NCBI GenBank assembly: GCA_030601865.1
Contig: JAUWAW010000001.1
Location: 1 to 46,432 of the forward strand
DNA length: 46,432 nt
Source: Candidatus Nealsoniibacteriota bacterium
Lineage (GTDB): Bacteria; Patescibacteriota; Minisyncoccia; Minisyncoccales; JAUWAW01
Direction: 5' to 3'
Part shown: positions 1 to 46,432 of the stretch, one piece after another
Numbering within the stretch: the stretch's first letter is position 1
Layout of the letters: the number at the start of each line of letters is the position of its first letter
Program-made: the position numbers and the translations under genes
The notes under the pieces: model-generated
Told to the model about the DNA's origin: nothing
Databases searched by the model: none
The model's input: the letters and a program-made list of their open reading frames with translations, nothing else

Positions 1-19
1 AGGAGGATATATTTTCTAT

Positions 20-1162
20 TTGTTAGTATTCCTTTTCACTTTTTTAGTTATTTTAAATTTAATAAAAAAATATTTTATTCTCGGACTCAAAGATAAAAAG
101 AAAATTAGCTATTTTCTAATTGGTAGTTGTCTCTTTTTCGCCCCATTTAACCTCCTTTTCAATGTTCTTTTCCCTATCTTAAGAGGAACCCATGAGTATT
201 ATCAATTCGGTGATTACTCCGCGATTTTTCTCCTCGGGTTTACTGCCTACGCAATTGTTAAACGAGAATTATTTGGTATGAAGGTTGTCTTAACTACTCT
301 TTTTGTTACTCTGATTGCGATTTTGTTGGCGTTGGATACTTTTGTTTTTACGGCTCAGTTGAATTTGCAGATTTTGAAGGGGGCGATTTTAATTATCTTT
401 TTGTATTTTGGCTATCTAATGATTAAAAGTGTTTTAGCAGAAATTGAGAGAAGGGAAGAGGTTGAAAAATTGTCCAGAGCCAAATCCGAGTTTATTTCCA
501 TTGCCTCGCATCAATTGCGCACGCCCCTGACCGCCATCAAGGGCTACATCTCCATGATTCTTGAAGGCACTTATGGAAAAATGACTGCAAAAATCAGAAG
601 ACCAATGGAAAATGTCTACAAATCCAATGAAAGATTGATAAAACTGGTTAACGACCTTTTAAGTGTTTCCAGGATTGAGTCAGGTCGCATAGAGTTGGAG
701 CTTGAGAAGACAAGTTTAGAAGATTTAATTTTTAGCGTGGTGCAGGAATTAAAAATTACAGCCAAAAAGAAGGGGCTTCGCTTGAAATGGCAAAAGCCGG
801 CTGAGCCCTTGCCCGAAACCCTCATTGATAAAGATCAAATAAGGCAGGTTATTTTAAATGTGATTGATAATGCCATAAGATACACTCATTACGGCCAAAT
901 AGTTGTCAAGCTCAAAAGGCAAAAGGAATTTTTGTTAATTGAGATTTCTGATACCGGCGGAGGACTCAGCAAAGAAGAAATTTCTTATCTTTTTGAGAGT
1001 TTTTCCCGGGGCAGGGTCGGCGCTCGGTTATGGAGCGACGGCATGGGTTTAGGCCTTTATGTAGCCAAAAAATTTGTTGAAATGCACCAAGGCAAAATCT
1101 GGACCGAATCACCAGGCAAAGAAAAAGGCAGCACCTTTTATATTGAACTGCCGATTAAATAA
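20..1162 (+). CDS. Sensor histidine kinase (membrane N-terminus, HisKA + HATPase_c); probably truncated at the 5' window edge
   Basis: H-box SEFISIASHQLRTPLTAIKG; N-box VILNVIDNAIRYT; G-box GMGLGLYVAKKFVEMHQGKIW. Confidence 0.88.
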   Translation: MLVFLFTFLVILNLIKKYFILGLKDKKKISYFLIGSCLFFAPFNLLFNVLFPILRGTHEYYQFGDYSAIFLLGFTAYAIVKRELFGMKVVLTTLFVTLIAILLALDTFVFTAQLNLQILKGAILIIFLYFGYLMIKSVLAEIERREEVEKLSRAKSEFISIASHQLRTPLTAIKGYISMILEGTYGKMTAKIRRPMENVYKSNERLIKLVNDLLSVSRIESGRIELELEKTSLEDLIFSVVQELKITAKKKGLRLKWQKPAEPLPETLIDKDQIRQVILNVIDNAIRYTHYGQIVVKLKRQKEFLLIEISDTGGGLSKEEISYLFESFSRGRVGARLWSDGMGLGLYVAKKFVEMHQGKIWTESPGKEKGSTFYIELPIK

Positions 1163-1222
1163 CTAAAAACTTCCCAAAAAGTTCACGATCGCGCGGAAAC
1201 TGGGAAGTTGGTAAAAAAAAAG

Positions 1223-1284
1223 GAGCATGGGAAGGGGAAAGATGATGAGTGATGCCTCATATCTTTCTTTTTCTTCCCATGCTC
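1223..1284. terminator. Large intergenic hairpin between convergent genes
   Basis: gagcatgggaag (1223-1234) / cttcccatgctc (1273-1284), with inner aaagat/atcttt pairing. Confidence 0.6.
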
Positions 1285-1334
1285 TTGAGGAGTGCAAGAA
1301 GCTGGATCACAACTCCTTATATCCACTTAGATGA

Positions 1335-3023
1335 TTATCTGACGATAATCATCTTTTTAGTTGCGGTGAACTCATTGGCTTTGAATGTATAGAAATACAC
1401 TCCAGAGGCCACCGGCTCACCAAGATTATCTCGGCCGTCCCAGTAAGCGGCTTTATCTTTTGACAGATAAGTGCCTGCTGGTTGACGGCCAAGTTCTAAT
1501 GTGCGAATTAAACTACCAGTTAAGCTGAAGATTTTTATTATCACCTCCGCGTCTTCGGCCAACTGATACGGTATCCACGTCTCCGGATTAAACGGATTAG
1601 GATAGTTTTGAAGCAACGCTGTCTTAGCAGGGATGGCGGGAATTTCTCCTATTTCCCAATCGGGTTTTGTCTTGCCCCAGGTTGTGGGATATTTCCCTTC
1701 GGGTTCCACCGAAAGCATCTCTCTGGGTTGGTAGGCATAGAAATATCTCGCCTCAAGTGGAGTAACCGAACCAAATAAGTTTATTGGTGGTTCTCCGAAG
1801 TGGGTTTCCACCCAAACGAGATGTACTTTTCCCCTTCCGGCAGTTATATTAGGCGACTTCGCAAAGCTTTCAACGAGTGTTGTGGGCTTTGACCATTGAC
1901 CATTTTTGGGTTTGAACACATAGCAGATGCTCCCTTCAGGGGCTTCTTTCCAGACGAGATGGAAACTACCATCCTTATCTATAGCCAGGTGAACGCCTGC
2001 TCTCAGGATCCAGTGTTCTCTGTTCGGATCAATATGGTCGAAGGTAGAAACTGGCTCAAACAATTTAAATGCCTCTCCTGTTTGTTGAGCAATTGTATGT
2101 AAGATAGGCCCACCATCTGGACATTCGTCAGATGATTCTGGCCAAAGTAGCCAAATGAGATGCATGTTATTTTCATTATCGAAAACCACATCGCTTAAGA
2201 AGATAAAAGGATATCGGGGGTCTTTTTCAAGCGAAATGTCCACTGGCTGGCTCCATTCACCATTCTCTGGTTTGTAAGTATAAAACCAGAGATATCCAGT
2301 TTTGCATCCGATCGATGCAGCGAAATGGTGCAGAGTATTATTACTATCTGCGCCAAGAAATCCAGATATTTCCATTGGATAAATTGTTCGTGCAACCTGC
2401 CAATCATTTAGTGGCTTTTCTTTTACTGCAGGAGGAATTAAAGAAGCCATCGTCTCCCCGTTTTTCTTTCTCACTATCCACCAGTCAGAATAATGGATAT
2501 GGAAAATTATGTGGAGGTCGCCTTTTTTATCAAAGGTGATACTCCAGCTTGGATAGTCTTCGGTACCCCATTCTAACAGCTCTCTAATTTCAGTAGGGAT
2601 AAGCCGCTGAGGACTTAACCAAATACCATCTTTTTTCGTAGAGAAAAAGAAATCCTCCTGATGTTCCTCATTGAATCCTTGCCAGAAGATATAAGGATTT
2701 TCCTCTTCGTCAACGAGTAGATGGCAATTGTACCCCCCGTTTGGCTTTATTCGTTCAAGAACGAGTGGTTCTGTCCAATCCCAATCCCTTTTCTTATAAG
2801 AATACAAGATTTCACTTTTTTCTCCCATTACCTGTTTTAAGATAATATGGACATTATCCATGCTATCCGTAATAACTTCGGTGCCAACAGAGAAAGGGCC
2901 TGGAGGAGCGAGACTGTTTTCAAAGAACACTTTAGATTCTGACCAGTCGCCTGCCCAACTTGTGGCGATTGCTCCTAACCACATAGCAAGGACTGCTACA
3001 GCAAACAAAACTTTGCGTTTCAT
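1335..3023 (-). CDS. Secreted beta-propeller-like protein with a C-terminal sorting/FlgD-like domain
   Basis: Signal peptide MKRKVLFAVAVLAMWLGAIATSWA; repeated W-rich units; C-terminus LLQNYPNPFNPETWIPYQLAEDAEVIIKIFSLTG...GVYFYTFKANEFTATKKMIIVR. Confidence 0.75.
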   Translation of the reverse strand: MKRKVLFAVAVLAMWLGAIATSWAGDWSESKVFFENSLAPPGPFSVGTEVITDSMDNVHIILKQVMGEKSEILYSYKKRDWDWTEPLVLERIKPNGGYNCHLLVDEEENPYIFWQGFNEEHQEDFFFSTKKDGIWLSPQRLIPTEIRELLEWGTEDYPSWSITFDKKGDLHIIFHIHYSDWWIVRKKNGETMASLIPPAVKEKPLNDWQVARTIYPMEISGFLGADSNNTLHHFAASIGCKTGYLWFYTYKPENGEWSQPVDISLEKDPRYPFIFLSDVVFDNENNMHLIWLLWPESSDECPDGGPILHTIAQQTGEAFKLFEPVSTFDHIDPNREHWILRAGVHLAIDKDGSFHLVWKEAPEGSICYVFKPKNGQWSKPTTLVESFAKSPNITAGRGKVHLVWVETHFGEPPINLFGSVTPLEARYFYAYQPREMLSVEPEGKYPTTWGKTKPDWEIGEIPAIPAKTALLQNYPNPFNPETWIPYQLAEDAEVIIKIFSLTGSLIRTLELGRQPAGTYLSKDKAAYWDGRDNLGEPVASGVYFYTFKANEFTATKKMIIVR

Positions 3024-3303
3024 TTCAATTACCTCCGTTTCTGAGCGTCTTGCGCTCGGTTGGTTCAAATCGGTTCAAAATCATTTCAGCTCTTATTCTT
3101 CTTTCAAAGAGCTTTCCTTTTAACTTTATTTACATTATATACCAAGCGACACATACTTGTCAAGTTTTTTAAACGATTTTGCTTTGTTTGGTTTGTTTTC
3201 AGCACAGCAAAAGTGTCACAAAAAGTTTCATTTATGTTTTTTGGGGATTACTGGCATTTGACGGAACTATTTAAATTTCATATCATTAATATAGAGGTTT
3301 CTT

Positions 3304-3678
3304 ATGCCCGAGAAAAAAGTGAAAATCTTACTTATTGAGGATGAGCAAATTTTGGCTAAGATGTATAAGGACAAGTTTGTTCAGGCCGGGTTTGAGATAG
3401 TTTCGGCCTTTGACGCCCGGGAGGGCTTGGCTTTGGCTAAGAAAGAAAAGCCGGATTTGGTGGTTCTTGATATTTTGCTTCCCCGAGAAAACGGCATTTT
3501 CTTTTTGGAAAAATTAAGAAAAAATGCTCAGACCTGCCTCATTCCAGTTGTTGCCTTTTCTAATTATGACGACCCTGAGACAGCCAAAAGAGCCATAGAG
3601 CTTGGAGCCAAGGCCTATTTAATTAAAACAAATTATACGCCCCAACAAATAATTGAGAAAATTAAAACTTACCTTTAA
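3304..3678 (+). CDS. Response regulator, single receiver domain
   Basis: KILLIEDEQ, DLVVLDILLP, conserved K near the C-terminus. Confidence 0.9.
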   Translation: MPEKKVKILLIEDEQILAKMYKDKFVQAGFEIVSAFDAREGLALAKKEKPDLVVLDILLPRENGIFFLEKLRKNAQTCLIPVVAFSNYDDPETAKRAIELGAKAYLIKTNYTPQQIIEKIKTYL

Positions 3679-3692
3679 TTTAGAAAAAAATC

Positions 3693-5021
3693 ATGCAAAG
3701 ATCTCTAAACGTTGAAACACTCAAAAAACTCGGGAAAAGGGTTAGGGTATGTGGCTGGGTAAATTCCATTAGGTCTCATGGCAAGATTCTTTTTGTTGAC
3801 CTAAGAGACCGAAGCGGTTTGCTCCAGGCAATTTTGGGAACGGAGGGTAGAGAGTTAAAGCCCGAATGGGTGGTTGAACTCACGGGCACTATCAAAAAAC
3901 GGCCCAAGGGTATGGCAAATGCTGAGATTGAAACCGGTAAAGTAGAATTAGTAGTTGAAAATCTTAAAGTCCTGAGCAAATCCAAGACCCCGCCATTTGA
4001 AATAACTGCTGATTCGCGCAAGATTAATGAGGAAACAAGATTAAAATACCGCTATTTAGATTTGCGCACAGAGAGAATGAAAAAAAACTTAATCCTCCGC
4101 CATAAAGTAGTCAAATTTATGCGGGATTTTATGGACGAGAACGGCTTTATAGAAATAGAAACGCCCTTGCTGACCAAAAGCACGCCCGAAGGTGCCCGTG
4201 ATTTTATTGTGCCTTCAAGATTGCACCCGGGAAAATTTTATGCCCTGCCCCAAAGCCCCCAACAGTATAAACAGCTGTTGATGGTGGGCGGAGTGGAAAA
4301 GTATTTTCAGATTGTTAAGTGTCTGCGGGACGAAGACCCCCGGGCTGATAGGCAAGCAGAATTTACTCAATTAGATATGGAGATGAGTTTTGTTGAACAG
4401 GAAGATATTTTGAAATTAACTGAGAAATTAATGAATGGGATTGCTAAATTAATTGGCCGTAAAGTAACTTGGCATCGTTTAACTTATGCTCAAGCCCTAA
4501 AGAAACACAAAACAGACAAGCCGGATTTGCAACGAAACAAAGATGAATTAGCTTTTTGCTGGATTCTTGATTGGCCTTTGTTTGACTGGAATAAAGAGGA
4601 AAAACGTTGGGATCCAATGCACCATATTTTTACCGCTCCCCAGGACCCGAATTTCAAAGACCCCAAAACTGCCAAATCCTGGCAACATGATTTAGTTTTA
4701 AATGGTTATGAGATTGGCGGGGGTAGTCTCAGAATTCATACCCGTGAACTGCAAGAGAAGATTTTTGAATTAGTCGGCATTCCAGCAAAAGAGTCAAAGA
4801 AGAAATTTGGCCATTTGTTGCGTGCCTTTGAATATGGCGCGCCGCCTCATGGAGGGATTGCCTTAGGCATTGACCGTTTGCTGATGTTTTTAACTAATGA
4901 ATCAAGTATTCGCGAGGTAATGGCTTTTCCCAAAACCGGCGATGGTCGGTCTCTGATGATGGATACGCCGTCAAAAGTGGATAAAGCTCAATTAAAGGAA
5001 CTTCATGTCAAAACCGTTTAA
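3693..5021 (+). CDS. aspS: Aspartyl-tRNA synthetase lacking the GAD insertion
   Basis: OB-fold N-terminus; GARDFIVPSRLHPGKFYALPQSPQQYKQLLMVGG; FTQLDMEMSFV; GGIALGIDRLLM. Confidence 0.93.
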   Translation: MQRSLNVETLKKLGKRVRVCGWVNSIRSHGKILFVDLRDRSGLLQAILGTEGRELKPEWVVELTGTIKKRPKGMANAEIETGKVELVVENLKVLSKSKTPPFEITADSRKINEETRLKYRYLDLRTERMKKNLILRHKVVKFMRDFMDENGFIEIETPLLTKSTPEGARDFIVPSRLHPGKFYALPQSPQQYKQLLMVGGVEKYFQIVKCLRDEDPRADRQAEFTQLDMEMSFVEQEDILKLTEKLMNGIAKLIGRKVTWHRLTYAQALKKHKTDKPDLQRNKDELAFCWILDWPLFDWNKEEKRWDPMHHIFTAPQDPNFKDPKTAKSWQHDLVLNGYEIGGGSLRIHTRELQEKIFELVGIPAKESKKKFGHLLRAFEYGAPPHGGIALGIDRLLMFLTNESSIREVMAFPKTGDGRSLMMDTPSKVDKAQLKELHVKTV

Positions 5022-5925
5022 AATTTTCTTAATTGCATTTGTTGTTAGTATGCCTTTTTGGTGGGGATTTAATGTATTTAGCCAAAAAATAGAAGATTTT
5101 TTCTTTTGGTACAAAATAGCTACTGATCCTCAGCTATTGGTGGCTCAGGCCAGTCAAGAGCGGTTTGAACAACAATTAAATAATTTAAAGCCCTTTCGTA
5201 ACCATCAAGTTGGCGATTTAGAGATTGAAGCAAAATCAGTCCTGGCAGTACACCTTACTACTGAAAGGCAAAAAGTTCTTTTGGGAAAAAATAAAGAGGC
5301 CAAACTGCCCATAGCCAGCCTGACTAAACTGATGACCGCGCTTATAGTTTTAGAAAATTATCCTTTTAACCAAGAAATTGAAAATCTCCTCTATTCTTTA
5401 CTGATGGAGTCAAGCAATGATGCTGCTTATGCTTTAACTGAAACAATGGGAGAGGAAGCTTTTGTAGATTTAATGAATTTAACGGCCAAAGATTTGGGGC
5501 TGGAGAATACCTATTTTGTCAACCCCACTGGGCTTGACCCCCACACCTCTGGAGGTGTGGGGGTGGACCCAAAAGAGGATGCGTTGCCCAATCATTCAAC
5601 TGCTGAAGATTTAGTCAAATTCACCAATTACTTACTTAAAAAGCCATTAATCTGGGAGATTCTTTCCACTTACGAGTTTGACCTTTACTCCCCTAACGGC
5701 CTCTTTGACCATAAGGTTTTAAATACTAACGAGCTTTTAGGGCAAATACCCAGCATTGTGGGGGGCAAAACTGGTGAAACCCCCAAAGCCGGAGATTGCC
5801 TTCTTTTAGTTTTGAAAGCCCCTCGAAACAATGGTTACTTGATAAATGTAATTTTGGGTTCTCAGGACCGTTTCAAAGAAATGAAAAAACTGATTGGCTG
5901 GGTCCGTAGAGCCTACAAGTGGTAA
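5005..5925 (+). CDS. D-alanyl-D-alanine carboxypeptidase (PBP5-like, S11)
   Basis: SxxK in PIASLTKLMTAL; SSNDAAYAL; KTGETPKAG. Confidence 0.88.
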   Translation: MSKPFKIFLIAFVVSMPFWWGFNVFSQKIEDFFFWYKIATDPQLLVAQASQERFEQQLNNLKPFRNHQVGDLEIEAKSVLAVHLTTERQKVLLGKNKEAKLPIASLTKLMTALIVLENYPFNQEIENLLYSLLMESSNDAAYALTETMGEEAFVDLMNLTAKDLGLENTYFVNPTGLDPHTSGGVGVDPKEDALPNHSTAEDLVKFTNYLLKKPLIWEILSTYEFDLYSPNGLFDHKVLNTNELLGQIPSIVGGKTGETPKAGDCLLLVLKAPRNNGYLINVILGSQDRFKEMKKLIGWVRRAYKW

Positions 5926-6986
5926 TTATGCCAAAAGTATTTTTTTTAATTTTAATTCTTCTCCTCATAGTTGTTTTTGGCTTTTTTATTTTCCAACAAA
6001 CAAAAGAAAAAGAAAGTCCCTCCCAGGAGGAGGGTCCAAAAACTGAAGTTTTTGAGCCGGCTTTGTTAGATTGGGAAGAAGCTACTTCTGAGGCACCCTG
6101 GTCAAAAAGAGACTCTCATGCCAGTTTAGTTTTTCAGGATAAAATTTGGCTTTTTGGCGGAATAGAGGGAGAAGAAGTTTTTGATGGCAATTATACAAAA
6201 CTTCCCCATAAAAGCGATATTTGGGTTTCCGAAAACGGAAAAGATTGGCAATTGATAAGGGAAGATGCTCCCTGGGGACAAAGAAGATCTTTGGGAATGG
6301 TAGTTTTTAAAGATAAAATTTGGTTATTGGGAGGTTGGGAAAAACAAAAAAATGACCACAAAAATGATGTTTGGGTTTCTGAAGATGGGGTAAGTTGGCA
6401 AAGAGTTCTCTCTTTTGCTCCCTGGCAGGCCAGAAGCGGTCAGGCAGTAGTAGTTTTTGACCATAAAATATGGGTCATCGGAGGTGTTAATTTTTACAAA
6501 AGAGAAACGAAAAATGATGTCTGGTATTCTGAGGATGGAATAAACTGGCTTGAAGCTACATCCTCGGCTGCTTGGTCGCCAAGGTATGACCATGCAGTAG
6601 CGGTTTTTAAGAATAGAATGTGGTTGACTGGAGGAGTTGCTCTTCATAATGCACCAGCCAAAAATGATATCTGGGTCTCAGAAGATGGCAAAAATTGGCA
6701 ACTTGTTACTGAGCAAGCATCTTTTCCAGTACGACATGGACACACCTCGGTTGTCTTTAAAGATAAACTCTGGATTATCAGTGGCTGGGATACTGAACAA
6801 GATGAAGGGCTAAGAGATACTTGGTATTCAGAAGATGGTTACCAGTGGGAAAAAACCCTCAAAGATACGCCCTGGATAGGAAGAGAAGACCATACCTCAG
6901 TGGTCTTTAAGGATAGAATCTGGGTGATGGGAGGTATGAACAGCAACTGGAAATGGAAAAATGATGTTTGGTCTTCAACCCCTTAG
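5919..6986 (+). CDS. Membrane-anchored kelch/galactose-oxidase-like beta-propeller protein
   Basis: N-terminal TM; repeated units like APWSKRDSHASLVFQDKIWLFGG...NDVWVSEDG. Confidence 0.8.
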   Translation: MVIMPKVFFLILILLLIVVFGFFIFQQTKEKESPSQEEGPKTEVFEPALLDWEEATSEAPWSKRDSHASLVFQDKIWLFGGIEGEEVFDGNYTKLPHKSDIWVSENGKDWQLIREDAPWGQRRSLGMVVFKDKIWLLGGWEKQKNDHKNDVWVSEDGVSWQRVLSFAPWQARSGQAVVVFDHKIWVIGGVNFYKRETKNDVWYSEDGINWLEATSSAAWSPRYDHAVAVFKNRMWLTGGVALHNAPAKNDIWVSEDGKNWQLVTEQASFPVRHGHTSVVFKDKLWIISGWDTEQDEGLRDTWYSEDGYQWEKTLKDTPWIGREDHTSVVFKDRIWVMGGMNSNWKWKNDVWSSTP

Positions 6987-7348
6987 TACTTCCAACAAAA
7001 CCAATTTCTCTGATACTGATTGGATATCTTGCCTGTTTTAAAATCATAGCACCAAGTCAAAGGTTCTTTTCCATCAGGAGTGGGAGTTTCTCTTTTCCCT
7101 GTTGAAACCGAAAATTCATTGACCATTTCTCCATTTTCAAATATTTTAATTTTTTGTTGAGAAAGGTCAACTTTTATTCTTTTTTCCGGGCCGGTTTCAA
7201 AAACCTGGGAAATAGTAGCCAGAAATCTTTGCCCAAGAGAGACCTTGAGAGGATAGTTTTGTATGCCGATATTTCTCTCAAGAGTCAGAATTGAAAAAAC
7301 TAAAGTAATAGCTAAAATTACTACAGGTAATAATAAAAGGTTTCTCAT
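6983..7348 (-). CDS. Truncated L,D-transpeptidase (YkuD)-like protein lacking the catalytic half
   Basis: TM followed by IKVDLSQQKIKIFENGEMVNEFSVSTGKRETPTPDG, then stops with no HG...SHGC motif. Confidence 0.55.
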   Translation of the reverse strand: MRNLLLLPVVILAITLVFSILTLERNIGIQNYPLKVSLGQRFLATISQVFETGPEKRIKVDLSQQKIKIFENGEMVNEFSVSTGKRETPTPDGKEPLTWCYDFKTGKISNQYQRNWFCWKY

Positions 7349-7368
7349 GTCATTTATTTTATCATATT

Positions 7369-8427
7369 ATGCCGGATGTAGCGATTAATGTTATTAAAAT
7401 TTTTACTCTGGGAGCCATTAGTTTCTTATTGGCTTTTTTATTAACGCCCGGTTTGACGCACTTTCTCTATAAGCGCAAACTTTGGCGAAAAAAAGTAAGG
7501 ACTAAATCAATTGACGGCAAAGAAGTGCCTATCTTTAAAAAGTTCCGAAGTAGGGGAGAGGTAAGCACTCCTCGCTTTGGCGGCATTTTAATCTGGGGGA
7601 CCACGCTTTTATTGGCAGTTCTTTTTCTTATTCTTTCCAAAACCAATATCTGGTGGTTCCAAAAATTGAATTTCTTAAGCCGTTCCCAAACCTGGCTGCC
7701 TCTTTTTGCCTTAATTTCTGCTTCTTTATTGGGACTGGTAGATGACCTTCTGCAGGTTACGGGCTTGGGAAAATATGTTGGAGGAGGACTTGGGCTTAAG
7801 AAGAGATTGATTATCGTGGCCTTGATTGGTTTGATTGGCGGCTGGTGGTGTTTTGTTAAATTGGACTGGAATACTTTGCATATTCCCGGCATCGGAGATT
7901 TTGTTATTGGCATTTGGTATATTCCTTTATTTATTTTAGTTATGTTAGCTACTTACGCTGGCGGAGTAATTGACGGCTTAGATGGTTTAGCCGGCGGGGT
8001 CTTTGCTTCTATTTTTGCGGCTTTTGCTGTGATTGCTTTTTTTCTAGGTCAGACGGACTTAGCCGCTTTCTGCGCTGTTATTTTAGGCGCTATTTTGGCT
8101 TTTCTTTGGTTTAATATCCCACCGGCCCGTTTCTATATGGGAGAAACCGGTGTCTTAGGGCTTTGCGCTGTTTTAACGGTTATTGCTTTTTTAACTAATT
8201 CCGTGTTAGTATTACCGATAATCGCGTTTCTGTTAGTTGTTGAGGCGGGCTCGGTGATTATTCAACTTCTTTCTAAAAAATTCCGTCATAAAAAAGTATT
8301 TTTAGCCAGCCCCATCCATTACCATTTTGAAGCCAAGGGCTGGCCCCATTACAAGGTGACCATGCGATTTTGGGTAATCGGAATAGTAATGGCCATTATT
8401 GGAGTTACTATTAGATTATTGGGGTAG
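7369..8427 (+). CDS. mraY: Phospho-N-acetylmuramoyl-pentapeptide-transferase
   Basis: TPRFGGILIWG; LVDDLLQVTGLG; GGVIDGLDGLAGG; SPIHYHFEAKGWPHYKVTMRFW. Confidence 0.93.
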   Translation: MPDVAINVIKIFTLGAISFLLAFLLTPGLTHFLYKRKLWRKKVRTKSIDGKEVPIFKKFRSRGEVSTPRFGGILIWGTTLLLAVLFLILSKTNIWWFQKLNFLSRSQTWLPLFALISASLLGLVDDLLQVTGLGKYVGGGLGLKKRLIIVALIGLIGGWWCFVKLDWNTLHIPGIGDFVIGIWYIPLFILVMLATYAGGVIDGLDGLAGGVFASIFAAFAVIAFFLGQTDLAAFCAVILGAILAFLWFNIPPARFYMGETGVLGLCAVLTVIAFLTNSVLVLPIIAFLLVVEAGSVIIQLLSKKFRHKKVFLASPIHYHFEAKGWPHYKVTMRFWVIGIVMAIIGVTIRLLG

Positions 8428-8463
8428 GGGACTATAGCACGGTTAAAAGACGCAAAGATTAAG

Positions 8464-8500
8464 GCCTACGAACATTTCTGTTCGCAGGCGAACTTTTTTT
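8464..8500 (+). terminator. Hairpin plus T-tract in the leader upstream of murD
   Basis: gcctacgaaca-tttc-tgttcgcaggc, then gaacttttttt. Confidence 0.65.
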
Positions 8501-8531
8501 CTGGGGGAGATTGTGCTATTCTGTAGATAGA

Positions 8532-9833
8532 ATGCGATTAAGTGAATTAAAAGACAAAAAAATATTAATTTTGGGGTTTGGCAGGGAAGGGAAAGACAGT
8601 TATTTGGCTTTGAAGAAAATGTTTCCGGGGAAGAAAATAGGTATTGCGGATGAAAAGAAAAATGGCAAAGATTATCTTAAAGCGGTTAGAAATTATGATG
8701 TTATCATTAAAACACCGGGTATTCCTGGAAGAATAGTTAAGCCCTTTTTGAAAAAAGGCATTAAAATGACTTCCCAGACCGAGATTTTCTTTGATAATTT
8801 CAAAGGCACTATTATTGGAGTAACCGGTACAAAAGGTAAGGGGACTACTTGTTCTTTAATTTATCAAATCTTAAAAAAAGCAGGACTAAAAGCACATTTG
8901 GTAGGTAATATTGGCAAACCAGTTTTTCAATATTTGTTGAAGGGTAAGGGAGAGGATATTTTCGTTTATGAGTTATCCAGTCATCAGCTGCAAAATCTCA
9001 AAAAATCGCCGCATATTGCTGTTTTTCTAAACTTGTTTCCAGACCATCTGGATTATTACAAAAATTTCAATGCCTATCAAAAAGCTAAAGAGAATATCGC
9101 TCTTTACCAGACACAAAACGACTTCTTCATTTACAACAGAGATGATAAAATAGTAAAAGAGATTGCTAAAACAACCAAAGCCCAAAAACTCTCCTTCAAC
9201 TGCTGTTTAATCCGAAGGATTAAACAGCAGGATATTCCTTTGAGGGGAGAGTTTAATCTTCAGAATATAAAAGCAGCCATTGTTGTTGGAAAGATTCTTG
9301 GGGTTTCAGAAAGAGACATTGCAAGAGCCATAAAAAACTTCAAGCCCTTGCCTCATCGCTTAGAATTTGTTGGCAGACACAAAGGCATTGACTTCTATAA
9401 TGATTCTATGTCAACTATTCCTGAGGTGACTATGGCTGCGTTAGATGCTTTGGGAAGCAAGGTAAAAACGTTAATTTTAGGTGGCTCAGAGAAAGGAAGT
9501 GATTATGCAGAACTTGCCCAAAAGATTGCTCAAAGCAAAATAAGAACCCTTATTATATTCCCGGGAACAGGCGAAAAAGTTTGGCAAGAAATCCTGGCGC
9601 TTAAAAAAACTAATCTGCCTCAACCCTTTTTTGTTGATTCTATGTCGGAGGCAGTTATGATTGCCTATCAACAAACGAGTAGGCCCGCCCGCAACGCTTC
9701 GCGTAGCGATGCGGGCGGGGGAGAGGTTTGCTTGCTTTCACCGGGGGCAGCCAGTTTCAATCTTTTCCGCGACTATAAAGAAAGGGGAAATTTGTTTAAA
9801 AGACATATTAGGCAGTATGCCAAAAAAAGGTAA
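8532..9833 (+). CDS. murD: UDP-N-acetylmuramoylalanine--D-glutamate ligase
   Basis: GVTGTKGKGTTCSLI; LSSHQLQNL; NDSMSTIPEVTMAAL; LILGGSEKGSDY. Confidence 0.93.
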   Translation: MRLSELKDKKILILGFGREGKDSYLALKKMFPGKKIGIADEKKNGKDYLKAVRNYDVIIKTPGIPGRIVKPFLKKGIKMTSQTEIFFDNFKGTIIGVTGTKGKGTTCSLIYQILKKAGLKAHLVGNIGKPVFQYLLKGKGEDIFVYELSSHQLQNLKKSPHIAVFLNLFPDHLDYYKNFNAYQKAKENIALYQTQNDFFIYNRDDKIVKEIAKTTKAQKLSFNCCLIRRIKQQDIPLRGEFNLQNIKAAIVVGKILGVSERDIARAIKNFKPLPHRLEFVGRHKGIDFYNDSMSTIPEVTMAALDALGSKVKTLILGGSEKGSDYAELAQKIAQSKIRTLIIFPGTGEKVWQEILALKKTNLPQPFFVDSMSEAVMIAYQQTSRPARNASRSDAGGGEVCLLSPGAASFNLFRDYKERGNLFKRHIRQYAKKR

Positions 9834-10986
9834 AATTGATTATTTATTACTTGGCACAACAAGTATTTTAATAGTTTTGGGGATTTTAATTCTGGCTAGC
9901 GTTTCGGCCTCTTTCTCTCAGGAAAAATTCAGCAATCCTTTTTATTTCTTGATACATCAGATAGGTTTAGGCATAGTTCCAGGAATTCTTTTGGGTGTTT
10001 TAGCTTATAGAATTCCCTTCTCCTTTTTAAAAAAGTGGTCCCTAATTTTACTTTTAATAAATTTGCTTCTGCTGGCCATGGTTTTTATTCCCAAAATCGG
10101 GGCTGGTTTTGGCGGAGCAGCCAGATGGATTAATTTGGGGCCTCTTTCTTTCCAACCCACCGAATTCTTAAAACTAACTTTTATCCTTTATTTAGCTGCC
10201 TGGTTGACTTCTAGAACAAAGAAACAAAGAAACAAAGAAACAAAGAAACATTTTACCCGGTTAAATGCCGCTTTGCGGCAATTTCGCCAAAGGCGAAATT
10301 ATTTAACCGGGTTTAGCCAGACCTTATTTGCCTTCTTAGCAGTAATTGGTATAGTGAGTTCACTTTTAATTTTGCAGCCCGATATTAGCACCTTGGCCAT
10401 AATTGTTTTTGTCGCCGGTTTAACCTATTTTTTAGCCGGCACTCCTCTCTGGCACACTATTTTAGTCAGTTCTTTAGGGGCAGGAGCTTTCTATCTTTTG
10501 ATAAAAGTTGCTTCCTACCGCATGGAAAGATTATTGGTTTTTTTAAAACCAGAAACCGACCCCCAAGGCATTGGTTATCAAATACAACAAGCCCTAATGG
10601 GTATAGGGTCAGGAGGAATTTTTGGTCTTGGCTTGGGTATGAGCCGCCAATTTAGTTTTTTGCCCTATCCCATGTCTGATTCTGTTTTCGCCATACTGGC
10701 TGAAGAGACCGGCTTTATTGGCAGTTTAATTTTAATCTCGCTTTTTCTGATTTTGGCTTGGCAGGGATTCAAGATTGCCAGAAACTCTGGTGAAAAATTT
10801 TCTCAGCTTACTGCCGTAGGGATTACTTCTTGGCTGGTAATTCAAGGGTTCGTTAATATCGGCTCCATGATAGGAATTTTGCCCCTCACCGGCATTCCTT
10901 TACCCTTTATTAGTTATGGAGGTTCGGCTTTAATTGCCGAATTAATCGGAGTCGGGATATTGTTGAATATTGCCAAAGAATCATGA
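9817..10986 (+). CDS. ftsW: Peptidoglycan glycosyltransferase FtsW/RodA (SEDS)
   Basis: Multi-TM; AARWINLGPLSFQPTEFLKL; LQPDIST; LPYPMSDSVFAILAEETGFIG; GIPLPFISYGGSA. Confidence 0.92.
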   Translation: MPKKGKIDYLLLGTTSILIVLGILILASVSASFSQEKFSNPFYFLIHQIGLGIVPGILLGVLAYRIPFSFLKKWSLILLLINLLLLAMVFIPKIGAGFGGAARWINLGPLSFQPTEFLKLTFILYLAAWLTSRTKKQRNKETKKHFTRLNAALRQFRQRRNYLTGFSQTLFAFLAVIGIVSSLLILQPDISTLAIIVFVAGLTYFLAGTPLWHTILVSSLGAGAFYLLIKVASYRMERLLVFLKPETDPQGIGYQIQQALMGIGSGGIFGLGLGMSRQFSFLPYPMSDSVFAILAEETGFIGSLILISLFLILAWQGFKIARNSGEKFSQLTAVGITSWLVIQGFVNIGSMIGILPLTGIPLPFISYGGSALIAELIGVGILLNIAKES

Positions 10987-11053
10987 ATCATGAATCAAGA
11001 ATTAAGAATAAAAATATTCATGATTCTTAATTCATAATTCGTAATTCAAATTT

Positions 11054-12175
11054 ATGAAAATACTATTCACTGGTGGTGGTACTGGTGGCCATATTTTTCC
11101 CATCATTGCTATTGTTAGAGAAATAAGGCGTATTTGCCCAAAGAAGGATCTTCGGTTTTTTTACCTTGGCCCCAAGGACGATTTTGCTTCAATTGTACTT
11201 TCCCAGGAAGGCATAAAAGTTAAGGGACTTTTGGCTGGGAAAATTAGGCGATATTTTACTTGGAAAGCGATTTTGCAAAACATTGTAGATATTTTATTTA
11301 AAATGCCCTTTGGATTTCTTCAGGCTTTTGGCTACATTTTTTTCTTGAATCCTGATATTCTGTTTAGTAAAGGGGGATATGGGGCATTTTCTTCTACAAT
11401 TTCTGGCTGGATTTTCCAGATTCCTATCTTTTTACACGAGTCAGATATTGTTCCCGGTTTAACTAATAGATTTCTGAGCAAACTTTCTTTAAAAGTTTTT
11501 ACCTCTTTTCCCAAAACGGAGTATTTTCCGAAGGAAAAAACTCTCCTCGTGGGTAACCCCATAAGAAGAGAAATCTTAGAAGGTACCAAAGAGAAAGCTA
11601 AACAAACATTTAAATTAAGCGGCGAAAAACCAATAATTCTAATTTTGGGTGGCTCTCAAGGAGCTCAGAGGATTAATGATATGCTATTGGCTATTCTTCC
11701 AGAAATTTTAAATGATTTTGAACTAATTCATCAAGCAGGGGAGAGGAATTTTCAACAAGTTAAAGCCGAAGCAGCTACTTTGCTCAAAGAAAGTATTAAA
11801 AGATATTATCATCCTTTTCCCTTTCTAAAAGAAGAAGAACTAAGACAGGCCTACGCAGCAGCTGATTTAATTGTGAGTAGGGCGGGCTCTGGCACTATTT
11901 TTGAGATCGTCGCTCTGGCCAAGCCCAGTATTTTAGTGCCCTTGCCCGAAGCTGCTCAAAACCATCAAGTCAGAAATGCCTATGCTCTAAGTACCTTAAG
12001 AATTACTTTGGTTATGGAAGAGCCGAATTTAACCCCTCGTTTCTTTTTAGAAAAACTAAGATATCTATTTTCTCATCTAAAGGAACTGGAAGAAATGCAA
12101 AAGGAAGCCAAAAAATTTGCTCGGCCGGAAGCAGCCAAAAAAATTGCTCAATACATTATAGATTATGTTAAATAA
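11054..12175 (+). CDS. murG: UDP-GlcNAc--lipid I GlcNAc transferase
   Basis: FTGGGTGGHIFPIIAI; HESDIVPGLTNR; LGGSQGAQRIN; SRAGSGTIFEI. Confidence 0.93.
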   Translation: MKILFTGGGTGGHIFPIIAIVREIRRICPKKDLRFFYLGPKDDFASIVLSQEGIKVKGLLAGKIRRYFTWKAILQNIVDILFKMPFGFLQAFGYIFFLNPDILFSKGGYGAFSSTISGWIFQIPIFLHESDIVPGLTNRFLSKLSLKVFTSFPKTEYFPKEKTLLVGNPIRREILEGTKEKAKQTFKLSGEKPIILILGGSQGAQRINDMLLAILPEILNDFELIHQAGERNFQQVKAEAATLLKESIKRYYHPFPFLKEEELRQAYAAADLIVSRAGSGTIFEIVALAKPSILVPLPEAAQNHQVRNAYALSTLRITLVMEEPNLTPRFFLEKLRYLFSHLKELEEMQKEAKKFARPEAAKKIAQYIIDYVK

Positions 12176-13628
12176 TTTCAAATTTATCAGGCCCGGGGAA
12201 GTACGAGTTAGAATTGCTCCTTCTCCCACCGGATTTCTCCATATTGGTACGGCCCGAACCGCTCTTTTTAATTATCTTTTTGCCAAAAAACAACAAGGAA
12301 TTTTTATTTTAAGAATTGAAGATACTGATATTGAAAGGTCGTTTCCAAAATTTGAAAGAGATATTATGGAAAATTTAAAATGGTTGGGGATTGAATGGGA
12401 CGAGGGTCCTTATAGGCAAAGCGAGAGAGGGGAGATTTATACTAAATATCTTAAAAAACTTTTAAGCGAGAACAAAGCCTATCATTGCTTTTGCTCAAAA
12501 GAAGAATTAGAAGCCCAACGGCAGTATCAAATGTCAATTGGCCAAGCACCTCGTTATACTGGAAAATGTAGAGAGCTTTCTCCAGAAAAAGTGCAAGAAT
12601 ATTTGACTCAAGGAAAATCATCTATTATTAGATTTAAAGTTCCTGCTAAGAAAGTGAAGTTTAATGATTTAATCAGGGGCGAGGTAGAATTTGATACTGG
12701 TCTAATAGGGGATATGGCCATTGTTAAAAAGACAGGGCAGGGTTTTAGTCCTTTGTATAATTTTTCCGTCGTCATAGATGATTTTGAGATGAAAATTAGC
12801 CATGTAATTCGGGGAGAGGACCATCTTTCCAATACCCCCAAGCAGATTCTAATTCAAGAAGCGCTGGGTTTCCCTCAGCCCAAATATGCCCATTTACCCC
12901 TAATTTTGGGGCCGGATAGAAGCAAATTAAGTAAAAGACATGCCGCCGTGTCCATTACTGAATACAGAAAAGCCGGCTACCTGCCCGAAGCCCTAAATAA
13001 TTTTATGGCTTTTTTGGGCTGGAATCCGGGCACAGAAAGAGAAATTTTTGGTCTCAATTCTTTAGTAAAAGAATTTTCTCTAAAACAGGTCCAGAAAGCA
13101 GGGGCCATATTTAATATTAAAAAATTAGATTGGCTTAATGGATTCTACATTCGCCAAAAATCCATTGAGAAATTGACAGAACTCTGCCTTCCTTGCTTGC
13201 CAAAAGGAGTTGACTTGAATGAGCTTAAAAAAATTGTAGCTCTTTATCAGGAAAGATTGAAAAAATTATCTGAAATTACTAACTTGACTAAGTTTTTCTT
13301 TAAAGAAAGGTTAGAATATCCTAAGACACTTTTGAGATGGAAGGAAATGTCAGATAAAGAAATCAAAAACTCTCTTGACAAATTGCGAAAGATATTGTCT
13401 AAAATAAAAGCTGAAGATTTCCATAAAGAAAATTTGGAAAAAATTCTTTTCCCTGAAGCCGAGAAGTTTGCCAAAGAGAGAGCGGGGGATAGGGGATATT
13501 TTTTATGGCCCTTGAGAGTGGCTTTAACCGGAGAAAAGACCTCAGCTGGTCCTTTTGAAATAGCTGAAATATTGGGCAAAGAAAGAACTTTGGAACGACT
13601 AAAACAAGCCAAAAATAAAATTAAATAA
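12165..13628 (+). CDS. gltX: Glutamyl-tRNA synthetase
   Basis: VRIAPSPTGFLHIGTARTALFN; RIEDTD; LILGPDRSKLSKRH (KLSKR). Confidence 0.95.
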   Translation: MLNNFKFIRPGEVRVRIAPSPTGFLHIGTARTALFNYLFAKKQQGIFILRIEDTDIERSFPKFERDIMENLKWLGIEWDEGPYRQSERGEIYTKYLKKLLSENKAYHCFCSKEELEAQRQYQMSIGQAPRYTGKCRELSPEKVQEYLTQGKSSIIRFKVPAKKVKFNDLIRGEVEFDTGLIGDMAIVKKTGQGFSPLYNFSVVIDDFEMKISHVIRGEDHLSNTPKQILIQEALGFPQPKYAHLPLILGPDRSKLSKRHAAVSITEYRKAGYLPEALNNFMAFLGWNPGTEREIFGLNSLVKEFSLKQVQKAGAIFNIKKLDWLNGFYIRQKSIEKLTELCLPCLPKGVDLNELKKIVALYQERLKKLSEITNLTKFFFKERLEYPKTLLRWKEMSDKEIKNSLDKLRKILSKIKAEDFHKENLEKILFPEAEKFAKERAGDRGYFLWPLRVALTGEKTSAGPFEIAEILGKERTLERLKQAKNKIK

Positions 13629-13740
13629 CCAATAACCAAGAAACAAGATACAAACAATAACCAATCTTCAAACACCAATCACCAAACTGTTTGGTTATTG
13701 AGATTTGTTTGGTTATTGTTTCTTGTATCTTGGTGATTGT
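13625..13740. repeat. Intergenic inverted-repeat element, CAATAACCAA family, copy 1
   Basis: aagaaacaagatacaaacaataaccaa paired with ttggttattgtttcttgtatctt; related copy at 22150-22289. Confidence 0.8.
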
Positions 13741-13743
13741 CTT

Positions 13744-14097
13744 ATGTCTTGGCAATTGAAAATATGTTCTATTTTAATTATTTTTGGGATTTTTTGGACT
13801 TTGCCTGGCTTTCTGATAGCTCAGGAGGCCCAAAATAGCGATTTAAGGCTCTTGGAAACAAAAATAGTAGTAGTAAGCCTTCCAGGCCTACAAAAGCTCC
13901 AAAAGGCCGTTTTAACCGTTTGGCAGATTATATCAGATAAAACGGTTACTTTTTTAGCTTATGCTGGGGAAATAGTAAAAAAAAGAAGAGACATTATTCA
14001 AGAAGACTTTAAGAAAGAAATAGACGAAATGAAACAAGATTTTGTTAAACTTTTTAACTTCCTGAGAAAGAAATTATCCGAGAAGGTGTCTCCGTAG
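13744..14097 (+). CDS. Small secreted or membrane protein of unknown function
   Basis: Signal/TM N-terminus (ICSILIIFGIFWTLPGFLIAQ) plus charged helical C-terminus. Confidence 0.45.
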   Translation: MSWQLKICSILIIFGIFWTLPGFLIAQEAQNSDLRLLETKIVVVSLPGLQKLQKAVLTVWQIISDKTVTFLAYAGEIVKKRRDIIQEDFKKEIDEMKQDFVKLFNFLRKKLSEKVSP

Positions 14098-14174
14098 AAT
14101 TGTATTACAAATCCTATGGCCGTAGAAATTGTTATACAACAGATACACTAATTAGGGGACTACTATTTTTCCAC

Positions 14175-14202
14175 TTGACAGGTCCTTTGGACCTGTTTTA
14201 TT
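14175..14202 (+). terminator. Rho-independent terminator-like hairpin
   Basis: acaggtcc-ttt-ggacctgt followed by a T-rich tract. Confidence 0.6.
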
Positions 14203-14271
14203 ATGAATATAAGATACTTCGTAGAATGATAGTTTATAGAAGTGTAATATAACTAATGATAGGGACGCAAA

Positions 14272-15267
14272 ATGGACAAAAAAGCTAAGCACTCCCCTAT
14301 CAAAAATATGAAAAAAAGTACCAAAACAATTTTGGAACATATCCCTAACTTTTTAGAATATTTAGATATAGAAAAAGGATTAAGTAACAAAACTCAAGAA
14401 ACCTACTCTCGCCTATTGGACAAGTTCTCTAATTGGCTAAACAAGAATAATCTTCAGGATTTAAAGCCTTACCAATTAACAAGCAAACATATCTGGAAAT
14501 ATCGAGTTTTCCTTTCCCGCCATATCAATAAGAATACCAATGAACCCCTAAAAAAATCTACACGAAACCATTATCTTATTGTTTTAAGGAACTTATTAAA
14601 TTTTTTTGCTGACCGGGATATCTTATCTTTACCAGCAGAAAAGATAAAGTTAACTAAATCGAAGCGGGACGAGAGAGTTGTAAAATTTCTTCCACTCAAT
14701 CAAATAAAAAAATTACTGGATGCCCCAAAAACCTCCGCTCTTACCGGACTCAGAGATCGAGCCATTTTAGAAACTCTGTTCTCCACAGCCCTCCGAGTGG
14801 CTGAGTTAGCGAGTTTAGATAGAGAACAGATCAAAATTACCCCCAAGACAAAGGATTTAGAAATTGTGATTATTGGTAAAGGCAATAGGCCTCGTCCGGT
14901 ATTCTTCTCAGAGCGAGCAGTAAAATGGCTAAGGAAATATTTAGATACTCGTCAAGATAAAGAAAATGCTTTATTTATTAACTACAAAGGACCAAAAAAC
15001 GCTCCAAGGCGTCTTTCTACGCGTTCAGTTGAAAACATTGTTAAAAAATACGTTCTCTTGGCTGGTGTCCCGATCTTTACTAGTCCGCACACGCTCAGAC
15101 ACAGCATGGCGACCGATTTATTGAGTCAAGGTGTTGATTTAAGAACTATTCAAGAATTTCTTGGACACAAAAGTATCACCAGCACCCAAATTTATGTTCA
15201 TGTTACTAGTAAAAAACTCCGTGAAATCCATCGCAAATTCCACAGCGGAAAAAGACTAAAAATGTAA
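14272..15267 (+). CDS. Tyrosine recombinase, XerC/XerD/XerA-like
   Basis: SAM-like N-domain; TALRVAEL; SPHTLRHSMATDLLSQGVDLRTIQEFLGHKSITSTQIYVHV catalytic R-HxxR-H-Y. Confidence 0.92.
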   Translation: MDKKAKHSPIKNMKKSTKTILEHIPNFLEYLDIEKGLSNKTQETYSRLLDKFSNWLNKNNLQDLKPYQLTSKHIWKYRVFLSRHINKNTNEPLKKSTRNHYLIVLRNLLNFFADRDILSLPAEKIKLTKSKRDERVVKFLPLNQIKKLLDAPKTSALTGLRDRAILETLFSTALRVAELASLDREQIKITPKTKDLEIVIIGKGNRPRPVFFSERAVKWLRKYLDTRQDKENALFINYKGPKNAPRRLSTRSVENIVKKYVLLAGVPIFTSPHTLRHSMATDLLSQGVDLRTIQEFLGHKSITSTQIYVHVTSKKLREIHRKFHSGKRLKM

Positions 15268-15274
15268 AATTATT

Positions 15275-15823
15275 ATGGCTTCTAAAAAATTAGTATTACC
15301 GCCAGATTATATTGCTGGATTCGTTGATGGTGAAGGATGTTTTGATTTGCAATTCCGAAAAGATGTTCGCCATAAACGAAAAAATAAACCTGTTTATTAT
15401 AGCTGGGCGGCTCAATTTGTTATCCTTGCAAGAAATGACGAAATAGAACTATTTAAGGCAGTGAAAAACACATTAAAATGTGGATGCATTTATTTTACTA
15501 AAGATAATAAGGTCAGATATTCGGTGCAAGATGTAAATGATCTATATTATGTCATTGCCCCATTTTTTAAAAAAAACCATCTATTTGGTAAAAAAAAGAG
15601 GGATTTTGAGCTGTGGGCAGAGGCAATTAAAATTCTTTATCAACACAAGAAGAAAAAAACGAATGTCAAAAAAGGGACTAAAGGTTTTTTGAAAACAGAT
15701 TGGAACAAAAAAGATTTCCAACGATTAGTAGGAATCCAAAAATTAATGCAAAAATATAAAGCAAAAAGACCACAAGGTTTTAAGTGGATTTCGTTGGCCG
15801 AGTCAATAGTTAAAACATTGTAA
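15275..15823 (+). CDS. LAGLIDADG-family homing endonuclease-like protein
   Basis: YIAGFVDGEGCFDLQF motif. Confidence 0.8.
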   Translation: MASKKLVLPPDYIAGFVDGEGCFDLQFRKDVRHKRKNKPVYYSWAAQFVILARNDEIELFKAVKNTLKCGCIYFTKDNKVRYSVQDVNDLYYVIAPFFKKNHLFGKKKRDFELWAEAIKILYQHKKKKTNVKKGTKGFLKTDWNKKDFQRLVGIQKLMQKYKAKRPQGFKWISLAESIVKTL

Positions 15824-15888
15824 ATTGTCTTCTTTCAAAACAATAAAAAAATATCCCCTCTCCCCTACTCTGGATTGAAATAGAAGAG

Positions 15889-15909
15889 CAGCCGCGCGGG
15901 CTGTTTTTT
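15889..15909 (+). terminator. Rho-independent terminator downstream of the LAGLIDADG gene
   Basis: cagcc-gcgcg-ggctg followed by tttttt. Confidence 0.75.
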
Positions 15910-15932
15910 CAATATCTCTTTTGTTGATATTT

Positions 15933-16055
15933 TTATTTTTCCTTGCGTTTCTTATTATTGTAGATACGAATAACGTAATTAATAAAAACTCTTATTATAA
16001 TTGCTAAGAAACCCAAACCGGCCATTGCGCTGGCAGCCCAGACCATTTGCCACAT
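15933..16055 (-). CDS. Predicted small transmembrane protein (40 aa), below the supplied ORF cutoff
   Basis: Hand translation: MWQMVWAASAMAGLGFLAIIIRVFINYVIRIYNNKKRKEK*. Confidence 0.45.
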   Translation of the reverse strand: MWQMVWAASAMAGLGFLAIIIRVFINYVIRIYNNKKRKEK

Positions 16056-16153
16056 CGTAGCTCGTGCAAGTGGGTGGAACTAAATAAAATCCTTTTCCAT
16101 TTAGGTTGGATATTATCTTTTTTATTAGAGTTTAACTTCATATTCTCTTTTCA

Positions 16154-16831
16154 TTACTTGCCAAATCTTCGGTGGCGGTTGGTGTAGTCCTCAAGGGCGG
16201 CGTCTAAGTTCTGTTCGTTGAAATCAGGCCAGTACTTTTGGGAAAAATAAAGTTCGGAATAAGCCGCCTGCCAGATTAGAAAATTGGAAAGCCGCTGCTC
16301 TCTGCCTGTTCTAATAATTAGGTCCAAATCAGAAGCCCAGAGATTTTCAGAAATCACCTTTTCGGTAATTTCTTGAGGAGGAATTTTCTTTTCAATGATT
16401 TTTTTTACTGCCTCAATAATCTCTGCTCTGCCCCCATAGCTTAAAGCAAAATTTAAAATCATTCCCCCGTTATTTTTAGTTAATTGCTCAGCTTTCCGAA
16501 TTGATTTTTGAAGGGACTTAGAGAATTTCTCTCTTTGACCAATGACTCTCACTTTAATACCTGTTTGGGACAACTCGTTTAAATTATCAACAATAGCGCC
16601 TTTGCTTAATTTCATTAAATAATTAACCTCCCTTTTTGACCTTTGCCAATTCTCAGTAGAAAAAACAAACAAACTTAAAATTTTTATGCTTTTGTCTCGG
16701 CACCATTTTATTGTTTCTTTAACTTTCTCCAGACCAACTCTATGGCCTTCAAAAACCGGCAATCCTTTTTCTTTAGCCCATCGGCGATTACCATCAAGGA
16801 TGATACCCAAATGATGAGGAATTTTTTTCAT
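16154..16831 (-). CDS. uppS: Isoprenyl transferase / undecaprenyl diphosphate synthase
   Basis: [59 protein letters not shown]. Confidence 0.93.
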   Translation of the reverse strand: MKKIPHHLGIILDGNRRWAKEKGLPVFEGHRVGLEKVKETIKWCRDKSIKILSLFVFSTENWQRSKREVNYLMKLSKGAIVDNLNELSQTGIKVRVIGQREKFSKSLQKSIRKAEQLTKNNGGMILNFALSYGGRAEIIEAVKKIIEKKIPPQEITEKVISENLWASDLDLIIRTGREQRLSNFLIWQAAYSELYFSQKYWPDFNEQNLDAALEDYTNRHRRFGK

Positions 16832-16976
16832 ATTCAAATTTGATTGGCTCTTTTTCCTGCTCTTTGGCAGTAATATAGCCAAGAGCAAAAGAAAGCAAAG
16901 AAATTAAAATAACGCCAATGACTAATATTATATCACCTTGATACTTTTTGACAAAGTGAATAATTTTTGTTAGCAT
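16794..16976 (-). CDS. Small single-TM protein overlapping the uppS start
   Basis: [50 protein letters not shown]. Confidence 0.5.
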
Positions 16977-16983
16977 AAATGTG

Positions 16984-17259
16984 ATGGCCAAGACAAAAGC
17001 TAAAGGTGCAACAAAATTAGGCAGAGATTCACGACCCAAATATTTGGGGGTAAAACTTTTTGAGGGCCAAAAAGTGAGACCAGGGATGATTATTATCCGT
17101 CAACGAGGTACAAGGTTTCTCCCTGGTAAAAATGTCAAACGAGGCCGCGATGACACCTTATACGTCTTAAAAAAAGGCATAGTTAAGTTTAGCACAAAAA
17201 GAAAAAGGGGGTTTGACCGTTCTCAGCGAGTAGCAAAAATTGTTAATGTGACGCCTTAG
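16984..17259 (+). CDS. rpmA: 50S ribosomal protein L27
   Basis: [48 protein letters not shown]. Confidence 0.93.
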
Positions 17260-17692
17260 TTACTATTAGCATTATTTCTGCCTCTAAATTATGTTCAAAA
17301 TTAATTTTTATGGGAAATTCCCCTATTTCTTTAACAGGAGCGGGTAGATTAATTTGATTCTTTTTAATCTCAAAACCGAGTTCTTTCAATCTTTCAGAAA
17401 TCCTTTGGGGAGTAATTGACTCAAAGAGCTCGCTTTTCTCCCCCATCTTCACCGGAATAATCACTTCTACCCCCTCAATCTTATTGACCAGGAGTTGGAC
17501 ATTTTTTAATTCCTCTTCGGCTTTTTTTATTTCAATTTCTTTTTGCGCCTCCAGCCATTTTAAGGCCTTTTTTGTCGCTGCCCTTGCCAACCCTTTGGCA
17601 ATCAAAAAATTCCTGGCATAACCATCCTTAACCTCTTTGAGGTCATATTTTTTTCCTAAATTTTTAATATCTTGAAGAAGAATTACCCGCAT
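17243..17692 (-). CDS. rplI: 50S ribosomal protein L9
   Basis: [36 protein letters not shown]. Confidence 0.93.
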
Positions 17693-17701
17693 GTTTTTAT
17701 C

Positions 17702-18877
17702 TTAGTCCATCTCCTCTACTATTTCAACTGCCTTGTCTAATTGCGGATCTCTACCTTCTTTATAGTCCTCATCTGTCATCTCAATTTTAATATCTGGTTC
17801 TAATCCTTTGTCAGTAATGAGTTGACCTTTAGGAGTTAACCATCTGGCAACCGTGATTTTTAGAGAAGAACCCTCCTTCAGTTTTTCCAACTGCTGCACA
17901 GAACCTTTACCAAATGATTTTTCTCCGATGATTTTAATGCCTCGATTATCTCTTAAGGCACCGGCCAAAATTTCCGCGCCCGAAGCAGACCCTTGATTGA
18001 GCAAAATAACTATGGGATAAACTGAAAGTTTAGCATTTCCCAATGATTTATATTCCTTTTGTTGACCTTGCCCAAAATCTTCAATGGCCACAATCTGACC
18101 TTTCTCTAAAAACCAACCCCCTATATTTTGGGCTACTTCCAAATACCCACCGGGGTTGTTTCTTAAATCCAAGATTAATCTTTTGGCCGGACTTTTTAAA
18201 ATTTCAACCGCTATTTTACTAAAATCCGAACTGGCTTTTTCTGTAAAGTGATAAAGTTTTATGTAAGCGATGTCATCTTCCATTACTTCCCATCTTAAAG
18301 ACGGTATATCAATCACATCTCTGACTATTTTGAAGTCCTTGGTGCTGTCCCAATCCTTGCGAAGAATACTCAAGGTTATTTCTGTTCCTTTTGGTCCGCG
18401 GATTAGAGAGACCGCCTCATCAATAGTTATGTCAGTCGTGAGGGTATCATCAACTTTGATAATCTTATCACCAGCCCTCAAACCTGCTTTTTGGGCTGGT
18501 GTGCCTTCCAAGGGAGCAATCACCTGAAGTCGGCCTTTTCTGATGCCAATTTCCATACCCACTCCCTCAAAACGGCCACTGACATCTTCTAAGAATTTTT
18601 TGGCTTCTTGGGGAGGCAGAAAAACAGTATAAGGGTCTTCCAGAGATTTTACCATACCCGAGATGGCTCCATAAATCATTTCTTGAGTACCGAGTTTTTC
18701 CGGGTTAACAAACTTTTCTTTGAGTTTATAATAGGCCTCCCAGAAAAGAGAAAGGTTTACTTCCTCTGGCGGGCAAATTTCGCAGACCACCTGACTTTTT
18801 CCAAACCAGGCGCCAAAAGCGAAACTGACCACGGCAATAAAAATCAAAAAAGAAAAAAATACTTTTCTTTTAGACAT
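17702..18877 (-). CDS. S41 family C-terminal processing peptidase with PDZ domain
   Basis: PDZ GIRKGRLQVIAPLEGTPAQKAGLRAGDKI; NQGSASGAEILAGALRDN; GEKSFGKGSVQ. Confidence 0.92.
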   Translation of the reverse strand: MSKRKVFFSFLIFIAVVSFAFGAWFGKSQVVCEICPPEEVNLSLFWEAYYKLKEKFVNPEKLGTQEMIYGAISGMVKSLEDPYTVFLPPQEAKKFLEDVSGRFEGVGMEIGIRKGRLQVIAPLEGTPAQKAGLRAGDKIIKVDDTLTTDITIDEAVSLIRGPKGTEITLSILRKDWDSTKDFKIVRDVIDIPSLRWEVMEDDIAYIKLYHFTEKASSDFSKIAVEILKSPAKRLILDLRNNPGGYLEVAQNIGGWFLEKGQIVAIEDFGQGQQKEYKSLGNAKLSVYPIVILLNQGSASGAEILAGALRDNRGIKIIGEKSFGKGSVQQLEKLKEGSSLKITVARWLTPKGQLITDKGLEPDIKIEMTDEDYKEGRDPQLDKAVEIVEEMD

Positions 18878-19119
18878 TATTACTGTATAACAAATTTAAA
18901 ATAAAAAAACAAGTCAAAAAATATGCCTCAGTATCGCTTAGCAATACCAAGGCTTGGAAATATAGGAAATTATTCCGGCAGTTCCTCTTTGGGCTCCTGG
19001 AATTTGTATTACTCTAATTTTTGCCAGATTTTGTTTTTCCACTTTCGCCATTCATAACGGCTTTTGAATAGGCATATATTTTCATCATATCTTATCAAAT
19101 ACTGAAGTCAAATGTTTGT

Positions 19120-19192
19120 GCGCCCGGGAGAACTCGAATCTCCAACCTTATCCTTAAAAGGGATCTGCTCTACCAAATTGAGCTACGGGCGC
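19120..19192 (-). tRNA. tRNA-Lys (UUU)
   Basis: Cloverleaf by eye; anticodon loop cttttaa; T-loop ttcgagt; no encoded CCA. Confidence 0.9.
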
Positions 19193-19195
19193 ATA

Positions 19196-20284
19196 TTACA
19201 GTCCCTGCTCTTTTAATTCTTTTAATAACTCTTTTTGTTTTTTTGTCAATGTTTTTGGGGTTTTGATAATTAACTCAACGTACATGTTGCCTACTCCGTA
19301 GCCGACACAGTGGGGAATTCCTTTGTCAGAGATTCTTAAAATTTTGCCCGATTGACTGCCCGAGGGCACTTTGAGCAAAATATTCCTGCCCTCCAGGGTG
19401 GGCACTTCAATTTTATCGCCCAAAGCCGCCCGGGAAAAAGAAATCGGCGCTTGAATAAAAAGATCATTACTTCTTCTTTCAAAAACCGGATGCTTTTTAA
19501 CAAAAATCCTGGCATATAAATCTCCTGACTTACCTCCCTTTCTGCCAGCATTCCCTTTACCTTTAATTTTTATTATTTGGTTTGAGTCAACTCCAGCGGG
19601 AATAAAAATTTTAATATTTTCTTCTCCTTTAATTCTTCCCTCTCCCTGGCAGACATTGCAGGGTTTTTCTGGTTTTTGGCCCTCACCTTTGCATTCAGGG
19701 CAGATAATATCTTTGGTAAAATGAATAGGAATTCCCGGCACCCTTTTAATTTGTTGGACAACTCCAGTCCCCCTACAACTAAAACATTCGTTAACCGGAG
19801 TGCCCGGTTCTGCTCCCCTGCCCTGACATCTTGAGCAAAGAATCATTTTATACAAACTCATTTCTCTTTCTCTGCCTTTTAAGGTTTCTTCTAAAGGTAT
19901 TTCTATATCAATCTCAATATCTTTTCCTCTTTTTAAATCCTTTCTTCTTTGCTCTCTGCCAAAGCCAAACATTTCTCCTACCATTTCTCCCAGGTCTTCA
20001 AAATCAAACCCAAAATCTGTTCCTCCTCCGGGTCTTCCCCAGGCCCAGTTGAAATCAAAACCCGGGCCTTCACCTGTTCCCTCAAAAACTCTACCGAATC
20101 TATCATATTGGTCCTTTTTTTGTTTATCGGAAAGTATCTGATAGGCCTCATTTATCTCTTTCATTTTTTTCTCATCACCGCCCTTGTCAGGATGATATTT
20201 ATGAGCCAATTTGCGGTAGGCCTTTTTTATATCTTCTTGGGAGGCCTCTTCAGATATACCTAATACGTTATAGTAATCTTTCAT
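19196..20284 (-). CDS. dnaJ: Chaperone DnaJ
   Basis: J-domain HPDKGG; four CxxCxGxG-type zinc motifs; G/F region. Confidence 0.95.
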   Translation of the reverse strand: MKDYYNVLGISEEASQEDIKKAYRKLAHKYHPDKGGDEKKMKEINEAYQILSDKQKKDQYDRFGRVFEGTGEGPGFDFNWAWGRPGGGTDFGFDFEDLGEMVGEMFGFGREQRRKDLKRGKDIEIDIEIPLEETLKGREREMSLYKMILCSRCQGRGAEPGTPVNECFSCRGTGVVQQIKRVPGIPIHFTKDIICPECKGEGQKPEKPCNVCQGEGRIKGEENIKIFIPAGVDSNQIIKIKGKGNAGRKGGKSGDLYARIFVKKHPVFERRSNDLFIQAPISFSRAALGDKIEVPTLEGRNILLKVPSGSQSGKILRISDKGIPHCVGYGVGNMYVELIIKTPKTLTKKQKELLKELKEQGL

Positions 20285-20286
20285 AA

Positions 20287-22146
20287 TTATTTCTTTTTGT
20301 CTTTAGGTTTCTTCTCCTGGGCTTTTTTATACATCTCAGCGCCTATTTTCTGAATGGCCTGTGATAAATCAGTTGTTTTCTGCTTGAGCTCTTCTATATT
20401 ATCACTGTCTTTTACTTTTTTCAAAGCCTCAATTTTTTCTTCAATCTCTTTTTTCTTTTCTTGAGCAATTTTTTCCCCGGCGTCTCTCAAAGTTTTTTCT
20501 GAGGTATAAATTAAACTATCAGCTATATTTTTGGCCTCTATCAACTCTTTCTTTTTCTGGTCTTCAGCTTGATGAACTTCTGCTTCTTTTTTCATTTTTT
20601 CTATTTCTTCTTCCTTGAGTCCGCAGGAGCCCTCAATCTTAATGGACTGGGACTTGTTAGTGGCTTTATCTTTGGCTGAAACATTCAAAATTCCATTGGC
20701 ATCAATGTCAAAAGTGACCTCAATTTGAGGAACGCCTCGAGGAGCGGGCGGCAAGCCATCCAAAATGAATCTGCCCAAGGTTTTACTATCAGCAGCCATT
20801 GATCTTTCTCCTTGCAGAACATGAATTTCAACTGAGGGCTGATTATCAGCGGCAGTAGAGAAAATTTGGGTTTTAGAGGTAGGAACAATAGTATCCTTGG
20901 AAATTAAAACTGTATTTACTCCGCCCAACGTCTCTATACCCAAACCAAGAGGGGTAACGTCCAATAAAAGTATATCTTTTATTTCTCCTTCCGGTTTGCG
21001 ACCCTCATCTTTAGCCGCAAGAATCTCGGCTTGAACTGCAGCTCCGATAGCCACCACCTCATCCGGGTTAATTTCTTTGTTTGCTTCTTTGCCAAAAAGT
21101 TTTTTAATTTCTTCTTGAACTTTGGGCATCCGAGTTTGGCCGCCAACCAAGACCACCTCTTCAATATCCTTGGGCTCTAATTTTGCTTCTTTTAAAGTTT
21201 CTTTAACCAAGCCAATAGATTTTTCAATATAATCTTTCACCAGATTTTCCAGCTGAGAACGGGTTAATTTATAATCAAGATGTTTAGGTCCTGCAGCATC
21301 TGAAGTGATGAAAGGCAGATTAATCTGTGTTTCTAATGTAGTGGATAACTCAATCTTGGCTTTTTCAGCTGTTTCTTTGAGCCGTTGCAGCGCTAACCCA
21401 TCTTGGGAGAGGTCAATGCCCTGGTCTTTTTTAAATTCATCTACCAACCAGTTAATAATTCTTTGGTCAAAATCATCTCCACCCAAATGGGTGTGGCCGC
21501 CAGTGGCCTTTACCTCCACCGTGTCCTCGCTAACATCAAGAATGGAGATATCAAAAGTACCTCCGCCAAAATCATAAACCACAATTTGCTGGTTTTTCTT
21601 TTTGGTTAAGCCATAGGCCAAAGCCGCTGCCGTTGGTTCATTAATAACTCTTCTTACCTTAAAGCCAGCAATTTCTCCAGCCACCTTGGTGGCTTTTCTT
21701 TGAGAATCGTCAAAATAGGCCGGGCAGGTTATAATGGCCTCAGTAATTGTCTCTCCTAACTTCGTTTCCGCATCTTGCTTTAATTTCTGTAAAATCATAG
21801 CTGAGATTTCCGGGGGCTTGAACCATTTCTCTCCCATTTTTACCTCCACGCCTTCACCTGTCCCCTGAATCTTATAAGGTAAGATTTTTATATCCTTCTG
21901 GATCTCGGAGTCAGAATACCGGCGGCCAATCAATCGCTTGATTGAAAAAATAGTATTTTCCGGATTGGTAATCTGCTGACGTCTGGCAATAATACCAACC
22001 AGTCGTTCCCCGGTTTTTGTCATAGCCACCACCGAGGGCGTGGTTCTGGCTCCTTCTTTATTCTCAATAATTTTTGGTTCACCGGCTTCCACCACGGCCA
22101 TGGCCGAAAAAGTGGTGCCCAGGTCAATGCCGAGTATTTTTGACAT
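20287..22146 (-). CDS. dnaK: Chaperone DnaK (Hsp70)
   Basis: [50 protein letters not shown]. Confidence 0.96.
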
Positions 22147-22149
22147 AAT

Positions 22150-22289
22150 TGTATTAAATAACCAATTACCAAGAAACAATAACCAAACAATAACCAATTT
22201 TTCAATAACCAATAATCAAACTGTTTGGTTATTGGTGTTTGGTTATTGAGATTTGTTTGTATCTTGTATCTTGGTTATTGGTGATTATT
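22150..22289. repeat. Intergenic inverted-repeat element, CAATAACCAA family, copy 2
   Basis: Repeated aataaccaa units facing ttggttatt units between grpE and dnaK. Confidence 0.8.
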
Positions 22290-22722
22290 TTACTATTTTA
22301 ACTTTGGCAGGTCTAATAACCTTACCAGCTAACTTATAACCTTTTTTAATTTCTTTTACAATTGTGCCTGATTTTTTGTTTTTGCTCTCAACTTCTTCTA
22401 CTGCCTCATGTAAATTTGGATCAAACCTCTCCCCTACTCCCTTGATTTCTTCTACTCCTTGCTTTTTCAGGAAATCCTGAAGTTGCCTTTTAATCTCCAA
22501 AAATCCTTCAGCCACCTGATTATTTTTTTCAAACAATTCAAAATTGTCAAAAATGGGCAGCATTTTTAAAATTAAATCTTCATTAGTATATTTGAAAATC
22601 TCCTCTATTCTCTCTTTCTCTTCTTTTTTATAATTCAAAAAATCGGCCTTGGCTCTCTGCCAGCCAGCTAAGTATTCTTTCCTTTCTTTTTGACATTTCT
22701 CCAATTCTTTTTCTTTCTTCAT
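22285..22722 (-). CDS. grpE: GrpE nucleotide exchange factor
   Basis: RAKADFLNYKKE; GVEEIKGVGERFDPNLHEAVEEV; GYKLAGKVIRPAKVKI. Confidence 0.93.
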   Translation of the reverse strand: MKKEKELEKCQKERKEYLAGWQRAKADFLNYKKEEKERIEEIFKYTNEDLILKMLPIFDNFELFEKNNQVAEGFLEIKRQLQDFLKKQGVEEIKGVGERFDPNLHEAVEEVESKNKKSGTIVKEIKKGYKLAGKVIRPAKVKIVK

Positions 22723-22762
22723 AAATCTATTATCGCAGATTACAATTAATAAGTCAAGGGCG

Positions 22763-23566
22763 TTACTTGTAATTAATTCTATTGCCGAATCTTAAATCAA
22801 TGTATTCTTCAAAAGGCAACTGTTCTTCTAAAAGAGCTTCGAGATTGAAAAGTTGTTGCAAGATGTTTTCTTTTAGATTAAAGTAAATCTCCCAACCTTC
22901 AATCGTTTTGGCTGTTAAATGGTCAAAGGAAATAATAAATTCCTTGATTTCTATCTCAAGTTCTTCTTTAAGTTTTTTATTAATTTGCAAAATAGCCGTT
23001 ACGTCCTCCTTTTCAGGACATTCCTGGGAACTAATAATTAAATCCAACCCGCCAGCAACGTTATGCCAGCCCGCATGACTTGCGTCAGCATGTCTGGCGG
23101 GCGTAGCATTGCGGGCTGGAGTTGTTGAAGCCAAGGATATTTGACCGAACTTTACTGCCTTTCTATCAATCAGATAACACTCTTGTTTGTCCGGGCACCA
23201 AAGGCCAATCGGTATCCTCTCTTTAATTATTACAACTAAGCTATCAGGAAAATCTCTTTTTAAATACGCTTTCTCAATTTGAGGGAATTCTTTAAGAACT
23301 TTTTTGTGAATTTTGCTCAAATTAGCTAAAAAAATACTGTTTGTTGGGAGAAATAACAATCTTTTTCCAATCTCTTCTATAATAATTTTCCGCACACCCT
23401 CGTCAGTACACTTAATCTCTTGGATTTGAAAAAAAGAGGAAAAAACAATCAAATAAAAAACACTGCCAGCAAGAATCAAAAATAATAGAGTCAGCCAAAA
23501 AAATCTACTTCTCAGAATAGATTTCTTTTTCCTAATCCTATGCGGTTTTCTGCGTATCTTAGTCAT
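22763..23566 (-). CDS. ftsQ: Cell division protein FtsQ/DivIB (POTRA)
   Basis: Basic N-terminus + TM + FFQIQEIKCTDEG POTRA; EFPQIEKAYLKRDFPDSLVVIIKERIPIG. Confidence 0.82.
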   Translation of the reverse strand: MTKIRRKPHRIRKKKSILRSRFFWLTLLFLILAGSVFYLIVFSSFFQIQEIKCTDEGVRKIIIEEIGKRLLFLPTNSIFLANLSKIHKKVLKEFPQIEKAYLKRDFPDSLVVIIKERIPIGLWCPDKQECYLIDRKAVKFGQISLASTTPARNATPARHADASHAGWHNVAGGLDLIISSQECPEKEDVTAILQINKKLKEELEIEIKEFIISFDHLTAKTIEGWEIYFNLKENILQQLFNLEALLEEQLPFEEYIDLRFGNRINYK

Positions 23567-24624
23567 TAGACTCGTCTTTTGGCTTTTCTTAGTTTTTCAA
23601 AAATATAGGTTAAGTAATATTTTTTTGAAAGAGGCAAATCTTGGGTTTTAAGATAAGCCTTTTTAGAGCCGCCAAATCCTTTTTTAAACAAACTCAAACC
23701 CTTCCAGGGGTGTTTTTCAAGTTCTTGTTCTGATTCAATATCCGCTATTCCCCAGAAATTATAAATTTTACATCCTCTGCTCTTGGCTTCTTTGATGACT
23801 TGCCACTGTAGAAGATAAGAAGCAGGAATTTTGGCATATTTCTGCGATGAAGCCCCCTGATGATAAAAGCCAATCTTCTGCCAGAACAAAACAATTGCTG
23901 CAGTCAATACTTCCCCCTTGTATTTTGCTAAGAAAATAACACTGTCATTCTGAGCGCGCAGCGAAGAATCCCGTGAAAAAGCCAAAAATTCGTTCTTTAG
24001 GTACTCAAGGGAAAATGGCACAAAATGATGCCGATTAACTGTTTTTTGATAAAGCTCATTGAAAATTTCAACATCTTTTAGGTTTTGGGATTTTTCTATT
24101 TTAAGTTTTTTATTTTTCAACCCCTGTCTTATTAAATAACGGGTTGTTTTTCGCATATTCATCAATAACTCATTATCCGATAGCCCCAAATCCATTTGCC
24201 ATGTCAACTCCGGGTGTATATGAATCGGCGCTTGTCTAAAACCTAAATCTTTAAATATCTTTTTATTTTTTTCATCCCTCTCGCAAACCGGCGCAATCCT
24301 GATAAAAATACATCCCTCTTCTTTACTAATTTGTCTTAATTTTTCTAATAAGGATTCTAATATTCTTGATTCTTGATTCTTGATTCTTGATTCTATTATT
24401 GGGCCGTGCGGCACAAACAAAAACCTTCCTCTCTTTGCTTCAATCTTCACCACCAAAGCCACCCCAATCAAATTCTCATTTTCATAAAGCCCCATTCGCC
24501 AAATCTTATTCCCCATCATCTTCTGAAACTCCCCCCAACTCCAACTCTGCAAAAAAGTTTTATTTTTCACTTCTTGTAAAAACTCTTCCCAGATTTGTTT
24601 GTCCTTTATTTTTCTTACTTCCAT
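23566..24624 (-). CDS. FemAB/FemX-like peptidyltransferase (GNAT fold)
   Basis: FLQSWSWGEFQKMMG; YHQGASS; YLLQWQVIKEAKSRGCKIYNFWGI. Confidence 0.85.
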   Translation of the reverse strand: MEVRKIKDKQIWEEFLQEVKNKTFLQSWSWGEFQKMMGNKIWRMGLYENENLIGVALVVKIEAKRGRFLFVPHGPIIESRIKNQESRILESLLEKLRQISKEEGCIFIRIAPVCERDEKNKKIFKDLGFRQAPIHIHPELTWQMDLGLSDNELLMNMRKTTRYLIRQGLKNKKLKIEKSQNLKDVEIFNELYQKTVNRHHFVPFSLEYLKNEFLAFSRDSSLRAQNDSVIFLAKYKGEVLTAAIVLFWQKIGFYHQGASSQKYAKIPASYLLQWQVIKEAKSRGCKIYNFWGIADIESEQELEKHPWKGLSLFKKGFGGSKKAYLKTQDLPLSKKYYLTYIFEKLRKAKRRV

Positions 24625-25976
24625 AATAAATTAATTAATTTGGGTGACATTCTACTTTCTAAAAGCACTACATCGCCAGAATTGGTAGATGTTTGTATTT
24701 TCTCCAAAATTTGATTTGATTTCTTGAGAAATAAAATATTTTCTTCTGGCATGCCATTAGCAATAGCGGCTTTTTTTATTTCTTCAAAATAGTCCTGGGT
24801 GGTAATGATGGCTAAATCACAAATTTGAGCTATACTCTCCCCTATCCGTTGGTGGATTTGCCTTGCTGCTTGGCCAAGTTCAATTAGACAAGGCATAACA
24901 ATTATCTTGCGGCCGGGCAAGGTTTTCAGATATTCAAGATGAGCAATTACTCCATCTGGATTGGCAGAATAAGTACTATCAATGATATTTAGACCATTGA
25001 TGCCTTTTTTAATCTGGATTGGACTTTTGATTTTCTCACTGGCTCTGGCTATTTCCTCTGGGTTCATGCCTAGGGCTTCAGCCGTTGATTGAGCCATCAA
25101 AACATTTTCAGCCATAAATCCATCAGCAGGTGCTTGAATAAGTTTTTTAGCAACAGCTGTTTTCTGGTAAAGGTCTCTACAATATTTATTATTGCCGTTG
25201 AAGACGGCTAAGCCGTCTGGGGGTAATGACTCAATCAGTTCGTACTTTGCTTTAATAATATTTTCTTGGGAGCCGAAAGTTGACATATGTTGTTCGTTAA
25301 TACCAGTTAAAATGCCTATTTTTGGTTGGAGTATTTGGCAGACCTCTCTAATTTTACCTCTCTTATAAGCGCCGATTTCGGCGATAAAAATCTCGTGTTC
25401 TGGTTTAAGTTCTTTGAGAATTGTCTGGGCAATGCCAATCTCAGCATTAATATGTTTTTTTGTTTTGAGCACCTTTACCCTGTTAAATTGCTTCGCACCT
25501 GCTTCGCAGGATTTAACAGGGTGAAATTTGTCAGCTAATATTGTAGCCAAGAATTCTTTAGTTGAGGTTTTGCCGTAAGAGCCAGTAATGCCAATAACCA
25601 AAAGGTTCTTAAATTGTTCTCTTTTTTGTTTGGCTTTCTCCAAAATTTTGTTTTTTAAAATATGGGCTATACTTTCAAAAAATAAAAAAGACAGAGCAAT
25701 AACTAAAGGCATTGAAATAATAGCCAGCCAAAGAGGAAAACGGATTAAAATACTCGCTTCAAGCAACAAGCCATAAAAAATAATAGCCAAGGCTTTTTTT
25801 GTAGGTTTAGGAAACTTGGGCCGCCAGAGACAAGAGACAATTTTTTTGAGTTTTTGCGTTTCAAAATGCGCCTTAAATCTTCCCAGATGATATTCTTTCA
25901 ATTGCCAAAGCCAAAGCCAAAAAAACAGCAATTTGTTAAAGATTAGAAACCAAAGAATACTAATAATTATGGTCAT
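24615..25976 (-). CDS. UDP-N-acetylmuramoyl-tripeptide--D-Ala-D-Ala ligase-like (MurF-like) protein
   Basis: GITGSYGKTSTKEFLATIL; IAEIGAYKRGKI; IIDSTYSANPDGVIAHLEYL. Confidence 0.82.
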   Translation of the reverse strand: MTIIISILWFLIFNKLLFFWLWLWQLKEYHLGRFKAHFETQKLKKIVSCLWRPKFPKPTKKALAIIFYGLLLEASILIRFPLWLAIISMPLVIALSFLFFESIAHILKNKILEKAKQKREQFKNLLVIGITGSYGKTSTKEFLATILADKFHPVKSCEAGAKQFNRVKVLKTKKHINAEIGIAQTILKELKPEHEIFIAEIGAYKRGKIREVCQILQPKIGILTGINEQHMSTFGSQENIIKAKYELIESLPPDGLAVFNGNNKYCRDLYQKTAVAKKLIQAPADGFMAENVLMAQSTAEALGMNPEEIARASEKIKSPIQIKKGINGLNIIDSTYSANPDGVIAHLEYLKTLPGRKIIVMPCLIELGQAARQIHQRIGESIAQICDLAIITTQDYFEEIKKAAIANGMPEENILFLKKSNQILEKIQTSTNSGDVVLLESRMSPKLINLLWK

Positions 25977-26656
25977 GAGAGAAAATCTTGAATTTCTTTA
26001 ATTAAAAGTTGGGGGTTTTCTCGGCGGAGAGAATGGCCAATTCCTTCAAAAACTTTAAGTTGGGAATTTTTTATTTTCTCTTTCATTAAATAACCGTTTT
26101 TTACTGACGTCATTTTGTCTTTCTCGCCCCACAAAATCAAAGTCGGGACTTTTATCTGCGCCAAATAAGGAGTTAAATCTTCTTCAATTACATTTTTGAA
26201 AACCTGTTTCATTATGCCTTGGGCTTTTAAGTAATCTGTTTTTCTTAATATTTTGCTGTAAAAGATTTTTCGGCAAAAAGGGTAGGGAAAAATTATCTTT
26301 CCAATTTTGGCAATTGCTAAAATTAGCAAGTTCTTTTTTGGTTTAATGCCTGCCGCGGCGCACAAAATAAGTCCTTGCAGTTTTTCAGGGTATTTAGCGG
26401 CAAACTTTATTGCCAGGCGGCCGCCAAATGAATGACCGAATAAAAAAAACTGCGAAATGTTCTCTGTTTCGCAAAAATCCTTGAGCCATTGGACATAATC
26501 ATCAACAAACCAGGCTGTCTTTAGTGGAGGGGCTTGCCCAAATCCGGGTAAGTCAGGCACAGCAACTTTTAATCTCTTGCTTTCTAAGCTCTGTTTAATC
26601 CCTTTCCAGTTTTCAGCGCAAGACCCCCAGCCGTGAAGAATGAAAAGGGTCTCCAT
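25973..26656 (-). CDS. Alpha/beta hydrolase
   Basis: HGWGSCAENW; FGHSFGGRLA; WGEKDKMTS; GIGHSLRRENP. Confidence 0.88.
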   Translation of the reverse strand: METLFILHGWGSCAENWKGIKQSLESKRLKVAVPDLPGFGQAPPLKTAWFVDDYVQWLKDFCETENISQFFLFGHSFGGRLAIKFAAKYPEKLQGLILCAAAGIKPKKNLLILAIAKIGKIIFPYPFCRKIFYSKILRKTDYLKAQGIMKQVFKNVIEEDLTPYLAQIKVPTLILWGEKDKMTSVKNGYLMKEKIKNSQLKVFEGIGHSLRRENPQLLIKEIQDFLS

Positions 26657-26673
26657 TTTTATTCTATTATGCT

Positions 26674-26711
26674 TGATGTAAAAATTCTACGATCGTAGAA
26701 TTTTTACATCA
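26674..26711. repeat. 38-nt perfect palindrome between serS and the hydrolase gene
   Basis: tgatgtaaaaattctacgatcgtagaatttttacatca. Confidence 0.9.
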
Positions 26712-27932
26712 ACGGATTTTTTTAAAATTTAAATATTTTTGGAGCACTTTTGGCATATCTATACTGCCGTCTTTTTTTTGATAGTTTTCTAAAATAGCAA
26801 TGAGCATTCTGCCAATGGCAAAAGCAGTGCCATTAAGCGTATGAACAAAGTTTAATTTACCATACTTATCGCGGTAGCGAATATTTAATCTTCTTGCCTG
26901 AAAATCAGCGCAGTTTGAAGTTGAATGCGTTTCCCGGTATTTATTCTGGCCCGGCATCCAGGTTTCAATATCAAAAGTGCTGGCTGAAGGTTTTCCCATA
27001 TCGCCGGTACAAAGATGAACCAGCTGATAAGGGAGTTTTAGTGCCTGCATCAATTCTTCTTCTATTGCTAAAAGCATTTTATGTTCTTCTATTGATTCTT
27101 CTGGTTTACAGAAACTGAACATTTCAATTTTGTCAAACTGATGCACCCTCAAAATTCCTCTGGTGTCTTTGCCGTAAGAACCGGCTTCTCTTCGGAAACA
27201 GGTGGAAAAGCCAATATATCTCTTAGGTAACTCCTTTTCTTCAAGAATTTCTCCCGCGTGCATAGAGCCGATAGATTGTTCAGACGTGCCGATTAAGTAT
27301 AACTTGTCTTTGGGCAAAAAATACGCTTCTTCGTCATCTGTTTGTTCTACATAACCCATACCCCAAGCCATTTTTGGTTTGAGCATTACTGGCGGGATAA
27401 CAGGTATAAATCCTTTTTTTATCAAAAAGTCAAAAGCAAAGTTTATTAAAGCAAATTCAAGCAAAACCGCTTGGTTTTTCAAATAGCCAAACCTTGAACC
27501 AGCCACTTTGCCTGCTCTTTCAATATCAATCAAATCTAACCTCTCCCCTATTTCCAAATGGTCTTTTACTTTGAAATTGAATTTTGGAATTTTACCTACT
27601 TTTTTGAGAACCACATTTTCGTTCTCATCTTTGCCAACTGGCACATCATCAAGAGGGATATTAGGAATTTGCGCCATTAACTTATTAAAGTTTTTCGTCG
27701 CTTCTTTTAATTCTTGTTCCAAAGCTTTTATTCTTTCTTTCAAATTCTTTGCTTTGTCAGAGGTCTCGGTAATTGATTTTCTTTGATGCCTTAAACCTTC
27801 AACTTCTTTCAAAATCTCTCGCCTTTTTTGATCCAATTCCAAAAGTTTATCAATATCAACCTTGACCTGTTTGTTTTTACATCCTTGTTTAACTTTCTCT
27901 GGATGCTGACGAATGAAATTTATATTTAACAT
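26709..27932 (-). CDS. serS: Seryl-tRNA synthetase
   Basis: Coiled-coil N-terminus; GTSEQSIGSMHAGEIL; CFRREAGSYGKDTRGILRVHQFDKIEMF; LNGTAFAIGRMLIAILEN. Confidence 0.95.
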   Translation of the reverse strand: MLNINFIRQHPEKVKQGCKNKQVKVDIDKLLELDQKRREILKEVEGLRHQRKSITETSDKAKNLKERIKALEQELKEATKNFNKLMAQIPNIPLDDVPVGKDENENVVLKKVGKIPKFNFKVKDHLEIGERLDLIDIERAGKVAGSRFGYLKNQAVLLEFALINFAFDFLIKKGFIPVIPPVMLKPKMAWGMGYVEQTDDEEAYFLPKDKLYLIGTSEQSIGSMHAGEILEEKELPKRYIGFSTCFRREAGSYGKDTRGILRVHQFDKIEMFSFCKPEESIEEHKMLLAIEEELMQALKLPYQLVHLCTGDMGKPSASTFDIETWMPGQNKYRETHSTSNCADFQARRLNIRYRDKYGKLNFVHTLNGTAFAIGRMLIAILENYQKKDGSIDMPKVLQKYLNFKKIR

Positions 27933-28410
27933 AATATTTATAGAACAAAATTAGGCCTAAAATTCCTAAAATAAAAAGTATTAAATGTAAAGGCCAAAGA
28001 AGCTGTCTGCCGATTAAAATAGGATTATAAAGGGAAGGCCAGAAAGGAAAGACATCGTTATGCACTAAGGAATCAAGAAATATATGCAGAAGCCAAGCCG
28101 AAAGAGAAGAAAGAAACAAAACTTTAAAAGAGAAATTCTGGGAAATCTTAAATTTCAAAGAAAGTTTGTTTAATTCTTTTCTGAAAACCCAGAGCAAAAA
28201 AGTCAAAATCAAGCTTCCTACAATTGCTCCCAAAATAGTATGAAAAAAATCATGATGAGGACAATAATAACACTGCCTGACAAAAATTAGAATCAAAGGC
28301 TCAAAATCCATAACCACGCTACCCAGCAGAAAGGCAAAGATATTAAAAAATCTCCGCCATAACATTGCAAAAAATAATCCTGGGCCTAAATGAAACGGCG
28401 TTAAAGGCAT
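27889..28410 (-). CDS. Multi-TM protein, DUF4184/YdjM-like
   Basis: MPLTPFHLGPGLFFAMLWRRFFNIFAFLLGSVVMDFEP; HHDFFHTILGA. Confidence 0.65.
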   Translation of the reverse strand: MPLTPFHLGPGLFFAMLWRRFFNIFAFLLGSVVMDFEPLILIFVRQCYYCPHHDFFHTILGAIVGSLILTFLLWVFRKELNKLSLKFKISQNFSFKVLFLSSLSAWLLHIFLDSLVHNDVFPFWPSLYNPILIGRQLLWPLHLILFILGILGLILFYKYYVKYKFHSSASRES

Positions 28411-28413
28411 AAA

Positions 28414-29688
28414 TTACTTTGGTTTCATGGTGGGAAATAAAATCACTTCTCTTAAGCTATGTGAATTGGTTAACAAAGCAACCAATCTATCAATGCCTAA
28501 GCCAAAGCCAGCGGCCGGGGGCATGCCATACTCCAAGGCCTCAAGAAAATCTTCATCCATTCTTTGGGCTTCTTTATCGCCCTTCTTTCTCAACTTCTCT
28601 TGTTTCTCGAAGGCCTTTTTTTGTTCAATAGGATCATTTTGTTCTGTAAAAGCTTTAATTAATTCTATGCCCCCAACCACTCCCTGCAAGGCTTGACCTC
28701 TTTTGGCTAAGGGGATATTAGGTAGATGTAAAACAAATGTAGGCTTTTTGAGTTTTTGGAAGGCAGTTTTTTCATCGTTGTTTTTGACAATATCTTTGTA
28801 TTCAACGCGGTCCCAATTTTTTGGAATCCCAAATTGCGACATTAGTTTTTCTGTAAATTTCATCAAGTCCTCCCAATCCCAATAAGCCGCATACCACTCC
28901 AACATAGTAAAGTCGGGATTGTGGTTTCTGTCTATGCCCTCGTTGCGGAAACAGCGGCCAATTTCGTAAATTTTTTCAAAGCCGCCGATTAAGAGCCGTT
29001 TTAAATACAATTCAGGAGCAATTCTTAAATAAAGTGGAAGATTGAGAGCGTTAAGATGGGTTTTGAAAGGCCGGGCCATGGCTCCTCCGGGAATGGGCTG
29101 TAAAATAGGGGTTTCTACTTCAATAAAGCCGTTTTTATCCAAAAATTCTCTGATTTTTTTAATAATTTCGCTCCGTTTTTGGAAAAGTTCTCTTACCTCA
29201 GAATTCATAATCAAATCCAGGTATCTTTTTCTGTATCTTTCTTCAATATCTTGGAGGCCATGCCATTTTTCAGGTAAGGGCAAAAGGGATTTAGCCAATA
29301 TTTGGAAGTCAGCTACCTCAAGAGTTTTCTCGCCTTTTTTTGTTTTGAATAATATTCCCTTGATTTCAATAAAATCGCCAATATCAAAATTGTCTAAAAA
29401 GAATTTATACTTCTTTTGGCCCAATTTATCTTGTTTAAGATAGGCCTGGATTTTGCCTCCGCCGTCCTCAAAATGCAAAAAAGTTGAGCCACCATGGACG
29501 CGGATGGTTCTAATTCTACCAGCTAAAACTATTTTCTTTTTTTCTTTGGAAAGTTCGGTAAAATTATCAAGCGCCTCTCTAATGCAATGAGTTCTTTTGG
29601 TTGTGGCCGGATAGGATTCTATTCCTGCTTTTTTGATAGCTTTCAATTTCTGCAAGCGAATTTTCCGCAGTTCATTGATTGTAGGCAT
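28414..29688 (-). CDS. lysS: Lysyl-tRNA synthetase (class II)
   Basis: LAGRIRTIRVHGGSTFLHFEDGGGKIQ; GGAMARPFKTHLNALNLPLYLRIAPELYLKRLLIGGFEKIYEIGRCFRNEG; AAGFGLGIDRLV. Confidence 0.95.
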   Translation of the reverse strand: MPTINELRKIRLQKLKAIKKAGIESYPATTKRTHCIREALDNFTELSKEKKKIVLAGRIRTIRVHGGSTFLHFEDGGGKIQAYLKQDKLGQKKYKFFLDNFDIGDFIEIKGILFKTKKGEKTLEVADFQILAKSLLPLPEKWHGLQDIEERYRKRYLDLIMNSEVRELFQKRSEIIKKIREFLDKNGFIEVETPILQPIPGGAMARPFKTHLNALNLPLYLRIAPELYLKRLLIGGFEKIYEIGRCFRNEGIDRNHNPDFTMLEWYAAYWDWEDLMKFTEKLMSQFGIPKNWDRVEYKDIVKNNDEKTAFQKLKKPTFVLHLPNIPLAKRGQALQGVVGGIELIKAFTEQNDPIEQKKAFEKQEKLRKKGDKEAQRMDEDFLEALEYGMPPAAGFGLGIDRLVALLTNSHSLREVILFPTMKPK

Positions 29689-29776
29689 TATTAATAGTAT
29701 ACAACCACCCAATAGATTTTTCAAGCAAATTATGTTAAAAGTATCCAAACCACGAGCTATTTTATTTATAAAAAAG

Positions 29777-29876
29777 TGGCGTTTACTGCAAAAAGTTAGA
29801 ACTTTCTACGAACAAAATCCTGGCACTGGGAATTAGCCGCGCCTTCGGCGCGGCATAACTCGCGGCGTCGTTGCCC
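29777..29876. repeat. 100-bp inverted repeat, left copy (IR-L) bounding the defence cargo
   Basis: Exact reverse complement of 34041-34140, checked base by base; contains hairpin gccgcgcc-ttc-ggcgcggc. Confidence 0.97.
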
Positions 29877-29887
29877 CACCTGCTCTG

Positions 29888-30496
29888 TTACTTTTGACGA
29901 TGCATAAAAAGCACATAAAGAATAATCGATATCAAAACACAAGTTGCTATCGCCGTGTTAAGTACTGCAAGTAAAGAAAATCTAGGAAAAGAAATTACCA
30001 GTTCGCTTACAATCTTTGCTAAAACAATAATTGCTAAAACAAAAGGAAAAACTATCATGTAGAGCGCCCATACCCAATTTGAAAATTTTGGGTATTTTTT
30101 CAAGTAGGACTCACCTTCTCTAGTGAAAGATATGCCCTTGTCATAATGCTCAGATAATTCCTTTTCAATTCTGTGTATGTACACATATTGTCGTTCAATA
30201 TAAACAACGGTTTGCGCATACCGTATTATTGTGAACAACAATGCCAGCCAAATAATGCTCCCAAGGAATTCAGCACCAATGGGCACGGCAATCCCAAACT
30301 CTCGCATGGTTATCTGGGAAAAAGTTGTAAGAGTATCTGCGGGCCAAAAGGTGTATAAAACTAAAATCCCTAAAACCAAAAAGACCAAAAGCGTCAACTT
30401 GTCACGAAGCACTATAGATCCTTTAATATTCGAAAAGGTGTCCCTGTAATGCTCATGCAATGCTTGAAACTTAATATCATCAGAAACTTCAATCAT
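29888..30496 (-). CDS. Four-TM protein, candidate membrane effector paired with the TIR-like protein
   Basis: TMs at LTLLVFLVLGILVLY, LGSIIWLALLFTII, WVWALYMIVFPFVLAIIVL, LNTAIATCVLISIILYVLF; starts 2 nt from the end of the TIR-like gene. Confidence 0.6.
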   Translation of the reverse strand: MIEVSDDIKFQALHEHYRDTFSNIKGSIVLRDKLTLLVFLVLGILVLYTFWPADTLTTFSQITMREFGIAVPIGAEFLGSIIWLALLFTIIRYAQTVVYIERQYVYIHRIEKELSEHYDKGISFTREGESYLKKYPKFSNWVWALYMIVFPFVLAIIVLAKIVSELVISFPRFSLLAVLNTAIATCVLISIILYVLFMHRQK

Positions 30497-30497
30497 A

Positions 30498-30941
30498 TCA
30501 GTTTTGAGGAGCGCGATTTAACACATCAATAATATTGCTCTCAGTATACCCTTCGACAAGGGCATATTTTCCTTCAGACATCTCCTCGGGAAGCGAGTAA
30601 TTTTTGTCCAGCTTTACAGCGGCAAGCATATTTCCATCCTCAATGCTTTTTGCTATCTCAAAATTAATCCAATTCCTGAACCCAATCAACTCGTAATCCT
30701 CGTGTCTTTTGTTTGCTTCTTCTCCAACAATTACAAGCGTATGCGTAGCCTCCCTAATCTTCTTCCTAAGGCCAGCTTTAATTGGGCCAATATTTTCACT
30801 ATTAATCTCAGTAGGAGTCTTATCGCTGAAAACGAAATCAAAATCATCATTTGCATCCCATGCCTCCAAAAGATATTTGTAATGTTTATCGTTCTCGTAG
30901 TCGAAGCTTACGAAAACTTCCTTTTTATTTGCCATAATCAT
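30498..30941 (-). CDS. TIR-like domain protein (DUF1863/MTH538-like, ThsB-related)
   Basis: EVFVSFDYENDKHYKYLLEAWDANDDFDFVFSDKTP; IREATHTLVIVGE; GFRNWINFEIAKSIEDGNMLAAVKL. Confidence 0.8.
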   Translation of the reverse strand: MIMANKKEVFVSFDYENDKHYKYLLEAWDANDDFDFVFSDKTPTEINSENIGPIKAGLRKKIREATHTLVIVGEEANKRHEDYELIGFRNWINFEIAKSIEDGNMLAAVKLDKNYSLPEEMSEGKYALVEGYTESNIIDVLNRAPQN

Positions 30942-30959
30942 TATAATGATTAATTAACA
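30942..30959. promoter_or_regulatory. 18-bp perfect palindrome at the start of the TIR-like gene, putative operator
   Basis: taatcattataatgatta. Confidence 0.5.
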
Positions 30960-31068
30960 ATTGTGGATAACTCGACCTTGACGGCATCTTTTGATAGCCG
31001 TTATAATAAAGTATAATCGAAGATAAATAGAAGGTCAAGTCCTGCTATCCACAGTCTCCAATACCAAT

Positions 31069-31665
31069 ATGTTAACAAAAAGACAAAAACAAGTTTTAGA
31101 TTTTGTTAGGTCTTTTTCAAAAAAGCATGGCTATGCCCCTTCTTTGGAAGAGATCAAAGAATGCCTTGGGCTTTCCTCTATATCTACAGCTCATTTCCAC
31201 ATTTCAAACCTGAAAAAATTAGGATTAATCAGAAAAATTAAAAATGGACCAAGGACGATAGAGATAAAAAAGAAGAAATCCAATCTATCAAGTATTCCTC
31301 TGTTGGGGACTATTTCCGCTGGCGGCCCTATTGAAGCAATAAGAGATCCAAAAAGATTAAAGGTGCCTCGCAATATGCTCGCAAAAAGTGGAAGGCACTA
31401 TGCTCTGAAAGTTCAAGGAACAAGTATGATTGAAGAAGGAATCTCTGATGGAGACATAATAATTGTTCGCGAACAACCCATTGTAGAAAATGGAGAAAAA
31501 GCAGTTGCTTACCTCCCCGACAAAAATCAAGTAACCCTAAAACGTATATTCAAGGAGAAAAATCGTATCAAACTTCAGCCCGCTAATAAAACAATGCAAC
31601 CGTTCTATGAAAAAAATGTTGAAATACAAGGGAAGGTTGTTGGGGTCTTAAGAAAAGAAGTTTAG
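31069..31665 (+). CDS. lexA: LexA-type repressor (wHTH + S24 peptidase)
   Basis: LTKRQKQVLDFVRSFSKKHGYAPSLEEI; A-G cleavage site ISAGGPIEA; catalytic Ser in GTSMIEEGI; Lys in NGEKAVAYL. Confidence 0.92.
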   Translation: MLTKRQKQVLDFVRSFSKKHGYAPSLEEIKECLGLSSISTAHFHISNLKKLGLIRKIKNGPRTIEIKKKKSNLSSIPLLGTISAGGPIEAIRDPKRLKVPRNMLAKSGRHYALKVQGTSMIEEGISDGDIIIVREQPIVENGEKAVAYLPDKNQVTLKRIFKEKNRIKLQPANKTMQPFYEKNVEIQGKVVGVLRKEV

Positions 31666-31712
31666 TTATTTTGCACGCTTGTTATACCATATATTCTATA
31701 GTTGGTGATGCT

Positions 31713-32729
31713 ATGAAAACCGATAACTACAAAAACGGAAAGATTAAAATCCAGCATGGTGATGCCATGGATTTTTATGATTTATGGGAAAGTCCGGTTG
31801 TGATAATTTCTGATGGTCCTTATGGCATTGGTGGGTTTCCTGGCGATCCTCCTACTCACGAAAAACTAGCGGAGTGGTATGAACCTCACATAAAAAAGTG
31901 GTCGGAAAAAGCTACCCCACAAACAACTCTATGGTTTTGGAATACTGAAGTTGGATGGGCGACTGTTCATCCAGTTCTCGTTAAACATGGATGGAGATAC
32001 CGCACATGTCATATTTGGGATAAAGGACTTGCACACATTGCTGGAAATGTAAATGGAAAAAGTATCAGGAAGCTACCTGTGGTGACAGAAGCATGTGTAC
32101 AATATGTAAAAGAGCCGCAGTTCGACATAGATGGTCATAAACTATCAACAAAAGAATGGCTCCGCCATGAGTGGAAAAGAAGCGGCATGCCATTTTCGAA
32201 AACGAATGAAGTATGTGACGTAAAAGATGCCGCAACTAGAAAATACTTCACACTTTCCCACCTTTGGTATTTTCCTCCCGCAGAGGCGTTTGAAAAACTA
32301 CAAAGATATGCTAATAGGCATGGAGAAAAATCGGGCAAACCATATTTTTCAATTAATGCAAAAAAGCCAATTACAAGAAAAGAGTGGGCAGGGCTTAGAG
32401 CAAAATTCAATCACGAACATGGAATTACCAATGTTTGGAGAGAGCCGTCCGTAAATGGAAAAGAGAGAATTAAAAATGGAATGAAATCAGTTCATCTTAA
32501 TCAAAAACCACTAAAGTTGATGCATTTAATTATCCGTGCATCTTCGGATGAAAATAATCTCGTGTGGGAACCGTTTGGTGGACTATGTAGTGGTGTCTTG
32601 GCCGCTATGCAACTAAATCGCCACGGAGTGGCAAGTGAGATAGATAAAAACATTTTCGAGCATGCCATGAATCGCTTTGAGAATTACTCGAAAACCTCTA
32701 AATTATCTCAGCAATCATCTGTTCAATAA
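31713..32729 (+). CDS. Site-specific DNA methyltransferase (N6-A/N4-C type, beta-like motif order)
   Basis: Catalytic motif SDGPYG; C-terminal SAM motif NLVWEPFGGLCSG; HLNQKPLKLMHLIIRASS. Confidence 0.85.
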   Translation: MKTDNYKNGKIKIQHGDAMDFYDLWESPVVIISDGPYGIGGFPGDPPTHEKLAEWYEPHIKKWSEKATPQTTLWFWNTEVGWATVHPVLVKHGWRYRTCHIWDKGLAHIAGNVNGKSIRKLPVVTEACVQYVKEPQFDIDGHKLSTKEWLRHEWKRSGMPFSKTNEVCDVKDAATRKYFTLSHLWYFPPAEAFEKLQRYANRHGEKSGKPYFSINAKKPITRKEWAGLRAKFNHEHGITNVWREPSVNGKERIKNGMKSVHLNQKPLKLMHLIIRASSDENNLVWEPFGGLCSGVLAAMQLNRHGVASEIDKNIFEHAMNRFENYSKTSKLSQQSSVQ

Positions 32730-33573
32730 CTGAATCGTCAGATGTTATGACACGTGCCCATTCACCGATAGTTTTACCATCGACTTTTGTGTGAAGTACA
32801 CGCGCTTTGAATCGCTCGAGATCATCGTGTTCTATCCTGTCAATTTTTGCAAAGTTAGTGTCAAGGCGGTAAGGATAACGACCAAGTAAACTTTTTACTT
32901 TTTGTTGATATTCCACAGTAGGTTGAAATTCCGCTTCATTCTTTCCCCAACTCTTTACTTCTGTCTCTGCCTTTTTAAACTGTATAGGCGTACCTTGAAA
33001 CTTATACCCGTTTGTATTCGTCTGTTGTAAATTCGCAGTACGAGCAGAAGTGTCCTCAGGTTCTAAAACAAGATAATCGGGTGGTCTATGGTAATGTTTA
33101 TCCCGAGCCAGTGCCAGACTTTTCGCAGAACCAATCCATACGTCTATAATCTTTGGTTTTCCATATATTAAAAACTCAGGCAACCAGGCCATAACAGCAA
33201 CATTTGTCTGATCTTTCTCAAAGTGAAGAATGCTATCTTTAAAGCGGGCGGTAATCTCTGTAGCTAACGGAAACCATGCTTTAACTTCAATCCCCGGTGC
33301 AGGCTTAATTGAGCCCCGAAATAAAGCATCTGGGAAGCCTGGATCTTGACGAATCCATTGTCCAAATCCACCCCACTTTACTTTATTAAGTTCTTCAACA
33401 ACAGAAAACTCAATCATGTTACCAAGTAGTGGAGAAATTTTTGAAATAACTTTTGCTAAGTGTCTGGCATATTCCACATTATGAGGCTTTTTAATATCTA
33501 AAACATCAAGATTATGTCCTTTCATTTTTGCCACCTCCTCTGAAGCTTTTTTAAGAATGTCTTTATATGTCAT
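32698..33573 (-). CDS. Putative type II restriction endonuclease, PD-(D/E)xK fold
   Basis: PGFPDALFRG...GIEVKAW (PD...ExK); convergent with the methyltransferase. Confidence 0.68.
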   Translation of the reverse strand: MTYKDILKKASEEVAKMKGHNLDVLDIKKPHNVEYARHLAKVISKISPLLGNMIEFSVVEELNKVKWGGFGQWIRQDPGFPDALFRGSIKPAPGIEVKAWFPLATEITARFKDSILHFEKDQTNVAVMAWLPEFLIYGKPKIIDVWIGSAKSLALARDKHYHRPPDYLVLEPEDTSARTANLQQTNTNGYKFQGTPIQFKKAETEVKSWGKNEAEFQPTVEYQQKVKSLLGRYPYRLDTNFAKIDRIEHDDLERFKARVLHTKVDGKTIGEWARVITSDDSVIEQMIAEII

Positions 33574-33782
33574 AAATCAAACATGTCACTTAAACGCAAC
33601 TTTAGGGCTTTGGCAATTTTACCTATATTGTTTAGAGTGATATTTTTCTCTGCCCTTTCAATCATTCCAATGTAAGTTCGGTGAACGCCTACGCGTTCAG
33701 CCAGCTTTTCCTGAGATAGACCCAACTTTATACGCTCCTTTCTAACTCTGTTACCAAATTTTATCAAGATTTCTTTTTTCAT
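33570..33782 (-). CDS. XRE-family regulator, RM controller (C) protein-like
   Basis: GNRVRKERIKLGLSQEKLAERVGVHRTYIGMIERAEKNITLNNIGKIAKAL; 4-bp overlap with the endonuclease gene. Confidence 0.88.
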   Translation of the reverse strand: MKKEILIKFGNRVRKERIKLGLSQEKLAERVGVHRTYIGMIERAEKNITLNNIGKIAKALKLRLSDMFDL

Positions 33783-34040
33783 ACAACTTATTAACATTAT
33801 AACACTTGCTAACTTTAGTGCTACATACTATAATTAGCATAATTAACTACAAAACTTCAAAAATTTACGGCTTGGCTACGCCAAGCCGTAAGGTCGCGGC
33901 GTGTTTTTTTTGTTCTTCTAAGGAAAAACAAAAAGAGGGCAAAACAGGAAAATTTACCTACATTATTAATTTTTTCGCGGCGGGCAAATTCTTTTAAAAG
34001 GAAAAGTAAATTTCCTGTTTTGCAGCCACAGCGTAGCTGT

Positions 34041-34140
34041 GGCAACGACGCCGCGAGTTATGCCGCGCCGAAGGCGCGGCTAATTCCCAGTGCCAGGATT
34101 TTGTTCGTAGAAAGTTCTAACTTTTTGCAGTAAACGCCAC
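34041..34140. repeat. 100-bp inverted repeat, right copy (IR-R)
   Basis: Reverse complement of 29777-29876. Confidence 0.97.
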
Positions 34141-34180
34141 ATTTCTGTATTTGCCGCCGCGGCCCGCCGCGCGCGGGCGG
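34137..34180. repeat. 44-bp GC-rich inverted repeat, left copy flanking the recombinase
   Basis: Reverse complement of 35663-35706. Confidence 0.95.
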
Positions 34181-34215
34181 TTGAAGACAAGATTTTAATT
34201 GTCGGTGTAATATTT

Positions 34216-35766
34216 ATGAAATACTTTATCTATTGCAGGAAATCAACCGAAAGCGAAGAAAAACAGGCCTTGTCCATAGAGGCCCAGTTGACGGAGTTGC
34301 GCGAATATGCAAAGCGTGAGGGGCTTTATGTTGCCCGTGAATTCACCGAGACCAAGACAGCCAAAGAACCTGGACGGCCTGTTTTTAACCAAATGATGGC
34401 TGAACTTGAACAGGGTGTTGTGGAAGGAATTTTAGCTTGGAACCCTGATAGGTTGGCTCGCAATTCGATTGACGGCGGCAAGGTGATATTCTTAGTGGAC
34501 ACCGGCAAGATAAAGTCGCTAAAATTCCCTACATTCTGGTTTGAGCCGACTCCGCAAGGTAAATTTATGCTTTCGGTTGCTTTCGGACAGGCAAAATATT
34601 ACACCGACAATTTAAGAGAAAACGTTTTGCGTGGAATACGGCAAAAATTGAGACGAGGCGAACTGCCAGCAAAAGCTCCTCTTGGCTATCTCAATGAACC
34701 GCGGTTGCGCACCATAGTCCCCGACCCCAAGGCGTTTCTCAAGGTAAAAAAATGTCTGGAGCTTTTTGCTTTAGGTGAACATGGTTTGACAGCCCTACAA
34801 CGCAAAATGTTTTCTCTGGGCTTGGTTGCTAGAACGGGCAAGTCATTGCACCTTGCAACTATATATGATATTTTAACCAACCCATTTTACTATGGCATGA
34901 TGAAGCATAAAGGAGAAATGTATCAAGGTAGTCATAAGCCAATGATTTCAAAGAAACTTTTTGATAAAATCCAACTGGCGTTGGTCGATAATAGCAAACC
35001 CCGCAAAAAGCGGGATAGGGGCTTTTTGTTTTTACACTTTGCCAAATGCGGTAACTGTGGATATATGATGACAGCCGAGCAACATATCAAAAAGAGCGGC
35101 TTGCGCTTCGTGTATTATAGGTGCACCAAAAAGAGCAAAGTGAAAATCTGCAACCAACACCGCTTTTTGCGGGAAGAAAAGTTTGCCGAACAAGTGAAAC
35201 AATATGTTCAAAAAGTTTCTTTGCCTGATGTATGGCGGAATAGATTCTCGGACAAACTTGCCAACTGGGAGAAAGATGGCCGCCACACGTCAGAACTTTT
35301 CGTTCAAAATCTTAAAGTGAAAATAAGCAAGGTGAAAGCAAAAATGAGCCGCTTGTTAGACGCACACTTGGAGGGGTTGTTGGAGCTTGATGAATTTCAG
35401 GCAAAGAAAAACACCTTGCTTGAGCAGAAGGCGGACTTACAGGGAAAATTAAAAGATTTTGAACAAAAAGGAAATCATTGGGTCGAACTCACCCGTAATT
35501 GGATTTTAGCCAGCAACCAAGCCAAAAATCTCGCTTCAACAGAAAATTTTCATGAAATGAAAAATTTTCTGAAAAAAATCGGGTCGAACCGTGTTATTCA
35601 AGACCAACAGCTTTGTATAACATTCAAAAAGCCTTGGAATTACTTGGCTGAAACGATTTTTTCCGCCCGCGCGCGGCGGGCCGCGGCGGCAAATACAGAA
35701 ATGTGGGCGTGTGTGGATTTGAACCACAGACCTCACGGATGTGAACCGTGCGCTCTGACCACCTGA
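34216..35766 (+). CDS. Large serine recombinase (resolvase domain + Recombinase + zinc ribbon)
   Basis: YCRKSTESEEKQALSIEAQ; GILAWNPDRLARNS; CGNCGYMMTAEQ...YYRCTKK; the C-terminal ~35 aa are translated from the inverted repeat and tRNA. Confidence 0.93.
   Translation: MKYFIYCRKSTESEEKQALSIEAQLTELREYAKREGLYVAREFTETKTAKEPGRPVFNQMMAELEQGVVEGILAWNPDRLARNSIDGGKVIFLVDTGKIKSLKFPTFWFEPTPQGKFMLSVAFGQAKYYTDNLRENVLRGIRQKLRRGELPAKAPLGYLNEPRLRTIVPDPKAFLKVKKCLELFALGEHGLTALQRKMFSLGLVARTGKSLHLATIYDILTNPFYYGMMKHKGEMYQGSHKPMISKKLFDKIQLALVDNSKPRKKRDRGFLFLHFAKCGNCGYMMTAEQHIKKSGLRFVYYRCTKKSKVKICNQHRFLREEKFAEQVKQYVQKVSLPDVWRNRFSDKLANWEKDGRHTSELFVQNLKVKISKVKAKMSRLLDAHLEGLLELDEFQAKKNTLLEQKADLQGKLKDFEQKGNHWVELTRNWILASNQAKNLASTENFHEMKNFLKKIGSNRVIQDQQLCITFKKPWNYLAETIFSARARRAAAANTEMWACVDLNHRPHGCEPCALTT
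35663..35706. repeat. 44-bp GC-rich inverted repeat, right copy ending at tRNA-Val
   Basis: ccgcccgcgcgcggcgggccgcggcggcaaatacagaaatgtgg. Confidence 0.95.
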
Positions 35767-35777
35767 GCTACACGCCC
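35705..35777 (-). tRNA. tRNA-Val (CAC)
   Basis: Cloverleaf gggcgtg...cacgccc; anticodon loop ttcacat; T-loop ttcaaat. Confidence 0.88.
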
Positions 35778-35823
35778 ATTTGCTTTGGTCTATGAAATTA
35801 TTATATAATAAAAACAAGGTTTT

Positions 35824-37719
35824 ATGCAAGTTTTAGAACTACATTTTAATCCCAAAGCGCAGAAAGGTGTAATCTTTGATACCTATTGCTATGAAGCTGA
35901 AAATATCTATGAGAAGAGATTAGGGAATTTGTATATGGCAGGTCAGCTTTCCAATATAGGAATTCAAAATACTCAGCTTTTAGACAATCTGGCCTCCGTC
36001 ATTAAAGGCAAGTATTATACTCTTTCTGCTCGTTCGCCCGGACAATCTCTCAGAGAAAGCTTAAAAGCGGCCAACAAATTTTTAGCCGATTTGGTAAAGA
36101 AAGGAAATGTTGACTGGCTGGGAAATTTAGATTTTGCTATTCTTGCACTTAAGCAATCTCAATCTAAGAAAAGGACCTTTTTTACTTTTAATTTTACCAA
36201 GGTGGGCAAAATCAAAATTCTCTTAATGAGAGGAGGTACCATGCTGGAAATTGGCAAGGATTTAGAAGCCCAAGACTTAGAACCCTACCCTTTAAAAATC
36301 TTTTTTAATACTGCTTCTGGCAGATTACAGGAGGACGACAGGATTATAGCGGTTACGTCAGAGCTTTTTAAGGAAAAACAAGATTTAATTCAAAAAATGG
36401 CTGCCCTCAAAACCTTTGATGAAAAAGAACTCAAAGAGCTCTTAAAAACCGGCGACGCCCCCAGTCTTTTAGGATTTTGCTTCTTAGCCAATTTGGTTAG
36501 AGAGGCCTCGGATCCTATAGCTTTGACCCTTCAAGAGAAGCCAGAAAGGTTTGTTTGGCTTAACCCGGTTAAATGCTGTGAAGCAGCAATTTCGTCTCTG
36601 GCGAAATTATTTAACCGGGTTAACTCCGCCAAATACCGCTTAGCGGCAATTTCGCTTTTGGCGAAATTATTTGACGGGGTTAAAAAAATTGGGGAACTTC
36701 CAAGGACATTGCTCAGAAGGATACCTTTGCCAAGAATACTTTTCTTTCGGCAGTTTCAAAAACTGCTAAGGAGACCTAAACTTGCCAAGATAAAACTGCC
36801 CAAAATGAAAATGCCTAAAAAAGTAACCTTAATCCCTGTTTTGTGTTTTTTCCTCTTAGTCGGTTTTCTTATTTTTAAAGGAGAGAGAGCGAAATCTCTT
36901 AAAATAGCGCAAGAAATATTAGCAAGAGCAGAATCAAAAATTGTTCAAGCCCAAAGTTTTCTTATTTTAGAAGAAAAAGCAAAAGCTAATCTCCTTTTCC
37001 AAGAAGCTTGGCAAGAAATCCTGCCTCAAGCAAACATCGGAGCTCCTTTAGAAAAAAAAGCGTCTCAAATAAAAACTTCCATTGAGGAAGAACTATCTTT
37101 AATTAATAAATTAGAGGAAATTAAAAGCCCGAAGGTTTTGCCCGATTTTGATTTTGAAAAAGTAAGACTGCCTTCGCCTTATCTATTTGTATTTAGCTTT
37201 TCTCAAAACAGTTTTGCCATCTATGTATTAGATGCAAATTCGGGACAGATTATAAAATATCCTTATACTTTATTTTCGGGCCTCGCCCCCACACCAAAAT
37301 TTTTGGTGTGGGGGCGAGGAGAGCCACAGTTTTGGCTGAAGCCCAAAAACGAGCAAATAGAAAAAGCTCCAGATATTTCCAGAGCTAAATCCATCGCTGT
37401 TGATGGTTCCATCTGGATTTTATTTCAAGACAATTCAATTGGACGTTATCATGCCGGGTTCTATCAAGAAACATTGAAACTTAATCTTTTTCCTGTCTTG
37501 AAAAAACCAACTAAAATCTGGACTTCTCCAGAGCATCAAGAGCTTTATTTATTAGAGCCCAAGCAGAACCGAATAGTTATTTTGAGTAAAGACGGTCAAA
37601 TAATCAAACAATACCAAAGCGAAGCATTTAACAATCTTTTAGATTTTGCTGTTTCTGAAGATAGTAAAACAATCTGGCTGCTTAATGGCTTGAAGGTTTT
37701 CACTTTAACTCAACCGTAG
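35824..37719 (+). CDS. Large hypothetical protein: N-terminal phosphatase-like domain, TM, C-terminal beta-propeller-like region
   Basis: Long [23 protein letters not shown]; repeated IWxL...LYLLE segments near the C-terminus. Confidence 0.6.
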
Positions 37720-38119
37720 CGCCGGCTGCTTCCAGTTTCTTTTTGAGCTCTTCTGCTTCTTCTTTTTTGACGTTCTCTTTCAAAACCTGAGATTCTGAAG
37801 CTGCTGCATCCACTAAATCCTTAGATTCTTTCAAACCCTTGCCAATAATATCTCTGACTGCCTTGATAACTTCAATTTTTTTGTCGCCAACCTTGGTCAG
37901 TTCAATATTAAACACACTTTTTTCTTCAGCTGGAGCAGCTTCAGCAGGCGCTGCCTGGGGAGCGGCAACCACGGGAGCTGTGGCAGACACGCCAAATTTC
38001 TTTTCTAAAACCTTGACTAACTCTGCCAAATCAAGAACAGACATCACTTCTATTTTCTCAATGATATCTTTGAATTTCTTTGGCACTTCTACTTTTTCTT
38101 TGCTTTTTTTATCAACCAT
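37700..38119 (-). CDS. rplL: 50S ribosomal protein L7/L12
   Basis: [33 protein letters not shown]...[18 protein letters not shown]. Confidence 0.96.
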
Positions 38120-38172
38120 GTTTTAGTAAACAATGAACAGTAAACAATGAACAGTTTTATCTTGTTCTCTGT

Positions 38173-38688
38173 TCATTGTTTATTGATTGCACGAAGTGCA
38201 TAAATAAGACCTTTAATGTTTGCTTCTAATACCTGCACAAAATTTGACACCGGTGCTTTTATGCTGACCACCAATCTTGCCCATAATTCTTCTTGAGAAG
38301 GCAATTCAGCCAAAGTAACTAAATATTCTTTGCCTTGAAACTGATTTTCTAAAAAGCCTCCTAAAATTTTAAGATTACCTTGCTCTTTTGAGAAATTATA
38401 AATTGCTTTTAACGGTGCTATCTCATCTCCAAATGCAAAAAGAACACCTAACTGCCCTTCAAATTTTTTAACGTCTACTCTTATTTTCTTTTCTTTTAGA
38501 ACAAGGTTGAACAAGGTCTTTTTGCAAACCTGAAAGACCGAGTCAAGATCCCTTAATCTTTTTTTCAACTCAAAAAGGTCTTTCACTTTAAGACCCTTAA
38601 AGTCAACAAAAACCATTGCCTTTTGACGAGCCATTTTCTCTTTTAAGTTCTCAATATTTTTTTGTTTTTGCTCCTTTGTTAAAGCCAT
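38173..38688 (-). CDS. rplJ: 50S ribosomal protein L10
   Basis: MALTKEQKQKNIENLKEKMARQKAMVFVDFKGLKVKDLFELKKRLRD. Confidence 0.93.
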   Translation of the reverse strand: MALTKEQKQKNIENLKEKMARQKAMVFVDFKGLKVKDLFELKKRLRDLDSVFQVCKKTLFNLVLKEKKIRVDVKKFEGQLGVLFAFGDEIAPLKAIYNFSKEQGNLKILGGFLENQFQGKEYLVTLAELPSQEELWARLVVSIKAPVSNFVQVLEANIKGLIYALRAINKQ

Positions 38689-38781
38689 AAAAAATGTCTG
38701 CTTGCCGCAGACATAATAGTAATTGGACATCGGATGTCCAACAAGTTCCTCGGCAGGACTTACCTTGCCTGCTGTCTGCGG
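38689..38781 (-). promoter_or_regulatory. L10 (rplJ) leader RNA with an overlapping attenuator hairpin
   Basis: ccgcagacagcaggc...cctgccgagg...tgtctgcgg; the 3' strand also forms tgtctgc-ggcaa-gcagaca + tttttt just before the ATG. Confidence 0.8.
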
Positions 38782-38799
38782 TTAAATATTAATTATTAA

Positions 38800-39324
38800 T
38801 TAATAATTATTAATTATTGATATAACTGCTTCAGCAAATGCTTTGGCAGCTCCGGGTCCATTAGCCGTAACTATTTTCCCATCAACTACCACTGTTTTAT
38901 CTTCATAAACTGCCCCTCCTTTTTCTAACATCTTGACCGGGCTTTTATCCATTGGGCTTGACCAAACAGTTGCCTTTTTGCCTTCTAAAACACCAGCTTT
39001 AGCTAATAAGGCAGGGGCAATGCAGATAGCCCCTAAGGCCTTGTTTGCGGTAACTGTTTCTCGTGCTAATCTCTGGAAATTTTCATTATCTAACTGTGCT
39101 GCCATTCCAGGTCCTCCAATAAACAAGACGGCATCAAAATTCTCTGGGCTTACCTCGCCTATTTCTAAATCTACATTCACTTCTCCGCCATCAGTCCCCA
39201 CAGCCAAGCCCTTTTGAGAACTAACTGTTGAAATCTTAGCTCCTGTTTTTTCTATTTCCTCTTTGGGGATAAAATACTCAAGATCTCGGAAATCCCGAAA
39301 AGCAATGACCATGACAATTTTCAT
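38800..39324 (-). CDS. DJ-1/PfpI family protein
   Basis: VLFIGGPGMAAQLDN; KALGAICIAPALLAKAGVLEGKKATVW. Confidence 0.9.
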   Translation of the reverse strand: MKIVMVIAFRDFRDLEYFIPKEEIEKTGAKISTVSSQKGLAVGTDGGEVNVDLEIGEVSPENFDAVLFIGGPGMAAQLDNENFQRLARETVTANKALGAICIAPALLAKAGVLEGKKATVWSSPMDKSPVKMLEKGGAVYEDKTVVVDGKIVTANGPGAAKAFAEAVISIINNY

Positions 39325-39337
39325 AGTTGCTATTTGC

Positions 39338-40324
39338 TCATAAATATTTTGCCTTGGCAATATTATGCTGCTCTAACGTCTTGCTGAAGATGGTTTCTCC
39401 ATCAGGACTGGATAGATAATACCAAAACTCGCTTTCTTTAGAATACACCGCTGCCTTGATACTGTCAAGGCCTGGATTGCAAATTGGTCCCAAGGGCAAG
39501 CCCAGATATTTATAAGTATTATAAGGAGAATCAATCTCAGTTTCTGTCCTTGAAATTTTAGTTGTCTTTTTACCAGTGATATAGGTGATGGTGGCATCAA
39601 TCTGCAAGGGCATATTATTTCTTAGTCGCTTCCAAAGAATTCCAGCTACTATTTGGCGGTCTTCAAAAGTTTTTACTTCTTTTTCCAACAAAGAAGCCAT
39701 GGTTATTACTTCAAAAATTGATTTATCCTGTCTTTTAATCTCTTCTCTTAATTCAGGACTTAATTTCTTGTCAAAATTATCCAACATAATTCTTACAATC
39801 TCTTCAAATGTGGTATCTCTATCTATTAAATAAGTATCAGGGAAAAGATAACCCTCCAAATTATTTTTAAAACTCTCTGAAAGTTCAAGAAGTTCTTCGG
39901 CTTGGAACATTCCTTTATTTTCAAAATACCAGGCAATATCTCTTAAATTCCAGCCCTCAATAATAGTAATTTTGTCTTTTAAAGCATCACCAGAAATAAT
40001 TTTTTTACAAATTTGAGGGATTGACATAGAAGAAGAGAGCAAATAAGTGCCGGCTCGGAGTTTGCCTGCCCCTCTTTTTAAAAAAGTATAGAAACGAAAC
40101 AAAAGGTCATTTTTGATCAGGTCTTGCTTTTCTAAATTAAAAGCGATTTCTTTAGCCCCCTGCCCTTGGGTAATCTTAAATAGGACTTCCTGGAAGGAAC
40201 TTAAATCCTTGGGCAAGTAGATGGCTTGCCAAAACAACAAAAAACAGAGAACAAAGAGCAAAGAACAGATAAGAAAAATTGTTATTTTGCCTTTTGATTC
40301 TTTAATGTTTGAATTTTTTTCCAT
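39338..40324 (-). CDS. mltG: Endolytic transglycosylase MltG
   Basis: LEGYLFPDTYLI; MASLLEKEVK; MPLQIDATITYI; SPYNTYKYLGLPLGPICNPG. Confidence 0.93.
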   Translation of the reverse strand: MEKNSNIKESKGKITIFLICSLLFVLCFLLFWQAIYLPKDLSSFQEVLFKITQGQGAKEIAFNLEKQDLIKNDLLFRFYTFLKRGAGKLRAGTYLLSSSMSIPQICKKIISGDALKDKITIIEGWNLRDIAWYFENKGMFQAEELLELSESFKNNLEGYLFPDTYLIDRDTTFEEIVRIMLDNFDKKLSPELREEIKRQDKSIFEVITMASLLEKEVKTFEDRQIVAGILWKRLRNNMPLQIDATITYITGKKTTKISRTETEIDSPYNTYKYLGLPLGPICNPGLDSIKAAVYSKESEFWYYLSSPDGETIFSKTLEQHNIAKAKYL

Positions 40325-40620
40325 AACATTTTTCCTATTTCTTCAGATAATTCTATAATTTCTTTATATTTTTCACTAGCGAGGTATTTTTCTCTGTATG
40401 AAAAATAAAGCAAATATTTAGCTTCTTTTAGAGAGGCATACGCTATCTCTAAAAATCTACGGTGATCACCTAAAGAGCATCTTGTAAAACCTTCAATTAT
40501 ATTTAGTGACACAGAAAGAACTGCCCGGCGAACTTGAGAGATTATACCAAATAGTTCATTTCGTGGAAATTGTTTCGTTAACTTGTATACCAACCAGGCA
40601 AATCTATCTGCTTTTTCCAA
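40282..40620 (-). CDS. Four-helix bundle protein (23S rRNA intervening-sequence protein family)
   Basis: AWLVYKLTKQFPRNELFGIISQVRRAVLSVSLNIIEG...FLEIAYASLKEAKYLL. Confidence 0.9.
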   Translation of the reverse strand: MEKADRFAWLVYKLTKQFPRNELFGIISQVRRAVLSVSLNIIEGFTRCSLGDHRRFLEIAYASLKEAKYLLYFSYREKYLASEKYKEIIELSEEIGKMLWKKIQTLKNQKAK

Positions 40621-40647
40621 AAGTATGTTCTGTTTACTGTTTACTGT

Positions 40648-41268
40648 TCATTGTTTACTGATCAATGGCACAAAGGCAAAGCCCGGATATTCTTTTTCCT
40701 CAAATCCCTTTTCAGATTTTTTAATAAAAAGCCAGATAGAAGAACCAATTGGTGTTACTATTCTTCCTTCAACCTTTAGTTGTTTTTTCCAGGCCTGAGG
40801 AACTTGTTTCTGGATTGCTGCTGAACACAAAACCTTATCAAAAGGCGCTTCTTTTGGATAGCCCTTTGAGCCATCAGCGCAGATAAACTGGGCAATGCCT
40901 TTTTCTACAAAATTATATTTGGCTGTATTTTTCTCGCCAAATTCTTTTAATTCTGGAAGGAGTTCAATGGCAATTACTTTGCCCTTGTTACCAACAATTT
41001 TAGCCAAAAGAGCACTCGTCCATCCAGAGCCGGAACCAATATCTAAAACCTTATCCCCTGGCCGCGGCTGCAGAAGTTCAAACATAAAAGCTACTGTCAA
41101 TGGCTGCGAGATGGTCTGGCCATAGCCAATAGGCAGAGCTTCATTTAAATCAGCCAGGTCTTTCATATCTTCCGTCATAAAATCCGTCCTTTTAATACTC
41201 CTAAAGGCCTTAATTATTTCAGCCGTTTTCAGCCAGCCCTCCTTAATTAAAAAATCAATTGTGGACAT
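40648..41268 (-). CDS. pcm: Protein-L-isoaspartate O-methyltransferase
   Basis: ALPIGYGQTISQPLTVAFMFELL; VLDIGSGSGWTSALLA. Confidence 0.92.
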   Translation of the reverse strand: MSTIDFLIKEGWLKTAEIIKAFRSIKRTDFMTEDMKDLADLNEALPIGYGQTISQPLTVAFMFELLQPRPGDKVLDIGSGSGWTSALLAKIVGNKGKVIAIELLPELKEFGEKNTAKYNFVEKGIAQFICADGSKGYPKEAPFDKVLCSAAIQKQVPQAWKKQLKVEGRIVTPIGSSIWLFIKKSEKGFEEKEYPGFAFVPLISKQ

Positions 41269-41288
41269 ATTGATTATCTGCGGGCTTG

Positions 41289-41314
41289 CCCGCCGAAGCG
41301 TAAGCGAAGGCGGG
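41289..41314. repeat. GC-rich palindromic element overlapping the tRNA-Trp 3' end
   Basis: cccgccgaagcgtaagcgaaggcggg. Confidence 0.75.
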
Positions 41315-41383
41315 TCTGCCAGGAGTTGAACCTGGAACCTCGTCTTTTGGAGAGACGCGTTCTGCCAATTGAACTACAGACCC
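41312..41383 (-). tRNA. tRNA-Trp (CCA)
   Basis: Cloverleaf gggtctg...cagaccc; anticodon loop ctccaaa. Confidence 0.93.
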
Positions 41384-41545
41384 TTACTTTTTAGTTTCTT
41401 TATGCATCCTATGCTTTCTGCACCATTTACAGTATTTCTTCAATTCTAATTTCTCCTCAACCATTGTTTTGGACTTGTGAGTAAAATAATTAACCCTTTT
41501 ACATTCTTGACACTGAAGTTTAATAAATGGTTTCTTGGCTGCCAT
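41384..41545 (-). CDS. rpmG: 50S ribosomal protein L33
   Basis: MAAKKPFIKLQCQECKRVNYFTHKSKTMVEEKLELKKYCKWCRKHRMHKETKK. Confidence 0.93.
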   Translation of the reverse strand: MAAKKPFIKLQCQECKRVNYFTHKSKTMVEEKLELKKYCKWCRKHRMHKETKK

Positions 41546-41548
41546 GGA

Positions 41549-41620
41549 GCCGAGGACGAGACTCGAACTCGTGTCCTTCCCCTTACCATGGGGATGCTCC
41601 ACCAACTGAGCTACCTCGGC
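41549..41620 (-). tRNA. tRNA-Thr (GGU)
   Basis: Cloverleaf gccgagg...cctcggc; anticodon loop atggtaa. Confidence 0.92.
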
Positions 41621-41643
41621 AGACTGTTTGAAAATTGAACTGT

Positions 41644-41725
41644 GGGCAGGGAGGGATTTGCACCCCCGAAGGCCGAAGCCAGCTGATTTACAGTCAGCTC
41701 CTTTTGACTACTTAGGTACCTACCC
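41644..41725 (-). tRNA. tRNA-Tyr (GUA)
   Basis: 82 nt with long variable arm; anticodon loop ctgtaaa; gggtagg/cctgccc acceptor. Confidence 0.92.
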
Positions 41726-41759
41726 TAATAGTAAAACTATTTTAGCAAAAATTGAGCCA

Positions 41760-42419
41760 TTATTCAACCACCTTGCCGTGTTTTTGCCGCCAGTCCTGGA
41801 TTTTTTTGTGATGGCCCGAGAGCAAAACCTTGGGTACTTTCCATTTTACCCCCTTTTTAGGAGAAAAAACCTCGGGTCGGGTATATTGTGGATATTCAAT
41901 AAATCCTTTTTGTTTGGTAATCCTTTCTTTTAATAATTGGGGCTTGCCAATAACGCCTGGAATCAACCTGGCTACGGTCTCTATAACCACCATAGCTGCC
42001 AATGCTCCGCCCATCAAATCATAGTCGCCTATAGAAACTTTTTCATCAGCAATATACTTGGCTATCCTTTCATCTACTCCTTCATATCGACCGCAAATTA
42101 AAATCAACTGGTCCAGCTTGGAAAACTTGGAGGCCATTTTCTGATTGAATTTTTTGCCTCTGGGAGTAAAGAGAATAATCTTAGTTTTTCTGTTCTTTAA
42201 AGCAGAAACTGCTTTGAAAATCGGCTTAACTTTTAAAACCATACCCAAGCCACCGCCAAAGGGTCTATCGTCAACCGTCTGATGGCGGTCCTTGGCCCAC
42301 TTCCTCAAATTATGCGCCTTAATCTTGATGAGTTTGTTTTTTTGCGCTCTGGCAATAATGCTTTCTTTAACCCACGAGTCAAAAATACCAGGAAAAATTG
42401 TAATGATGTCAAATTTCAT
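41760..42419 (-). CDS. trmD: tRNA (guanine-N1)-methyltransferase
   Basis: MKFDIITIFPGIFDSW; DDRPFGGGLGMVLKVKPIF; ICGRYEGVDERI; SIGDYDLMGGALAAMVVIETVARLIPGVIG. Confidence 0.96.
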   Translation of the reverse strand: MKFDIITIFPGIFDSWVKESIIARAQKNKLIKIKAHNLRKWAKDRHQTVDDRPFGGGLGMVLKVKPIFKAVSALKNRKTKIILFTPRGKKFNQKMASKFSKLDQLILICGRYEGVDERIAKYIADEKVSIGDYDLMGGALAAMVVIETVARLIPGVIGKPQLLKERITKQKGFIEYPQYTRPEVFSPKKGVKWKVPKVLLSGHHKKIQDWRQKHGKVVE

Positions 42420-42492
42420 CATGGAACATGAATTAAATGAAAACTGCGCCACCTACTATGATAGCACAGTTTTCTGAGATCCGGAATACGGG

Positions 42493-42822
42493 CTATAACT
42501 TCAGATCTTCCAGCCCTTTTCCTCCTGCAGCTTCTTCTCTCTTTACTCGAGGAGCAGCCCGACCACCCTCTGGCTCTTCAATCTTCAAATTGACTCGAGC
42601 GTGATGCTTAAGCCCGACCAATCGGACCAAGCTGCGGATGGCTCTGGCTGTCTGACCTTGCCGACCAATAATCTGACCCATGTCCTCGGGATTCACTTTC
42701 AAAGAAAGCAAAACTCCCATTTCGTCTACTTTTCTGTCTACTTTTACATCGTCGGGATTGTCAACCAAGGCCTTAATGAGAAACTCAAGGAACTCCTGAT
42801 CGCTTGTTTTTTTCTCAGCCAT
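42493..42822 (-). CDS. khpA: KH-domain RNA-binding protein (KhpA/YlqC family)
   Basis: EFLIKALVDNPDDVKVDR...LSLKVNPEDMGQIIGRQGQTARAIRSLVRLVG. Confidence 0.92.
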   Translation of the reverse strand: MAEKKTSDQEFLEFLIKALVDNPDDVKVDRKVDEMGVLLSLKVNPEDMGQIIGRQGQTARAIRSLVRLVGLKHHARVNLKIEEPEGGRAAPRVKREEAAGGKGLEDLKL

Positions 42823-42954
42823 AATAACTGTTAATCGTCTTAATCTAGTAGCCCGACCTTTCAGAAGGAATCTGATATCGCTACTATTTCCAATTTTACT
42901 TGTTTGAGAAACTATGTCAAGTTTTTTCCTCCAGAGAGCTACCAGTAGGACCGA

Positions 42955-42990
42955 GCCCCCACACCAAACGAAACGTTATGGTGTGGGGGC
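42955..42990. repeat. GCCCCCACACC-family palindrome, intergenic copy
   Basis: gcccccacacca...tggtgtgggggc enclosing aacg-aaa-cgtt. Confidence 0.85.
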
Positions 42991-43136
42991 GAGGAGAGAG
43001 ATTTCATTGGCCCTACTGACAACTCCCTGAAGAAAATCTCGTTTGTGGATAACTATACTTGACAGAATTTCTAATTTTGCTATCTTATAACTAGCGGGTA
43101 TCAATCGATGCCATATCCTTATTAAGAGGACCAAGG

Positions 43137-43172
43137 CAACATCTTCAAGATTGGAGATGTTGTTTTTCTTTC
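43137..43172 (+). terminator. Terminator-like hairpin
   Basis: caacatct...agatgttg followed by tttttctttct. Confidence 0.6.
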
Positions 43173-43206
43173 TATCCATAGTTATAATTAAACTGCGGAG
43201 GTACGG

Positions 43207-43293
43207 GGAGGCTGAAACCAGACGGTCTGGTCGTCGATTGATACCCGAACGGTCCTATTTAATTAGGATGTGGTTCGACTCCACCGGCCTCCG
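43207..43293 (+). tRNA. Unusual tRNA-like structure (Ser/allo-tRNA-like; anticodon arm non-canonical)
   Basis: 8-bp acceptor ggaggctg/cggcctcc; T-arm gtgg-ttcgact-ccac; variable arm tccta-tttaat-tagga; D-arm accaga-cgg-tctggt; discriminator G. Confidence 0.45.
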
Positions 43294-43451
43294 TGCCAAA
43301 GCAAGTCCGAATTCCGGGCTTGTTTTGGTTTTCAAAAACTTTTCACGCGCCTAAGGCCATAATCCTGTTTCATGTTTCAAGTTTCATGTTTCAGGATTGT
43401 GAACTTGGGTGTGTGGGCGATCAATTAATATGTAGAGATCGCCCTTGGGCT

Positions 43452-43685
43452 TTAGTCGTCGTCATCCTCGAAATCAATCCGTACTTTTAACTTGACGCCA
43501 TATTTGTCAGCCACAGATTTCAACTCATCAGCTTCCTTATAAATCTCTGCTGCGGCTTCGTTTCCGATATAAAGATCAGAGTGCGGATCCAAAGGGTTAT
43601 CTAACACTGGTTCAGTTGGCCCTTCGGCGCAACTTGCCAGCATCACCACGAGGATAATTCCTACGACACAAATTACTGCTTTCAT
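43452..43685 (-). CDS. Small predicted lipoprotein
   Basis: MKAVICVVGIILVVMLASC lipobox; CAEGPTEPVLDNPLDPHSD; acidic C-terminus DFEDDDD. Confidence 0.65.
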   Translation of the reverse strand: MKAVICVVGIILVVMLASCAEGPTEPVLDNPLDPHSDLYIGNEAAAEIYKEADELKSVADKYGVKLKVRIDFEDDDD

Positions 43686-43749
43686 TTTTCTTTCCTTTCT
43701 CTTTTTTGTGACCTTACGGCCACGGTTAATGTACTTTTGCCTCACCAAT

Positions 43750-43818
43750 AAAGGACAAGGATGAAGGAGAATGTATATGTAAAGAACAAAATGTTTTTCT
43801 CCTTCATCCTTGTCCTTT
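43750..43818. repeat. 21-bp perfect inverted repeat upstream of the lipoprotein gene
   Basis: aaaggacaaggatgaaggaga ... tctccttcatccttgtccttt. Confidence 0.95.
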
Positions 43819-44086
43819 CCAGCATATAGCTGAACCGGACAAGTAAAACAACAAGTGGCTCCCGAGAGAGCCACCTATTGCGAATGCTTTGTTAAATTGG
43901 ACCGAAGTCCTCATTAACTCAGCAAATATCGTGATTGTCCCTAAGACCGAAGTCCTAGTTCTAACCACGAAGCTTCGTGGTCAATTTACCCAGTTAATTA
44001 GCGGTTTTGCCGCTAAGTTTCGCCAAAGGCGAAATTATTTAACCGGGTGAACTCTCTCCAACACCCATATTGTAGCATACTGTGTT

Positions 44087-44494
44087 TTATTTGTCAAGTC
44101 CCTGAGGTAGTTTTTCAGGTTTTTTCTCCGGCTCTTTGGATTTCTCAGGAGCAGGTTTCTCTGCGGCTGACTTTTCTTTTTTATCCGCCGCGGGTTCAGC
44201 TGAAACTGTTTTTTCTTTTTTCTCCTTCGGCTTTTTGTGCACGTCTATTTTCTTGCCTTTGATAATTCCCTGCCCGACCAATAAGTTGTGCAATGTGTCT
44301 GAAGGCTGAGCGCCAACTGAAAGCCAGTATTTAATGCGGTCTTTTTTGAGCACTTTTTGTTTGGTTAAGGGATTGTAAAAACCAACTTGCTCTACAAAAC
44401 GACCTCCTCGGGGAGGATTACGTTTGTCTGTAACCACTATCTTGAAAGACGGTTGATGTTTTTTTCCGACACGAAATAAACGAATAACTAACAT
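44087..44494 (-). CDS. rpsP: 30S ribosomal protein S16 with a Lys/Glu/Pro-rich C-terminal extension
   Basis: MLVIRLFRVGKKHQPSFKIVVTDKRNPPRGGRFVEQVGFYNPLTKQ. Confidence 0.95.
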   Translation of the reverse strand: MLVIRLFRVGKKHQPSFKIVVTDKRNPPRGGRFVEQVGFYNPLTKQKVLKKDRIKYWLSVGAQPSDTLHNLLVGQGIIKGKKIDVHKKPKEKKEKTVSAEPAADKKEKSAAEKPAPEKSKEPEKKPEKLPQGLDK

Positions 44495-44495
44495 A

Positions 44496-45185
44496 TTACC
44501 AATTTTTGGCTACTAAGCCGTTCTTGGCCGCGTCTTCTTCGGCTTCCTGCTTGGAAGAACCTTCGCCTTTGGCTACTAAATCTTTGTCTAAAAAAACGCC
44601 GATAATAAAATGCTTGGCATGGTCTGGACCCCGCTCGTCTAAAACCTTGTAAGCAGGGGTAATTCTCATTCTTTCTTGAGCTTCTTCCTGAAAGCGGGAC
44701 TTAGCATCCTTGAAAAGGCGGGCCTCAATAATATGGGGCAGGTCTTTGATTAAATATTTCTCTATAAATTCTTGGCAAATTTTATAGCCCCGATCAAGGT
44801 AAAGTGAACCCACAAAGGCCTCAAAAGTATTAGCCAAGATATATTGACGCGCCTTGCCCAATTCTTTTGCCTCGCCTCGAGAAAGTAAAAGAAAGGCATT
44901 AAAATCCAGCTCTCCAGCAATCTTGGAAAGCTCTTTGGCATTGACCAAAGCGGCTCGCCAATTAGTCAAATCGCCCTCTGATTTTTTGGGATAATTTTTA
45001 TAAAGATAACTAGTGACCACTAATTCCAAAACCGCATCGCCCAAAAATTCCAATCTTTCATTATGGCTGAGCCGAAAATTTGGATTTTCGTTTAGATAAG
45101 ACCGATGAACAAAGGCCTGGGTTAAAAAATCCTTATTTTTAAATGATATATTTAATGCTTTTTCAAGTTTAGAGAAATCCTTCAT
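44496..45185 (-). CDS. rnc: Ribonuclease III
   Basis: NERLEFLGDAVLELVVTSYLY; ANTFEAFVGSLYLDRGY; C-terminal dsRBD. Confidence 0.95.
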   Translation of the reverse strand: MKDFSKLEKALNISFKNKDFLTQAFVHRSYLNENPNFRLSHNERLEFLGDAVLELVVTSYLYKNYPKKSEGDLTNWRAALVNAKELSKIAGELDFNAFLLLSRGEAKELGKARQYILANTFEAFVGSLYLDRGYKICQEFIEKYLIKDLPHIIEARLFKDAKSRFQEEAQERMRITPAYKVLDERGPDHAKHFIIGVFLDKDLVAKGEGSSKQEAEEDAAKNGLVAKNW

Positions 45186-45229
45186 TGTCAAGACGAATTA
45201 CGAATTATGAATTACGAATTATGAATATT

Positions 45230-45685
45230 TTATTCTTGATTCTTAATTCGTGATTCTTGATTCGTTTCTCCTAATTGCTTATACACCGTGCCCAAGACGC
45301 CGTTAATAAACTTGCCTGAGCTTTCCCCGCCAAAGGTCTTGGCCAATTCAATGGCTTCGTTAATAGCCACTTTGGGCGGCACTTCTTCTTTCTTGCTAAA
45401 CAATAACTCATAAAGGCCAATTCTTAAAACATTTCTGTCAACAATGGTTATTTGCTCTACTGGCCATTCTGGGGCTGCCTTTTCAATTATTTTATCAATT
45501 TGCGGCAGTTTACTGCTGATGCCATTAATCAGCTGCCAGATGAAATCTGTATTTTCCAAGCCCGGCCCAAATTCTTTGATATTGCGCTCAACAATTTTCT
45601 TAAGTTGGCCTGGCTTTTTGCCGGAAAAATCCCATTCGTATAAAGATTGCATCACGATTGAACGTGATAGATGACGAGAAGCCAT
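45230..45685 (-). CDS. nusB: Transcription antitermination factor NusB
   Basis: [61 protein letters not shown]. Confidence 0.93.
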
Positions 45686-45763
45686 TTTGAAAGACGAATT
45701 ACGAATAACGAATTAAGAATTATGAATATTTTATTCTTAATTCCTGATTCTTAATTCATAATT

Positions 45764-46048
45764 CTATTCACGTGACATTTGTTCCCAAGTTAAGGGTTTT
45801 GCCTTTTTCTCTTCTTTCTCCTTGGCTGCCAATTCTTTTTCTTTTTGCTTTTTTTCTTTTTTGGTCAATTTTTTCAAGACATCAATGATTGCCTTTCCTT
45901 TATAATAACCGCAATTTGAGCAAACAGTATGGGGCCTGGTTGGGTTGCCGCATTTGGGGCATTTAACCAAAGAAGGCCCTTTGATAAAGATATGCATCCT
46001 TCTCTGATTGCGGCGGCTCTTTGTTTTTCTTTGCTTGGGAACTGCCAT
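45764..46048 (-). CDS. rpmF: 50S ribosomal protein L32
   Basis: MAVPKQRKTKSRRNQRRMH; CPKCGNPTRPHTVCSNCGYYKG. Confidence 0.95.
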   Translation of the reverse strand: MAVPKQRKTKSRRNQRRMHIFIKGPSLVKCPKCGNPTRPHTVCSNCGYYKGKAIIDVLKKLTKKEKKQKEKELAAKEKEEKKAKPLTWEQMSRE

Positions 46049-46071
46049 TTCTTTACTTTAACAGATACTAA

Positions 46072-46432
46072 TTAACTTTTCAAGGGTCTAAACGACTTCC
46101 TATGTATCCTGCAAGGCCCGTATTTTTTTAACATAGCGCGATGATACTTTGTCGGATATCCTTTATGCCTGTCAAAACCATATTGGGGATATCTTTTGTG
46201 ATATCTAAGCATTGCTCTATCCCTTGTTACCTTAGCGATGATGGAAGCTAACTTGATTAAAAAAACGTTTTCATCACCTTTGATAATGGATTTCTGCAGA
46301 ATTGGCAAGTTAATGCCGAAATTACCGTCAATAAGTAAAAAATCTATTTTTTTAAATAACTCACGATCGTGAGTTTTAAACATTAATCTCTTCTCTAAGC
46401 TTTTGACCGCTCTTTTCATGGCTAACTTTGTT
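46072..46432 (-). CDS. rnhB: Ribonuclease HII, C-terminal part (runs off the window)
   Basis: [54 protein letters not shown]. Confidence 0.88.

Follow-up and report, generated by a model that had tools for sequence, protein, structure and literature searches.

A tRNA-gene-targeting serine integrase element of Patescibacteria with a second, inverted attP and a predicted gene-long DNA fold

The archaeal suicidal integrases of SSV1, pTN3 and pT26-2 have their att site in the integrase gene, which is disrupted when the element integrates into a tRNA gene. These enzymes are tyrosine recombinases that become split into large N and C parts, and they were reported to be exclusive to archaea (PMC8371274). 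The element described here likewise has its att site in the integrase gene; in contrast to the archaeal systems its enzyme is a bacterial serine recombinase which loses a tail of about 18 amino acids, a spare copy of which is retained in the element in inverted orientation.

With the large serine integrases (TP901-1, YokA/SPbeta, CcrB/SCCmec, XisF and DsiB of Dehalococcoides) it shares the catalytic, recombinase and zinc-ribbon domains and the use of attL and attR with a short core. The large serine integrases of phages and genomic islands have as a rule one attP. Our recombinase is distant from its phage and plasmid homologues (about 21-31% identity), and those of their genes that served as controls are unfolded. 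The islands found in ssrA of Dehalococcoides carry a different, CcrB-like module, and the paper describing them does not contain the word "inverted" (PMC3146451).

Recombination sites that can be formed by the pairing of inverted sequences on one strand are also known from the integron attC and from the attP of CTXphi. Those are sites of tyrosine recombinases and their folds have no integrase gene inside, whereas in the present element the arms enclose the integrase gene as their loop, and this gene is itself predicted to be foldable on both strands. The yeast 2-micron plasmid (FLP/FRT) is, like the circle predicted here, split in two by two inverted copies of its recombination site; it is a nuclear plasmid with a tyrosine recombinase and is not known to integrate into tRNA genes. 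Hin/Gin and the shufflon likewise have inverted sites around a segment whose reversal would alter the C-terminus of a protein, but in our case each inverted site is an entire attP, and the segment predicted to invert is the integrase itself.

Boundaries of the element and its second attP

The window is a stretch of 46,432 nucleotides from a Candidatus Nealsoniibacteriota bacterium (contig JAUWAW010000001.1). A preliminary description had noted a serine recombinase gene flanked by its own inverted repeat next to a tRNA-Val gene, had called this arrangement atypical for a serine integrase and had proposed GTGG as a possible crossover or target site. These points stand: the repeat copies at 34137-34180 and 35663-35706 are, as given there, perfect reverse complements of 44 bp, and in the 591-kb genome the 44-mer occurs at these two sites only. 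The left copy indeed shares CCAC (34137-34140) with a second inverted repeat, 29776-29875 and 34041-34140, which is identical over 100 bp and about 96% identical over 117 bp. The 100-bp arm alone, without the 44-mer, is matched at two further loci of the same genome. GTGG is found at both outer limits, on the right at 35703-35706 as described and on the left at 29776-29779 instead of 29777-29780. The target gene, tRNA-Val (CAC), lies on the minus strand (35703-35777 according to ARAGORN) and remains intact after the insertion; its 3' end is overlapped by the right 44-mer, though by 4 bases (ARAGORN) or 3 bases (Rfam) and not by the 2 bp first reported.

The left junction reads ...aaaaaa-GTGG-cgtttactgc and the right junction ...tacagaaat-GTGG-gcgtgtg, entering the tRNA gene. 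Both agree with a crossover at GTGG, which would give a circle with the junction tacagaaat-GTGG-cgtttactgc, that is, of the type TACAGAAATGTGGCGTTTACTGC. Read as its reverse complement, this predicted circle junction matches the middle junction at 34137 exactly, and the integrated copy (29776-35706) therefore holds a complete second attP in inverted orientation, which we call M. By this junction logic the whole integrated element, to which no strand is assigned, comprises 5,927 bp plus one core copy. On the plus strand, attL (29776-29875) starts with the core GTGG (29776-29779) and continues with the cargo-side arm of attP, while attR (35663-35706) is the int-side arm of 44 bp with the core at its end (35703-35706). 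M (34041-34180, minus strand) is composed of the 100-bp cargo-side arm, the core CCAC at 34137-34140 and the 44-bp int-side arm. The two 44-mers are int-side halves, one of attR and one of the second attP; the inverted 100-bp arms flank the cargo segment and the inverted 44-bp arms the integrase segment.

The mobile unit is thus 29776-35706 with ordinary attL and attR at GTGG, and the 44-bp repeats are not its terminal repeats, as had been implied. As expected of an integrative element with a serine integrase, attL and attR with a short core (GTGG at 29776 and 35703) lie beside the integrase at a fixed target; in place of the single attP expected in the excised circle, however, the predicted circle has two inverted copies. 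Boundaries, inverted attP and tail swap (see below) make up an anatomy which, as read from the sequence, is solid. Comparison with an empty tRNA-Val locus had also been proposed. Joined flanks were sought in 147 genomes of the same order and no strict empty site was found; genomes of this order do have the tRNA-Val gene with the same downstream gene and without the integrase, but synteny is limited to this pair and lysS is not adjacent there.

Genes on both strands make up the cargo segment (29888-33797). They encode an unknown protein (29888-30496, minus), a TIR/ThsB-like protein (Thoeris-like TIR protein; 30498-30941, minus), LexA (31069-31665, plus), a DNA methyltransferase (31671-32729, plus), a type II restriction enzyme (32698-33573, minus) and a control protein (33570-33797, minus). 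The cargo of the relatives is varied; judged by eye, that of locus L015 resembles a 7-deazaguanine (queuosine-type) gene set.

The severed integrase tail and the element family

The large serine recombinase gene (int, 34216-35766, plus strand) encodes a protein with PF00239, PF07508 and PF13408 above cut-off, i.e., the Resolvase, Recombinase and zinc-ribbon domains of a large serine recombinase. Its conserved part (34216-35670) is followed by the 44-bp arm and then by a tail derived from the tRNA gene. The attP core falls within the reading frame of int. In the predicted circle Int would end in ...MWRLLQKVRTFYEQNPGTGN / ...ANTEMWRLLQKVRTFYEQNPGTGN before the stop codon, and the Int proteins of relatives in WWCLLEKVRTFYQQNPDAD, WWCLFEKVRTHFEQNPD and others, whereas the integrated int runs into the tRNA gene and has its native tail replaced by tRNA-derived residues. 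The severed tail is also encoded within attL (29780-29836, plus strand, RLLQKVRTFYEQNPGTGN and stop codon) and, on the strand opposite to int, on M (34136 down to 34080, minus strand). As in the suicidal integrases, the att site lies inside the integrase gene, which is disrupted on integration, the tail being present on attP, M and attL and absent from the integrated int; Int has, however, serine recombinase domains and not those of the tyrosine recombinase family.

The tail motif W..L..[KE][VIA]RT[HFY][FY]..NP is present on M in 49 loci. At the end of the integrated int itself we find it essentially only in L076, whose contig starts inside the repeat, and in L062, where int is broken. Variability among the 49 M tails (36 distinct) is highest at the third codon position (0.34 versus 0.24 and 0.12 at the other positions) and R and T are invariant, from which we conclude that the tail evolves as protein. 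In the AlphaFold model of the tail-bearing L076 protein the tail forms a low-confidence helix. A minus-strand mini-integrase encoded in the interval from M to int was considered as well and rejected, since the spare-tail frame has no consistent start codon.

A set with one genome per species yielded 298 relatives of the recombinase on genome contigs, almost all from Patescibacteria, and 75 of the 380 genomes in a sample of the phylum carry the recombinase at E<=1e-100. Regions were taken around 80 of the 298 relatives together with 60 more from the phylum sample, and 145 related loci were assessed. We rejected a phage or virus identity because viral contigs yielded two int matches, both partial, against the 298 in genome contigs, and the tail pattern in none; the cargo lists, inspected by eye, show no structural genes. 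At least 300 bp upstream of int was available in 117 of the 145 loci, of which 101 have the inverted copy (median 124 bp, 99.2% identity) and 16 show no detectable one. The sequence of the copy is specific for each locus and its position equivalent, which rules out chance as the origin of the repeat. Both boundaries could be placed for 57 elements, which are 2.3-9.3 kb long with 0.7-7.6 kb of cargo. On M the stretches homologous to attR and to attL have a median overlap of 4 bp (within -2 to 20 in 43 of 51 loci), and the core shared by attL, attR and M changes with the target (GTGG, GCGG, TGGCTG and others). The targets are tmRNA and 17 tRNA types (Ala, Ser, Val, Leu, Asn, Gln, Pro, Glu, Gly, Lys, Asp, Trp, Ile, Arg, Phe, Met and Thr). 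The same anatomy is seen in the single-contig complete genome CP055308.1 (L009/L136), where the inverted copy measures 124 bp with 100% identity.

To the extent that comparison of sequences establishes it, these elements use a core of about 4 bp to target RNA genes at their 3' end, have attP inside the 3' end of int and carry a second attP with a spare tail inverted upstream of int. No paper on serine integrases in Patescibacteria was found in the open-access literature, and we apparently deal with an undescribed, Patescibacteria-wide family of small mobile elements. In 28 of the 145 loci the contig ends less than 300 bp upstream of int, so these elements break draft assemblies of Patescibacteria. 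In loci L057 and L058 the int segment has extra sequence, and the distance from int to the inverted copy upstream is 5.5 and 1.5 kb, compared with the usual 0.1-0.3 kb.

The integrase gene is directed toward the RNA gene in 114 loci, a number to which tmRNA targets missed by the short search window would add a few, and away from it in two. One of these two has a TGA in int (L049) and the other is cut by the contig end (L063). With two identical attP copies in the circle both orientations would be expected equally often; the observed bias would fit an integrase that is unstable in the chromosome when it keeps its tail.

Predicted folding of the integrase gene

The sequence that separates M from int consists of a run of short patches, up to about 25 nt long, which are exact reverse complements of int and collinear with it. 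Against the int of their own locus these patches reach a mean score of 36.5, against the int of other loci 17.2 and when reversed 7.9. In the window, the int leader (34181-34215, plus strand) contains at 34197-34215 the exact reverse complement of int positions 34594-34612 (19/19). Covariation between leader and int was first tested at the YYTDNL patch, where the near-invariance of either side made for a weak test. Synonymous variation within int is reduced in patches. Synonymous sites are constrained in stems, with the major base at third positions reaching 0.83 versus 0.60.

Within int itself, most loci share exact inverted 10-mers in corresponding positions. When the loci were grouped into three identity classes, 23, 10 and 22 position pairs were common to 20% or more of the loci, and all of them are nested, with no crossing in 253, 45 and 231 comparisons (0/529 overall). 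The genes contain 48, 32 and 36 inverted 10-mers, compared with 2.1-2.8 after synonymous codon shuffling (about 17-fold), and in the shuffled genes no position recurs. RNAalifold applied to 51 codon-aligned int genes gave a dozen stems, 7-17 bp long, in which 81-97% of the pairs are Watson-Crick, a value that fell to 25-41% when the stem partner was slid by 1-3 columns.

A family-wide four-way junction (int numbering 721-731/1257-1267, 733-749/991-1007, 1011-1022/1064-1075 and 1079-1095/1239-1255) is conserved to below 45% identity, whereas the outer stems are lineage-specific. In the window its first stem pairs 34939-34949 with 35471-35481, the second 34950-34964 with 35208-35222, the third 35227-35238 with 35280-35291 (10/12 in this int) and the fourth 35295-35311 with 35455-35471 (15/17). 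Other stems within this int pair 34615-34632 with 34800-34817 (18 bp when the window's strand is folded), 34819-34829 with 35513-35523 and 35000-35013 with 35160-35173 (14/14). Folding of the window's strand over 34137-35706 with DNA parameters yielded a terminal helix formed by the two 44-bp arms (34137-34180 with 35663-35706), the 19-bp leader helix and most of the conserved stems. Eleven of the 12 consensus stems are present in this int with at least two thirds of their pairs, 35324-35335 being out of register.

The fold energy of most members lies far below that of synonymous shuffles on both strands (z about -5 to -42) and is weaker in L007, L172, L176, L074 and L083. For cargo genes, for phage and plasmid serine recombinases and for two other Patescibacteria serine recombinases without the repeat, z is near 0. 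Int, its leader and the two inverted arms have the potential to fold as one nested, nearly strictly Watson-Crick structure, equally on either strand. We know of no other protein-coding gene in which both DNA strands conserve a nested structure over the whole length of the gene.

Alternative explanations and a possible mechanism

An RNA structure should tolerate G·U but not A·C. The internal mispairs of 531 distinct helices of at least 12 bp are, however, G·T in 21 and A·C in 21 cases; the alignment has 131 G·T against 102 A·C mispair cells, and the leader patches with 48 against 43 show no G·T excess. G·U is hence not clearly commoner than A·C in the conserved stems, as it would be in a structured RNA, and the symmetry indicates that what counts is pairing in DNA, or equally in both strands. 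As there is no wobble bias and a search against Rfam matched no family except tRNA, we rejected an RNA structure. By the same counts, and because the minus strand folds equally well, it is quite unlikely that Int synthesis is limited by a self-folding int mRNA whose leader binds the coding region and in which the inverted attP is no more than the 5' part of the structure, even though the plus strand folds strongly and the leader does pair with int.

That the repeats are an assembly artefact or a generic sequence such as a shared terminator, an outcome which the preliminary description had named as fatal to its proposal, might be suggested by the many draft contigs that end at them (the 28 loci mentioned above); the anatomy is nevertheless present in single-contig genomes such as CP055308.1, the 44-mer occurs only here in its genome and its equivalents in 101 of 117 loci are locus-specific, so that this possibility is refuted and its probability negligible. 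The perfect 44-bp inverted repeat around int also invites the reading, implied at the outset, of a serine-recombinase transposon with terminal inverted repeats. This is very improbable: the ends of the element, 29776 and 35703, carry a direct 4-bp core, on the left the inverted repeat is internal, and the 57 bounded relatives, which have cargo beyond the inverted repeat and the second arm as boundary, refute it. More can be said for a mere DNA inversion switch, in which the inverted attP serves to let Int or homologous recombination flip the int segment between a tRNA-tailed and a full-tailed integrase and the fold is a by-product or has another use. Arms within a locus are 99% identical, both orientations exist (114 versus 2) and the spare tail is conserved as protein. 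The rarity of the opposite orientation and the general knowledge that serine integrases do not normally recombine identical attP sites speak against a switch, which also leaves the nested structure inside int unaccounted for, and we regard it as rather unlikely.

On balance we think it probable that this is a self-severing, tRNA-targeting serine integrase element with a spare inverted attP and tail and a fold for a single-strand stage. We infer the purpose of tail swap, spare tail and fold as follows. Integration, which severs the Int tail, would leave Int inactive or changed in direction and would in this way be self-limiting, the state with int pointing toward the tRNA gene being the stable one. 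Recombination between the inverted arms of M and attR could turn the int segment and rejoin int with the spare tail. The fold may serve a single-stranded DNA stage, either a strand imported by competence or exposure at the replication fork; the strand symmetry fits uptake of either strand as well as fork exposure of either strand, and the two are indistinguishable here. On a single strand derived from the integrated element, M could pair with the left arm and the int-side arm, thereby re-forming a double-stranded attP, and this pairing would bring both ends of the element together on one continuous strand, splint-like, for circularisation. Natural transformation occurs in Saccharibacteria, and conservation of com genes extends throughout the CPR (PMC10633639), with ComEC found in 86% of CPR genomes (PMC6744442). 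We put forward only tentatively, as a possibility short of even chances, that the element travels as folded single-stranded DNA with the integrase coding sequence as scaffold, that the terminal helix re-creates attP and splints the ends, and that integration severs the tail and thus locks the element. To our knowledge serine integrases neither normally recombine attP with attP nor act on single strands, and the role of the second attP is therefore unexplained by known enzymology.

The element would be a bacterial serine-recombinase counterpart of the self-breaking integrases with a built-in spare part. Its family is common (75/380 sampled genomes) and has varied cargo that includes restriction and methylation enzymes. 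How genes enter Patescibacteria, organisms with natural competence that are rarely grown in culture, becomes a directly testable question, and the family could supply small tRNA-targeting integrases as tools.

The genome of the window contains a second family member (L007, G000:C14:1-3200) with 51% identity and a 91-bp perfect inverted copy, which adjoins tRNA-Ser. Two orphan attP/attL-like pieces consisting of tail and core without int (L004, G000:C2:100533-100583; L005, G000:C13:23503-23574) have tRNA-Ala genes nearby and are perhaps remnants or non-autonomous elements. At 36557-36676 in the window, within the open reading frame 35824-37719, there is a 60-nt tandem duplication (73% identical).
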